Assembly: GCA_902384685.1 (NCBI GenBank) | Contig: CABMCU010000141.1 | Location: forward strand, 1-48,816 | DNA length: 48,816 nt | Origin: an uncultured archaeon | GTDB taxonomy: Archaea; Thermoplasmatota; E2; DHVEG-1 | Direction: 5' to 3' | Part shown: positions 1 through 48,816 of the stretch, piece by piece | Position numbering within the stretch: position 1 is the first letter of the stretch | How the letters are laid out: each line of letters begins with the position of its first letter | Notes under the pieces: generated by a model | What the model was told of the DNA's origin: nothing | Seen by the model: the letters and a program-made list of their open reading frames with translations, nothing else | Databases searched by the model: none | Position numbers and translations under genes: made by a program

Positions 1-1
1 A

Positions 2-541
2 TCATACACCAAAACCTGGTGGGACGCATGGCGAGGCTATATGTATGATGATGCACAAACTAAAGATCCTCGATGGGGCGGGTTTACATGGTTTAATCCA
101 AGCGACACATCTGGCAACCTCTATGATATAGTTCACTACAAATGGATCGATCAAAAGTTACAGAACATCCACAGCGAAATGGAAATTTGGATGAGTTGTA
201 CCACAGGACAAAACTTCGGACCAGAAATATACCTAGAACATGGTGGTGCACTTTGGTATGGAAACGCAGGAACTGGATTATGTCCACAAGAAGACTTACT
301 CGATGACATGTGGCTAAAAGACATGACGAGAAATGGTACAAGTGTAGGACAAGCGTTTTCATCTTATGTGTGGTTACACCAGCGAGATTTTACCGCTAAA
401 TTAGACGATCCAGCAAAATATGATATGTCAATGTACGGCTCTTCTACTATGCAAGTAACCAACGTACAAGTGATATACGGTGATCCAACCTTAACCCTTT
501 GCAGCCCAGAGTGGACCGAACCAGTACCAGTTCTACCATAA
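2..541 (+). CDS. C25 (gingipain-like) peptidase, C-terminal fragment cut by the window edge
   Basis: The reading frame is open from base 2 and ends with TAA at 539-541; the 5' part lies outside the window. The visible ~179 residues contain YLEHGGALWYGNAG and, near the end, VIYGDPTLTL. These match the C-terminal part of the C25 peptidase domain, where a gene product typically ends its catalytic fold with a GDPSL/GDPTL strand. The two other C25-like genes in this window end the same way (LLGDPSLQIGG, LLGDPTLKIGG). The predicted role is an extracellular cysteine endopeptidase. The catalytic His and Cys are not in this fragment, so activity cannot be judged. It ends in a short proline-rich tail (EPVPVLP) with no C-terminal membrane segment. 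A papain-like or other caspase-fold peptidase is the main alternative. Confidence 0.6.
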   Translation, partial: SYTKTWWDAWRGYMYDDAQTKDPRWGGFTWFNPSDTSGNLYDIVHYKWIDQKLQNIHSEMEIWMSCTTGQNFGPEIYLEHGGALWYGNAGTGLCPQEDLLDDMWLKDMTRNGTSVGQAFSSYVWLHQRDFTAKLDDPAKYDMSMYGSSTMQVTNVQVIYGDPTLTLCSPEWTEPVPVLP

Positions 542-553
542 AACATCTCTCTC

Positions 554-580
554 TTTTTTTTTATTTTTTTTATTTTTTTT
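554..580 (+). terminator. T-rich terminator
   Basis: Twenty-seven bases that are almost all T (only two A) begin 12 nt after the peptidase stop codon. Archaeal RNA polymerase terminates at such T tracts without needing a hairpin. Confidence 0.6.
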
Positions 581-980
581 CTCATCTCTCTATGATGAAT
601 TTTGATTTTTTTTTTTAATCATTTAAATGAATCTTCAAGGAGACAACTCTTTACCTATTTTTTAGAGGCCGAATAAAAGCATGAAAAAAGAAAATAATTG
701 ATATGGTTGTTCAATGATCGTATCGGGTATGTTACCGAGAGAAAACAGCATGTAAACACAATTTCAGAAACTCGATAATCAAACATTTTTATCTTAATAT
801 TCACTAGGGTGTATTATTTTAATTCCTTGCAATGAACGTACTTTTTATTGCGTTTGATCAGTTTTCTCTAAAATATTATAGGATGATTTAAAGTTTAATT
901 TTACAAAGTAGCAAAGTTATATTAGATAAAAGGAGAAAAAATAACCATTGTCATCTATTCCCTAGATGTTTTCCTTTTCC

Positions 981-1002
981 TTCTCTTTCTTAAGAAAGAG
1001 AA
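981..1002. repeat. 22-nt perfect palindrome
   Basis: The 11-nt arm TTCTCTTTCTT is followed directly by its reverse complement, so the segment is fully self-complementary with no spacer. It could form a hairpin or bind a dimeric protein. It lies ~170 nt before the zinc-ribbon gene, too far for a core promoter element, so a terminator or processing hairpin is at least as likely. Confidence 0.5.
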
Positions 1003-1117
1003 ACAGAGAAAATGTAATGTTTTTCATTTTACCCCTTCGCATTTCCCTTTTCCTCCAAATTATTAAGCCCTGTTACCATAATATTTATTAGCACAAATAA
1101 CATGGTGTTCGGAGGAT

Positions 1118-1177
1118 ATGTTTTTAAAGAAAAAATTGTTATTAATTTTTAAAATAGGAGAGCGAAATAAAACATGA
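1118..1177 (+). CDS. Possible 19-residue basic leader peptide
   Basis: ATG at 1118 follows GGAGG, although the spacing is only 2 nt. The frame stays open for 19 codons (MFLKKKLLLIFKIGERNKT). Its TGA overlaps the ATG of the downstream gene as ATGA, the usual sign of translational coupling. The peptide is short, Lys-rich and hydrophobic. The short Shine-Dalgarno spacing makes this weak, and it may simply be leader sequence. Confidence 0.25.
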   Translation: MFLKKKLLLIFKIGERNKT

Positions 1178-2031
1178 CAAACTATTGTCCTCATTGCGCA
1201 GTTGAATTAATACCAGGTTCAAAATTCTGTTCAGCGTGTGGAAAAAACGTTGAACAACCTCCTGTAACTAATATACAGACTCAACCGCAACACCAAGAAG
1301 AACAACAACAGACGTCCGTACCGCCATCAACACCACTGAAATCGAGAAAAAAATTAATAATTGGTATTTCAGCAATTATTATAGCTGTGATCATTGTATC
1401 GATTTTCTTATTATATCTTCTAGGTGGTACTAACTCTTTTAGTAGTGCTGATAGTCGATTTGTTGGAGACTGGGAACAAAATACGCTGGAGAGTCCATTT
1501 CTTTGGAAATTTAATAGCAATAGCACATTAGAGACAGGATTTTCTGGTGGTGCGATGCATAATAATGGTACATGGAAAGTCAAAGACACCCAGCTCTGTC
1601 TATATAATAATGCTGTGTGTTATACCTATGAATTTTCAAATAATGGAAACACGTTAACATTGAATATCGTTGGGATAAGTGATGTTTACCCTGTAAATAT
1701 AATTTTGACAAAAAAAGGTCAACAAGAAATCAACCTAACCCCAGATGTAAAGTGTGCAATAAATACATCAACAAATAGAATAACAGTTACGTCTACAAAT
1801 GCAAATACAAAATGGAGGGACATCGTAATTACAACTAGTCCTACCGCAAACTGGGAGGTTTTTAACGTTCATAATGTCGCTCTAGCTAAAATCAATATTA
1901 CCGCTACAATAACTACAGATGTCACTGTCGGTGATTATATAGTTTTCGTAGACATTAATGGTGATGTTACCGTGACAATGAAATATATACCTACGAATTC
2001 ATTACTTGGAACTTGGATTGTAAACGTCTAA
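1174..2031 (+). CDS. Zinc-ribbon, single-pass membrane protein with extracellular beta domain
   Basis: The 285 residues start with a zinc ribbon (YCPHCAVELIPGSKFCSACG, Cys 5, 8, 19, 22). A Gln/Pro-rich linker follows, then a positively charged stop and one membrane helix at about residues 60-84. The remaining ~200 residues lie outside. Residues ~95-175 look like a small lipocalin-like domain (GDWEQ ... FLWKFNSNST ... GTWKVKDTQLCLY), as in archaeal and bacterial proteins that pair a zinc ribbon with a DUF5640-like domain. The last ~90 residues form a second beta-rich domain. The ribbon would be cytoplasmic. No function is known. An AGGAG precedes the ATG by about 12 nt. The gene may be coupled to the mini-ORF ending in ATGA. 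Confidence 0.8.
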   Translation: MTNYCPHCAVELIPGSKFCSACGKNVEQPPVTNIQTQPQHQEEQQQTSVPPSTPLKSRKKLIIGISAIIIAVIIVSIFLLYLLGGTNSFSSADSRFVGDWEQNTLESPFLWKFNSNSTLETGFSGGAMHNNGTWKVKDTQLCLYNNAVCYTYEFSNNGNTLTLNIVGISDVYPVNIILTKKGQQEINLTPDVKCAINTSTNRITVTSTNANTKWRDIVITTSPTANWEVFNVHNVALAKINITATITTDVTVGDYIVFVDINGDVTVTMKYIPTNSLLGTWIVNV

Positions 2032-2188
2032 ATCTGTATATCATTTGTATGTATTATAACGGAATCTCTCTTCTTTTTTATCATTGATTTGCTTAAAAAC
2101 ATGTGTTAAAACCGTAATAATGATTTTCCGATACAAGTATATAACAATTTTATTTTTTTATTTAGAAGTCTTGATTTGAGGCTAGTTA

Positions 2189-2605
2189 TTACTTATTGTT
2201 ATAGCATTTATGAAACTTGTATCCGTAATAAATAGCGCCTGTATGTCCATCTTGCTGGATCTTTCTAAATGTGCTTTCGACCTTCATTCCAATTTTAACT
2301 TCGTCTAAGGGACAGTCAACTATCTGGGCTGTTATCTGAGGACCTTCTTCGAGTTTAATGATCGCAATCGGATACGGCGTCTGTTCTTCGAAATCATCAG
2401 GGCCAACGTGGATAATTGTGTACGTCACCACTTCTCCTTTTCCGGTCAGTTTAATTTCCTTCATGTTCCCTATACTCTTTCTTCGACAGTACGGGCAGGA
2501 TTCTCGTGGTGGGAAAAAAACTCGTTCGCAAGTCCCGCATTTATTGCCCATGAAGTTGTACCGCTGCGGGATTTCTCTCCAGAATCGTGCGACGCCTTCT
2601 TTCAT
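2189..2605 (-). CDS. DUF35 zinc-ribbon/OB-fold protein, scaffold of the thiolase-HMG-CoA synthase complex
   Basis: The 138-residue protein has a rubredoxin-like zinc site (CGTC at Cys23/26 and CPYC at Cys37/40) followed by an OB fold (GKGEVVTYTIIHVGP ... PYPIAIIKLEEG). Members of this family in archaea hold acetoacetyl-CoA thiolase and HMG-CoA synthase together and form part of a shared CoA-binding site, so acetoacetyl-CoA is passed on without release. It is the last gene of a minus-strand operon. Its ATG lies 2 nt after the thiolase stop codon, which fits the scaffold role. The length is normal for the family. Confidence 0.93.
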   Translation of the reverse strand: MKEGVARFWREIPQRYNFMGNKCGTCERVFFPPRESCPYCRRKSIGNMKEIKLTGKGEVVTYTIIHVGPDDFEEQTPYPIAIIKLEEGPQITAQIVDCPLDEVKIGMKVESTFRKIQQDGHTGAIYYGYKFHKCYNNK

Positions 2606-2607
2606 TG

Positions 2608-3774
2608 TTACATCGCCTCCAGGATATGAATAACACAGGTTGCTCCAGAGCCACCTACATTATGAGCAAGCCCTATTTTTCCGTCTTTGACTTGTCGTTT
2701 CCCTGCATCACCGCGTAACTGCATGGTGAGTTCAACGATCTGCGCAACCCCTGTTGCTCCAACAGGATGACCTTTTGCTTTTAAACCACCACTCGTATTA
2801 ACTGGTAATGAGCCGTCTAAGGTGGTGATCTTATTATCGATAGCTTTGCCGCCTTTTCCCTTTTCAACAAACCCTAGGTCTTCGATAGCACAGATTTCTC
2901 CGATGGTGAAACAGTCATGTACTTCTGCGAAATCGATATCTTTCGGAGTCAGATTCGCTTGTTTATACGCCATTTTTGCCGCATATACGGTTGCATCAAG
3001 TGTGCAAATATCTCTTCGTCCATGGAGTGCAAGAGTATCTGAGGCTTGTCCTGAACCAATAATTTTGATAGGTTTGTCTGTGTATTTTTTTGCTTTTTCC
3101 GCAGCACAGAGAACAAGAGAGGCTGCGCCATCACTCACGGGAGAGCAGTCCAGAAGTCCCAAAGGATACGCGACGGTTGTTGCCCTTATAACCGATTCTA
3201 ATGAAATAGGTGATTGATACTGCGCATAGGGGTTAAAAGCACCGTTGGCATGGTTTTTCACTGCTACTTGTGCGAGTTGTTCTTTGGTTGTCCCATATTC
3301 ATGCATATGTCTAGTCGCGATCATCGCGTAGATGCCAGGGAATGTAGCACCAAAGAATGCTTCCCATTCCTGGTCAGATGCTGTCGCGAGGATCTCTGTC
3401 GCTTCAGATCCCCCAACATCATTCATTTTTTCAACTCCACCAACAACCACAATATCATTGATACCTGAAGCTATGGAGAGATACCCTTCACGAACTGCAA
3501 GACCGCCCGAAGCACAAGCTCCTTCGACACGAGTTGCTGGGATATGAAGCTGTGAAAACCCGGAGACTTCAGCGACAAGAGCGCCAATATGTTCCTGGTC
3601 GACGAATCGCCCAGAGCTCATAGAACCAATATAAAGGGCATTGATATCTTTTCCCTCAATTTTCGCATCAAGAATTGCTTTTGACCCCGCTTCTGCGATA
3701 AGTTGTCTAAACGATTTATCCCATAGTTCACCAAATTTTGTTAGACCTACTCCAATAACCGCAACCTCTCTCAT
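2608..3774 (-). CDS. Acetyl-CoA C-acetyltransferase (archaeal thiolase)
   Basis: The enzyme condenses two acetyl-CoA to acetoacetyl-CoA, the first step of the mevalonate route to archaeal lipids. It has 388 residues, typical of the archaeal SCP2-thiolase-like family. The nucleophile Cys87 sits in GACASGG, the HDCF motif ([12 protein letters not shown]) is present, and [14 protein letters not shown] holds the catalytic His. The gene lies between HMG-CoA synthase (6 nt before) and DUF35 (2 nt after), so co-translation is likely. The equilibrium of this reaction is unfavourable, and the complex with HMG-CoA synthase pulls it forward. Confidence 0.95.
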
Positions 3775-3780
3775 TTCTTC

Positions 3781-4830
3781 TCACTCCCAAAATAACAAGT
3801 TTGTCATTTTTGCATAAGTCCCGTAATCGACATATTCTTTGTCAGCGACCAGTTGTGCAACAGATGGTGCTTTCTCTCGTGAAAGTCGAGTAATATTATT
3901 AGTGACAGTCATGTCAAACCCGTCGCTTCCTGCACCTGATCCGTAACTTGTCATGAAGATCCGGTCACCTGGTTTCGCGACATCTAAAACCGATGCAAGG
4001 CCAATCATCGATGCACCAGAATATGTGTTTCCTATGTACGGCACTAAAAGTCCTTGTTTTACTTGATCCATAGTAAATCCAAGTTTCTTTGCGACATTCA
4101 CTGGGAATTTCCCGTTTGGCTGATGGAATATCGCGTAGGTATAATCCTGTGGTTTTGTTTGTGCTTTTGTCATGAGGTTTGTTGCACAGTTCGTAATATG
4201 TTTAAAGTACGCAGGTTCTCCGGTAAATCGTCCGCCATGGGATGGATATTTCATTTCTGCTCGTCGCCAGAAATCGGGGGTGTCAGTCGTGTAGGAAAGA
4301 GTATGATTTATGGTCGCAATGACATTGTTTTTTCCTATAATGAATGCAGCCCCACCAGCGGATGCAGAATATTCGAGTGCGTCCCCAGGTGCTGCTTGGG
4401 ATGTATCTGCCCCAATAGCGACCCCGTAGTCGATCATGTCTGCTTTAACAAACCCAAGGCAGGTTTGTATAGCAGCGGTTCCTGCTTTGCATGCGAACTC
4501 GTAATCGGCAACCATCAGGTCTGGTGTTGCACCAATTGCTTCTCCAACAATGGTTCCTGTCGGTTTGACCGCATAGGGGTGTGATTCACTCCCGACGTAG
4601 ATAGCACCAATATCTGAAGGATTGAGTGTGCAGCGTTTTAGTGCCGCACGTATCGCTTCAACACTAATAGTTGCGGTATCCTGATCAACAGAGGGCACTG
4701 ATTTTTCAAAAATTCCTAACCCTCGGCTGATGGCTTGTCCATCTTTTCCCCAGACTGCTGCGATTACCTCTGCTTTAATACGGTACCGAGGTATATGCGC
4801 TCCATAACTTACAACGCCTATTTGCTCCAT
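3781..4830 (-). CDS. Hydroxymethylglutaryl-CoA synthase (archaeal)
   Basis: The enzyme joins acetyl-CoA and acetoacetyl-CoA to give HMG-CoA. It has 349 residues, the usual archaeal length. The catalytic triad is visible: Glu82 in VGSESHP, Cys114 in [10 protein letters not shown], and the His in [10 protein letters not shown]. It is the first gene of the minus-strand operon HMGS > thiolase > DUF35. A TATA-like TTTTAAG near 4868-4875 (read on the minus strand) would start transcription shortly before the ATG. HMG-CoA reductase, the next enzyme, is not in this window. Confidence 0.95.
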
Positions 4831-4912
4831 AATAAATCCAACATGAGGAAAAACAAAAAAGACTACTTAAAAGTACCGTTTGATGTTCGACAATTGCCGT
4901 AATAAAAAATGG

Positions 4913-5809
4913 TTAGCCTGATAGTGTGATTTTCTTTCCACCTTTCAAGGCTTCGACGGATTGTTCCGCTACTTTCTCAAGTTTGTCATTATCCATCAAT
5001 TCTTTCCGTGCCTTTAGGTTCTGGCTGCGGAGGATTTCTCTGTTTTCCTGAAGTTGTTTTATTCGTTCATTTTTCACAGAGATGATTTTTGATCTCATCT
5101 CCGAGGCTTTTTCATGGTTACTCTGTGCTTCTTCTCGTAATTCAATGTATTTCTTATGTTTCTTGTTTGCTTCACCAATCAACGTTGCGATTTCGTAGAC
5201 TAATTTTTTGTACTCTTCGTGTTTCTGCTGGCTTTCATCATAATATTTTTGAACCTTCTCGTGTTCTTTGTCTGCTTTCTGGAATAATTCAGTGATTCCC
5301 TTATCCGTATCTGAGAGATCTACTTCGATGAGTTGTTGTTTCTCCATTTGTTTTTTGATTTCAGAAAATTCTTTCCGTTTTTGTTTTATCTGATCAATTA
5401 GCTTATTTTCCTTTCTGGTATTCATAATGGTGGTTTCTTGCTCGTATTCCATCATTTGAATATCTGCTTTTATTTCCTCAACACGGAGCGGGAGGTTTTT
5501 AATAACTTCTCCTTTTTTCTTCCGTTTCGCGTCAATCAGTTCCTTTGCCTGTTGTTGATATTGATTCCTTTTTTCTTTGTGCTCCTTCATCTTTGCAACA
5601 AGTTTTTCTCGTTCTTTCTTTAATTTATCCATATCAGTTTTGAGTTCTTTGCGTTTCTCATTAAGCAAATCTCGTTCTTCACGAAATTGTGTAGCTATTT
5701 GGTTGAGTTCGTTACGTTTCTCGATCAGACTCTGGAATTTCTTCTCTGCATTCTTGAGTTGCTCTAGATCTTGTTTCTTTGTAGATTCTTTTTCTATCAC
5801 TGAAAACAC
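4913..5809 (-). CDS. Archaeal coiled-coil protein (COG1340-like)
   Basis: Almost all of the 298 residues are charged heptads rich in Lys, Glu and Gln, with no signal peptide or membrane helix. The pattern (EKRNELNQIATQFREERD near residue 35) fits the uncharacterised archaeal COG1340 family, whose members are often mislabelled as phosphoserine phosphatase. Nothing enzymatic is visible. The only break in the coil is around residues 95-110, and the last ~30 residues (VEQSVEALKGGKKITLSG) are less helical. It may be a cytoplasmic structural or chromosome-associated rod. The gene is not clearly in an operon: it is separated by 82 nt from HMG-CoA synthase and 44 nt from the next gene. Confidence 0.85.
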   Translation of the reverse strand: MFSVIEKESTKKQDLEQLKNAEKKFQSLIEKRNELNQIATQFREERDLLNEKRKELKTDMDKLKKEREKLVAKMKEHKEKRNQYQQQAKELIDAKRKKKGEVIKNLPLRVEEIKADIQMMEYEQETTIMNTRKENKLIDQIKQKRKEFSEIKKQMEKQQLIEVDLSDTDKGITELFQKADKEHEKVQKYYDESQQKHEEYKKLVYEIATLIGEANKKHKKYIELREEAQSNHEKASEMRSKIISVKNERIKQLQENREILRSQNLKARKELMDNDKLEKVAEQSVEALKGGKKITLSG

Positions 5810-5853
5810 CCTTTTTTTTTTGATATTGAATTAATCTCCCATTATAAGGTTTA

Positions 5854-8733
5854 CTACTCCTCTTTCAACCGGATCCGGACCTGGTTTTTACCTTTAACCG
5901 CTATCCATGGTATTTGAAGATCAGCAATATTGTCAGCAGGGATTGTGACTTCTACAATATTTTTTTGTTTTCCATTTATATAGAAAAAGACTTTCACATT
6001 ACGTGCTGAGACCGTCCCGTTATTTGAAATGCTACAGGACGTAGTAACCTTCTCTCCCGGGTTAAATACCGTCGGCCAGTGAGAGACGCCATCGAGTTTA
6101 AGGAGCGTTTTTCCTTCTTTAATCATTGCAATAACTGCGATATGTTCTGCTTTCTTTTTTCCTGTTTTTTTCACATATGCGGTTACTTCTGTCCAATCCT
6201 TCGATTTGTTGTTGTTTGTCGGTGTGATGATAATCTGCACTGTTTTTGATGATCGACCGTCGATAACGGTTGTCGGCGGTTCTACAGTGATCATCCATTT
6301 TGATGAACGTATTGTTTGCTGCGCAAATATTTCATAGGATTGTGTTTTCTTGGTTGGGTTTTGGAGTGTCAGCTTAAAAATTGCCTTATCCGTTGCTTCG
6401 ATTTCTTTAATCCGATCCGTGCAGATGATGCGAACATGTTTCGTGGTAAACACAAGAGCTAGAATAATCAGGATGAATAAAATAATTACCATAAATATAC
6501 TGGCAAGCACAATCGCACCATACGAGCCGAATATCTCATTCAAACCTAGCGTTTTTGCCGCGTTGTCAAATAGGGTGTAGATATTTTCAAAGAAATCTCC
6601 TCCGATGACGTGGACCGTGACATTGAAGGTTGCGGTGGTGTTGGTATCGCCATCTGAAGTAACGGTGATGGTGATGATATCTGAGTCGAGAGTTGTGTTT
6701 TTTGGTACTTGAATAACGACCCTGGCATCGTTGGTATTGGTGCTTTCCCCTATTGGTAGATTTTTAATACTTTCTCGTGGGATAAGCGGCCAGAGGTTCT
6801 TCGAAGAAGCGGTAATCGTGTAGCTATCGACATCGTTAATGGCACCGGTATTATTGTTTTTAATAACAAAGTAAAAGGTACGGTTTTCTCCTTTACTCAG
6901 GTTGATACTTTTTGAGTAACTGAGTATTTCTACATCATACTGGATTGCGTCCTTTGAGATTTCAGCAGAAACTCCTTGGCGAACTATTCCTGTGTATCCG
7001 TTTATAATGACAGCCAGGGTAATACTGTTACCGTAAGCTTCCTTGAGATTACTTAGTGATTTTATAAATACGTGAATATTAGTCGAGCTGTTTGCTGAAA
7101 CCGGTGTTGATCCAGGAATGGTGATTTCCCAATCTCCTGTCTTTTCTCGTTCAGCGTAACTGATCTGAAGCGTATCTGCTTTTTCGCTGTTGACGCTAAG
7201 GATATATTCAACGGTTCCCCCTGGAATAATTTTCCTGTTCGAAGGATTGCTTGTAATATCCGTGATTTTGATGTTCTGTGTTTCTTCAAGTTTCACTCTA
7301 AGAGCAGAGGGGCAATCGCTCGAATCATACAGTAATTTCACAGTAGCACTTGTCCCATTTTTCAGAAACACACCAAGTCTAATTCTATGCCCATACGAAA
7401 TTTCTTTATCTGAACCAGAAAAACTAAACGTAACTGGTTTGTTTGGTTTTGCTAGTGCCTCAAGGATCTTTGGTTTATCGAGTTCTATTTGAGATGAAGC
7501 GAACGTGGTATTATCGTCATAGAGAGTTGCGTTGATTGTAATTTTTCCTTTGAAGATATTGAGGATTTGGTAATAATCGAAGTACAAATCCGCTGAAATA
7601 TCAGTTACCTTGAGGATTTTGTTTCTGTCAAATGATTCAGTAGTCCAAAGTATCGGTGTTTCTGTTAATTTAATACTTCCGTTTTTTGTTTCGGGCCGAT
7701 TTTCATTCATTTCTGCATTGGTGTGAAGGTATAAGACACGAATATCTTCTTCTGATATTTTTGCTGGTATAGTGACTGAGGCAGGGTGATTTGCGGAGTC
7801 ATAGATCAAGGATGATGATACCATGGAATTGATAATTTCAGTGAAGTCGCCTGTGGTGATGTTGCTTTCTTCTAGTACTGATAATATATCTTTTATAGCA
7901 GTTCCGATGTCTTGGAGTGTTTGTATTTTGCTGCGATTTTCCAAAAAGTTTGCTATTTTCTCCAATCGTGCGAGATTTATATATTTTGTTAGAAGGGTTG
8001 GTATTGTTTTATTACATGGAATGATTTCAACTGTAAAGATCAGGCTTTCTCCGGGCTTTAAGGTATGATTTATATTTGTAAGGGTTATTTGTTGATTGTA
8101 ACTATCACTTAAAAGCTCTGGTGTAAGTTTAATTGTAGTGTTTTTTATGAGCTTTGGCAACGGCAGCGCTGAATTCATATTCATTGAGTAGAGTCCTACC
8201 GTGACATTGTCCCCAGATTTTTGTAGTGTTGTAGGCGGTTTGAAGTATAAATTATAAAAGACATCTCCATTGATTTTTACAGAGTCGTTACCAGTGTATG
8301 TGTATTCCTCGACGATTCGATATGGATTGGGTAAGAACAATTCGTAATCACCGAGTAATCCAAAAAGAAAGCTGAAATTATAATCTGAGGAATTTTCGAG
8401 GAGATATATGAGCCAAGATGAGCTAAACCACGTAAACCATTGATCCATATTGATACTATATTTTGGAAGAAGTTTCGAGGTGTTTTTTATGAAAAGATTT
8501 GGTGGGTATTGGGAATCGTTTTGTTTTGTTGGGAATATTTGTGAAAGGGATGCAAAACCAAACTCCGAGGAATTATCATTTCCTGAAAAGTTAAGAGCAT
8601 CGGTGAAATATAAGGTTGTATTTCCAGAGCTGGATTCTGCAAGAACTGGATTTAGGGTCAGTACAGGTAAGAGATACCCTAGAATAAGGATGAATGTAAA
8701 TAATATTGATCGGTGCGCTTTTAGCGCTTTCAT
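5854..8733 (-). CDS. Large signal-anchored surface protein with NEW3/CARDB-like Ig domains
   Basis: The 959 residues start with a signal peptide or signal anchor (hydrophobic core ~10-30, ending VLAESSSG). A ~700-residue Asn/Thr/Ser-rich beta region with many N-glycosylation sequons follows. The part around residues 500-720 resembles NEW3/COG1361-type Ig-like domains. One membrane helix lies at about 737-762, followed by 197 further residues that again look like two Ig-like domains, the last CARDB-like (VFNPGEKVTTSCSISNNGTV). No catalytic motif is seen. It is probably a cell-surface or S-layer-associated protein. A TATA-like TTATATAAAT lies at 8771-8780, and GAGGTTGAG precedes the ATG. The last domains would face the cytoplasm if both hydrophobic segments span the membrane. 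Confidence 0.8.
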   Translation of the reverse strand: MKALKAHRSILFTFILILGYLLPVLTLNPVLAESSSGNTTLYFTDALNFSGNDNSSEFGFASLSQIFPTKQNDSQYPPNLFIKNTSKLLPKYSINMDQWFTWFSSSWLIYLLENSSDYNFSFLFGLLGDYELFLPNPYRIVEEYTYTGNDSVKINGDVFYNLYFKPPTTLQKSGDNVTVGLYSMNMNSALPLPKLIKNTTIKLTPELLSDSYNQQITLTNINHTLKPGESLIFTVEIIPCNKTIPTLLTKYINLARLEKIANFLENRSKIQTLQDIGTAIKDILSVLEESNITTGDFTEIINSMVSSSLIYDSANHPASVTIPAKISEEDIRVLYLHTNAEMNENRPETKNGSIKLTETPILWTTESFDRNKILKVTDISADLYFDYYQILNIFKGKITINATLYDDNTTFASSQIELDKPKILEALAKPNKPVTFSFSGSDKEISYGHRIRLGVFLKNGTSATVKLLYDSSDCPSALRVKLEETQNIKITDITSNPSNRKIIPGGTVEYILSVNSEKADTLQISYAEREKTGDWEITIPGSTPVSANSSTNIHVFIKSLSNLKEAYGNSITLAVIINGYTGIVRQGVSAEISKDAIQYDVEILSYSKSINLSKGENRTFYFVIKNNNTGAINDVDSYTITASSKNLWPLIPRESIKNLPIGESTNTNDARVVIQVPKNTTLDSDIITITVTSDGDTNTTATFNVTVHVIGGDFFENIYTLFDNAAKTLGLNEIFGSYGAIVLASIFMVIILFILIILALVFTTKHVRIICTDRIKEIEATDKAIFKLTLQNPTKKTQSYEIFAQQTIRSSKWMITVEPPTTVIDGRSSKTVQIIITPTNNNKSKDWTEVTAYVKKTGKKKAEHIAVIAMIKEGKTLLKLDGVSHWPTVFNPGEKVTTSCSISNNGTVSARNVKVFFYINGKQKNIVEVTIPADNIADLQIPWIAVKGKNQVRIRLKEE

Positions 8734-8747
8734 TTCTTCTCAACCTC

Positions 8748-8760
8748 GATAGTTACTATC
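8748..8760 (-). promoter_or_regulatory. Palindrome at the predicted start site of the 959-residue surface protein gene
   Basis: GATAGT and ACTATC flank a single central base, a perfect 13-nt inverted repeat. The TATA-like box is centred near 8775, so the predicted transcription start falls at about 8750, inside the palindrome. This is a typical operator position for an archaeal repressor. Binding is not shown. Confidence 0.35.
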
Positions 8761-8893
8761 TACCTTGTTATTATATAAATCTTTGTTTACAATAGCTACC
8801 ATTTCTTTATAAATATAATATGTGACATATTTAATAAGGTTGTGGGCATCTTCTTCCTATAACATGGAAGAGTTAGTTATGAAGAAAAAATGT

Positions 8894-10411
8894 TTAAATC
8901 AGGGGAGTTTTTCGTAACCAGTCCAAGTCGCTGATATATAAACTTCGTATATCTGAAAGCCCGTACCTGAGCATGGCAATCCGTTCGAGTCCGAGCCCCC
9001 ACGCAAGCACCGGGCTTTTCACACCAATCGGCTCTGTTACCTCCGGCCGGAAAATACCGCTGCCACCAAGTTCCATCCATTTACCGTTCCAAAACACTTC
9101 GACTTCCATACTTGGTTCCGTATAGGGGAAGTATCCCGGTCTGAACCTGATTTTTTCGAATCCCATTCTTCGGTAAAATTCTTTGAGAATGCCGATCAGT
9201 TGTCGGAAGTTTGCATTCTCTTCATAAATAATTCCCTCTATTTGGTAGAACTCGGGGAGATGTGTCGCGTCGATGTTTTCTTTTCGAAAGACCCGTTCAA
9301 GGGAAAATACTTTACAAGGTGGTTTAGGGTTGTTGTAGAGGTACCGGATGGTGTTTACCGTGGTATGGGTTCGTAACAATGCTCGTTCACCCTCTGTTTT
9401 TGAGAATTTGTATCCCCACCCTGTTGATCCCGTAGTTCCCCCGTTTTCATGGACTTTTGCGATTTCCTCAAGTAATTGTTTTTCTTGTATTGGTATTTTT
9501 GCGGGTACTTCGCAGTAGAAGGTATCTTGCATTTCTCGTGCAGGATGATCCTGTGGAATGAAAAGAACATCCATATTCCAGAAACAGGATTCAACATAGT
9601 CCCCTTGTATTTCTTGGAACCCCATTTCGACGAAGATCTGCCGGATTTCAGAAATCAACTTGACTAACGGATGTGGTTTGCCACCATAGATTGCGGGAGC
9701 GAACGCATGGATATCATACGGCCTGATTGTTTTTTGTTTCCATTCACTGTTTTTTATGACTGCGCTCGTTACCTGAGAGATTTCCTCTTGGATTTCGAAA
9801 CCGGTCTCCACTATCTTCTTTCCTAGATCTGTTAAAATAATCGTGCTAGTAATTAGTTCTTTCTCTTTGATAACGTTCTTCCGCGATGCGAGAGGTTTGA
9901 TGCAGTCTTTTTCGATCTCTTGTTCGGGGTGTTCGTGCAGCAGACGTAAGAGTTTTTCTACTTCTGTTACTTCAGAGAGTGTTTTTTCTCCTTTGTTAGT
10001 CATTTCGATTATAGTGTCTTTTTCTTTCCTGATGGAAGCCCAACCATTTGTTTTAAGCCAACCGATTGCAACCGAGATCTCATCAGAATCAAGAACCGCT
10101 GAGAGCTCCCTTAGGCTGATTGTTCCTTTCTTCTCAGATAAAAGTTTGAGAGCACGTTTCTCAGGGAGCCCTTTTTCAACAAATCGTTTACCTTCTTTTC
10201 CCAGTGAATAAACAGTTTTAATATGGTTATCCATCGTGACAAGTTTTTTTGACTGCAACCAGGAAGCTGCATTTGAAACTTCAACATCTTGGGAAAACTG
10301 TCCGTTTTTGAAGATGTCTTCCGGTGAGCCTTTACCATGGAGTTTCTTCAGAGTGAGTAATACTTTTTTCTCGCTTAAAGACAGTTCCTTGATGGTTTTA
10401 TCGACATCCAT
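8894..10411 (-). CDS. pheS: Phenylalanyl-tRNA synthetase alpha subunit
   Basis: The catalytic subunit of the class II enzyme that charges tRNA-Phe has 505 residues, as usual in archaea. The N-terminal ~170 residues are winged-helix modules (LSLSEKKVLLTLKKLHG and the repeats after it). The catalytic core shows motif 2 (FSLERVFRKENIDATHLPEF), the GGSGIFRPEV segment and motif 3 (WGLGLERIAMLRYGLSDIR). The partner gene pheT is not adjacent, unlike in many bacteria. The gene stands alone on the minus strand. Confidence 0.97.
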   Translation of the reverse strand: MDVDKTIKELSLSEKKVLLTLKKLHGKGSPEDIFKNGQFSQDVEVSNAASWLQSKKLVTMDNHIKTVYSLGKEGKRFVEKGLPEKRALKLLSEKKGTISLRELSAVLDSDEISVAIGWLKTNGWASIRKEKDTIIEMTNKGEKTLSEVTEVEKLLRLLHEHPEQEIEKDCIKPLASRKNVIKEKELITSTIILTDLGKKIVETGFEIQEEISQVTSAVIKNSEWKQKTIRPYDIHAFAPAIYGGKPHPLVKLISEIRQIFVEMGFQEIQGDYVESCFWNMDVLFIPQDHPAREMQDTFYCEVPAKIPIQEKQLLEEIAKVHENGGTTGSTGWGYKFSKTEGERALLRTHTTVNTIRYLYNNPKPPCKVFSLERVFRKENIDATHLPEFYQIEGIIYEENANFRQLIGILKEFYRRMGFEKIRFRPGYFPYTEPSMEVEVFWNGKWMELGGSGIFRPEVTEPIGVKSPVLAWGLGLERIAMLRYGLSDIRSLYISDLDWLRKTPLI

Positions 10412-10518
10412 TAAAACCTGAAATTGTCTTACACCGTATTAAGATGTCGATGTTTCTTTTTGATAGGAAAGAATTATAAAATACTTGTTCTTCCTTATTC
10501 GCATCTGGGGAGTTAGCT

Positions 10519-10923
10519 ATGATTGGAAAATTACCAGAAAATGTCTTACAAGCAGTATTGGAAACCATTCCCGTCGAATTTTCTGTGATCGATACAAACG
10601 AAAAGGTATTGGCCTGGAACAGGCATGCGACACGGATTTTCAAGAGACCTGAAGCTGTTGTGGGTCGCGATGTTCGGAATTGTCATCCGAAAAAAAGCCT
10701 TGGGAAAATCGAGCAGATATTGCAAGAGATGAAAGCAGGAAAACGGGATAAAGCCCAGTTTTGGATTGATCTTCCCCTTGGTTTAAATGGAAAAAAGGAA
10801 AAGGTGCTTATTGAATATTATGCATTACGAGATGTGAAGGGATCGTACCTTGGATGTCTTGAAGCCTCACAAAATATAGGTAAATACCAAGGGATAACTG
10901 GTGAGAAACGATTACTTGATTAA
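10519..10923 (+). CDS. Stand-alone PAS domain protein (DUF438-type PAS)
   Basis: The 134 residues are a single PAS fold: PVEFSVIDTNEKVLAWNRHA at the start, VVGRDVRNCHPKKS in the middle and DVKGSYLGCLEASQNIG at the end. This is the pattern of the PAS module found at the C-terminus of DUF438/hemerythrin-like proteins, where it can bind haem or another small ligand. Here there is no kinase, DUF438 or hemerythrin part, so it is a lone sensor or binding domain. A TATA-like TTATAAAATA lies ~45 nt upstream and GGGGAG ~8 nt before the ATG. The partner is unknown. Confidence 0.85.
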   Translation: MIGKLPENVLQAVLETIPVEFSVIDTNEKVLAWNRHATRIFKRPEAVVGRDVRNCHPKKSLGKIEQILQEMKAGKRDKAQFWIDLPLGLNGKKEKVLIEYYALRDVKGSYLGCLEASQNIGKYQGITGEKRLLD

Positions 10924-10964
10924 TATTGCTATCCTTCATATTTCTCACAAATAATACGAAACGG

Positions 10965-11234
10965 TTAAGGTCGTAATAAGTAATCAATATCAATTAAAAA
11001 CAGTTTTTGTACCCATTCTTTACAATGTTGTTTATGTTTTAGGCTATCTCGCCCTTTCGTTAGCATATGTGTTCGATGAGGTAGAGGGACACACACAATT
11101 CTATTGACATGATGCATATCAACACTCCTGACATCATAAGACGGATAGGGATTGTCAAATAGAGGGAGATATCCGAGATTTCTTTTTTTGAATCGTGCTC
11201 TCCGGTTAACCTCTGGATACTTATGCTTTTTCAT
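10965..11234 (-). CDS. Small HNH-like archaeal accessory protein
   Basis: I chose the internal ATG at 11234 because AGGA lies ~11 nt before it and the similarity begins there; the frame is open up to 11363. The 89 residues show a basic start (MKKHKYPEVNRRARFKK), then GYLPL, VDMHHVNRIVCVPLPHRTH and a Lys/His-rich end. The pattern H-H then V-x-V-P then L/T-H recalls small archaeal proteins (HHI...VIYIP...LH) sometimes annotated as HNH-like nucleases. A complete HNH active site is not certain. The gene sits in the small accessory region before tRNA-Ile. Function is unproven. Confidence 0.5.
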   Translation of the reverse strand: MKKHKYPEVNRRARFKKRNLGYLPLFDNPYPSYDVRSVDMHHVNRIVCVPLPHRTHMLTKGRDSLKHKQHCKEWVQKLFLIDIDYLLRP

Positions 11235-11444
11235 ACTTTTATTTCCTGTTATTACTAAATTGTGGAAAGGAGAGGAGGAAAGGAAGCGGAGCTGGGATGC
11301 AGACGTATCATTCTTCCTTTCACATGGTTGGAATGCGAAATACCATTTTTCGTTTATATACATACGGGGAGGAAGAATGAAAGTATTACTTTTTTAATGA
11401 AAGATTTGAACCTACTGCGAAAAGTTTAAAGCTAAGACTGCTCT

Positions 11445-11452
11445 ATATATAA
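11445..11452 (+). promoter_or_regulatory. TATA box before the SD-repeat/RHH locus
   Basis: TATATATA follows GCTC in a less AT-rich setting. Transcription would begin about 25 nt further on, near 11472-11478, inside the repeat array. TTTAAA at 11426-11431 is an alternative box that would place the start before the array. Confidence 0.45.
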
Positions 11453-11466
11453 CTGTCTAAGAAAGA

Positions 11467-11509
11467 GGAGGATTCCGAGGAGGATTCTGGGGAGGATTGA
11501 GGGAGGATT
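11467..11509 (+). repeat. Four spaced copies of GGAGGATT (Shine-Dalgarno-like array)
   Basis: GGAGGATT occurs at 11467-11474, 11479-11486, 11491-11498 and 11502-11509, with spacings of 12, 12 and 11 nt. Each copy contains a strong Shine-Dalgarno core. Only the last is correctly placed for a start codon, the ATG at 11515. A fifth copy lies inside the downstream gene at 11587-11594. Read in the frame of the mini-ORF, the array would encode RGGF-RGGF-WGGL, but no start codon is available upstream. Confidence 0.75.
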
Positions 11510-11514
11510 CAAAG

Positions 11515-11571
11515 ATGACCGTAGCTCGAGCGAGCTCACGGAAAAAAACCAAAAAGGTGACTAAAAGATGA
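11515..11571 (+). CDS. 18-residue basic mini-ORF translationally coupled to the RHH protein
   Basis: ATG at 11515 lies ~7 nt after GGAGGA, an ideal ribosome site. The product is MTVARASSRKKTKKVTKR, strongly Lys/Arg-rich. Its TGA (11569-11571) overlaps the next ATG (11568) as ATGA, so translation of the two is likely coupled. It could be a leader peptide or a small nucleic-acid-binding tail peptide. It is too short for similarity to decide. Confidence 0.5.
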   Translation: MTVARASSRKKTKKVTKR

Positions 11572-12119
11572 ACGAAAATAGCGAGGGGAGGATTGACCCA
11601 TTCAGGCTGCTGAATACTCGGAGAAAAAATCGTCAAAGAAAACCACTAAGGCCAAAAACTAAAGCGCGAGCTCTCTACGAAGAGTTAAACCCATGTATAA
11701 GCACGCGAATACCACAGAGTGTATATTTAGAGACTCTTTTAAGCGCAAAAACAGCAGGATTGAAACTAAATCAGTATGTATCAAAAGTGTTATCAAAATC
11801 CAATCTGGACATTGAGAAAATAAAAAATGATGCTCATACTGCTGGACAACAAAGCAGACAGCAAGAGATAGATAAAAGCTACAATCGTGGTGTCGAGGCA
11901 GGCAAAAATCAAAAACAAAACGATGTTATTAAGACCGCTGAAGACCACGCAATGGAAAAAATTGGATTGACATATCCCTGTTCCATATGTGGTAAGTGGA
12001 TTTACGTAGAAAAAGGCGACAAGCTACATTTGCGAATTTTGAATTTATTGTACCAAGAAAACTGGTGTCATAAATATTGCATCGACCTCCAAAGTATCAA
12101 TAATCGCCGTTACGACTAG
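11568..12119 (+). CDS. Ribbon-helix-helix / zinc-finger accessory protein
   Basis: The 183 residues have a very basic start (TRRKNRQRKPLRPKTKAR), then a ribbon-helix-helix-like segment at ~44-76 (STRIPQSVYLETLLSAKTAG, then KLNQYVSKVLSK). A helical Gln/Lys-rich linker follows, and a C-terminal zinc finger of pattern CSIC ... WCHKYC (Cys ~139/142, then Cys/His/Cys near 165-169). Similar RHH plus Cys/His proteins occur on archaeal plasmids and integrated elements, so DNA binding is likely. It starts within the ATGA of the mini-ORF. A GGAGGATT copy lies inside its first codons, which could bind ribosomes or initiate feedback. Confidence 0.7.
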   Translation: MNENSEGRIDPFRLLNTRRKNRQRKPLRPKTKARALYEELNPCISTRIPQSVYLETLLSAKTAGLKLNQYVSKVLSKSNLDIEKIKNDAHTAGQQSRQQEIDKSYNRGVEAGKNQKQNDVIKTAEDHAMEKIGLTYPCSICGKWIYVEKGDKLHLRILNLLYQENWCHKYCIDLQSINNRRYD

Positions 12120-12594
12120 CCGTGTCCAAAGTGGAAACCTGATTATTTAATATAGAATCATGGCCGCCTGTTAACGATAGACTCCTTTAATATAATGAAA
12201 GCTCACCGGAAAATGTGTAAAAACTAGCAAATGATTGTATTTCAGCATGAGAACAATTCATACAAAGGGAGAATAATAGTAAACCAAAGAAACAAATTAA
12301 GGTAATATGTAAAATATTCAAGAAGAAAACCAAAATCAATGACGATTTAATAGCATTTGATTGTCCAAACTGTATAACCAATGATGTATTTGTTTGAGTC
12401 AAAACCGTGTTAATGCTTGACTGAAAGCAAAAACATAAAAAAAGATGATTTTTTAAGGTCTCTGTAGTTCTCATTTTTAGAAAAAAGGGAGTATTGATTT
12501 TTCATTTTTTAACACCGTGATAGAAATATTAAAGAAATGTCTCAGCATGTCATTACTTTCTTATAGAACAAGCGTATTACCTCCTTTTAAAATA
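12120..12594. other. Gene-poor stretch with possible decayed zinc-ribbon remnant
   Basis: There is no convincing intact gene. On the plus strand, 12257-12397 is open and encodes a Lys-rich segment followed by LIAFDCPNCITNDVFV, which looks like the end of a zinc-ribbon protein, but it has no start codon or ribosome site. A hydrophobic 95-codon frame on the minus strand (12474-12187) overlaps it and also lacks a ribosome site. Decayed accessory DNA is the simplest reading. Confidence 0.4.
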
Positions 12595-12669
12595 GGGCCC
12601 GTAGCTTAGATCGGTTGGAGCAACCGGCTGATAACCGGTAGGTCGAGAGTTCAAATCTCTTCGGGCCCA
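12595..12669 (+). tRNA. tRNA-Ile (anticodon GAT)
   Basis: The 75 nt fold into a standard cloverleaf. The acceptor stem is GGGCCCG/CGGGCCC with discriminator A, the D stem is GCTT/GAGC, and the anticodon stem ACCGG/CCGGT encloses the loop CTGATAA. The T arm is GAGAG-TTCAAAT-CTCTT, closing with one wobble pair. The anticodon GAT reads ATC/ATT. No intron is present and CCA is not encoded. A TATA-like TTATAG near 12561 fits a start just before the gene. It marks the edge of the accessory-looking region. Confidence 0.97.
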
Positions 12670-12686
12670 TTTTTTCTTTTTTTTAT
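12670..12686 (+). terminator. T-rich terminator of tRNA-Ile
   Basis: Seventeen bases, 15 or more of them T, follow the tRNA directly. The glutamine synthetase gene ends on the other strand 4 nt further on. Confidence 0.6.
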
Positions 12687-12690
12687 TACA

Positions 12691-13992
12691 TTAGCAATGG
12701 AAATAATACCTGTAATCCTGATCGGTGATTTCTCCCATGTAATTATGCCATTCCTGTGTCTTTGTATCAATGAACAGTTCAGCACCGTCACTACCTATTG
12801 CATTCATTAGCACCGTATCATGTTTGAATTCTTCTAATGCTTCCATCAGATTTGTCGGGAGTCGTTTGATGTTGTTTTCCTTAATTTCATCATCTGTCAT
12901 CTTATAGATGTTCTTCGTGATAGGTTCATAGTTGATTTTCTTTTTAATACCGTCAAGACCTGCATGGGTTAATACCGAGAATAACAGGTAAGGGTTTGTC
13001 GCAGGATCTGCGTTTCGTACTTCGACGTCGACATTCTTCTTTGAAGGTATTCGTATAAGGCTGCTGCGGTTATGGGGCGCCCAGGCAAGATAAATAGGAG
13101 CTTCGTAATGAGGAATCAATCGTTTGTAAGAATTCAAGGTTGGATTGGCAATAGCAGCAATCCCTCGAGAGTGTTCGAGAATACCTCCGATGAAATATCG
13201 TGCGTTTTGAGTTAACCCAAACGGGTCGTTATCATCAACAAACATGTTTTTTCCTTTCTTGTATAAAGCGATATGTGCATGCATGCCACTTCCTGCTTCA
13301 TTGGAGAAAGGTTTTGGCATGAAGGTAATGTCAAAATTATAGGTATTAGCAATGTCCCGTGCGAGATATTTAAATAAACAGCAAAAATCGGCTGCTGGAA
13401 TAGCGTCGAGTTCTGTTACCTCGATTTCATGTTGTGATTTACCTGATTCATGGTGATGGTATTTGATATCACATCCGCAGGCCATGAGGAGATCCGAGAG
13501 TCGAGTCCGGTATTCTTTTGCGTTATCAAGTGGTGGTGCAATAAAATAGCCTTGATTTGCTTTGATTTCAGTAAATTTATTTTCATTATGACTGAAGACG
13601 TAAAATTCGATTTCCGGGGAAATCATAATGCTGTCGAACCCTTGGCTCGTTGCGGTATCCACTGCTCTCCGGAGGATATATCGTGGTCCTGCGCGGTATG
13701 GGTTGTAATCGACATCGCAAAGATTTGCCCGGATAAGGGCTTCTCCTTCCAGATGAGGAAGAACCAGAAAAGTGCCTGGGTCAGGAACTGCGAGCATATC
13801 TGAGCGTTCAACTTTTCGAAATCCAACTGATGAGCCATCAAAACGTGAACCTTTAGTGAGAGCATCATCTTTTATAAATCGGTCTGCAGGAACATAAAAA
13901 ACCCGTAAACCGCCCATAAGATCAGTAAAATGAATTTGAATCCATCTGATATGATGGGTCTCGATTTCTTTTTTTATCTGTTGTTGATTCAT
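12691..13992 (-). CDS. glnA: Glutamine synthetase, type I
   Basis: The enzyme makes glutamine from glutamate, ammonia and ATP. The motifs are RFDGSSVGF, the glutamate-binding NEAGSGMHAHIALY, and RNADPATNPYLLFSVL near the C-terminus. The length of ~433 residues fits archaeal GSI-alpha. I chose the second ATG (MNQQQI, at 13992) because the minus-strand TATA-like box at 14014-14022 lies ~26 nt before it. The mRNA would then be leaderless. An upstream in-frame ATG at 14004 is only 14 nt from that box. The gene is divergent from a DNA methyltransferase. It may assimilate or buffer ammonia released by amino-acid breakdown. Confidence 0.95.
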   Translation of the reverse strand: MNQQQIKKEIETHHIRWIQIHFTDLMGGLRVFYVPADRFIKDDALTKGSRFDGSSVGFRKVERSDMLAVPDPGTFLVLPHLEGEALIRANLCDVDYNPYRAGPRYILRRAVDTATSQGFDSIMISPEIEFYVFSHNENKFTEIKANQGYFIAPPLDNAKEYRTRLSDLLMACGCDIKYHHHESGKSQHEIEVTELDAIPAADFCCLFKYLARDIANTYNFDITFMPKPFSNEAGSGMHAHIALYKKGKNMFVDDNDPFGLTQNARYFIGGILEHSRGIAAIANPTLNSYKRLIPHYEAPIYLAWAPHNRSSLIRIPSKKNVDVEVRNADPATNPYLLFSVLTHAGLDGIKKKINYEPITKNIYKMTDDEIKENNIKRLPTNLMEALEEFKHDTVLMNAIGSDGAELFIDTKTQEWHNYMGEITDQDYRYYFHC

Positions 13993-14013
13993 AGGGTGGA
14001 GCATATCGCAGGC

Positions 14014-14022
14014 ATTATAAAA
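14014..14022 (-). promoter_or_regulatory. TATA box of glnA
   Basis: The minus strand reads TTTTATAAT, centred ~26 nt before the ATG at 13992. This spacing predicts a leaderless transcript and decides the start codon. Confidence 0.5.
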
Positions 14023-14082
14023 TTTTTATGGATACAAGATATTAAAGTATGGTAATTACACCACGCGAGCACGTGAGTGGGA

Positions 14083-14907
14083 ATGAGCCTTAAATATAAT
14101 AGAATTTACCAGATGGATTGTCTTACTGGTTTGCAGCAGATCGACAATGAATCTGTTGATGTGATTGTAACATCCCCACCGTATAATATTGGAAAACCGT
14201 ATCGGTCATATCATGATATTCGACCACGAACTGAGTATTTAAATTGGATGGAAAATGTCGCAATTGCATGTAAAACAGCATTGAAGAAAAACGGGTCTTT
14301 TTTCCTTAATGTCGGGGGAAAACCGACAGAATTGTGGATAGCGTTAGATTTAGCGAATCGATTCCGTAACCACTTTATCTTACAAAATACAATTCATTGG
14401 ATTAAATCAATTGCGATTCCAAAAGAAGATGTGGGTAACTATAAGACTATCACTGATGACATCGCAGTCGGGCATTACCAACCGGTCAATAGTACACGCT
14501 ACCTGAGTAACTGTCATGAATACATCTTTCATTTCACATTAACCGGAGACGTTGTCATAGATTCTCTTGCCGTTGGTGTGAAATACCAGGATAAAACCAA
14601 TATTGGGCGTTGGAAAAAAGCAAACAAAGATCTTCGAGGACGAGGTAATACTTGGTTTATCCCATATGTAACGATACAAAATGCAAGGGTACATCCGACG
14701 ATCTTCCCGGAAAAACTCCCTGAAATGTGCATTAAACTTCATGGATTAAAAAAAAATATGCTTGTCCTTGATCCATTCATGGGAACCGGCTCAACAGCAC
14801 TCGCCTGTCAAAAACTCGGAGTGAATTTCATCGGTTTTGAAATCGATGCAAGCTATATAGAAATCGCAAATAAGCAATTATCAAAACAAAAAAAGAAATC
14901 CGATTGA
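14083..14907 (+). CDS. Beta-class DNA methyltransferase (N4-cytosine/N6-adenine)
   Basis: The catalytic motif [10 protein letters not shown] lies near the N-terminus (SPPY at ~31-34). The AdoMet-binding motif I ([13 protein letters not shown]) lies near the C-terminus, followed by NFIGFEID. This order defines the beta class. SPPY is common in N4-cytosine enzymes, but N6-adenine cannot be excluded. The length of ~274 residues is complete. The start could be the GTG at 14077 or the ATG at 14083; I prefer the ATG. No restriction endonuclease gene lies beside it, so it looks like an orphan methyltransferase with a regulatory or protective role. The target sequence cannot be read from the protein. 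Confidence 0.92.
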
Positions 14908-14970
14908 GATTAAAAGTAATAAATAATAATCAGAACAATGTAACTTTATGAACTATAGTAAGGTTAAAAT

Positions 14971-16089
14971 ATGAAAAACATCACCCCCTGGCGCAACGAC
15001 AGTGTCTTCATTGCTCCCCTTTCACCAGCCTGTCGCATGTGCGCAAAAGGATCAAAAATGGTAATACTGATAACGGGCCTATGCTCCACACGTTGCTTCT
15101 ACTGTCCCTTGAGTTTTAAAAAAGGGGGTACTGATAGAATTTTTGCAGATGAATGGGAACTGGAAAACGAGCAGGACACTAAGAAATTGATTCGAGAAGC
15201 AGAAAGCATAGAAGCGACAGGTGCTGGTATTACTGGTGGTGATCCCCTTATTGTTTGGAAACGAGTTCAAACCTACATCACTCTGCTGAAAGGTACCTTT
15301 GGAGAAAAATTCAATATTCATCTGTATACTTCTGCACTGAAAAATGCAAATCATCTCCACGATCTTATCGCTACAGGTCTTGATGAGGTGAGATTTCATC
15401 CACTTCCCAATACCTGGAGGAGCATGGAAAAAAGTCCTATTAGCAAAATAGTCAAAAACACCGTTAATACAAATACTGATGTTGCTATTGAAATTCCGGT
15501 CCTCCCAAAAAAGGAACAAGAAATCCTCTCTCTAATCACCTGGGCTGAGACACAAGGTGTACGATGGGTGAACCTCAATGAACTAGAATTTTCAGAGCGA
15601 AACTGTGACGCGTTCCGCAATAGAGGATTCCAAGTAAAAAATGATATTTCCGCTGGTGTTAAAGGAAGTGAACAGACTGCAGTAAAGGTTATAAAGATGA
15701 CACAAAAAAAGGACCTTCGCATCGGTGTACATTATTGCTCTGTTTCGTTCAAAGATGGAATTCAACTCAAAAATCGTATCAAACGACGCGCTCAGTATAT
15801 TGCAAAACCTTATGATGTCATCATTAAGGATGGAACCTTGGTGAAAGGTGCTATTTATCCAACCAGTAGATCTCTTCGGCGTGTCTCAACAATCTTACAA
15901 GAAACCTACAATGTTCCATTAAATCTTCTTTTTATTGATACTGAAAAGAAACGGGTTGAACTTGCTGCATGGCTGTTGCAAAAAATTGCTCCAAAACTAA
16001 CCAAATTAGAATACCACTGCTTTATCGTCGAGGAATATCCGACCGTTGATCGACTAGAAGTTGAACGTACTCCCGTATCTGATTTGTGA
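14971..16089 (+). CDS. Radical SAM protein related to pyruvate formate-lyase activase (COG2108-like)
   Basis: The 372 residues carry a radical-SAM cluster motif CSTRCFYC (Cys38/42/45) and the AdoMet-site ITGGDPL. An extra Cys pair CRMC (Cys21/24) just before the core may be structural or bind another metal. The ~100 residues after the TIM-barrel part (from about 250) form a separate domain that ends in a VEEYP segment. It matches the uncharacterised archaeal group COG2108. Substrate unknown. AAGG lies before the ATG. It is 87 nt before the L7Ae operon and could be co-transcribed with it. Confidence 0.85.
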   Translation: MKNITPWRNDSVFIAPLSPACRMCAKGSKMVILITGLCSTRCFYCPLSFKKGGTDRIFADEWELENEQDTKKLIREAESIEATGAGITGGDPLIVWKRVQTYITLLKGTFGEKFNIHLYTSALKNANHLHDLIATGLDEVRFHPLPNTWRSMEKSPISKIVKNTVNTNTDVAIEIPVLPKKEQEILSLITWAETQGVRWVNLNELEFSERNCDAFRNRGFQVKNDISAGVKGSEQTAVKVIKMTQKKDLRIGVHYCSVSFKDGIQLKNRIKRRAQYIAKPYDVIIKDGTLVKGAIYPTSRSLRRVSTILQETYNVPLNLLFIDTEKKRVELAAWLLQKIAPKLTKLEYHCFIVEEYPTVDRLEVERTPVSDL

Positions 16090-16095
16090 AAAAGG

Positions 16096-16168
16096 TTTTT
16101 ATATGAGGGCTACATTCCCACCTTTACATTCCCTAAGGAATGGAATCGATGAAAGCTCAGAAAGGAGG
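16096..16168 (+). promoter_or_regulatory. Promoter and structured 5' leader of the L7Ae operon
   Basis: A TATA-like TTTTTATAT lies at 16096-16104. A perfect hairpin CATTCC-CTAA-GGAATG lies at 16127-16142. The Shine-Dalgarno AAAGGAGG at 16161-16168 could pair with CCACCTTT at 16118-16125 (7 of 8 pairs), which would hide the ribosome site. The predicted start (~16125) may exclude that segment from the mRNA, unless transcription comes from further upstream. Confidence 0.4.
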
Positions 16169-16176
16169 CTAAAAAA

Positions 16177-16548
16177 ATGCCGATGTATGTACGATTTCAA
16201 GCATCAAAAGAATTGCAAGATTTAGCCTATGAATTAATAGAAAAGGCTCGAGATGGCGGAAAACTAGGAAAAGGCGTAAATGAGACAACAAAGTACGTCG
16301 AACGTGGCCAAGCAAAAATTGTGGTCATGGCTGAAGACGTAACACCTGAAGAGATTCTCGCTCATATGCCGATTCTCTGTGAAGAAAAAAACATACCCTA
16401 CACATATGTTCCCAGCAAAGAAGAACTTGGTAACGCAGTTGGTCTTGGTATTCCAACGAGTGCTATTGCGATCGTGAACCCTGGTCGGGAAAAGGATCTT
16501 TTAGAAAGCATTGTCAAAAAAATCGAATCAGTGAAAAAACAGGGTTAA
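16177..16548 (+). CDS. rpl7ae: Ribosomal protein L7Ae (eL8), kink-turn-binding
   Basis: The 123 residues match archaeal L7Ae: [20 protein letters not shown], then [20 protein letters not shown], then LGNAVGLG and AIAIVNPG. It binds kink-turns in 23S rRNA, in box C/D and H/ACA guide RNPs and in RNase P. An AAAGGAGG 8 nt before the ATG is one of the strongest ribosome sites in the window. It is the first gene of a tight cluster with S28e (4 nt later) and L24e. L7Ae is known in some archaea to repress its own mRNA. Confidence 0.97.
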
Positions 16549-16552
16549 GAGT

Positions 16553-16765
16553 ATGGTTATCGAAGGAACGCCGTGTGAGGTTGTCGAGGTCATCGAGCGA
16601 ACAGGGATGGCCGGTGAAGCATCTCAGGTAAAAGTCCGTGTCTTAGATGGGAGAGATAAAGGGAAAATTATCACTCGTAATGTTATGGGGCCAGTTCGTT
16701 TAGGCGACATTCTCATGTTAAGTGAAACACAACGAGAAGCAAAGAAACTCGGTGGACCACGATAA
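16553..16765 (+). CDS. rps28e: Ribosomal protein S28e
   Basis: The 70 residues contain the family core [20 protein letters not shown], then [20 protein letters not shown], ending in a basic [13 protein letters not shown] tail. It is a small-subunit protein with an OB fold near the mRNA exit channel. It lies between L7Ae and L24e, the standard archaeal order. Confidence 0.96.
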
Positions 16766-16778
16766 GAGGGAAACAAGC

Positions 16779-16964
16779 ATGGTCGAAAAGAGAACGTGTT
16801 CATTCTGTGGAACTGATATCGAGCCTGGAACTGGAAAATTGTTTGTAAAAAAAGATGGCACAGTTCTGTTTTTTTGTAAAATGAAGTGCCAGAAAAATAT
16901 GTTGAAGTTAGGTCGTATCCCCCGGCGGGTAAGATGGACGAAAACCTACTCAAAAAAATCTTGA
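16779..16964 (+). CDS. rpl24e: Ribosomal protein L24e
   Basis: The start is the ATG at 16779, preceded by GAGGG; an upstream in-frame ATG at 16722 lies inside S28e and is unlikely. The 61 residues have the zinc site CSFCGTDIEPGTGKLFV and FFCKMKCQKN (four Cys) and the basic tail RRVRWTKTYSKKS. It is a large-subunit protein. In many archaea ndk and infB follow; here a LarA-family gene follows after 14 nt. Confidence 0.95.
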   Translation: MVEKRTCSFCGTDIEPGTGKLFVKKDGTVLFFCKMKCQKNMLKLGRIPRRVRWTKTYSKKS

Positions 16965-16978
16965 GTGGATAGAGGAAA

Positions 16979-18274
16979 ATGAATATCAAGCTGCCATATG
17001 GAAAAGGTACTTTACCTCTTGATGTTCCTAATGAGAATCTTCTAGATGTTATTGTACCAAAGGAATTTATTCAACCCAGACAACCTGAACTTATGATTAA
17101 AGAAGCATTGCATAATCCTCTAGGGAGCGATCGGTTTTCTGAAGCAGTAGATCCTGGTGAGACGATTGCGATTGTCATTGATGATTATACCAGACCGTGC
17201 CCGACAAAAATGTTGTTACCACCAGTGTTAGAAGAACTCCGATTAGCAGGAGTGAATGATTCTGATATCCTGATTATTATTGCAACGGGTACGCATACTC
17301 CACCGTCTACGGATCTCATCAAAGAAATCGTCGGTGATAAAGTCTATCGTAACTATATGGTGACATCGAATGATGTCATCAATGGAGAGTATGTAACAGT
17401 CGGAAAAACAAAACGTGGAAACGAGATTCAAATCTTAAAAGATTTTATCGAAAAAGATTTTAAAATACTTCTAGGGGATATCGAGTACCATTATTTCGCT
17501 GGATATGGTGGTACAAGAAAGAGCATCCTTCCTGGGATTTCTTCAAAAGAAACGATCCAGAGGAATCATAGTTTATTATTTGAAAAACACTCTTGTATGG
17601 GTGTACTAAAGGAAAATTTGATCCATCAAGAAATGAATGAGGCGATGCATCTCGCAGGAGCTGATTTCGCCCTGAATGTGGTACAGAATTCTCAACATCG
17701 TATTGTTGGTGCCTGGGCAGGAAACCCTGAATTGGTCATGGATGCTGGGGTGAAACTTGTCGATAGTATGTATCGATGTGAAATCAAAGAAAGACCAGAT
17801 ATTGTGATTACTGCAGCAAATGGTGATCCGCATGATATCAATCTGTATCAAGCGATGAAGGCGATGTATACCGCCTGCCAGGTCATTAAAGAAAATGGTG
17901 TGATTATCTTAGTTGCTGAATGTAAAGAAGGGCATGGGAGTCAGTTATATATGAATTGGCTTGGGAAATATAAAACCGCACAAGACATAAAAGATGCTCT
18001 GAATAAAAATTTTATTATTGGTGCGCATAAAGCCTATTACCACCGATTAACTGTAGAGAACCACCCGGTGATTTGTGTTTCCGCTATGGATAAGAATCAG
18101 GTTGAAAAATATTTCCAATTTAAGCACGCCGCAAATGTTTATGAGGCATTACATCAAGCGTTTGTGCTTAGAGGAAAAGATGCAAGAATTCTGGTCGTTC
18201 CACAGGGGACAACCACATTACTAACCATGAAAAATGAAGGAAAAAAAGCGGGGGAGTGTAAATGGATAAAGTAA
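16979..18274 (+). CDS. LarA-family nickel-pincer racemase/epimerase
   Basis: Lactate racemase LarA and its relatives move a hydride at the alpha-carbon of a hydroxy acid, using a nickel-pincer nucleotide. The 431 residues keep the family residues: DDYTRPCP, His106 in GTHTPP, His171 in EYHYFAGYGG, Lys181 in TRKSILPG and His197 in RNHS. They match LarA His108, His174, Lys184 and His200 by spacing. Cofactor makers LarB, LarC and LarE are not in the window. The substrate may not be lactate, since the family is broad. The gene follows L24e by 14 nt and overlaps the adenosine-specific kinase by 13 nt. Confidence 0.88.
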   Translation: MNIKLPYGKGTLPLDVPNENLLDVIVPKEFIQPRQPELMIKEALHNPLGSDRFSEAVDPGETIAIVIDDYTRPCPTKMLLPPVLEELRLAGVNDSDILIIIATGTHTPPSTDLIKEIVGDKVYRNYMVTSNDVINGEYVTVGKTKRGNEIQILKDFIEKDFKILLGDIEYHYFAGYGGTRKSILPGISSKETIQRNHSLLFEKHSCMGVLKENLIHQEMNEAMHLAGADFALNVVQNSQHRIVGAWAGNPELVMDAGVKLVDSMYRCEIKERPDIVITAANGDPHDINLYQAMKAMYTACQVIKENGVIILVAECKEGHGSQLYMNWLGKYKTAQDIKDALNKNFIIGAHKAYYHRLTVENHPVICVSAMDKNQVEKYFQFKHAANVYEALHQAFVLRGKDARILVVPQGTTTLLTMKNEGKKAGECKWIK

Positions 18275-18765
18275 AACTTGAGATTGTGGAAATAGAAAAA
18301 ACCGATGATCTGAATTTCGTTATCGGGCAAACCCATTTCATTAAATCTGTTGAAGACTTGTACGAGGCGATGATGAATGTTGTCCCTAATGGAAAATTTG
18401 GAATCGCCTTTTGCGAAGCAAGCGGCGCATGTAAAATACGCAGTGAAGGAAACGATAAGGCTCTCAAGAGACTCGCAGAGAAAAATGGGATAAATATCGG
18501 TGCAGGTCATACGTTTTTCATTTTCATGAAGGATTGTTATCCGCTTAATGTGCTGAACGCGATTAAGAATGTTCCGGAGGTTTGTTCGATTTTCTGTGCT
18601 ACCGCAAACCCTACAAAAGTTATTGTTGCGGAATCAAAACAAGGTAAAAAAATAGGTCGAGGAATACTTGGTGTGATCGATGGATTCGTCCCAAAGGGTG
18701 TCGAGGATAAGCAAGATCTGGTGTGGAGAAAGAAGTTGTTACGGGATATTAGCTATAAATTATAA
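18262..18765 (+). CDS. Adenosine-specific kinase family protein (PF04008)
   Basis: The 167 residues fit the small adenosine-specific kinase family known from thermophilic archaea and bacteria: NFVIGQTHFIKSVEDLYEAM, then GIAFCEASG, then GHTFFIFMKDCYPLNVLNAI, then IFCATANPTKVIVAE and GILGVIDG. Structures of this family bind adenosine and AMP, but the cellular role is poorly known. GGGGGAG lies ~6 nt before the ATG, inside the end of larA. The 13-nt overlap implies translational coupling with the LarA homologue. Confidence 0.92.
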   Translation: MDKVKLEIVEIEKTDDLNFVIGQTHFIKSVEDLYEAMMNVVPNGKFGIAFCEASGACKIRSEGNDKALKRLAEKNGINIGAGHTFFIFMKDCYPLNVLNAIKNVPEVCSIFCATANPTKVIVAESKQGKKIGRGILGVIDGFVPKGVEDKQDLVWRKKLLRDISYKL

Positions 18766-18910
18766 ACTGGGTTTGGTTTAATGTAATGTGGTATGGAAAA
18801 ATTCCTGTAAAATAATATGGTTATATCCTCGTATCGTAAAATCATTAAAACGGTTTTAACTAATGTTTTATGCTAATAGTTGACAGATACAAAAGAAAAT
18901 AAGGAATTTT

Positions 18911-20713
18911 CTAATATTCTAGTTTCTGTCTTAGTATCGGGAACGTAAGCGGGAAACGTTCCATAAATCTCTTAATCAATTCTAAGAACAGTGAAGGAAT
19001 GTATACCCCTCCTTTTGGCATCGTCACTTCAAGCTGGACCCAGTCACTTTCATTTCCATAGATGTCTTTTGCCTTGGCTTTTAATGTATAGGTTGCCTTT
19101 TTTGACCAGGTATGCGATTCTGTTATTTTCTCCCCTGATAAATAAGGTCCAATCCAACCACTGTTTGTAGTATCTCCCCAGTCAATGAAATAATAAACTC
19201 CATCACTGTCAGGGTCTATTGCTGTGAAATTATAACTAGTAATGCTCCTTACTTTTCCTTTAGTAGGGCCAGTAATAATTGGTAGATCTGGTGGTTGATT
19301 TGCTTGTGTGGCGAAGGTATACCAATTTCTTGTATACAATCCACTGCCTTTAGGATCGGTCGCATTGACCCAGATTTTGTAAGTCGTTGAATATTCAAGT
19401 CCAGGTAATGACAGTGATATTGTTCCATTGATTGACCCGGTTCCATTGTTGACTTTTCCGTTGCTGCATTGGATAGTCCAAGAAAAGATATCACCTTCAG
19501 GATCGTGAATTGGGATTTTCCAGGTGAAACTGTGGGGGTTATTGGTTGAACCATTTACTGGCATGGGTATCCCAATGACTGGTGGTTCATTTTTACTTTC
19601 TTTTATAAATACATACGCAGAACCAGAATTACCTCCGTTGTCCCCATCCCACCTTACACCAAAGAGGGCAGTGTCACTCGAAAGAGAAAGACGCCAACCA
19701 AACCGGTCTGCTGCTGTGCCGTCTGAAGTAAGTAACTTAGCTTGTTGCGTCCAGGTAGTACCAATACGGGTGAACACGTACGCAGAACCAGATTGATCTC
19801 CCTTGTCATCATCAAATGGTGCTCCAATAAGGGCTGTGTCACTTGAAAGAGAAACAGACCAGCCAAAACTGTCATATACTGCGCTGTCTGCTGCGAGGAG
19901 TTTTGCCTGTTGGGTCCAGTTGGTGCCGGTGCGGGTGAATACGTACGCAGAGCCAGACTCATTTCCGTTATCATCATCTCCATCTGCTCCGATGAGGGCG
20001 GTATCGCCAGAGAGGGAAACAGACCAACTAAAATAATCTTCTGCGGCGCCGTCTGAAGCAAGTAATTTAGCCTGTTGCTTCCAGGTGGTACCAATACGGG
20101 TGAATACGTACGCAGAACCAGATTGAGCTCCGTTGTCATCATCTCCATGTGCACTGATGAGGGCGGTGTCGCCAGAGAGAGAAACAGAACTGCCAAAGAA
20201 ATCATTTATTGTGCCGTCTGCTGAGAGGAGTTTTGCCAGTTGCGTCCAGTTGGTGCCGGTGCGGGTGAATAAGTACGCAGAGCCAGATTGATCTCCGTTG
20301 TCATCATCATTGACTGCTCCGATGAGAGCGGTGTCGCCAGAAAGAAAAACAGAACTACCAAAAAGATCATCTGTTACTCCGTCTGAGGCTAGGAGTTTTG
20401 CCTGTTGGGTCCAGTTGGTACCAGTGCGGGTGAATACGTACGCAGAACCAGACTCATTTCCGTTGTCATCATCATCAACTGCTCCAATGAGGGCGGTATC
20501 CCCGTCAAGAGAAACAGAGTAACCAAAATAATCACTCGCTGAACCGTCCAAGGGGAGAAGCTTTTGTATCTCAGTCCACTTCACTATCATGCTTGATATA
20601 GAGGAGCTTAGAATCGTGGGTTTTATTGTACTATTACTTAAAGACTCTACTGAGGAAACAATAGAAGATAACATTACCATACACATAAATAAACCAATTA
20701 TCTTTTTTTTCAT
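18911..20713 (-). CDS. Secreted FG-GAP repeat protein with Ig-like C-terminal domains
   Basis: I chose the ATG at 20713 because AAAGGT lies just before it and a clean signal peptide starts there (KKKIIGLFMCMVMLSSIVSS). The frame is open further up, to 20770. Of 600 residues, ~51-370 are six tandem repeats of 55 residues. Each begins KLL-x2-DG and contains FG-x-S-V-S-L-x-GDTALIGA, then DDDDNG, then SGSAYVFTRTG, the FG-GAP/beta-propeller pattern with an Asp-rich calcium-like loop. Residues ~375-580 are two Ig/fibronectin-like domains (PVNGSTNNPHSFTWKIPI, and DPDSDGVYYFIDWGD, PKD-like). There is no C-terminal anchor. It is probably a secreted adhesion or sugar-binding protein. Confidence 0.88.
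   Translation of the reverse strand: MKKKIIGLFMCMVMLSSIVSSVESLSNSTIKPTILSSSISSMIVKWTEIQKLLPLDGSASDYFGYSVSLDGDTALIGAVDDDDNGNESGSAYVFTRTGTNWTQQAKLLASDGVTDDLFGSSVFLSGDTALIGAVNDDDNGDQSGSAYLFTRTGTNWTQLAKLLSADGTINDFFGSSVSLSGDTALISAHGDDDNGAQSGSAYVFTRIGTTWKQQAKLLASDGAAEDYFSWSVSLSGDTALIGADGDDDNGNESGSAYVFTRTGTNWTQQAKLLAADSAVYDSFGWSVSLSSDTALIGAPFDDDKGDQSGSAYVFTRIGTTWTQQAKLLTSDGTAADRFGWRLSLSSDTALFGVRWDGDNGGNSGSAYVFIKESKNEPPVIGIPMPVNGSTNNPHSFTWKIPIHDPEGDIFSWTIQCSNGKVNNGTGSINGTISLSLPGLEYSTTYKIWVNATDPKGSGLYTRNWYTFATQANQPPDLPIITGPTKGKVRSITSYNFTAIDPDSDGVYYFIDWGDTTNSGWIGPYLSGEKITESHTWSKKATYTLKAKAKDIYGNESDWVQLEVTMPKGGVYIPSLFLELIKRFMERFPLTFPILRQKLEY
19607..20563 (-). repeat. 165-nt in-frame tandem repeats
   Basis: Five full and one shortened copy of a 165-nt unit encode the 55-residue FG-GAP repeats. 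Long stretches are nearly identical between copies at the DNA level, for instance around GAGGGCGGTATC and GTACGCAGAACCAGA. This suggests recent duplication or gene conversion. Confidence 0.85.
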
Positions 20714-21108
20714 ATTACCTTTAGTATCCTTAAATAATGACTGTCTATAATTTATATAACTTCTAGGCATTTAAATCTTACTAATTAAATAAAATTTATT
20801 ATTTATATACGTTTTTTATTTTTTAAACATATATTTATGTTTCTATGGTAATGATTGCCAACTTGCAGATGAGGTCCGTGTGTTCAAATCCCTCCCCTAT
20901 ACACAAAAACATATTCTTAGAAAACGTATATTTTGTCTTAAAAGATTAATATCATCAGCATTGATGAATTTAGTTTACGAAAGATATTGTAACCATTAAT
21001 AAAATATCCACAAATAAAAGTAGATTTTAGTATTTCTCGAAAACCAAATTTTCAAAAACCATAACTAATTGTCGCTTTTTTCTCCTGATATCCATTATAA
21101 ACTCTAAC
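20714..21108. other. AT-rich intergenic region with a promoter and a tRNA remnant
   Basis: The first part (20735-20760) holds TATA-like sequence for the FG-GAP gene on the minus strand (TTATATAAATTATA). The middle holds the tRNA-like remnant at 20850-20903. I see nothing else beyond AT-rich DNA. Confidence 0.5.
20850..20903 (+). pseudogene. Degenerate tRNA-Cys-like 3' half
   Basis: TTGCAGA resembles a Cys anticodon loop (GCA). It is followed by a variable-loop-like GGTCC and GTTCAAATC, a perfect T-loop consensus, then CCTCCCCT, much like a tRNA-Cys 3' end. The T stem (GTGTG/CCCTC) and the anticodon stem no longer pair, and no matching 5' acceptor strand (AGGGGAG-like) is found upstream. It is therefore not a working tRNA. 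Confidence 0.45.
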
Positions 21109-21747
21109 CTAATGCCCATACTTACCAACAAGAGGCACAAACACGCATCCACCGAGACGGTGTATAATTGACTTTCCTTTTTCTTTTTCAAGTAAGATTA
21201 ACTCACAATACATATCCCCAATTGGCACAAGCAATTTACCACAGTCCTGAAGTTGATCTATTAACGGCTGAGGTATATACGGTGCGGCGCAGGTAACATA
21301 AATGCGATCATACGGTTGATAGAGCGGAAGTCCACAGGAGCCATCACCTACATTCACAATTACGTTTGCACATCCGATCTGTTTAAGATTTTCTTTGGCT
21401 TTTTTTGCAAGTGATTCAAATCGTTCAATCGTGTACACATACCCCGCCTCTCCAACGAGCTGTGCAACAATTGCAGCATGGTACCCCGATCCAGTACCAA
21501 TCTCCAAGATTTTCTGATCATCTTTGATGTCTAATGACTCACACATTATCGCAACCATATGCGGTGCTGAGATGGTTTGGCCCTGCCCGATATCCAGTGG
21601 TGTATCTACATAAGCATAGTCCTTTAATAAATCTGGTAGAAATGCTTCTCGAGGAACGGTGAGAAATGCTTGTTCTACTCTCTTAGTTTTGATATATCCC
21701 TCTCTATTAAGATTTAGGACAAGTCGCTCCCGTTCCTGTTCATACAT
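21109..21747 (-). CDS. pcm: Protein-L-isoaspartate O-methyltransferase
   Basis: It methylates L-isoaspartyl residues in damaged proteins using AdoMet, starting their repair. The motifs are VPREAFLPD, DTPLDIGQGQTISAPHMVAI and the AdoMet site ILEIGTGSGYHAAIVA, with YVTCAAPYIPQPLIDQL later. The start at 21747 (MYEQERERLV) fits the family start and a TATA-like box near 21778. The frame is open up to 21828, which would run into the promoter of the divergent carbamate kinase gene. The chosen product has 212 residues, normal for the family. Confidence 0.93.
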   Translation of the reverse strand: MYEQERERLVLNLNREGYIKTKRVEQAFLTVPREAFLPDLLKDYAYVDTPLDIGQGQTISAPHMVAIMCESLDIKDDQKILEIGTGSGYHAAIVAQLVGEAGYVYTIERFESLAKKAKENLKQIGCANVIVNVGDGSCGLPLYQPYDRIYVTCAAPYIPQPLIDQLQDCGKLLVPIGDMYCELILLEKEKGKSIIHRLGGCVFVPLVGKYGH

Positions 21748-21834
21748 ATATTTCTGATACAGAAATTGTATGGTGTATATATGTCCTTCCACCATCTGAT
21801 TTTTATACCAAGAATCTATTCCCACCAACCTACC

Positions 21835-22773
21835 ATGAAGAAACGCGTGGTTATTGCTCTTGGTGGTAATGCTTTAATTAAAAAAGGACAGAAAGGTACC
21901 ATTTATGAACAATTTGCTAACACCCGGGAGAGTTGTCGATCGATTGTATTGATGGTAAAAGACGGTTGGGATGTTGTCATTACCCATGGTAATGGTCCAC
22001 AAGTGGGGGCTCTTGTTCTTCAAAACCAAGCGGCAAAAGACATCACCCCTGAAATGCCTTTAGGGATCTGTGTTGCTGAAAGTGAGGGGTTAATTGGATA
22101 TATGATTCAACAATGCCTTTTAAATGCATTAAAACAAGAACGTATCGATAAGTCAGTCATTACACTCATCACCCAAGTGATTATTGATCCAGATGATCCA
22201 TCTCTATCCAATCCAACCAAACCAATCGGACCGTATTATAACGAAGACGAAGCACTAAATATACTTAAAGATGGGTATCATATGACCCGTTTACCACGCG
22301 GATGGCGGACTGTTGTTCCATCTCCAGACCCCGTGCGTATTGTTGAAGGAGAAATTATTAGAAAAATGTTAGATGATGGCATCATTATTATTGCATCCGG
22401 TGGAGGAGGTATGCCTGTTATCGAAAAAAAAGACTGGGGTCTTGATGGTTTAGAAGCTGTTGTTGATAAAGATTTGGCCGCGGAACGACTCGCTGAGGCT
22501 GTCAATGCGCAAGCGTTACTGATTCTTACTGATGTTGAGAAAGTCTATCTACATTACAATACTCCAAAACAACAATCGCTGGATAATGTCACTTACAATA
22601 AACTTAAGGAGTACTATCTTGCTGGTGAATTCCCTCCAGGGAACATGGGACCAAAGATACTTGCAGCACTCCGTTTTTTAGAATTTGGTGGAGATCGAGT
22701 CGTCATATCCAATATTGAAAAAGGATATGAAGCATTTCAAGGAAAAACAGGAACGCTTATTACTCGCAAATAG
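21835..22773 (+). CDS. arcC: Carbamate kinase
   Basis: The enzyme makes ATP and carbamate from carbamoyl phosphate and ADP, or runs in reverse. The start at 21835 (MKKRVVIALGGNALI) is the family start; the frame is open further up without support. The motifs are ALGGNALI, ITHGNGPQVG, IIIIASGGGGMPVI and VDKDLAAERLAEAV. The length of 312 residues is normal. A TATA-like TTTTATAC at 21801-21808 predicts an almost leaderless mRNA. Ornithine carbamoyltransferase and arginine deiminase are not in the window, so the source of carbamoyl phosphate is open. Confidence 0.95.
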   Translation: MKKRVVIALGGNALIKKGQKGTIYEQFANTRESCRSIVLMVKDGWDVVITHGNGPQVGALVLQNQAAKDITPEMPLGICVAESEGLIGYMIQQCLLNALKQERIDKSVITLITQVIIDPDDPSLSNPTKPIGPYYNEDEALNILKDGYHMTRLPRGWRTVVPSPDPVRIVEGEIIRKMLDDGIIIIASGGGGMPVIEKKDWGLDGLEAVVDKDLAAERLAEAVNAQALLILTDVEKVYLHYNTPKQQSLDNVTYNKLKEYYLAGEFPPGNMGPKILAALRFLEFGGDRVVISNIEKGYEAFQGKTGTLITRK

Positions 22774-22834
22774 GATATAATATTCAAAGACGTGTTTTTT
22801 ATAAGCTTACTATGTATTCGGATTCAGTACAGCT

Positions 22835-23944
22835 ATGGAATTATCAATCGAGCAACAAATCAAAGCAATTGAAGATGAGATTTTCAAAACTCAAAAAAAT
22901 AAGGCTACTGAACACCATATAGGCAAGCTCAAGGCAAAAATAGCACGGTTGCGGGAAATTGCAGAGAAAGGAAAAGGTTCAGGTGCAAAAGGCAAAGGTT
23001 TTTCTGTCAAAAAAACTGGTGATGCAACCGTTGGCATTGTCGGATTCCCCAGTGTTGGGAAGAGCACGTTGTTGAATCAACTCACTGCCGCGGACAGTAA
23101 AGTAGGTGATTATGATTTTACAACGTTGCAAGCAGTCCCCGGGATGATGAAATTTAAAGGAGCGGAGATCCAACTCCTTGATTTGCCTGGTCTCATCGTT
23201 GGTGCATCAAAAGGAAAAGGACGAGGCAGAGAAGTAATTTCAGCAGTGAGAAGTGTAGATTTACTCCTTTTAATGATAGAAGCACAAAATCTTCGTCAAA
23301 TTGATTCTATTGAACATGAACTTCATATTGCAGGATTGCGATTGAACCAGAAAAAACCCGATATTGTGATTGGTAAAAAAACCTATGGTGGTATTATCGT
23401 AAATTCCACTATTCCGTTGACTCATTTAAATGAGGCCCTTATCAAATCAATTGCTTCTGAGTTTGTGATTAATGCGGATATCACACTTCGTGAGGATTTG
23501 ACAGAGGATCAACTCATTGACTCATTTGCTCAAAATAGGGTGTATGTTTCCGCGCTCGTGGTCATTAATAAAACAGATCTTGCTCAACCAGATGTATTGA
23601 AGAACGCAATATATAAATTAAGGATGAAACAGTGGGATGTATGTCCGATATCAGCAAAAAATAAGGAAAATTTAGAACGATTAAGGGAGCAAATATTTTT
23701 ACATCTTCGGCTCATCCGTATCTATCTAAAACCTGTTGGAAAGAAACCTGATTATACCCAACCAATGATTTTAAAAGAAGGTCAGACCATTGCGGATGCG
23801 TGTCGCCATATTCACCGTGATTTTCATCGGAATTTTCGGTATGCCTTTGTATGGGGTCCTTCAGCGAAACATTCGGGTCAGAAGGTTGGACTTGAACATG
23901 TCTTGAAGGATCAGGATGTCTTGACAATTGTAGCAACAAAATAA
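22835..23944 (+). CDS. DRG-family Obg-like GTPase
   Basis: The 369 residues have a basic coiled N-terminal part (EQQIKAIEDEIFKTQ). The GTPase domain shows G1 (GFPSVGKST), the effector part DFTTLQAVPG, G3 (DLPGLI), G4 (NKTD) and G5 (SAK). A C-terminal TGS domain follows (from ~290, DACRHIHRDFHRNFRYAFVW). This is the standard archaeal/eukaryal developmentally regulated GTP-binding protein, which acts on or near ribosomes. It follows carbamate kinase by 61 nt on the same strand and may share its transcript. Confidence 0.95.
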   Translation: MELSIEQQIKAIEDEIFKTQKNKATEHHIGKLKAKIARLREIAEKGKGSGAKGKGFSVKKTGDATVGIVGFPSVGKSTLLNQLTAADSKVGDYDFTTLQAVPGMMKFKGAEIQLLDLPGLIVGASKGKGRGREVISAVRSVDLLLLMIEAQNLRQIDSIEHELHIAGLRLNQKKPDIVIGKKTYGGIIVNSTIPLTHLNEALIKSIASEFVINADITLREDLTEDQLIDSFAQNRVYVSALVVINKTDLAQPDVLKNAIYKLRMKQWDVCPISAKNKENLERLREQIFLHLRLIRIYLKPVGKKPDYTQPMILKEGQTIADACRHIHRDFHRNFRYAFVWGPSAKHSGQKVGLEHVLKDQDVLTIVATK

Positions 23945-24118
23945 AATATTTAGTAAATTTTTAAAAAAGAATTTTCAAAAACTATGACATTTCATTATAT
24001 GAGATAATAATTTAATTAATTAAATATAATTTTATAATATCTATTTTTAAAAGAAAGAAGAAAGTTTATTTATCTTCCTCACTTATTACCATCATTGTAA
24101 GTAGGTGGAGAATCTCAT

Positions 24119-24790
24119 ATGTTGAAGACCCCAATGATTGTTTTAAACGTCAAAACCTACGCAGAAGCAACCGGTGAAAACGCATTATTACTTGCACGTC
24201 TCATGGAAAAACTCTCAAATGAAACCGGTTTGAGCATGGCAATTGCAGTTCAAGCAAGTGATATCACCTTTTGTGCTAAAGAAGTAAGCATCCCGGTCTA
24301 TGCTCAGCACATCGATCCAATCAAACCAGGTAGTAACACTGGATGGACACTGCCGGAAGCAGTCAAAGTAGCAGGTGCTCATGGAACGCTTATCAACCAT
24401 AGTGAACATCGTCTCAATCTTGCCGACATTGATACCTGCATTTCGAGAGCGAGAGACCTTGAACTTGATACCCTAGTTTGTACGAACAATGTTGCAACAT
24501 CTAAAGCTGTTTCAACCTTTTATCCATTGATGATAGCAATAGAGCCCCCGGAGCTTATTGGGGGGGACATCTCTGTCACCACTGCGGATCCAGGCATTGT
24601 AAGGAACACAGTAAAAGCAGTTCGTACCATCAATAACACCGTTAAAATACTCTGTGGTGCAGGTGTGAAAAATGGTAAAGATGTTAAGAAAGCTATTGAA
24701 CTAGGTGCAGATGGAGTACTTCTCGCAAGTGGCGTTGTGAAGGCAAAAGATAAAGAAGTAGTTCTTCGAGATTTAACCTCTGATATCTAA
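24119..24790 (+). CDS. tpiA: Triosephosphate isomerase, archaeal type
   Basis: It interconverts dihydroxyacetone phosphate and glyceraldehyde 3-phosphate. The 223 residues are the short archaeal form. The active-site residues are visible: Asn10/Lys12 in LNVKTYAEA, His94 in LINHSEHR, Glu142 in AIEPPELIGG, and the phosphate-binding GADGVLLASGVV. An AGGTGGAG 8 nt before the ATG and a TATA-like TTTATTTAT near 24065 support the start. It ends 5 nt from the convergent epimerase gene. Confidence 0.97.
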   Translation: MLKTPMIVLNVKTYAEATGENALLLARLMEKLSNETGLSMAIAVQASDITFCAKEVSIPVYAQHIDPIKPGSNTGWTLPEAVKVAGAHGTLINHSEHRLNLADIDTCISRARDLELDTLVCTNNVATSKAVSTFYPLMIAIEPPELIGGDISVTTADPGIVRNTVKAVRTINNTVKILCGAGVKNGKDVKKAIELGADGVLLASGVVKAKDKEVVLRDLTSDI

Positions 24791-24795
24791 AACAA

Positions 24796-25443
24796 CTATG
24801 CTTCTTTTAGACGTTTTATTGCATAATGATAATCCTTACTTAAAAAAATAAAATTACCGGCAACTAGAACGTCTGCCCCATTTTTTTTAACAAGTCCCGC
24901 ATTCTCAGCATTGATTCCTCCATCAATCTGAAGATAAATCCGTTTTTTCATCTTGCGGATTACTTCGCTTGTTTCCTTGAGTTTTGGTATGACATCAACA
25001 ATAAATTTTTGTCCTGAAAACCCAGGATGTACTGACATAATCAACACCAGATCGACCTCCGGAATAATCGTTCGTATCGTCTCAAAAGAGGTCTCCGGTT
25101 TAATGGAAATACCTGCCTTGCATCCAGTTTTTTTGATGTGCCTTATTACGACGAGTGGATCTGCAACACTCTCCAAATGAATCGTGATCATATCGGCTCC
25201 AGCCTGGGCAAATGCATCTATGTATTTTTCAGGTGTATTTATCATCAAATGACAATCAAGAAACATGGATGTTTTCTTTCGGATGTTTTCCACGATAACA
25301 GGTCCAATGGTAATATTTGGGACGAAATGACCGTCCATAACATCGATATGTAACCATTCTGCCCCAGCATTTGCAACTGCCTTTATTTCTTCGCCAAGTT
25401 TTGTAAAATCTGCAGAGAGAATTGAAGGGGCAACAATCACCAT
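24796..25443 (-). CDS. rpe: Ribulose-phosphate 3-epimerase
   Basis: It converts ribulose 5-phosphate to xylulose 5-phosphate. The 215-residue barrel has APSILSADF at the N-terminus, HIDVMDGHFVPNITIG (metal-binding His and Asp), LDCHLMI, VLIMSVHPGFSGQKFI and QIDGGI. Many archaea lack this enzyme and use the ribulose monophosphate route, so its presence points to a non-oxidative pentose phosphate route here. Transketolase and transaldolase are not in the window. The gene is convergent with tpiA. Confidence 0.96.
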   Translation of the reverse strand: MVIVAPSILSADFTKLGEEIKAVANAGAEWLHIDVMDGHFVPNITIGPVIVENIRKKTSMFLDCHLMINTPEKYIDAFAQAGADMITIHLESVADPLVVIRHIKKTGCKAGISIKPETSFETIRTIIPEVDLVLIMSVHPGFSGQKFIVDVIPKLKETSEVIRKMKKRIYLQIDGGINAENAGLVKKNGADVLVAGNFIFLSKDYHYAIKRLKEA

Positions 25444-25540
25444 TGAGAATCAATGAATGATATGGTTCAGGGCTTTATAAAACCAAATGATTCTTCTCGA
25501 AGTAATCCTATTGCTGTTATTTTATCAAAATGATATTTTA

Positions 25541-25660
25541 ACGGCGTAGTCTTTTATAGGAAAACCGTGCTACGTCGTCTCTGAACACTAATATGGTGCA
25601 GGCCGAACACCGTCTTTTTTTGCATCGAGCCTGCTCCATCCCATCCCACAATACTTTTTC
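25541..25660 (+). other. GC-richer structured intergenic segment, possible small RNA
   Basis: This segment is clearly less AT-rich than its flanks. ACGGCGTAG (25541-25549) can pair with CTACGTCGT (25570-25578), with one wobble. GCAGGC (near 25598) can pair with GCCTGC (near 25629), and an eight-base T run lies between them at 25614-25621. TTTTATAG at 25552-25559 could be a TATA box, giving a transcript from about 25580. No ORF of note. Confidence 0.35.
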
Positions 25661-25727
25661 CTGCTGTTCAAGTTCAGTTAACTCTATAAGTAAAAAGACA
25701 TATAGTCCTTTTTAATTCAGGAGAAAG

Positions 25728-27260
25728 TTGACAGATATGAAGGAATTAGAAAAAACATCCTCGGTATGCCCTGCATGTTTCCAGGAAGGAAAAATTCATA
25801 AAATAGATGCAAAAATCATTGAGGAAGATGGGAAAGTCTGGATTACGAAAAATTGCGATGCACATGGTGATTTTAAAGATATCTACTTCGGTGATGTCAA
25901 TTTATACAACAGATGGATGAAATTCCAAAAACGTGGTGATCCAATCCCTGAAGTAAAAACAATGATGTTTGATGATCCGATGTTATATTCAGAACATCGA
26001 TCGCAGAGCGTTCTTACAAATCTACTAGTGACGAACAGGTGTAATCTCCGCTGCGGGTACTGTTTCATGAATGCAGGCGCATCAGGTTATGTCTATGAGC
26101 CTTCGTTAGATGAGATAAAAAAAATGTTGCAACAAGCACGTGACGAACGACCACTAGGTTCCAAAGCAATACAAATAACGGGTGGTGAGCCGACGATTCG
26201 TGAGGATCTCTTTGAAATTATTTGGTTGGCACGGGAAGCAGGTTTTTCGCATATTCAACTAAATTCAAATGGAATTAAACTTGCAGAAAGTGTCGACTAT
26301 TGTAAAAAACTTAAAGAAGCAAAAGTCAACACCGTATACATGAGTTTTGACGGAGTCACAAAAGAAACAAACCCATGGATTGATCAGTTAATACAAACCA
26401 TTGAGAATTTCAGGAAAGCAAACTTAAGGGCTGTGCTAGTTCCGGTGCTCATCGGTGAAAAAAATCTTCACGAAACCGGCAAAATTATCCAATTTGCCCT
26501 TGATAATATCGATATCGTTCGGGGTGTGAATTTCCAGCCGGTGTCATTCTGTGGACGGATTACGAAAATTAAAGATGAAAAACGGGAAAAACAACGCGTT
26601 GATTATATTCGTATGATGGAAGTAATTGAAAAAGAATTCAACGGTCAGATTTCTCGCGATGATTTCTATCCTGTTCCCTTTGTCTATCCAATCTCTGAGT
26701 TAATTGAATCCTTAAAAGGTGAAAAGCAGGTAGAATTTACCGCTCATCCTGGTTGTGGTGGCGCAACCTATATTTTTTTACAGGATGGTAAACCTGTACC
26801 CATCACAAGATTTATTGACGTAGAGCGCTTTATGATGTTTATCAACGAACAGACGAAGATCAAAGGTCCATTGAAAAAGATCCGAGTTGCTGCGGCTTTC
26901 CTGAAAAATGTCGATAAATTTGTTGATAAAGAAAAAGCACCAAAAGATTTTGATTTAAAGAAAATTCTGATGGATGCTGCAGTCGGTGGAAGTTATGATT
27001 CCCTTCGAGGATTTCATTATAAAAGCTTATTTGTCGGTTCGATGTGGTTTATGGATACGTTTAACTTGAATCTCCAACGATTGGAGCGTTGTTGTATCCA
27101 TTATACAACCGAAGATGGTATTATCCCATTCTGTTCCTATAACGGCCTCGGATATGGGGATAAGATTCGAGAGAAGTATTCGGTTTCGATTAAGGATTGG
27201 GAAAAAAAAACTGGGCGACCTATGCGTGATGATCTGTGGAAACAAGGTCCACTGACCTAG
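25728..27260 (+). CDS. tes: Tetraether lipid synthase (Tes)-like radical SAM enzyme
   Basis: Tes joins the phytanyl chains of archaeal diether lipids into membrane-spanning tetraethers. The 510 residues match the family: an N-terminal CPAC (Cys14/17) and CDAHGDF metal site, a radical-SAM motif CNLRCGYC (Cys105/109/112), QITGGEPTIREDLFE, and VYMSFDG. A Cys-rich C-terminus follows (HPGCGGATYIF, RLERCCIHY), as expected for auxiliary Fe-S clusters and a rubredoxin-like site. The start is either TTG 25728 (4 nt after AGGAG) or ATG 25737 (13 nt after); neither spacing is ideal. With the mevalonate genes at 2189-4830 it supports a tetraether membrane. Confidence 0.88.
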   Translation: MTDMKELEKTSSVCPACFQEGKIHKIDAKIIEEDGKVWITKNCDAHGDFKDIYFGDVNLYNRWMKFQKRGDPIPEVKTMMFDDPMLYSEHRSQSVLTNLLVTNRCNLRCGYCFMNAGASGYVYEPSLDEIKKMLQQARDERPLGSKAIQITGGEPTIREDLFEIIWLAREAGFSHIQLNSNGIKLAESVDYCKKLKEAKVNTVYMSFDGVTKETNPWIDQLIQTIENFRKANLRAVLVPVLIGEKNLHETGKIIQFALDNIDIVRGVNFQPVSFCGRITKIKDEKREKQRVDYIRMMEVIEKEFNGQISRDDFYPVPFVYPISELIESLKGEKQVEFTAHPGCGGATYIFLQDGKPVPITRFIDVERFMMFINEQTKIKGPLKKIRVAAAFLKNVDKFVDKEKAPKDFDLKKILMDAAVGGSYDSLRGFHYKSLFVGSMWFMDTFNLNLQRLERCCIHYTTEDGIIPFCSYNGLGYGDKIREKYSVSIKDWEKKTGRPMRDDLWKQGPLT

Positions 27261-27397
27261 AGGTTATTTCTGTTCTTTCCTTTTCTTAGTCATATTATTA
27301 ATATGTTTTTATGAACTATCAGTTCTTACAAAAATATATATATAGCGCGATGAAATATATAGGAATATAAAAATATGGAAATATTGGGGATATTATT

Positions 27398-28753
27398 ATG
27401 AAATCTAGGTTATATAGATGGAATAATGCTTGGAAATTACTTTTTGTTTTTAGTATAACTTATCTTTTGCTTTTACCAGAATATACTCTCGCAGGAACAC
27501 CAAACATTTCACCAAATGGGGTACCCCCTAAACCAGCCTTCATCGAGAGCAAAGAAGATTTGGTAGATGTACAGGTTATCGACCGACCTACTCCAAGTCA
27601 TCCGATGTCACCTCAAACTACCAATGTGAATATCGTTGAATTACTTCGACAGTTAAACGAAACTCTCTTGTTAGGGTACTTAGAAAATCTTACCGCCTTT
27701 GGGCCTCGAGTAACTGGAACAGAAAACTGCGATCAAGCAGCTCATTATCTCTATGAGACGTTTCAGGACATGGGATTAGTAGTTCGGTACCATAACTATA
27801 CTGATGATGTAGTATCAGGTAGTAATATTGAGGCGACGTTATATGGATCAGATTCGACAGATATCTATATCATCTGTGGTCATTATGATTGTGTCGAAGC
27901 GGGATCCGGCGCAGATGATGACGGCTCTGGTGTAGCAGCGGTTCTTGCCGCAGCAGAGATAATGCGGAATTATGAGTTTGTTCATACCGTCCGATTTGTC
28001 GCTTTCTCTGGAGAAGAACAAGGATTGATTGGGAGTCGTCATTATGCTGAAGATGCCTATAACAACAATGAATCTATAGTCGCTGTTCTCAATGCAGATA
28101 TGATTGGATTTGCACCAACAGGTTCAGATGGTATAAAGGGAAAAATCTATGAAAACAGTCCTTCCGAATGGATTGTTACTTTTACCCAGAACATTAGCCA
28201 GGTCTATGCAGATTATATTGGCATTCAATTATTTTCTCAGGGAAAAACCTGGGGTAGTGATCATTACTATTTCTGGGAATACGGCTATGACGCTGTATTT
28301 TATGCTGAGTTCAATTTCAATGATTACTATCATTCAGGGAATGACACCATTGATCATATGAATATGACCTATGCAACTCGATTCTCACGGCTTATGCTTG
28401 CAACACTTGCTGAGATGGCACAACAATCCCGGCCGGTTCTTAAAATCACCAGTATCTCTGGTGGACTAGGTGTAACTGCTCAGATTACCAATATCGGTGA
28501 CGAAAACGCACAAAATGTCAATGCGATGATTGTGATTACTGGAGGATTATATGGGTTAATTAACATCTCCTCAACCACTAAAAGTGCAGTAATTAACCCC
28601 GAGGGTTCAATGCAGGCAAAAGCAATGCTTTTTAGATTTGGGAAGATTCTCATTACCGTGACTGTTGATGCATCTAATGCATATCAGACAACGAAGCAAG
28701 CAGTCGGGTTCCTCATTGGTCCGGTTGTTCTTAACGTAGTCAGCAAGACATAA
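27398..28753 (+). CDS. Secreted M28-family aminopeptidase
   Basis: The 451 residues start with a signal peptide (WKLLFVFSITYLLLLPEYTLAG). The M28 domain (~80-350) has all the di-zinc residues: His in CGHYD, Asp in GADDDGSG, Glu-Glu in SGEEQGLIGS, Asp in NADMIGFA and His in YHSGNDT. The last ~100 residues are an Ig-like domain (ITSISGGLGVTAQITNIGD), often a substrate or wall binding module. It would trim peptides outside the cell, in line with the C25 endopeptidases. Product is probably secreted without a C-terminal anchor. Confidence 0.94.
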   Translation: MKSRLYRWNNAWKLLFVFSITYLLLLPEYTLAGTPNISPNGVPPKPAFIESKEDLVDVQVIDRPTPSHPMSPQTTNVNIVELLRQLNETLLLGYLENLTAFGPRVTGTENCDQAAHYLYETFQDMGLVVRYHNYTDDVVSGSNIEATLYGSDSTDIYIICGHYDCVEAGSGADDDGSGVAAVLAAAEIMRNYEFVHTVRFVAFSGEEQGLIGSRHYAEDAYNNNESIVAVLNADMIGFAPTGSDGIKGKIYENSPSEWIVTFTQNISQVYADYIGIQLFSQGKTWGSDHYYFWEYGYDAVFYAEFNFNDYYHSGNDTIDHMNMTYATRFSRLMLATLAEMAQQSRPVLKITSISGGLGVTAQITNIGDENAQNVNAMIVITGGLYGLINISSTTKSAVINPEGSMQAKAMLFRFGKILITVTVDASNAYQTTKQAVGFLIGPVVLNVVSKT

Positions 28754-28758
28754 TATCC

Positions 28759-28767
28759 TTTTTTTTT
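28759..28767 (+). terminator. T9 terminator after the M28 peptidase gene
   Basis: Nine T in a row lie 5 nt after the stop codon, followed by AT-rich DNA before the hutH promoter. Confidence 0.55.
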
Positions 28768-28866
28768 ACAAAATAACTGTAAGATTCTAAGAGAAAATTA
28801 GCGGGAAACTTAATACATACTTATTTTATACCCGTACTGCTTTTCACATAAAAAGGAGGCTTTTCG

Positions 28867-30390
28867 ATGGCCGTTGTTATCACTGGATCTGGATTAAGCA
28901 TTGAGAAACTAGTTCAAGTCGCAAGACAGAACGAGAAGATAAAACTTCATCCTGATGCTCTTACGCGGATTAATGAGTGCCGTACGATGCTTGAAAATAA
29001 AATAAAAGCACATGAGATAATGTACGGGGTGAATACAGGTATCGGTGAGTTCTCTGAAGTAGTACTGAATAATGATCAGATGAGAGAATTCCAGAAATAC
29101 CTTATTTATAATCACGCGGCAGGGATCGGGGAACCTGCTCCTCTCGAGTATGTTCGGGGGGCGATGCTGGCACGGGTGAACGTGCACGCGCATGGAAACT
29201 CCGGGTGTCGTCCAGATATTACGCAAACGCTTGTTGAAATGTTAAATAAATGTGTCACCCCGTATGTTTGCCAAAAAGGATCGGTAGGTGCTTGCGGTGA
29301 TCTCGCTCCAATGGCGCAAATAGCTCTGCTTATGATGGGTGAAGGGAAAGCATATTATCAGGGAGAACTGTTCGATGGAAGAGAAGCTCTAAAGCAAGCA
29401 AATATTACTATTCCTGGTTTACAAGCACGTGATGGCCTCGCGATTATTAACGGTTCGAATCTTCTTACTGCTATGAGTGCTATTTTTTTATATGATGCAA
29501 ATAATTGGTTAAAACAAGCGGAGATTGCAGCAGCGATGTCTCTCGAAGCATTAAAAGCGAATATGAAACCGTACAATGTGAAAATCCATGAGATACGAGG
29601 GTTCCCTGGTGCGATAAGAAGCGCAAAAACAATCCAGAAACTGATTGAAGGTGGTGATCTTATTGAAGGAAAAATGAAATGTAAAATACAGGATGCATAT
29701 TCGATGCGATCGACACCCCAGGTGATTGGTACTGCCCATGATGCTCTTGCGTACGCACGATCTCAGGTTGAAATCGAGTTGAATGGCGTAGGTGATAACC
29801 CGATTTTCTTTCCGGATCAAAACCTGCAACTTTCTGGCGCGAACTTCCAAGGAACACCTATTTCATTACCCATGGATATGGCTGGTGCGGCAATTACCAT
29901 GGTCTCAGTGATGTCTGAACGGCGGATGAACCGTTTAAATAATCCTGCTTTAAACGTTGGACTTCCCGCTTTTTTAACAAAAGGTGCTGGGATGTTTTCT
30001 GGACTTATGCTTAGCCAGTACACAGCCGATACGCTCATTGTGGAACAACGCATTTTATCTGCTCCAGCGTCTATTCAATCTATTCCTGCTGCCGCTGATC
30101 AAGAAGATTTCGTATCAATGGGGATGAACACAGCAATAAAGAATTTCCAGATCCTTGACAATGCCTACGGAATCCTTGGGATAGAATTCATAGCCGCAGC
30201 ACAGGCATTGGATTTCCGGGACTACAAATTTGGTAAAGGTGTCACCAAGGCTAAAGAAATTATCAGAAAATATGTAAAATTCTTAGATGAAGATAGACCA
30301 CTTTACTCTGATCATACAAAGATGAAAGAGCTTGTAAAATCCTGTGAAATATTGCGTGAGGTCGAGGCGGTCGTGGGCAACTTAGAATAA
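28867..30390 (+). CDS. hutH: Histidine ammonia-lyase with Ala-Cys-Gly at the MIO site
   Basis: The enzyme removes ammonia from histidine, giving urocanate. The 507 residues align in number with the Pseudomonas enzyme: Tyr53 in MYGVNTGIG, His83 in YNHAAGIGEP, and DQEDFVSMG near 414 as in histidine-specific members. The MIO tripeptide, normally Ala-Ser-Gly, reads Ala142-Cys143-Gly144 (GCT TGC GGT at 29290-29298). The Ser143Cys variant of the Pseudomonas enzyme is known to form the cofactor, so activity is plausible. AAGGAGG lies 7 nt before the ATG, and a TATA-like ATTTTATA at 28823-28830. It is convergent with hutU. Another aromatic amino acid as substrate is possible but less likely. Confidence 0.92.
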   Translation: MAVVITGSGLSIEKLVQVARQNEKIKLHPDALTRINECRTMLENKIKAHEIMYGVNTGIGEFSEVVLNNDQMREFQKYLIYNHAAGIGEPAPLEYVRGAMLARVNVHAHGNSGCRPDITQTLVEMLNKCVTPYVCQKGSVGACGDLAPMAQIALLMMGEGKAYYQGELFDGREALKQANITIPGLQARDGLAIINGSNLLTAMSAIFLYDANNWLKQAEIAAAMSLEALKANMKPYNVKIHEIRGFPGAIRSAKTIQKLIEGGDLIEGKMKCKIQDAYSMRSTPQVIGTAHDALAYARSQVEIELNGVGDNPIFFPDQNLQLSGANFQGTPISLPMDMAGAAITMVSVMSERRMNRLNNPALNVGLPAFLTKGAGMFSGLMLSQYTADTLIVEQRILSAPASIQSIPAAADQEDFVSMGMNTAIKNFQILDNAYGILGIEFIAAAQALDFRDYKFGKGVTKAKEIIRKYVKFLDEDRPLYSDHTKMKELVKSCEILREVEAVVGNLE

Positions 30391-30417
30391 ACGAGGAAAT
30401 GGTCTTACGTCAATACG

Positions 30418-30425
30418 TTTTTTTT
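30418..30425. terminator. T-rich convergent terminator between hutH and hutU
   Basis: An eight-base T run lies 28 nt after the hutH stop and overlaps the hutU stop on the other strand. It would serve hutH. Confidence 0.45.
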
Positions 30426-32076
30426 ATTTCTTTATCATTGGAATGTGAATATCGGATTTTTTAACTAAGTTTATTGCTTCCATATAACCTGCATCTGCAT
30501 GTCGTGCAACACCCATTCCCGGGTCCGTAGTAAATACTCGTTTGATTCGTTCATCAGTCTCTTTAGTTCCATCGCAGACAACGACCATGCCCGCGTGTGT
30601 GGAAAGACCTATACCAACACCACCACCGTTGTGGATATGAATGCTATCAGCTCCTGCTGCACAGTTCAGTAGTGCATTGAGGAGTGGCCAATCTGCGATT
30701 GCATCGCTTTTATCTCGCATTGCCTCGGTTTCTCGGTAGGGAGATGCAACGCTTCCGCTGTCAAGATGATCTCGTGTGATTGCTATCGGTCCGATTTCGT
30801 TATCTCGGACCATTTTATTGATTGCCAGTGCAAATTGGGCTCGCTCTCCGTACCCAAGCCAACAGACACGAGCAGGTAGACCTTCCCAAGGCAAGTGTTT
30901 TTCTGCAAGAGTGATCCAATTTTTCAAGACGATGTCTTCTGGGAACATCTTTAATGCTATTTTATCTGTTTTTAAGATATCTTCTGGATTTCCGGAGAGC
31001 GCAATCCAACGGAATGGCCCTCGACCAACGCAGAACATCGGTCGAATGTACGCAGGGACAAATCCAGGGTATGCAAATGCGTTCTTCAATCCTGCTTTTA
31101 AGGCTTGGCCTCTTAGGTTATTCCCATAATCAAACACAATCGATCCTTTTTTCTTAAAATCAAGTAACGCTTTACAATGTTGCTTCATACTCTCCATGGA
31201 TTGTTGGATATATTTCTTAGGATTTTCTTTCCGTAACATGAACGCTTCTTTTAGAGAACTTCCATAATACTGAGAAGGAACATACCCGTTTAGTTCATCA
31301 TGAGCAGACGTCTGATCCGTAACGATGTCTGGTTTGAATCCATTTTTCACAAGCTCTGGTATGATGTCAGCACAATTACCTAGAACACTAACTGATAAGG
31401 GTATTTCTTCATCCTTTGCTTTTGTTACAAGCTCGACTGCTTCGTCGATGTTCTTGACTTTTTGATCGCAGAATCCTGCTTTGAGACGTCGATCGATACG
31501 TTTCTCATCGCATTCGACTGCGAGACAGACACCATGATTCATTGTAACTGCGAGTGGTTGCGCACCACCCATACCACCAAGACCCCCCGTAAGAACAATT
31601 TTTCCTTTAAGGTCTTTCTTGAAATGTTTTCGTGCACAAGCAGCAAACGTCTCATACGTTCCTTGAATGATCCCTTGGGTCCCAATATAACACCAGGATC
31701 CCGCGGTCATTTGCCCATACATGGTTAATCCAAGTTGTTCGAGTTCTCTAAAATGTTCCCACGTACTCCAATGTGGTACAAGATTTGAATTTGCAATAAG
31801 TACGCGTGGTGCGGTCGTCCATGTTGTAAAGATAGCGACTGGTTTTCCTGATTGAATCATTAGGGTTTCATCATTTCCCAGCGTTTTAAGCGAGTCCACA
31901 ATCGCATCGTAACATCTCCAATTCCGCGCTGCTTTTCCTGTACCCCCGTAGATAATAAGTTCCTCTGGTATCTCTGCATTCTCAAGGTTGTTTTCTAGCA
32001 TTCGTAGGATTGCTTCTTGTTTCCATCCTTTACAGCGAAGCGTCTTGCCTCGTTGAACCTTCACTTGTCGTCCCAT
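30424..32076 (-). CDS. hutU: Urocanate hydratase
   Basis: It adds water to urocanate to give imidazolone propionate, with NAD as an electrophile. The 550 residues are full length. The motifs are [31 protein letters not shown] (NAD site), [33 protein letters not shown] (active-site Cys) and [19 protein letters not shown]. It is the next enzyme after histidine ammonia-lyase, but the two genes face each other instead of forming an operon. Imidazolonepropionase and the last hut enzyme are not in the window. Confidence 0.97.
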
Positions 32077-32105
32077 AGTCTCATGTCTACAAAAAGAGCA
32101 CGATA

Positions 32106-32121
32106 TACTAAAACTTTAGTA
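32106..32121 (-). promoter_or_regulatory. Inverted repeat at the hutU promoter
   Basis: TACTAAA-AC-TTTAGTA is a perfect 7-bp inverted repeat with a 2-nt centre. It lies about 30-45 nt before the hutU ATG, next to a TATA-like GTATAT, where a repressor would block TBP/TFB. A related AAACTTAATACAT lies just upstream of the hutH TATA box at 28806-28818. Confidence 0.4.
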
Positions 32122-32136
32122 CATGTTGAATAAAAG

Positions 32137-32212
32137 GGAAGGATGGCTGGCCTCACTAGGAGGGGATGGGATGCACTCTAACAAAATAACAACTACCAGC
32201 CCAATTCCTTCC
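32137..32212. other. Long imperfect hairpin downstream of lsm
   Basis: GGAAGGATGGCTGG (32137-32150) pairs with CCAGCCCAATTCCTTCC (32196-32212) with a 3-nt bulge. A small hairpin CCTC-(...)-GAGG (32151-32163) lies inside. On the minus strand it is in the 3' region of lsm, before the hutU promoter. It could end or protect the lsm mRNA or be a small RNA. Confidence 0.35.
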
Positions 32213-32251
32213 ATTTAATAAATAGTAATAACCCCTATATATGCTTTTCTA

Positions 32252-32467
32252 TTATACAAAAGAAATACTAACGACGTTACTACCTCTTAGGATAATTCTT
32301 CCGAGTCGGCGCTTGTTTTCATCCTTTGTTTCTTCAACCTCATCGAGCACCAGGTTCATATATTCGTCATACCCTAAAAGTTTTCCTTCGATGTGTCTTC
32401 CATCCTTTAAAAGAAGTAGTAATTTTTGGTTCACTGCTTTTTCTAGAACGTCTAATGGTAAGGACAT
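32252..32467 (-). CDS. Sm-like archaeal RNA-binding protein (LSm/SmAP)
   Basis: The 71 residues are a complete Sm fold. Sm1 is KLLLLLKDGRHIEGKLLGYD with EYMNLVLDEVEE, and Sm2 is LGRIILRGSNVVSI. It forms a heptameric ring that binds U-rich RNA. In archaea the gene is often followed by L37e; here it is not. It lies 66 nt after the C25 peptidase start-to-end block on the same strand, but seems to have its own start. Confidence 0.96.
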   Translation of the reverse strand: MSLPLDVLEKAVNQKLLLLLKDGRHIEGKLLGYDEYMNLVLDEVEETKDENKRRLGRIILRGSNVVSISFV

Positions 32468-32533
32468 GGCAGAAGGTAAAGAGAATGTACTTTTTAAAAC
32501 TATTCCTTATGTTCTCGAGAGAAAAAAGAAACT

Positions 32534-34042
32534 TTACCGGGGATATCCCCCGATCTGAAGACTAGGATCTCCAAGCAGCGCCCAGGATTGTATGACCTTG
32601 GTATCAATCCAGGAATCACCGAATGCTTGCGTACTCCAATTCACGGGAAACATCTGCGCATACCAGCTGATTGCTGCAGCCCAGGTGTCACCGATAATTT
32701 TTATATGCTGTTGACCATACGCATGGAAAAACGCACCCTCCAATACGTTAATACCACCCTGAAACGTTGACTTATCCTCCTTTGTGTATCCAAGTCCAGT
32801 ACATCCAAGGGCTGCGATCGCACCACCACTGGGCACCCGAAGGATTCGTTCGCTCCAGCATTCAGGGACGTTTTCTTGTTTGTAGATGTCAGAGGCATTC
32901 AATGTTCGAATGAGGCAGACGTCAAATTGGTTGTTATGACAGCCGCTCACGACACATACAGGTAACCGGTTTTGGTTTCGAAAACGCCACATGTCATTTG
33001 TGTTTGGTCCTTGGATGAATTCCGTATTATTAAACGGATGGTTCCCCCATTGTTTTGGACTCCCATGGCCAACGAGGTAGGTGAATCCTGATCCTTTCCG
33101 AAATTCTCTAATAATATCCTCTTTATTGGAAAATGTTCCATCAGAAGTATATAATCTGACAGGAATAAATCCGCTGAGGTTTTCAATGGCACGATCCCCA
33201 TAGTATTCACCTTCGGCACCGGTCCAGTTAGGGTTTTCTGATTCTGGGTATGTGTCCCCTGCTGCCACAAGGAAGGTATTGAACCAGGATTGGTCATAGC
33301 TGGTTGTTTCATAGGTGATGATTTTGTCTACCATGGTTTTGACTTCTTGTACACTGCGGCAAGGGAGACGGCCAACCGCAACATCAGGAATGAAATCAAT
33401 GTCGGTATCCCGTGCTGTTTGTCCGGGGTACCATTCTCCGTAGACGCCGTTATTGTCACTATCCCAGCTAGAGAAATTTCCCTTAGAATCGTAAATATCC
33501 GCAAAATAAAGGTCACTGAGTACTTGTCTATCCCAATCATCGACCATTGCAACGTATCTCACCGGGCAGTACCATATTGGGAAGAATTGACTGCTTCGTC
33601 CCCCGACAAGAAGCACATAACGTATACCCCATTCCTCAATTGCTGTTTTAATGAAATATTTCACTTTCTCTGCATCGTCACGGCCATGCCAGAACATCTG
33701 CCGATATATTTCATCAAGGGTGACCAGTTTTGTGCTCATACCCATCGTGAGTTTATGGGTAACAAGAGGCTGTAAAGCTTTGACAAATGTAGAGGGTGTG
33801 ATGATGAGGAGACGATAACCATCAGTGGATGATGATTTCGTCTCAGCAGATAATTTGCTCACACTTTGTATCGCAGCAATCATTGGCTCGATGTTTTTTG
33901 GAGAAGAAGTGATCCGGTCAGTTATAATACTCTGCTGAGCATTAGTCATTTTCACAGTCAGTGTCGGAGTAAGGAGAAACCCAAATCCTATGAAGAGTAT
34001 GATAAATAATTTATTTATAAGCATCCTATCATGTTTCTTCAT
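32534..34042 (-). CDS. Secreted C25 (gingipain-like) cysteine peptidase
   Basis: The 502 residues start with a signal peptide (LFIILFIGFGFLLTPTLTV). The C25 fold follows: LLIITPSTFVKALQPLVTHK, then YVLLVGGRSSQF, then IPDVAVGRLPCRSVQEV. The likely catalytic pair is His in TYLVGHGSP and Cys in CVVSGCHNNQFD. The domain ends LLGDPSLQIGGYPR, which is also the end of the protein. There is no PKD domain, sorting domain or membrane anchor. It would act outside the cell on protein. MLINKL at the seventh codon is an alternative start. Confidence 0.9.
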   Translation of the reverse strand: MKKHDRMLINKLFIILFIGFGFLLTPTLTVKMTNAQQSIITDRITSSPKNIEPMIAAIQSVSKLSAETKSSSTDGYRLLIITPSTFVKALQPLVTHKLTMGMSTKLVTLDEIYRQMFWHGRDDAEKVKYFIKTAIEEWGIRYVLLVGGRSSQFFPIWYCPVRYVAMVDDWDRQVLSDLYFADIYDSKGNFSSWDSDNNGVYGEWYPGQTARDTDIDFIPDVAVGRLPCRSVQEVKTMVDKIITYETTSYDQSWFNTFLVAAGDTYPESENPNWTGAEGEYYGDRAIENLSGFIPVRLYTSDGTFSNKEDIIREFRKGSGFTYLVGHGSPKQWGNHPFNNTEFIQGPNTNDMWRFRNQNRLPVCVVSGCHNNQFDVCLIRTLNASDIYKQENVPECWSERILRVPSGGAIAALGCTGLGYTKEDKSTFQGGINVLEGAFFHAYGQQHIKIIGDTWAAAISWYAQMFPVNWSTQAFGDSWIDTKVIQSWALLGDPSLQIGGYPR

Positions 34043-34116
34043 ACGAATTCCCCATATGTATAGTACAAATTGTGCTTAATAAATGTTTAGCTTTTGGGAA
34101 AAAAAGAAGGTATATC

Positions 34117-35049
34117 TTACGATGCTAGTATTGCTTTCCCATGTCCTATAACGTGCAGTTTCTTAGCATTGAGATTCATCAGCAGGAACGTATCATCAGG
34201 GGTATACACTAAAGGCTTTTCTGATACCAATGTAAGTGAACCATTGTGAACATTGGTTACGTTCACAGGAACGGTCTGCATCCCAACGGTGACATGAAAG
34301 AGACCTTCTTTGATACGTTCAGTATAAAACTGATTATGTATAAATGAAAGAGAGATCGTAGATGTAAGAGTCGCGCAATTTGCTGGACAAAGGAGTGCGC
34401 CTCGTTTCATTTCTTCAGCAGTAGCTCCTTTAATAGCAAGGCCGACCCGCGACCCTGCTTCTGCTGCCTCAACTTCTTTATCTTGTATTTGAATCGAACG
34501 TACGACAACTTCTTTATTTGCGGGTAACAGGATAAGGCTGTCATGTTTCTGTAGGATTCCTTTTTTGACAAATCCTAGGATGACTTCACCTACTCCTTTT
34601 ACGCTGAATGAATGGTCGATGGTCACCATTGGCAGATTGGTAAGTTTTCGTTGGGGCGTGATTTCATTTAAAAATCCTAGGATATTTGAGCAAACCCGTT
34701 CTTTGATAAGAAATGATGCAAGTGAAGTTCCTTTCAAAATGGCTTTTATTTGATTTAGATCTGTGTACGGGGGAACAATCACGATACCTTGAGAAATGTC
34801 AAACGAGTCAAGCATCAAAATTGTCTCCCCTACTTCAGGAGTCATTTTCTGACCTGAAAGAAGCGCAACATCAATATTTGACATAATTTGACTTTTGGCT
34901 GCCAATTTATCCGCTACCGGCGAAAGAAACGTGAAAATATATTCCTCGGTTTTTCTATTGAACATCGCAATATCGCTTTCTGTTCCTTTTTTTCCCAATT
35001 CTCGACCGAGCTCTTCATCATGAAAGATGCCAACCGCAAGATTTTTCAT
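34117..35049 (-). CDS. EF-Tu/SelB-like pseudo-GTPase
   Basis: The 310 residues look like a translational GTPase with a worn-out G domain. At the start, where GHVDHGKT should be, the sequence reads VGIFHDEELGRELGKKGTES, so no P-loop is present. No DxxG or NKxD motif is visible either. Residues ~120-215 match EF-Tu domain 2 (TIDHSFSVKGVGEVILGFVK, then GSRVGLAIKG), and ~220-310 a domain-3-like barrel. Archaea have SelB-like relatives without selenocysteine function. It probably binds RNA or a translation partner without using GTP. Monocistronic. Confidence 0.75.
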   Translation of the reverse strand: MKNLAVGIFHDEELGRELGKKGTESDIAMFNRKTEEYIFTFLSPVADKLAAKSQIMSNIDVALLSGQKMTPEVGETILMLDSFDISQGIVIVPPYTDLNQIKAILKGTSLASFLIKERVCSNILGFLNEITPQRKLTNLPMVTIDHSFSVKGVGEVILGFVKKGILQKHDSLILLPANKEVVVRSIQIQDKEVEAAEAGSRVGLAIKGATAEEMKRGALLCPANCATLTSTISLSFIHNQFYTERIKEGLFHVTVGMQTVPVNVTNVHNGSLTLVSEKPLVYTPDDTFLLMNLNAKKLHVIGHGKAILAS

Positions 35050-35196
35050 AAACCGGGTGTATTCATGAGACTATCATAAACTTATCTCTTAAAGACAAGA
35101 GCCAAATTCTAAAGAATAATCATTAAGACCATAATTGGTTGATTTTTTCAATGTGAATAAACGTATTTATATGAGTTGTTGTATGTTTTGCTCCGA

Positions 35197-35919
35197 ATGA
35201 AATCGACGTGCAATTATCCATGTTACCGTACGCACACAGAACCATCTCTTTTCTTGAGAAAAAAGAAAGGGACCGTCAAACTCGTTTTTTTTGATATGGA
35301 TGGTGTTCTCCTTGATACTGTGAGCTCCTGGCGCTACATCCATGAACATTTTGGAACGACGAATAAACGTTCTATTCTACCATATCTCCGAGGAGATATC
35401 GATTATTATGAGTTTATTAGACGAGATGTCTCACTTTGGAAGACAAATGGAAAATCAGTAAAGAAGACGACCATTCAAAAAATATTGTATTCTATCCCTT
35501 TTATGAAAGGAGTAAACGAGTGTATCCGATTTCTGAAAGAACACGAGATTCAGACCGCAATCGTAAGTGCTGGTCTTGACATATTAGCAGAAAAAATCGC
35601 CATGGATATTGGAATCGATTTTTCTTTTGCAAATGAAGTAAAAATTGATACCGATGGACGATTAACGGGCGAAAGTGTCCTTCACGTTGACCTGATACAT
35701 AAAGACAAAAATGTTAAAGCTCTTGCACAACAACTACATCTCCCCTTGAATGCGTGTGCGGCAGTAGGAAATTCATGCTTTGATATTCCTATGATTGAGA
35801 TCTGTGGACTTGGTATTGCATTTAATCCAGAGGATGCTTGTGTGGTAAAAAGTGCTGATGTGGTTATCGAAGGAAAAGATTTAAGCAGATTAATCCCAAT
35901 AATCAAACCATATATCTAA
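35197..35919 (+). CDS. HAD-superfamily phosphatase (phosphoserine phosphatase-like)
   Basis: The catalytic motif I FFDMDGVLLDT has the nucleophile Asp and the acid Asp. Motif II is IVSAGLDILA, and motif IV AAVGNSCFDIPM. The size and the cap (YEFIRRDVSLWK) resemble phosphoserine phosphatases, but the substrate cannot be fixed. The start at 35197 fits a TATA-like TATTTATATG ~29 nt upstream. It adds ~32 residues (with three Cys or His) before the usual start of the fold; an upstream ATG at 35176 would lie too close to the TATA box. Confidence 0.82.
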   Translation: MKSTCNYPCYRTHTEPSLFLRKKKGTVKLVFFDMDGVLLDTVSSWRYIHEHFGTTNKRSILPYLRGDIDYYEFIRRDVSLWKTNGKSVKKTTIQKILYSIPFMKGVNECIRFLKEHEIQTAIVSAGLDILAEKIAMDIGIDFSFANEVKIDTDGRLTGESVLHVDLIHKDKNVKALAQQLHLPLNACAAVGNSCFDIPMIEICGLGIAFNPEDACVVKSADVVIEGKDLSRLIPIIKPYI

Positions 35920-36097
35920 CGTTCTATTCAACAACAAAACTAATAGCCCATCTAAGAAAGTTATTTTATGTTTTTCATTTCATACATCCTCGCCCACTTA
36001 CTATCGATAATTGCACATATATACGGAAGATATATGGGGAAAACCAAATGACGATACCTTTTAATCTCTCTTCTTCTATGTCACAAATAAGATTCCT

Positions 36098-37429
36098 ATG
36101 GTTCTTGATAATCTCGGAGATTCGTTAAAACGTACAATCAAAAAAATCGCAAACGCGGTTCATGTCGATGCCCAACTTGTGAACGAAGTCGTACGAGACA
36201 TCCAACGGGCATTGTTGCAATCCGATGTTAATGTTAAACTTGTTCTTGAGCTATCCAAAAAAATAGAGCAGCGCGCACTTGAAGAAAAACCACCTGCAGG
36301 GATGACGAACCGAGAACACGTTATTCATATCGTTTATGATGAACTTGTTCGGATTGTTGGGGCATCCCGTGAGCTTGCGATTCGAAAGCAGGTTATTATG
36401 ATGGTTGGGTTGTACGGTCAAGGAAAAACCACGAGTTGCGGGAAATTAGCCACGTTTTTTAAGAGAAAAGGATTGCGACCTGCGTTGATTGCTGGTGATA
36501 TTCACCGACCAGCCGCCTACGAACAATTAAAGCAGATCTCCGAGCAAGTCGAGGTTTTGTTTTATGGAGATAAAAACGAGAAAAATGCGGTGAAGGTGAT
36601 CAGGGATGGAATTGATAAATTCAAGCGTGTCGCCGATGTGATTATTGTTGATACTTCAGGACGTCATAAACTCGAGACTGATTTGATATCTGAGATGAAG
36701 AATATTTTTAATGCGATCAAACCAGATGAAAAGCTACTCGTAATGGATGCAGCAATGGGCCAACAGGCTGGTCCGCAGGCAAGAGCTTTTAATGATGCAA
36801 TCGGAATTACCGGTATTGTTCTGACAAAGCTTGATGGAAGCGCAAAAGGTGGTGGTGCACTCAGTGCTGCCGCTGAGGTCGGTGCCCCGATCGTATTTGT
36901 GGGAACTGGTGAGCATTCCGCAGATTTTGAGAAGTTCGATCCCTCTGGTTTTATTTCACGACTCTTAGGTATGGGTGATATAAAATCATTGCTGGAACGT
37001 GCTGAAGAAAGCATAAAAGGAAAGGATGCGGAAAAAACCGCTCGAAAACTTATGTCCGGCAAGTTCAATTTAAATGACATGTATGAACAGATGAATATGA
37101 TCTCTGGGATGGGCCCATTATCGAAAATCGCAGAAATGCTACCTGGCGGTATGTCTGGAAAATTGAAAAATGTAGATATGAATGAGACGCAAAATAAGCT
37201 AAAGAAATTTCGGATTATTATGGATTCAATGACCAATGAGGAACGGGAGAACCCAGAGTTTATCCAAGCATCTCGTATAAAACGGATTGCTCGAGGTGCT
37301 GGTGTGGAAAATAAGGATGTCAAAGAGGTACTGAAATATTACAATATGACAAAGCGGATGATGAAAGGTTTTTCCAGCGATCGGAAGATGCGGCGAAATC
37401 TGATGCGACAACTTGATTTTGGGAAATGA
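36098..37429 (+). CDS. srp54: Signal recognition particle protein SRP54
   Basis: It binds signal sequences at the ribosome and brings them to FtsY. The 443 residues have an N domain, a G domain (G1 GLYGQGKTT, RPAAYEQLK, G3 DTSGR, TKLDGSAKGGG) and a Met-rich M domain (MYEQMNMISGMGPLSKIAEM). The last includes the RNA-binding stretch RIKRIARGAG. G1 has Gln where Ser is usual, and G3 has Ser where Ala is usual, but the key Gly/Lys/Thr are kept. It suits a cell that exports so many proteins. It is followed 14 nt later by glycerate kinase. Confidence 0.97.
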   Translation: MVLDNLGDSLKRTIKKIANAVHVDAQLVNEVVRDIQRALLQSDVNVKLVLELSKKIEQRALEEKPPAGMTNREHVIHIVYDELVRIVGASRELAIRKQVIMMVGLYGQGKTTSCGKLATFFKRKGLRPALIAGDIHRPAAYEQLKQISEQVEVLFYGDKNEKNAVKVIRDGIDKFKRVADVIIVDTSGRHKLETDLISEMKNIFNAIKPDEKLLVMDAAMGQQAGPQARAFNDAIGITGIVLTKLDGSAKGGGALSAAAEVGAPIVFVGTGEHSADFEKFDPSGFISRLLGMGDIKSLLERAEESIKGKDAEKTARKLMSGKFNLNDMYEQMNMISGMGPLSKIAEMLPGGMSGKLKNVDMNETQNKLKKFRIIMDSMTNEERENPEFIQASRIKRIARGAGVENKDVKEVLKYYNMTKRMMKGFSSDRKMRRNLMRQLDFGK

Positions 37430-37442
37430 TTGTTTTGAAAGT

Positions 37443-38777
37443 ATGTTGTTTAAGAATTATGATGATCTGGTCTTGAATGGTCAATCACCGGAGCTTCAGC
37501 AGAAACGGAGGGATGTCCTTGATATGTTATCTGCTGCTGTTGACGCAGTACAACCCTCACGTGTTGTAAAAGAGGTATTTTGCGATACGCAGCTGGTATT
37601 TGCATCGGAAGCTATTGATCTTTCCTCCTTTGATCATCTGTATATCGTAGGTTTTGGAAAGGCAAGCGTGGGTATGGCACAAGCAGTCTGCGATGCGGTG
37701 ACAGTAACAAAAGGTGTTATAATAACAAATGATCCATCTGCTATAATTACAAATCATTCAATAGAGGTTATTATAGGGGGGCATCCTCTCGCGAATGAAG
37801 GTAGTATCCGTGGTGCAGAAAAAATCCTTGATCTCTTAGGCAAGTGTAGTGAGAACGACTGTGTAATCGTGCTAATCTCCGGTGGTGGATCTTCGTTATT
37901 TTGTAAACCTCGTGTTCCTCTTACTGATCTACAAAAAACGATTAATTTGTTATTACGCTGCGGTGTAAGTATTGATGAACTGAATACGATTCGGAAACAT
38001 CTTTCCTTAGTAAAAGGTGGCCAGCTTGTTCAATATACAAAAGCAGTTATCATCTCTCTTATTATCTCTGATATTGTACATGATCCAATTACTTCAATAG
38101 CATCTGGTCCTACATCTCCTGATCCATCTACATTTTCTGATGCAAGAGAAATACTTAAACGATATAAACTTTGGACGAATATTCCAGTAGCAGTACGAAC
38201 AAGCATAATAGAAGGTATCAATGGGCATATTTCTGACACTCCTAAAAAAAATGATCCAGTTTTTGAGACTGTATTTAATTTTATTATAGCGGATAATGAG
38301 CGCGCTTGTCAGGGTGCTATAGATAAAGCAAAAGAACTTGGATATGACGCTAAATTGATGACGACATCAATAACTGGTGAAGCACGAGTTATTGGCAAAT
38401 ATTTAATAAACGGAGTAATGAAGAGTTTTCTACATAGAAAAACTGTAGTTATCACCAGTGGTGAAACAACTGTAACAGTACAGGGTAGAGGAGTTGGTGG
38501 ACGAAACCAAGAATTAGTGCTCAGCTGTATGGAGGAGATTGCAGGTGACGAGTTAGTTGTCGCCTCCTTTGCTACAGATGGGATTGATGGAAATAGCAAT
38601 GCAGCCGGTGCTATCGCCGATGGTTTTACGCTTACTCGTGCTCGGGAAAAAAAACTAAATCCATCTCATTTTTTGAAACAGAACAACTCTAACGGTTTTT
38701 TTCAAGTATTAAATGATACTCTTCTAACCGGTCCTACAGGGACGAATGTGATGGATATCCAGATATTGATACGATAA
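37443..38777 (+). CDS. Glycerate 2-kinase (MOFRL family)
   Basis: It phosphorylates D-glycerate to 2-phosphoglycerate, as in archaeal non-phosphorylative or branched Entner-Doudoroff routes and serine/glycine use. The motifs are IVGFGKASVGMAQA, VLISGGGSSLFCKP, SDIVHDPITSIASGPTSPD and ITSGETTVTVQGRGVGGRNQ, with a MOFRL end (SFATDGIDGNSNAAGAI). I chose ATG 37443, just after srp54. A TTG at 37413 would overlap srp54 and adds ten unlikely residues. The length is ~444. Confidence 0.93.
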   Translation: MLFKNYDDLVLNGQSPELQQKRRDVLDMLSAAVDAVQPSRVVKEVFCDTQLVFASEAIDLSSFDHLYIVGFGKASVGMAQAVCDAVTVTKGVIITNDPSAIITNHSIEVIIGGHPLANEGSIRGAEKILDLLGKCSENDCVIVLISGGGSSLFCKPRVPLTDLQKTINLLLRCGVSIDELNTIRKHLSLVKGGQLVQYTKAVIISLIISDIVHDPITSIASGPTSPDPSTFSDAREILKRYKLWTNIPVAVRTSIIEGINGHISDTPKKNDPVFETVFNFIIADNERACQGAIDKAKELGYDAKLMTTSITGEARVIGKYLINGVMKSFLHRKTVVITSGETTVTVQGRGVGGRNQELVLSCMEEIAGDELVVASFATDGIDGNSNAAGAIADGFTLTRAREKKLNPSHFLKQNNSNGFFQVLNDTLLTGPTGTNVMDIQILIR

Positions 38778-38994
38778 TGAACCATTATTTTTATTGATAC
38801 GAAATTAATAAACTTTTTAAGGAGGAAAGAGATAACAAATTGGGATGAACTCAATTAGAAATTAGTTCCATAACTATTATATAAAGATTTAGTATAATAT
38901 TATGAATAGATAATGTCTTCATAAAAAACCTCCACGGTATTTAAAGATACGAAAATTATATAAATAGTAAAAAATTTATAAATGGAGATAAAGC

Positions 38995-41900
38995 ATGGAA
39001 TTGAATCGTACGATAAAACTCTTTCTTACGGTTAGTATTATCATTTTCCTCATTTTCGGTTTCCTTCATCCTGGTAGTTTTATCGCAATCGAAGTCAATG
39101 AAAATGATGGTATATGGACTGATAGTTTTGAAAATAGTAGTTCTACAGATCGTGGCCCTGGTACGAGTCCATGCGTGTGGGAGAATGGAATGATTCTACT
39201 TACCACCGCCTCTGATATTGGACGAAATTATAGCTTTGCAGATGGCGGTTCCTTTAAAAATAATAATCATAAAGCATATTATTACCAATTTTTTGATATC
39301 AACCATATCCTTTTTTCCTTTTTTTCTCCATTAATACCTTCCGCGAGAGTAGAGAATGAGTTTGATAATGATTTTCAATATCCTTATATCGAAAAAAAAG
39401 GTGAATCGACACACCGATATGCGGAATCATCCACCCAAGGAATGAACAATAATGTGGTGCATCATTTCCGAATGAAACTTCAAGGAACTGCTGAAGACAT
39501 TGGGAACCTCTACATCTATTGGTATGGGAAAGCTGAAAACGCAATAAAAGTTGAAATGTTTTATTTAAATTATGGTACGATCCGTAGCATGTGGAAACCA
39601 ATAAATTCCACGCAAAATACCGGTGATATTTCCTTTGCTTATAATTTAAGCCAAGATAAACTAGAACAGGCTATTGGTACGGATAACTATATTGATATCT
39701 GCGTCGTTGCAACGAAAAAATCCTTTGGTAATCCTCAATGTACGCTCTATACTGATTATGTAAAATTAAAATCAATCCGACAAAAAGGATATAAAATTGG
39801 ATATGGACTTGTTCAAACAAAAAATACCATTGATTTACGATCCAATACCTACTGGGAGTTACTGACGTGGGATGATTTTGAAACAGGCGGTGCGATAGTT
39901 CGCTATCAAATTCTCTATAATAACGGAACGAGTTACGTGCCTATTAAAAATTCTATTTTAAAAGGAAACGAGGAAGGATTCACCACCTCACCAGTCTCCC
40001 TTATTTCTCTCTCAGATAAATATACAAACATTAAGATACGAGCGAACCTCACGACAGACGATCCATCAGTTTCTCCCAAAATTTTTAGTTGGACAATTAC
40101 CTGGCAATCTTTAAATCGATGGCATGATCAATTCAGTTCAGAGTATCGAATAGATGTAAAAAATAAGATAAACGTGGAGAATGGAGTCAATATCAGCCGT
40201 ATGAGTGGTGACTGGCCGATGTTTGGTCAAAACCCTGGAAACACAAGAGCATCAACTGGGAAAGCTGCATACACAAAAGATCTGTATTGGTGGAGCGATT
40301 TTCGCGATTATCCTGCAATTCGCAATCAGGCTTGTGGCAACCCGGTGGTTGATAGTAACGCCTTGTATATTCCTGTAATAAATCTTACTACGAATAAAGG
40401 ATCGTTATATAAATACAAATCCTTCGTTATCGATTCTAATAAAATAGGAGAAGAATATTCCTCCTCACAAATAATCCCGTTTTCTAATATGACAAACGGA
40501 AAAAAGATTATCGGTTCCCCCGCTGTTTCAGATAGCTATGTCATCGTCGCAACAGGGGATGAATATACTCTTAATTACGTTTACGCATTTGACAAAAATA
40601 CTCCCTCAAAAAGTCCGATATGGACATTTGATTATAGTAAATATGCTTCTTCGGCGACAGACATTTGTTATTGGGGTTCGCCCATTATTGCAGAAGGAAA
40701 AGTTTTCCTTACTTCCTGGAGTGGACAACCAATTCTTTCTGGATATCATTTAAATAATATGATCCTAGCTTTGGATCTTTCAAACGGAGAACTCAAATGG
40801 AACTATACGTTTCCGCCTTCATCCTATCCTCTTTTGTCTCCAACTTGGAGTTTTTCAACTCCTGCATACTCAGAAGGGAAAATCGTCGTAGGTTGTATGA
40901 ATAATCTGAGCGATAACTTGTTCGCTTTCGAGTCCGAGAATGGCAGTCTCCTTTGGAATATCTCCATCGGTGCCATTGGCAAAGCCTCACCAGTGATATA
41001 CAATAATACTGTATATATTGTCAACGAAGAGAAAGTTATTACTGGAATAGGAAAAAAAACGAAGGTCACTGCGGTGAATATCGATGATGGGAGCATCCGA
41101 TGGGAAAAAGAACTAGGTCGTACATTAACCACCATTTCGAATTTAGATTTCCCGAGATGTTTAGCTCAGTCTACCTCTGCTATTGCAAACGAAGTCTTAT
41201 ATGCCACATCACCAGATGGAAATGTAACCGCATTAGACCTTTCTAAGAAAGGAACTATTCTCTGGTCTCATGAAGTATATTCAAAAGGGTTACTACTCTC
41301 TGCGCCATTTCTAGCCTCCTCACCTGCATATGCAGACGGAATCGTTTACGTTAGTACTCCTGATGGTTTCCTGTATGCATTAAATACATCAGCGAAAGGC
41401 AGTGAAACCTGGCATCGACAAGCATTTCCCTATGATCAAACCATTCCTATAGTCACAGATCCAATAGTCACCAATGGCCTGATCTTTTTCGGTGCGGAGA
41501 ACGGCAGGTTGTATGTCTGTGGCAATTATAAAACACCAAACGAACAGATTACAGGGAGTCTCACATCAATTCCGATTCAATTACCTGAAGGAGTCTGGTG
41601 GAAGAAATTTTATGCTACGGTGCAGACGAACGTGAGTACAAGTATCAACAAAATCACCTTTAGTTTACTCGATGCTAATAACAACTTCATCAAAGTTCTT
41701 CAAAATAAAAGTGATTTATCTGGAGATCAAACCTTAGGAAGAACCCTTCGATTACACGCAGATTTCTGGGCGAAAAATAACTCATTCAATCCAAAGCTTC
41801 TTTCTTGGAATATCACATTTTTCAATGTAACAAAGGACACAATAATCCCTTTCATCAATATGAGTACGTTTAGCCCAAATCCTAAAGGCTGGTTGAATAC

Positions 41901-43284
41901 GGTTATTCCCCAATTTACTGTCAAAGTAAAAGACAATGACTCTGGCCTTCTTGTCAATTCTGCAAAATATATATTAGGATACACTGCAAACAATCTAAGC
42001 TATTCTAAAACCTTTTCTACCCAATGCTCCGGAGTCAATGGTACCACTTCGGTTCAACAAATCACAATAAATATCTCAAAATTAGACATCTATGAGAATA
42101 TTACTAAATTACTCAGTCTTAGTATCAGCATCACAGACATGGCGGGAAATACCGCAACAAAATCCATTACTTTTACACAAGATATCATAAAACCAAGTTC
42201 TTACGTTAATAAACAATCGATGAAATTAAGATACAATGCAACTGCAAAATTCATACTTATTAACGCCACATCAATTGATAACGGGACTAATGCCAGTGGA
42301 ATAAAACGCGTGGAACTATATTATCGCAACTCATCCACAGCAAACTTTAATGGTAAATGGATATATTTCGCAAACTCCACCAAAAAATCACCACAATGGA
42401 AATTCAATTTCACAAGCTCAAGCCAACCTGGTGGGTATTTTGAACTCTGCACTCGTGCTATTGATAATGCAAGCAACATTGAAGATTTCCCAACAAAAGG
42501 AGATGTTTCATTTTTATATGACTGGACGAAACCATATCTACCGAGTTTCCAAGGAAACATCCTTTGGTTCAGGGAGCTATCTACTTTCTCTGTGGTATTC
42601 AGGGATGATTTCCGATTAGACACTATACAATATCACCCTAATTTTGATACTTCATGGACCACTATTGCGACTGGTATAAATAAGAGCACCTATGACAAAT
42701 CCTGGAGTTTAAAAGATGAATATTGGAATCAAATAAATGAAGGTGAGTTCTATACCCTATTTTTCAAGATTAATGATACATTGGGAAATACACTATTACT
42801 CACGAACAATAGTCAGGCAATCACTTTCGGAAAAGATACATCCGCACCAAATGGAACCATTAAAATCCCTGCATTAGAAAATGAAACGAGTTTGTCATAT
42901 AACTTTACCGTGGTTGGAGAAGATGTCATTGATCAAGGAGGTAGTGGTATTAAAGAAGTCTCCTTATATTATCGATTTTCTGAGGATAACTCAAATTGGA
43001 GTAGCTGGACACAATATGGAGACACATTGAGTTCTTCCCCCTATGAATGGGAGTATACAGCCCAAGAAAAAGACGGCTATTACGACTTTAAAATCAACAT
43101 TGTTGATGTCGCTGGTAATACAAGAGAGACTGAGATCCTTCATACGTCTATATTCCCTGAACACCCTATTTCACTTCCAGTACTCCCGGTGACCCTTATA
43201 CTGATTATGATAAGTCTTTTGATCGTTTTCTCTCTACTTAGTGCGATTATCTTTATTAAATGGAGAAAAACGAAAGTAACATAG
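38995..43284 (+). CDS. Giant surface protein with PQQ-like propeller and Ig-like repeats
   Basis: The 1429 residues run from a signal peptide (LFLTVSIIIFLIFGFL) to a C-terminal membrane helix (~1398-1422) with a basic tail (KWRKTKVT). Residues ~30-400 are a beta-rich region. Residues ~404-845 are a PQQ/BamB-like propeller starting DWPMFGQNPGNTRAS, with blades such as LDLSNGELKWNYTF, AFESENGSLLWNISI and LYALNTSAKG. The rest is Ig-like (DKDNDSGLLVNS..., then SGIKRVELYYRNSS, SGIKEVSLYYRFSE). There are many NxS/T sequons. GGAGAT lies before the ATG. It is probably a cell-surface binding or adhesion protein; no enzyme motif is seen. Confidence 0.9.
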   Translation: MELNRTIKLFLTVSIIIFLIFGFLHPGSFIAIEVNENDGIWTDSFENSSSTDRGPGTSPCVWENGMILLTTASDIGRNYSFADGGSFKNNNHKAYYYQFFDINHILFSFFSPLIPSARVENEFDNDFQYPYIEKKGESTHRYAESSTQGMNNNVVHHFRMKLQGTAEDIGNLYIYWYGKAENAIKVEMFYLNYGTIRSMWKPINSTQNTGDISFAYNLSQDKLEQAIGTDNYIDICVVATKKSFGNPQCTLYTDYVKLKSIRQKGYKIGYGLVQTKNTIDLRSNTYWELLTWDDFETGGAIVRYQILYNNGTSYVPIKNSILKGNEEGFTTSPVSLISLSDKYTNIKIRANLTTDDPSVSPKIFSWTITWQSLNRWHDQFSSEYRIDVKNKINVENGVNISRMSGDWPMFGQNPGNTRASTGKAAYTKDLYWWSDFRDYPAIRNQACGNPVVDSNALYIPVINLTTNKGSLYKYKSFVIDSNKIGEEYSSSQIIPFSNMTNGKKIIGSPAVSDSYVIVATGDEYTLNYVYAFDKNTPSKSPIWTFDYSKYASSATDICYWGSPIIAEGKVFLTSWSGQPILSGYHLNNMILALDLSNGELKWNYTFPPSSYPLLSPTWSFSTPAYSEGKIVVGCMNNLSDNLFAFESENGSLLWNISIGAIGKASPVIYNNTVYIVNEEKVITGIGKKTKVTAVNIDDGSIRWEKELGRTLTTISNLDFPRCLAQSTSAIANEVLYATSPDGNVTALDLSKKGTILWSHEVYSKGLLLSAPFLASSPAYADGIVYVSTPDGFLYALNTSAKGSETWHRQAFPYDQTIPIVTDPIVTNGLIFFGAENGRLYVCGNYKTPNEQITGSLTSIPIQLPEGVWWKKFYATVQTNVSTSINKITFSLLDANNNFIKVLQNKSDLSGDQTLGRTLRLHADFWAKNNSFNPKLLSWNITFFNVTKDTIIPFINMSTFSPNPKGWLNTVIPQFTVKVKDNDSGLLVNSAKYILGYTANNLSYSKTFSTQCSGVNGTTSVQQITINISKLDIYENITKLLSLSISITDMAGNTATKSITFTQDIIKPSSYVNKQSMKLRYNATAKFILINATSIDNGTNASGIKRVELYYRNSSTANFNGKWIYFANSTKKSPQWKFNFTSSSQPGGYFELCTRAIDNASNIEDFPTKGDVSFLYDWTKPYLPSFQGNILWFRELSTFSVVFRDDFRLDTIQYHPNFDTSWTTIATGINKSTYDKSWSLKDEYWNQINEGEFYTLFFKINDTLGNTLLLTNNSQAITFGKDTSAPNGTIKIPALENETSLSYNFTVVGEDVIDQGGSGIKEVSLYYRFSEDNSNWSSWTQYGDTLSSSPYEWEYTAQEKDGYYDFKINIVDVAGNTRETEILHTSIFPEHPISLPVLPVTLILIMISLLIVFSLLSAIIFIKWRKTKVT

Positions 43285-43295
43285 CTGTGTCTTCC

Positions 43296-43481
43296 CTATT
43301 TTTTTTCTCTTATCATTTTTAGATCCTCTTGGGTAAATTCAGGGAAAAACAACCCAGTATGACCACAGGTATTACATTGCCATTGATTTAGGAGACCTTT
43401 CGAGTAGGAGTCTGCTGACATGTCCGGTCTTGTATCAGTGCTGTTACATTTCGGACACATACGAACAAATTTCTTTGGCAT
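43296..43481 (-). CDS. Small zinc-ribbon protein
   Basis: I chose the ATG at 43481 because AAGGAAG lies ~4 nt before it. An ATG at 43496 overlaps the leuS stop as ATGA, so coupling is also possible. The 61 residues carry two Cys pairs, CPKC and CNTC, ~27 apart (MCPKCNSTDTRPDMSADSYS, then QWQCNTCGHTG). This resembles small archaeal zinc ribbons that bind nucleic acid or a protein. The fold is similar to the TFIIS C-terminal ribbon, but no Asp-Glu active pair is seen. It is the last gene of the leuS transcript. Confidence 0.8.
   Translation of the reverse strand: MPKKFVRMCPKCNSTDTRPDMSADSYSKGLLNQWQCNTCGHTGLFFPEFTQEDLKMIREKK
43299..43306 (+). terminator. T8 terminator of the giant surface protein gene
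   Basis: Eight T lie 14 nt after the stop codon, next to the convergent zinc-ribbon gene end. Confidence 0.45.
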
Positions 43482-43492
43482 ACTCTTCCTTT

Positions 43493-46339
43493 TCATTCGA
43501 TATAGATTGCTGGTCGCAAGGGAATTGCAAACTTTATTTTCTTTACCGGATCATACAGGTTATTATCATCGGTACTGTAAATTTCCACCTCGCAGTTAAA
43601 CACCTCTTTGAGATATAATTTTGCGTTGAGGAGATGATCTTTTTCGTTGATAGGAATAAGGAATCGCTCACGGTCTATTTCACTCAACATTTTTATATCA
43701 CCGCCAATTTTTGAAATAAATTGAGACACTTGTTGACCGAGTGGTTTCATCGATGAATCTGTCAATGTATCTTTTATCATCAGACCGACATTGAATTGAT
43801 TTTCAGCAGCAAGTTGTAAAGCTTTTCTGAAAATTTTTTGTTTCCATTCCGGAGATGTATAAATACAGATTTTTTTTGGTGTAATCTTTGTAACCTTGAG
43901 AATCTCGTTAGTATCTTCGATGACCCGAGTAAGAAGGTATTCTCCTACCTCATCCTTTTCAGAAATCTCTTCAGGATTAAATTCTGGATATACTTCGTTA
44001 GAAACAAAATGGTTGTACCCCTGTGTCATCCAGAGTTCTTCAGCTAGATGTGGCGTGATCGGTGTCATAAGCACTATCCAGGTGCGGACAAACTGATCAA
44101 GTAATTTTTTGTTTGCTCCCTGTCGTTTTAAGTACAATTGCACGTCTTTCTGGCATTCAAAAAAGATTTCGTTAGAGGTAACCCGCAGGTCATAGGTCGC
44201 AAATGCATTAAGAACTTTCTGTATCCGTCGTTGTAGACTACTTCTCAACCAATTATCAAGATACTGTTGTTTCTTTTCTTTTATTTGAGAGATTTGTTGA
44301 ACCAATTTCCAGATGTTGACGATCCGATTTTTATATTTAAGGACGTTTTCAGGGTCCCATTCAATATCAACAAACGGTGACCCGATATGCAGATAATAGA
44401 GACGCAATGCATCGACACCATACGTGACGGCAGCTTCAACAATGGGTTCTGCACCACCTTTGGATTTACTGATTTTTTCTTTCCCTTTTTGTGTTACCCA
44501 CCAGTGAACAAAAATCCCGTGTGGGCGTTTCTGTTCTGGCATGATTGCAACATGATTCATAATATAGACCGGGAAATGAACAGTTTTATGTTCTTTTCCA
44601 CCCAGATTTATATCGACAGGGTACCAGTAGTTAAAATCTGCTTTAATGGTCTGCCAGATCTTATGTTTTGGAGACCCAAATCCATAGAACACATAGTCAA
44701 AGAACTCATCGGTCATATCTTTTGCTGAGATCTTCTTTTGATTTACATATGACGAGATGATATAATAGGCCGAATAAAGGGTTGAATCGGAAATTGGTTC
44801 TATTATCCAATCTTTCTTGTAAGGAAACTCAGTTCCTAGCCAGGAGCCTCTTCTGATCACTGCTCGATCATCAAACCAATCAAGAATTTTTGGTAGTTCA
44901 TCTTTATATTCCTGAGGGTAAATATTCATGGTTGCTGCAAAATCTTTAGATTCTCTTGTTAAAACAGAGTCACTGTATTTAATGAACCATTGATCGGGTA
45001 TTTGTTTAATGACTACTGTTTCTTTGCATCTACAGATTACTTTTTCTGAGAATTCTTTCATTAAAGTCGCAAGATTCTTCAGGATTAGATCGTTTTTTAC
45101 AGTATCTTTGATCTCTGCGATTTTTATACCAGCATACTTACCACATTTCTCGTTTAATACCCCGGTATGAAATTCTTTTTTGTACACAATTTCGGTTGCT
45201 TCGTTGAGTTTTTCTGTTTCTATTTGACTCTTTATTTGAAGTTGGTCACATACTTCTTTTGCTGGGTTATTACCAAATCCTTTGACATCGATAATTTTGA
45301 TTGCCTCGATTTTTTCTTTTGATTCTACTAGTGCAATCCAATCGTATGGGGCGTGAGCTGGTACGGACATGACTATCCCAGTGGCAACAGTAGGGTCTGC
45401 GAATACACCAGCTAGAATCGGAATCTCTCTGTTGATTTCAGGTACTACGCAGGTTTTACCAATTAAATCTTTACCTTTGATAGTATCTTGTAGAGGTTGA
45501 ACATTATCATATTGATAAGAAAGTTTTTGAAAACATTCTTTGGAGCAGATCCAAGTTTCGTTATTGATTTTTACTTTATGATATTCAATTGTAGGATTTA
45601 CCCACATATTTGTGACACCAAAGATTGTTTCCGGTCTGAGTGTGGCTGCAGGGAGAATCATACCATCTTTAAGAGTAAATTTGATAACTGTAAACTCAAG
45701 AATCTCTGCAGAACCTCCCTGGGCGACATCAGTTTCTGATTTATCGACTGCGACAGGCCCACAATTTGGGCAATAAGGAGCAAAATGTGGTTTCTGAGTT
45801 AGCAGATTTTTTTCATAAAGTTTATGGAACTGCCATTGAATGAACTTTTTATAACCATCAGAAATCGTATTCATCAACCGGGTGTAATCAATGAGGAAAC
45901 CAAAACGCTTCCAGTAATCTTCTACATATACCTTGCTAAAATAATTCACAACCTCTATCGGGTCGGTTAATTTTTTGATAAATGCATCTGAACACCCGTT
46001 TTGTTTTAACATTGTAATAGTATCTTCGTCTTGTCGCTCTACTTTTTTTGCAAACCCGACTGAAGGAATCCCTGAGGCATGGAATCCTGCTGGGAATAAA
46101 ACGTCATACCCAGTCATTCGTTTATATCTAGCGATGACGTCACAATATGTAAACACTCGCATGTGACCCACATGGAGGTACCCGGAAATACCGGGATATG
46201 CAAAATGGAGAAAGAATTTTTTCTTTTTTTTCTTCTGAGCAACATTGATATTTGCATCAAACCATTTGTTTTGCCATTTCTGCTCAACAGCAACGTAATC
46301 GTAATTGTTTTCTTCCATGGATATAATCTGTTCGGACAT
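43493..46339 (-). CDS. leuS: Leucyl-tRNA synthetase, archaeal type
   Basis: This class I synthetase charges tRNA-Leu. The 948 residues show HIGH as YLHVGHMR (~57-62), KMSKS as EKISKSKGG (~620), a zinc-ribbon-like YCPNCGPVAVDKSETDV, and a CP1 editing domain with ATLRPETIFGVTNMWVNP and VMSVPAHAPYDW. The anticodon-binding domain carries TPITPHLAEELW. The length fits the archaeal/eukaryal form. It overlaps the zinc-ribbon gene by 4 nt. Confidence 0.97.
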   Translation of the reverse strand: MSEQIISMEENNYDYVAVEQKWQNKWFDANINVAQKKKKKKFFLHFAYPGISGYLHVGHMRVFTYCDVIARYKRMTGYDVLFPAGFHASGIPSVGFAKKVERQDEDTITMLKQNGCSDAFIKKLTDPIEVVNYFSKVYVEDYWKRFGFLIDYTRLMNTISDGYKKFIQWQFHKLYEKNLLTQKPHFAPYCPNCGPVAVDKSETDVAQGGSAEILEFTVIKFTLKDGMILPAATLRPETIFGVTNMWVNPTIEYHKVKINNETWICSKECFQKLSYQYDNVQPLQDTIKGKDLIGKTCVVPEINREIPILAGVFADPTVATGIVMSVPAHAPYDWIALVESKEKIEAIKIIDVKGFGNNPAKEVCDQLQIKSQIETEKLNEATEIVYKKEFHTGVLNEKCGKYAGIKIAEIKDTVKNDLILKNLATLMKEFSEKVICRCKETVVIKQIPDQWFIKYSDSVLTRESKDFAATMNIYPQEYKDELPKILDWFDDRAVIRRGSWLGTEFPYKKDWIIEPISDSTLYSAYYIISSYVNQKKISAKDMTDEFFDYVFYGFGSPKHKIWQTIKADFNYWYPVDINLGGKEHKTVHFPVYIMNHVAIMPEQKRPHGIFVHWWVTQKGKEKISKSKGGAEPIVEAAVTYGVDALRLYYLHIGSPFVDIEWDPENVLKYKNRIVNIWKLVQQISQIKEKKQQYLDNWLRSSLQRRIQKVLNAFATYDLRVTSNEIFFECQKDVQLYLKRQGANKKLLDQFVRTWIVLMTPITPHLAEELWMTQGYNHFVSNEVYPEFNPEEISEKDEVGEYLLTRVIEDTNEILKVTKITPKKICIYTSPEWKQKIFRKALQLAAENQFNVGLMIKDTLTDSSMKPLGQQVSQFISKIGGDIKMLSEIDRERFLIPINEKDHLLNAKLYLKEVFNCEVEIYSTDDNNLYDPVKKIKFAIPLRPAIYIE

Positions 46340-46418
46340 GAAGATTGTTTTATATAATATTTCGTATCCTCTTGTTTATTTGTCTGAAGCATTTAAGGCA
46401 ACGAAATTTTAAATAGTA

Positions 46419-46433
46419 CTCTTATAATAAGAG
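46419..46433 (+). promoter_or_regulatory. Inverted repeat between TATA box and start site of a C25 peptidase gene
   Basis: CTCTTAT-A-ATAAGAG is a perfect 7-bp inverted repeat. The TATA-like TTTTAAAT is at 46407-46414, so the predicted start is ~46436. The repeat lies between them, where a bound protein would block the polymerase. AAGGGG follows at 46443-46448 as a ribosome site. Confidence 0.45.
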
Positions 46434-46454
46434 CATAATAATAAGGGGATCCAT

Positions 46455-48256
46455 ATGAAGAAAAAACTTTCTATTATAGTAGTAGGAATTTTATTTATCA
46501 GTGGTTTTGGAACGGCTATTACAACCAACTTCCAGAGTAAAAAAATGACAATTCAAGAAAAAATACAATTCTCCGAACCAGTGATAATGAACCAAAATAA
46601 TTATTCTTCTGTGAAGATTAAAGAAGCTACCTCATATGTTGCATTACCTGGTAATCCTATGTTACCTGTTTATACAAAATTGTTTATGTTTCCTTTTGGA
46701 ACGATTATAACGGATGTCTCTTTTACTACTTCTTCTGAACAAATAAAAGAGCTTACAAATGAGATTCTTCCAACGGCTCAACCCACACCGGTTTCTGGTG
46801 CGTTGATAGAGCTATCAAATGAAAAACAGGTAAAAAACGATTTGGTCTATTTGGGTACGAACGCCTACCCCTCGTCTCGCTTGGACTATCAGATCGGTGC
46901 TGGTCTAAATGGAAATGACCATGTTATTCTTCTTTCAGTTCAATATTATCCTCTTCTGTATTTACCACAACACCATACTCTCCTTTTTACTCCTAACGTG
47001 CAGATAATGGTGACCTATGAGCAATCAAAGAATTCTTTAAATCTCTCTATGGATAACAAGTTGCTTGTTATTGCTCCAGAAGAATACACAGACGCGCTTC
47101 AACCTCTTGTTGTGCATAAAAATCAATATAATACTAAGACAACCCTAATGACGACAGAGTGGATTACTATCCATTCAACTGGTCGAGATTTACCAGAGAA
47201 GATTAAATATACGATTAAGGACGCTATCGAAACTAATGCTATCTCCTCGGTTTTACTTGTTGGTGGCGTGGAGAAAATTCCTATTCGACGAAGCTATGTA
47301 AGCTTGTGGGGTCTTGAGGATGATGGGATGATTACAGATCTTTATTATTCTGATATTTTTGATGCTCATGGGAATTTCTCCAGTTGGGATACCAACAACA
47401 ACGATAAGTTCGGAGAATCAAACGATATCGTCGATCTTTATCCTGACGTTCATCTTGGTCGACTCGCCTGTGACTCTATCCAAGAGGTGAACATCACTGT
47501 AGATAAGATCATCCACTATGAAACTGAAACCTATGGGAGCGACTGGTTTAACACGATGATTTTCATTGGTGGAAACACCTTTCGCTGGTCGCCAGGGAAT
47601 GATGGCGAAAAAAACAACGAAATCATCATGGGAATCATGTCCCAATTTACACCAAAAATCATCTGGACATCAAAGGGAAACTTTAACAGACAAACCATTT
47701 CAAATACTATTACAGACGGTGCAGGATTCCTCGATTACTCAGGTCACGGATTTGAACACGGAATGGGAACCTTCACCCCATCTGGACTTCAAATGAAACA
47801 ATATTTAACTTCATACATCAATGATCAAAAGAACGAATATAAACTTCCAATTATGTTTTTCGATGCATGTCTCACAGCAAAAATCGATTATATCCTCCAA
47901 GATACCCTGAATTATTCAAAAATTAAAAACATAGTCACTTTCATAGTTAAAGCACTTGGTGTCAATACGTCGCAGCGAATCCCGTGTTATGCCTGGTCGT
48001 TTCTCAAACATGAGGGTGGTGGTGCGATAGCAACAATTGGAGCAACTCGTACTGCTTATGGTGGTGTCGAGAGCGGTGCCGTAAAATGTCTATTGAATTC
48101 TTCTCTGCATACAATAGCAGTGAGTTCCTTGGTCAAATGATGACCAAGATGCAAAATGGATATATCACTGAGGTCCATAATGATGCGTTTACTGTTGAAG
48201 AGTTCATGTTGCTTGGAGATCCAACCTTGAAAATTGGTGGATATCCTACACAATAA
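46455..48256 (+). CDS. Secreted C25 (gingipain-like) peptidase, frameshifted near the 3' end
   Basis: The frame from ATG 46455 ends at 48140, but the C-terminal part of the fold continues in another frame: SIEFFSAYNSSEFLGQMMTK, then FMLLGDPTLKIGGYPTQ, stop at 48256. One missing A in the AAAA run at 48083-48086 explains it: with five A the text reads VKMSIEFF. The rest has a signal peptide (KLSIIVVGILFISGFGTAIT), a propeptide-like region (~30-190), and the C25 fold with LLVIAPEEYTDALQPLVVHK, SVLLVGGVEKIPI, and a likely catalytic His in YSGHGFEHG and Cys in FFDACLTAKID. It may be a sequencing error, a pseudogene or a programmed shift. Confidence 0.85.
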
Positions 48257-48333
48257 CATAAACTACTCTACTCTTCTTATTTTTTTGACAATCAAAAGAC
48301 CTATATCTAGGCAGTTTGTTCCTCCCTTCATAA

Positions 48334-48816
48334 ATGAAAATATCACGATCATTCTCTGATAACCTCCCTAAAGTTCAAGGTATTGAGAAGATAACCGGTC
48401 TTTCTGAGGCAGAAGCTACCAAACGACTCCACGATGAAGGATATAATGAGCTTCCTTCTCAAAAGAAACAAAATATTTTGATAATTTTACTCCATGTTCT
48501 CCTTGAACCGATGTTGTTGCTTTTACTTGGTGCCGGTTTTATTTATTTTTTACTTGGAGAAAAACAAGACGCATTGATGTTACTGATTTTTGTCTTTGTG
48601 GTCGTTGGTATTACGTTTTATCAACAGCGAAAAACCGAACGAGCGCTAGAAGCTTTAAGAAATCTTTCAAGCCCTCGTGCACTTGTTATCCGCGATGGTC
48701 AGCAGAAAAGAATCCCAGGACGTGAGGTGGTAAGAGATGACTATATCATCCTCCATGAAGGAGATCGGGTTCCTGCTGATGGAATCGTTATTTTTTCTTC
48801 AAATCTCATGATAGAT
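48334..48816 (+). CDS. P-type cation-transporting ATPase, N-terminal part
   Basis: ATG at 48334 opens a frame that runs off the window (161 codons shown). The start (GIEKITGLSEAEATKRLHDEG) is the cation ATPase N-terminal domain. Two membrane helices follow (LLHVLLEPMLLLLLGAGFIY and ALMLLIFVFVVVGITFY). The actuator domain begins with VIRDGQQKRIPG and HEGDRVPADGIV. It resembles Ca2+ or Na+/H+-type ATPases (PMCA/SERCA-like). The phosphorylation site DKTGT is outside the window, so the ion is unknown. A TATA-like TATATC lies ~30 nt before the ATG. Confidence 0.9.
   Translation, partial: MKISRSFSDNLPKVQGIEKITGLSEAEATKRLHDEGYNELPSQKKQNILIILLHVLLEPMLLLLLGAGFIYFLLGEKQDALMLLIFVFVVVGITFYQQRKTERALEALRNLSSPRALVIRDGQQKRIPGREVVRDDYIILHEGDRVPADGIVIFSSNLMID

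Follow-up and report, generated by a model that had tools for sequence, protein, structure and literature searches.

The window, i.e. the whole stretch of 48,816 nt of archaeal DNA analyzed here, harbors an inserted segment just upstream of a tRNA-Ile gene. The segment comprises a putative TATA box/promoter, an array of short direct repeats, a gene for an RHH/zinc protein, and ~430 nt without a clear gene. The features of the locus are as follows:

11385-12551, + strand: inserted segment of 1,167 bp (~1.17 kb), absent from the congeners G002, G003, G005, G006, and G007
11385-11404, + strand: left copy of an imperfect ~20-bp direct repeat, ATTACTTTTTTAATGAAAGA; the flank aligns to the empty site
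11443-11452, + strand: putative archaeal TATA box CTATATATAA, as read from the sequence
11463-11511, + strand: four direct repeats, unit ~12 bp, GGAGGATT; proposed operator for the RHH protein
11515-11571, + strand: 18-codon mini-ORF, judged a chance ORF; start codon and frame are not conserved in the nearest relative (G004_C71) or in other members
11554-11560, + strand: AAGGTGA, probable ribosome site of the RHH gene, 7 nt before its ATG; the core is kept in G004_C71
11568-12119, + strand: 183-aa RHH/zinc protein with a basic N-tail, an RHH domain (~36-80), a helical linker, and a C-terminal CxxC...H..C zinc site
11585-11596, + strand: fifth repeat copy GGGGAGGATTGA within the 5' end of the RHH gene; possible outlying operator site
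12552-12571, + strand: right copy of the imperfect direct repeat, ATTACTTTCTTATAGAACAA, just upstream of the tRNA-Ile; the flank aligns to the empty site
12595-12669, + strand: tRNA-Ile (GAT), with the insertion just upstream

In the five congeners lacking the segment, a PAS gene and the tRNA-Ile flank the empty site. The flanks of the window match this site up to ~11404 on the left and from ~12552 on the right, and the two matches overlap on the same ~20 bp. G004 has no insertion at this position upstream of the tRNA-Ile. In G004, a separate ~3-kb insertion with recombinase-like ORFs (recognized by eye) is located on the 3' side of the same tRNA-Ile (L120:760-3800); this tRNA gene has thus been targeted from both sides.

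Copies of GGAGGATT are found at 11467, 11479, 11491, 11502, and 11587, all on the + strand and with spacings of 12, 12, 11, and then 85. The 8-mer occurs seven times in the window against an expectation of 1.64 (0 of 100 shuffles reach seven) and is the sole one in the 48.8-kb window with at least three successive copies at a spacing of 10-13 bp. The self-match of the array at offset 12 scores 19 vs. a shuffle mean of 5.8 (0/500 shuffles), and the fifth copy equals the third over 12/12 bases. Coordinates and shuffles therefore bear out the preliminary description of four regularly spaced copies with a fifth one inside the gene. The tandem GAGGATT pattern was not found in any further intergenic region of the source genome, and pairs of TTACCATA at 12-bp spacing showed no genome-wide excess over a reversed-pattern control. 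Three other tandem GAGGATT sites were discarded, as they looked like the antisense of coding repeats. Archaeal promoters generally place the start site ~25 nt downstream of the TATA box, so transcription is expected to start near 11473, in repeat 1. The array follows directly after the putative TATA box of the RHH gene, beginning 11-15 nt downstream of it, and would hence cover the predicted start site.

The family of the encoded protein was gathered by protein similarity and profile searches alone, irrespective of any arrays. Its members share an RHH region, a linker often rich in GYxxG, and a CxxC...H..C zinc site. Invariant in the alignment are Y, P, and R of the strand region Y...P..[ST].R and the three cysteines of the C-terminal site, whose H is mostly conserved. 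The window protein itself has no match in Pfam. Its designation as an RHH/zinc-finger protein in the preliminary description nevertheless agrees with the family evidence, the RHH part through matches of family members and the zinc part through the conserved columns. These matches are to NikA-like (4e-9) and RHH_1 (2e-5) profiles in Pfam and to a RelB antitoxin profile in NCBIfam (1e-6), while matches in the PDB are weak and comprise CopG, ORF56, and DinJ over the same residues as the RHH region (family profile vs. the RHH region of CopG/ORF56: E 0.12-0.94). The RHH signature (beta strand-helix-helix) is displayed by the family and is assigned to the window protein only through the alignment; the structure model of the latter, a monomer, is weak (pLDDT 63, pTM 0.24), with helices at 50-62 and 67-77 and no confident beta ribbon. 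As a guess, the zinc domain and the linker might serve oligomerization. Type II antitoxins of the RelB/ParD kind are co-transcribed with an adjacent toxin gene, but no toxin gene lies beside the window copy, the next downstream gene being the tRNA-Ile.

No name for this family was found in Pfam, NCBIfam, PHROGs, or PADLOC. By protein profile, relatives occur in 9/45 genomes of the GTDB family and in 21/390 of the phylum, with a scattered distribution across Candidatus Thermoplasmatota. The named records stem from one MAG series of this phylum, plus one Archaeoglobus hit, and no relative was found in the viral contigs searched.

Upstream regions of 200 nt were tested for arrays in 32 members, chosen by protein only. 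Averaged over these regions, the self-match reaches 9.28 at offset 12, 6.50 at 11, and 5.91 at 24, compared to 4.18 +/- 0.42 elsewhere, whereas the profile of control upstream regions is flat. The combined p vs. dinucleotide shuffles amounts to 2e-23, a value that overstates independence, as some members are related and some have no array. A score of 10 was passed by 18/32 family regions vs. 5/67 control regions (Fisher 2.5e-7). One of the five high-scoring controls, kept in the count, is itself a 12-bp array, AGTAATTACAC AGTAATTACTC GGTAATTACC (L048 ~680-715), which lies ~0.4 kb from the family gene of G057 and not directly upstream of it. About a third of the members show no significant array within the 200 nt, and the array position relative to the TATA box differs among members.

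The units themselves are diverse, even among paralogs in one genome: GGAGGATT in the window, GTATACTGTAGC/GTATACTGTATA/GATTACTGTATA at G000_C121, and CCGTATCGGCGA at G000_C140. Arrays read by eye are GATTACCATACA GTTTACCATACC GTTTACTACAAG (G004_C65), two copies each of GACCRCGCAAAT and GATTACTGTACA (G034_1754), GTTCACCCTACC GATCACCCTATC (G012_C99), TATCGTAAACGA (G146), and GGGTAGAACCCC GGGGTAATCCCTC (G257). The repeat segments picked automatically for G014_337 and the Archaeoglobus hit are A-rich stretches and thus poor evidence. Similarity of the RHH domains correlates weakly with similarity of the arrays (Mantel rho 0.20, p 0.025, n=22). Across the phylum, the 12-bp spacing, whose conservation in related genomes the preliminary description had named as a check, often persists, but the unit sequence changes, and in the nearest relative also the strand.

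The array had initially been described as either a translation-control device or a binding array through which the RHH protein represses its own gene. According to the former reading, several Shine-Dalgarno sites serve the translation of a basic leader peptide, which is coupled to that of the RHH gene. The 18-codon ORF described there is indeed present, its TGA stop overlapping the start codon of the 183-aa ORF; moreover, the GGAGG at 11502 lies at a suitable distance from the ATG at 11515, and with a start site near 11473 the mRNA would include copies 2-4. The closest relative, encoded by the congener G004 on contig 71 (G004_C71; ~37-41% protein identity), argues against it. Its array, AGTCCTCCCTT AGTCATCCCTC AATCATCCTCGC ATCATCC with a period of 11-12, is placed as in the window, between a TATA-like stretch and the gene, but the repeats differ in sequence and lie on the opposite strand, and the mRNA would therefore carry CCTCC instead of GGAGG, i.e. 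no Shine-Dalgarno sites. The array is followed by a conserved leader rich in A, in which AAGGTG(A) precedes the start codon of the gene; the mini-ORF has no ATG there, and its frame is shifted because the A-rich stretch differs in length. The fifth GGAGGATT copy is not present in G004_C71 either. Because the array is inverted and the mini-ORF missing in this relative, the translation reading is rejected. In other members, the repeats are likewise unrelated and devoid of Shine-Dalgarno character, and the mini-ORF is not conserved; AAGGTGA provides the RHH gene with a probable ribosome site of its own, and RNA folding is unremarkable (z -1.1, which also disfavors a hairpin or attenuator in the leader). 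On this comparative evidence, the window repeats are almost certainly no Shine-Dalgarno array, and translation control by them is extremely improbable.

Two further explanations act at the DNA level. The repeats could be a recombination or mobility site, on which the RHH protein assembles to serve an integrative element as an accessory factor of the excisionase-like or relaxosome-like kind. This is rather unlikely, since the array is situated at the promoter of the RHH gene and not at the insertion ends, and a recombinase is neither encoded by the window insertion nor recognized in the neighborhoods read of G000_C121, G012_C99, and G034_1754. Tyrosine recombinases are encoded near other members (G000_C23, G014_337, G012_C395, G259, and G004_C38; a weak match near G146 and, by eye, a recombinase-like ORF near G057), one of the Pfam matches is the mobilization protein NikA, and the window copy itself is an insertion beside a tRNA gene; such a role and autorepression are not mutually exclusive. 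Alternatively, the repeats could be a centromere-like partition site or the site of a nucleoprotein filament for element maintenance, with the RHH protein on iterons as for omega, ParG, and ParR. In favor of this are the private iteron arrays that precede the RHH genes, and ParR-parC pairs of Clostridium plasmids are family-specific as well (PMC9426499). The window copy is chromosomal, however, and no partition ATPase was recognized beside any member read (ParA, ParM, or TubZ, searched by eye near 15 members, with profile comparison for selected neighbors), which makes a partition role very unlikely.

Judged from its sequence, the locus is probably a self-contained mobile autorepressor with a private operator array. 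Binding would be cooperative, with one dimer of the RHH protein for each helical turn of 11-12 bp, on the four (perhaps five) repeats that directly follow the TATA box and extend over the predicted start site. Occupation of the array would block transcription initiation of the RHH gene, and this negative autoregulation would set the protein level. Comparison strongly supports the earlier suggestion of an RHH array repressing its own gene: relatives collected by protein similarity alone often have an array of their own, with a period of 11-12 bp, right in front of the gene. Presumably, each family protein recognizes the operator of its own gene and ignores those of paralogs; the different units within one genome suggest such orthogonality. 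RHH dimers are pseudo-symmetric, and omega of pSM19035 binds direct and inverted repeats alike (PMC5016525); this would account for an array that may face either way.

The preliminary description knew no named system of this form, which is only partly right, as RHH autorepressors acting on tandem repeats are known (F55 and omega). RHH dimers bind multiple operators cooperatively (PMC5569661). Among archaeal precedents, F55 of Sulfolobus spindle-shaped virus 1 (SSV1) comes closest: it is an archaeal RHH protein from a mobile element that binds tandem repeats (consensus ATAGATAGAGT) overlapping the start site and BRE of its target genes, its own gene included, which it represses (PMC5569661). 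A zinc domain is not described for F55 in this review, whereas the window protein has a predicted zinc site; furthermore, F55 controls several viral promoters, while the window array of four to five copies is private, with no other target found. Omega similarly acts on iteron arrays overlapping promoters, its own included (PMC5016525), but its units are 7-bp heptads, according to the title of a reference cited therein, compared to 11-12 bp here, and it works with a partition system, none of which was seen at the locus. The plasmid repressors CopG and ORF56 share the RHH region (a weak family-profile match), but are chains of 45-55 residues without linker or zinc site. ParMRC of Clostridium perfringens plasmids resembles the locus in its family-specific pairs of a DNA-binding protein and an upstream repeat site (PMC9426499), but needs ParM and segregates plasmids; no such partner was seen here.

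With the 12-base spacing often kept and the sequence changed, the family may represent a natural set of matched repressor-operator pairs. A more far-reaching and speculative idea, which we regard as doubtful at present, is that mobile elements in Thermoplasmatota carry a diversifying set of mutually orthogonal pairs, in which each protein recognizes only its private 11-12 bp array, the sequence, strand, and number of the repeats change along with the RHH domain, and the outcome is element-specific self-limitation or superinfection immunity. Since the likely binding sites accompany the proteins, about twenty protein-operator pairs are readable from sequence, which would make a code between RHH strand and DNA directly testable. 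The family would also be a source of candidate orthogonal regulators for archaea, and its members would flag a class of integrative elements in a phylum that is largely uncultured.

Some neighborhoods share additional features. The members on G000_C121 and G012_C99 (L087:6415-7787 and L090:1401-3039) are neighbors of a gene for a TPR plus Mrr-like nuclease, which in one of these two genera lies downstream on the same strand and in the other is divergent from the family member; in these cases, the RHH/zinc protein is possibly a regulator of a restriction-type defense gene. Just upstream of several members, a conserved protein of ~80 aa (IELPA...IGILNxDxxFFVRE) is encoded (L082:7182-7445, L083:6526-6756, and L092:3824-4051); the two tested had no PHROGs match. 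Within the window, a TTAAAACCGTGTTAATGCTTG(T/A)CCGAT-like motif is located at 12395-12424 (+). The source genome has 15 copies and most congeners have several, compared to 0 for a reversed-pattern control; the motif often precedes a TATATAAA box by some 15 nt and looks like a genus-specific promoter-upstream element.
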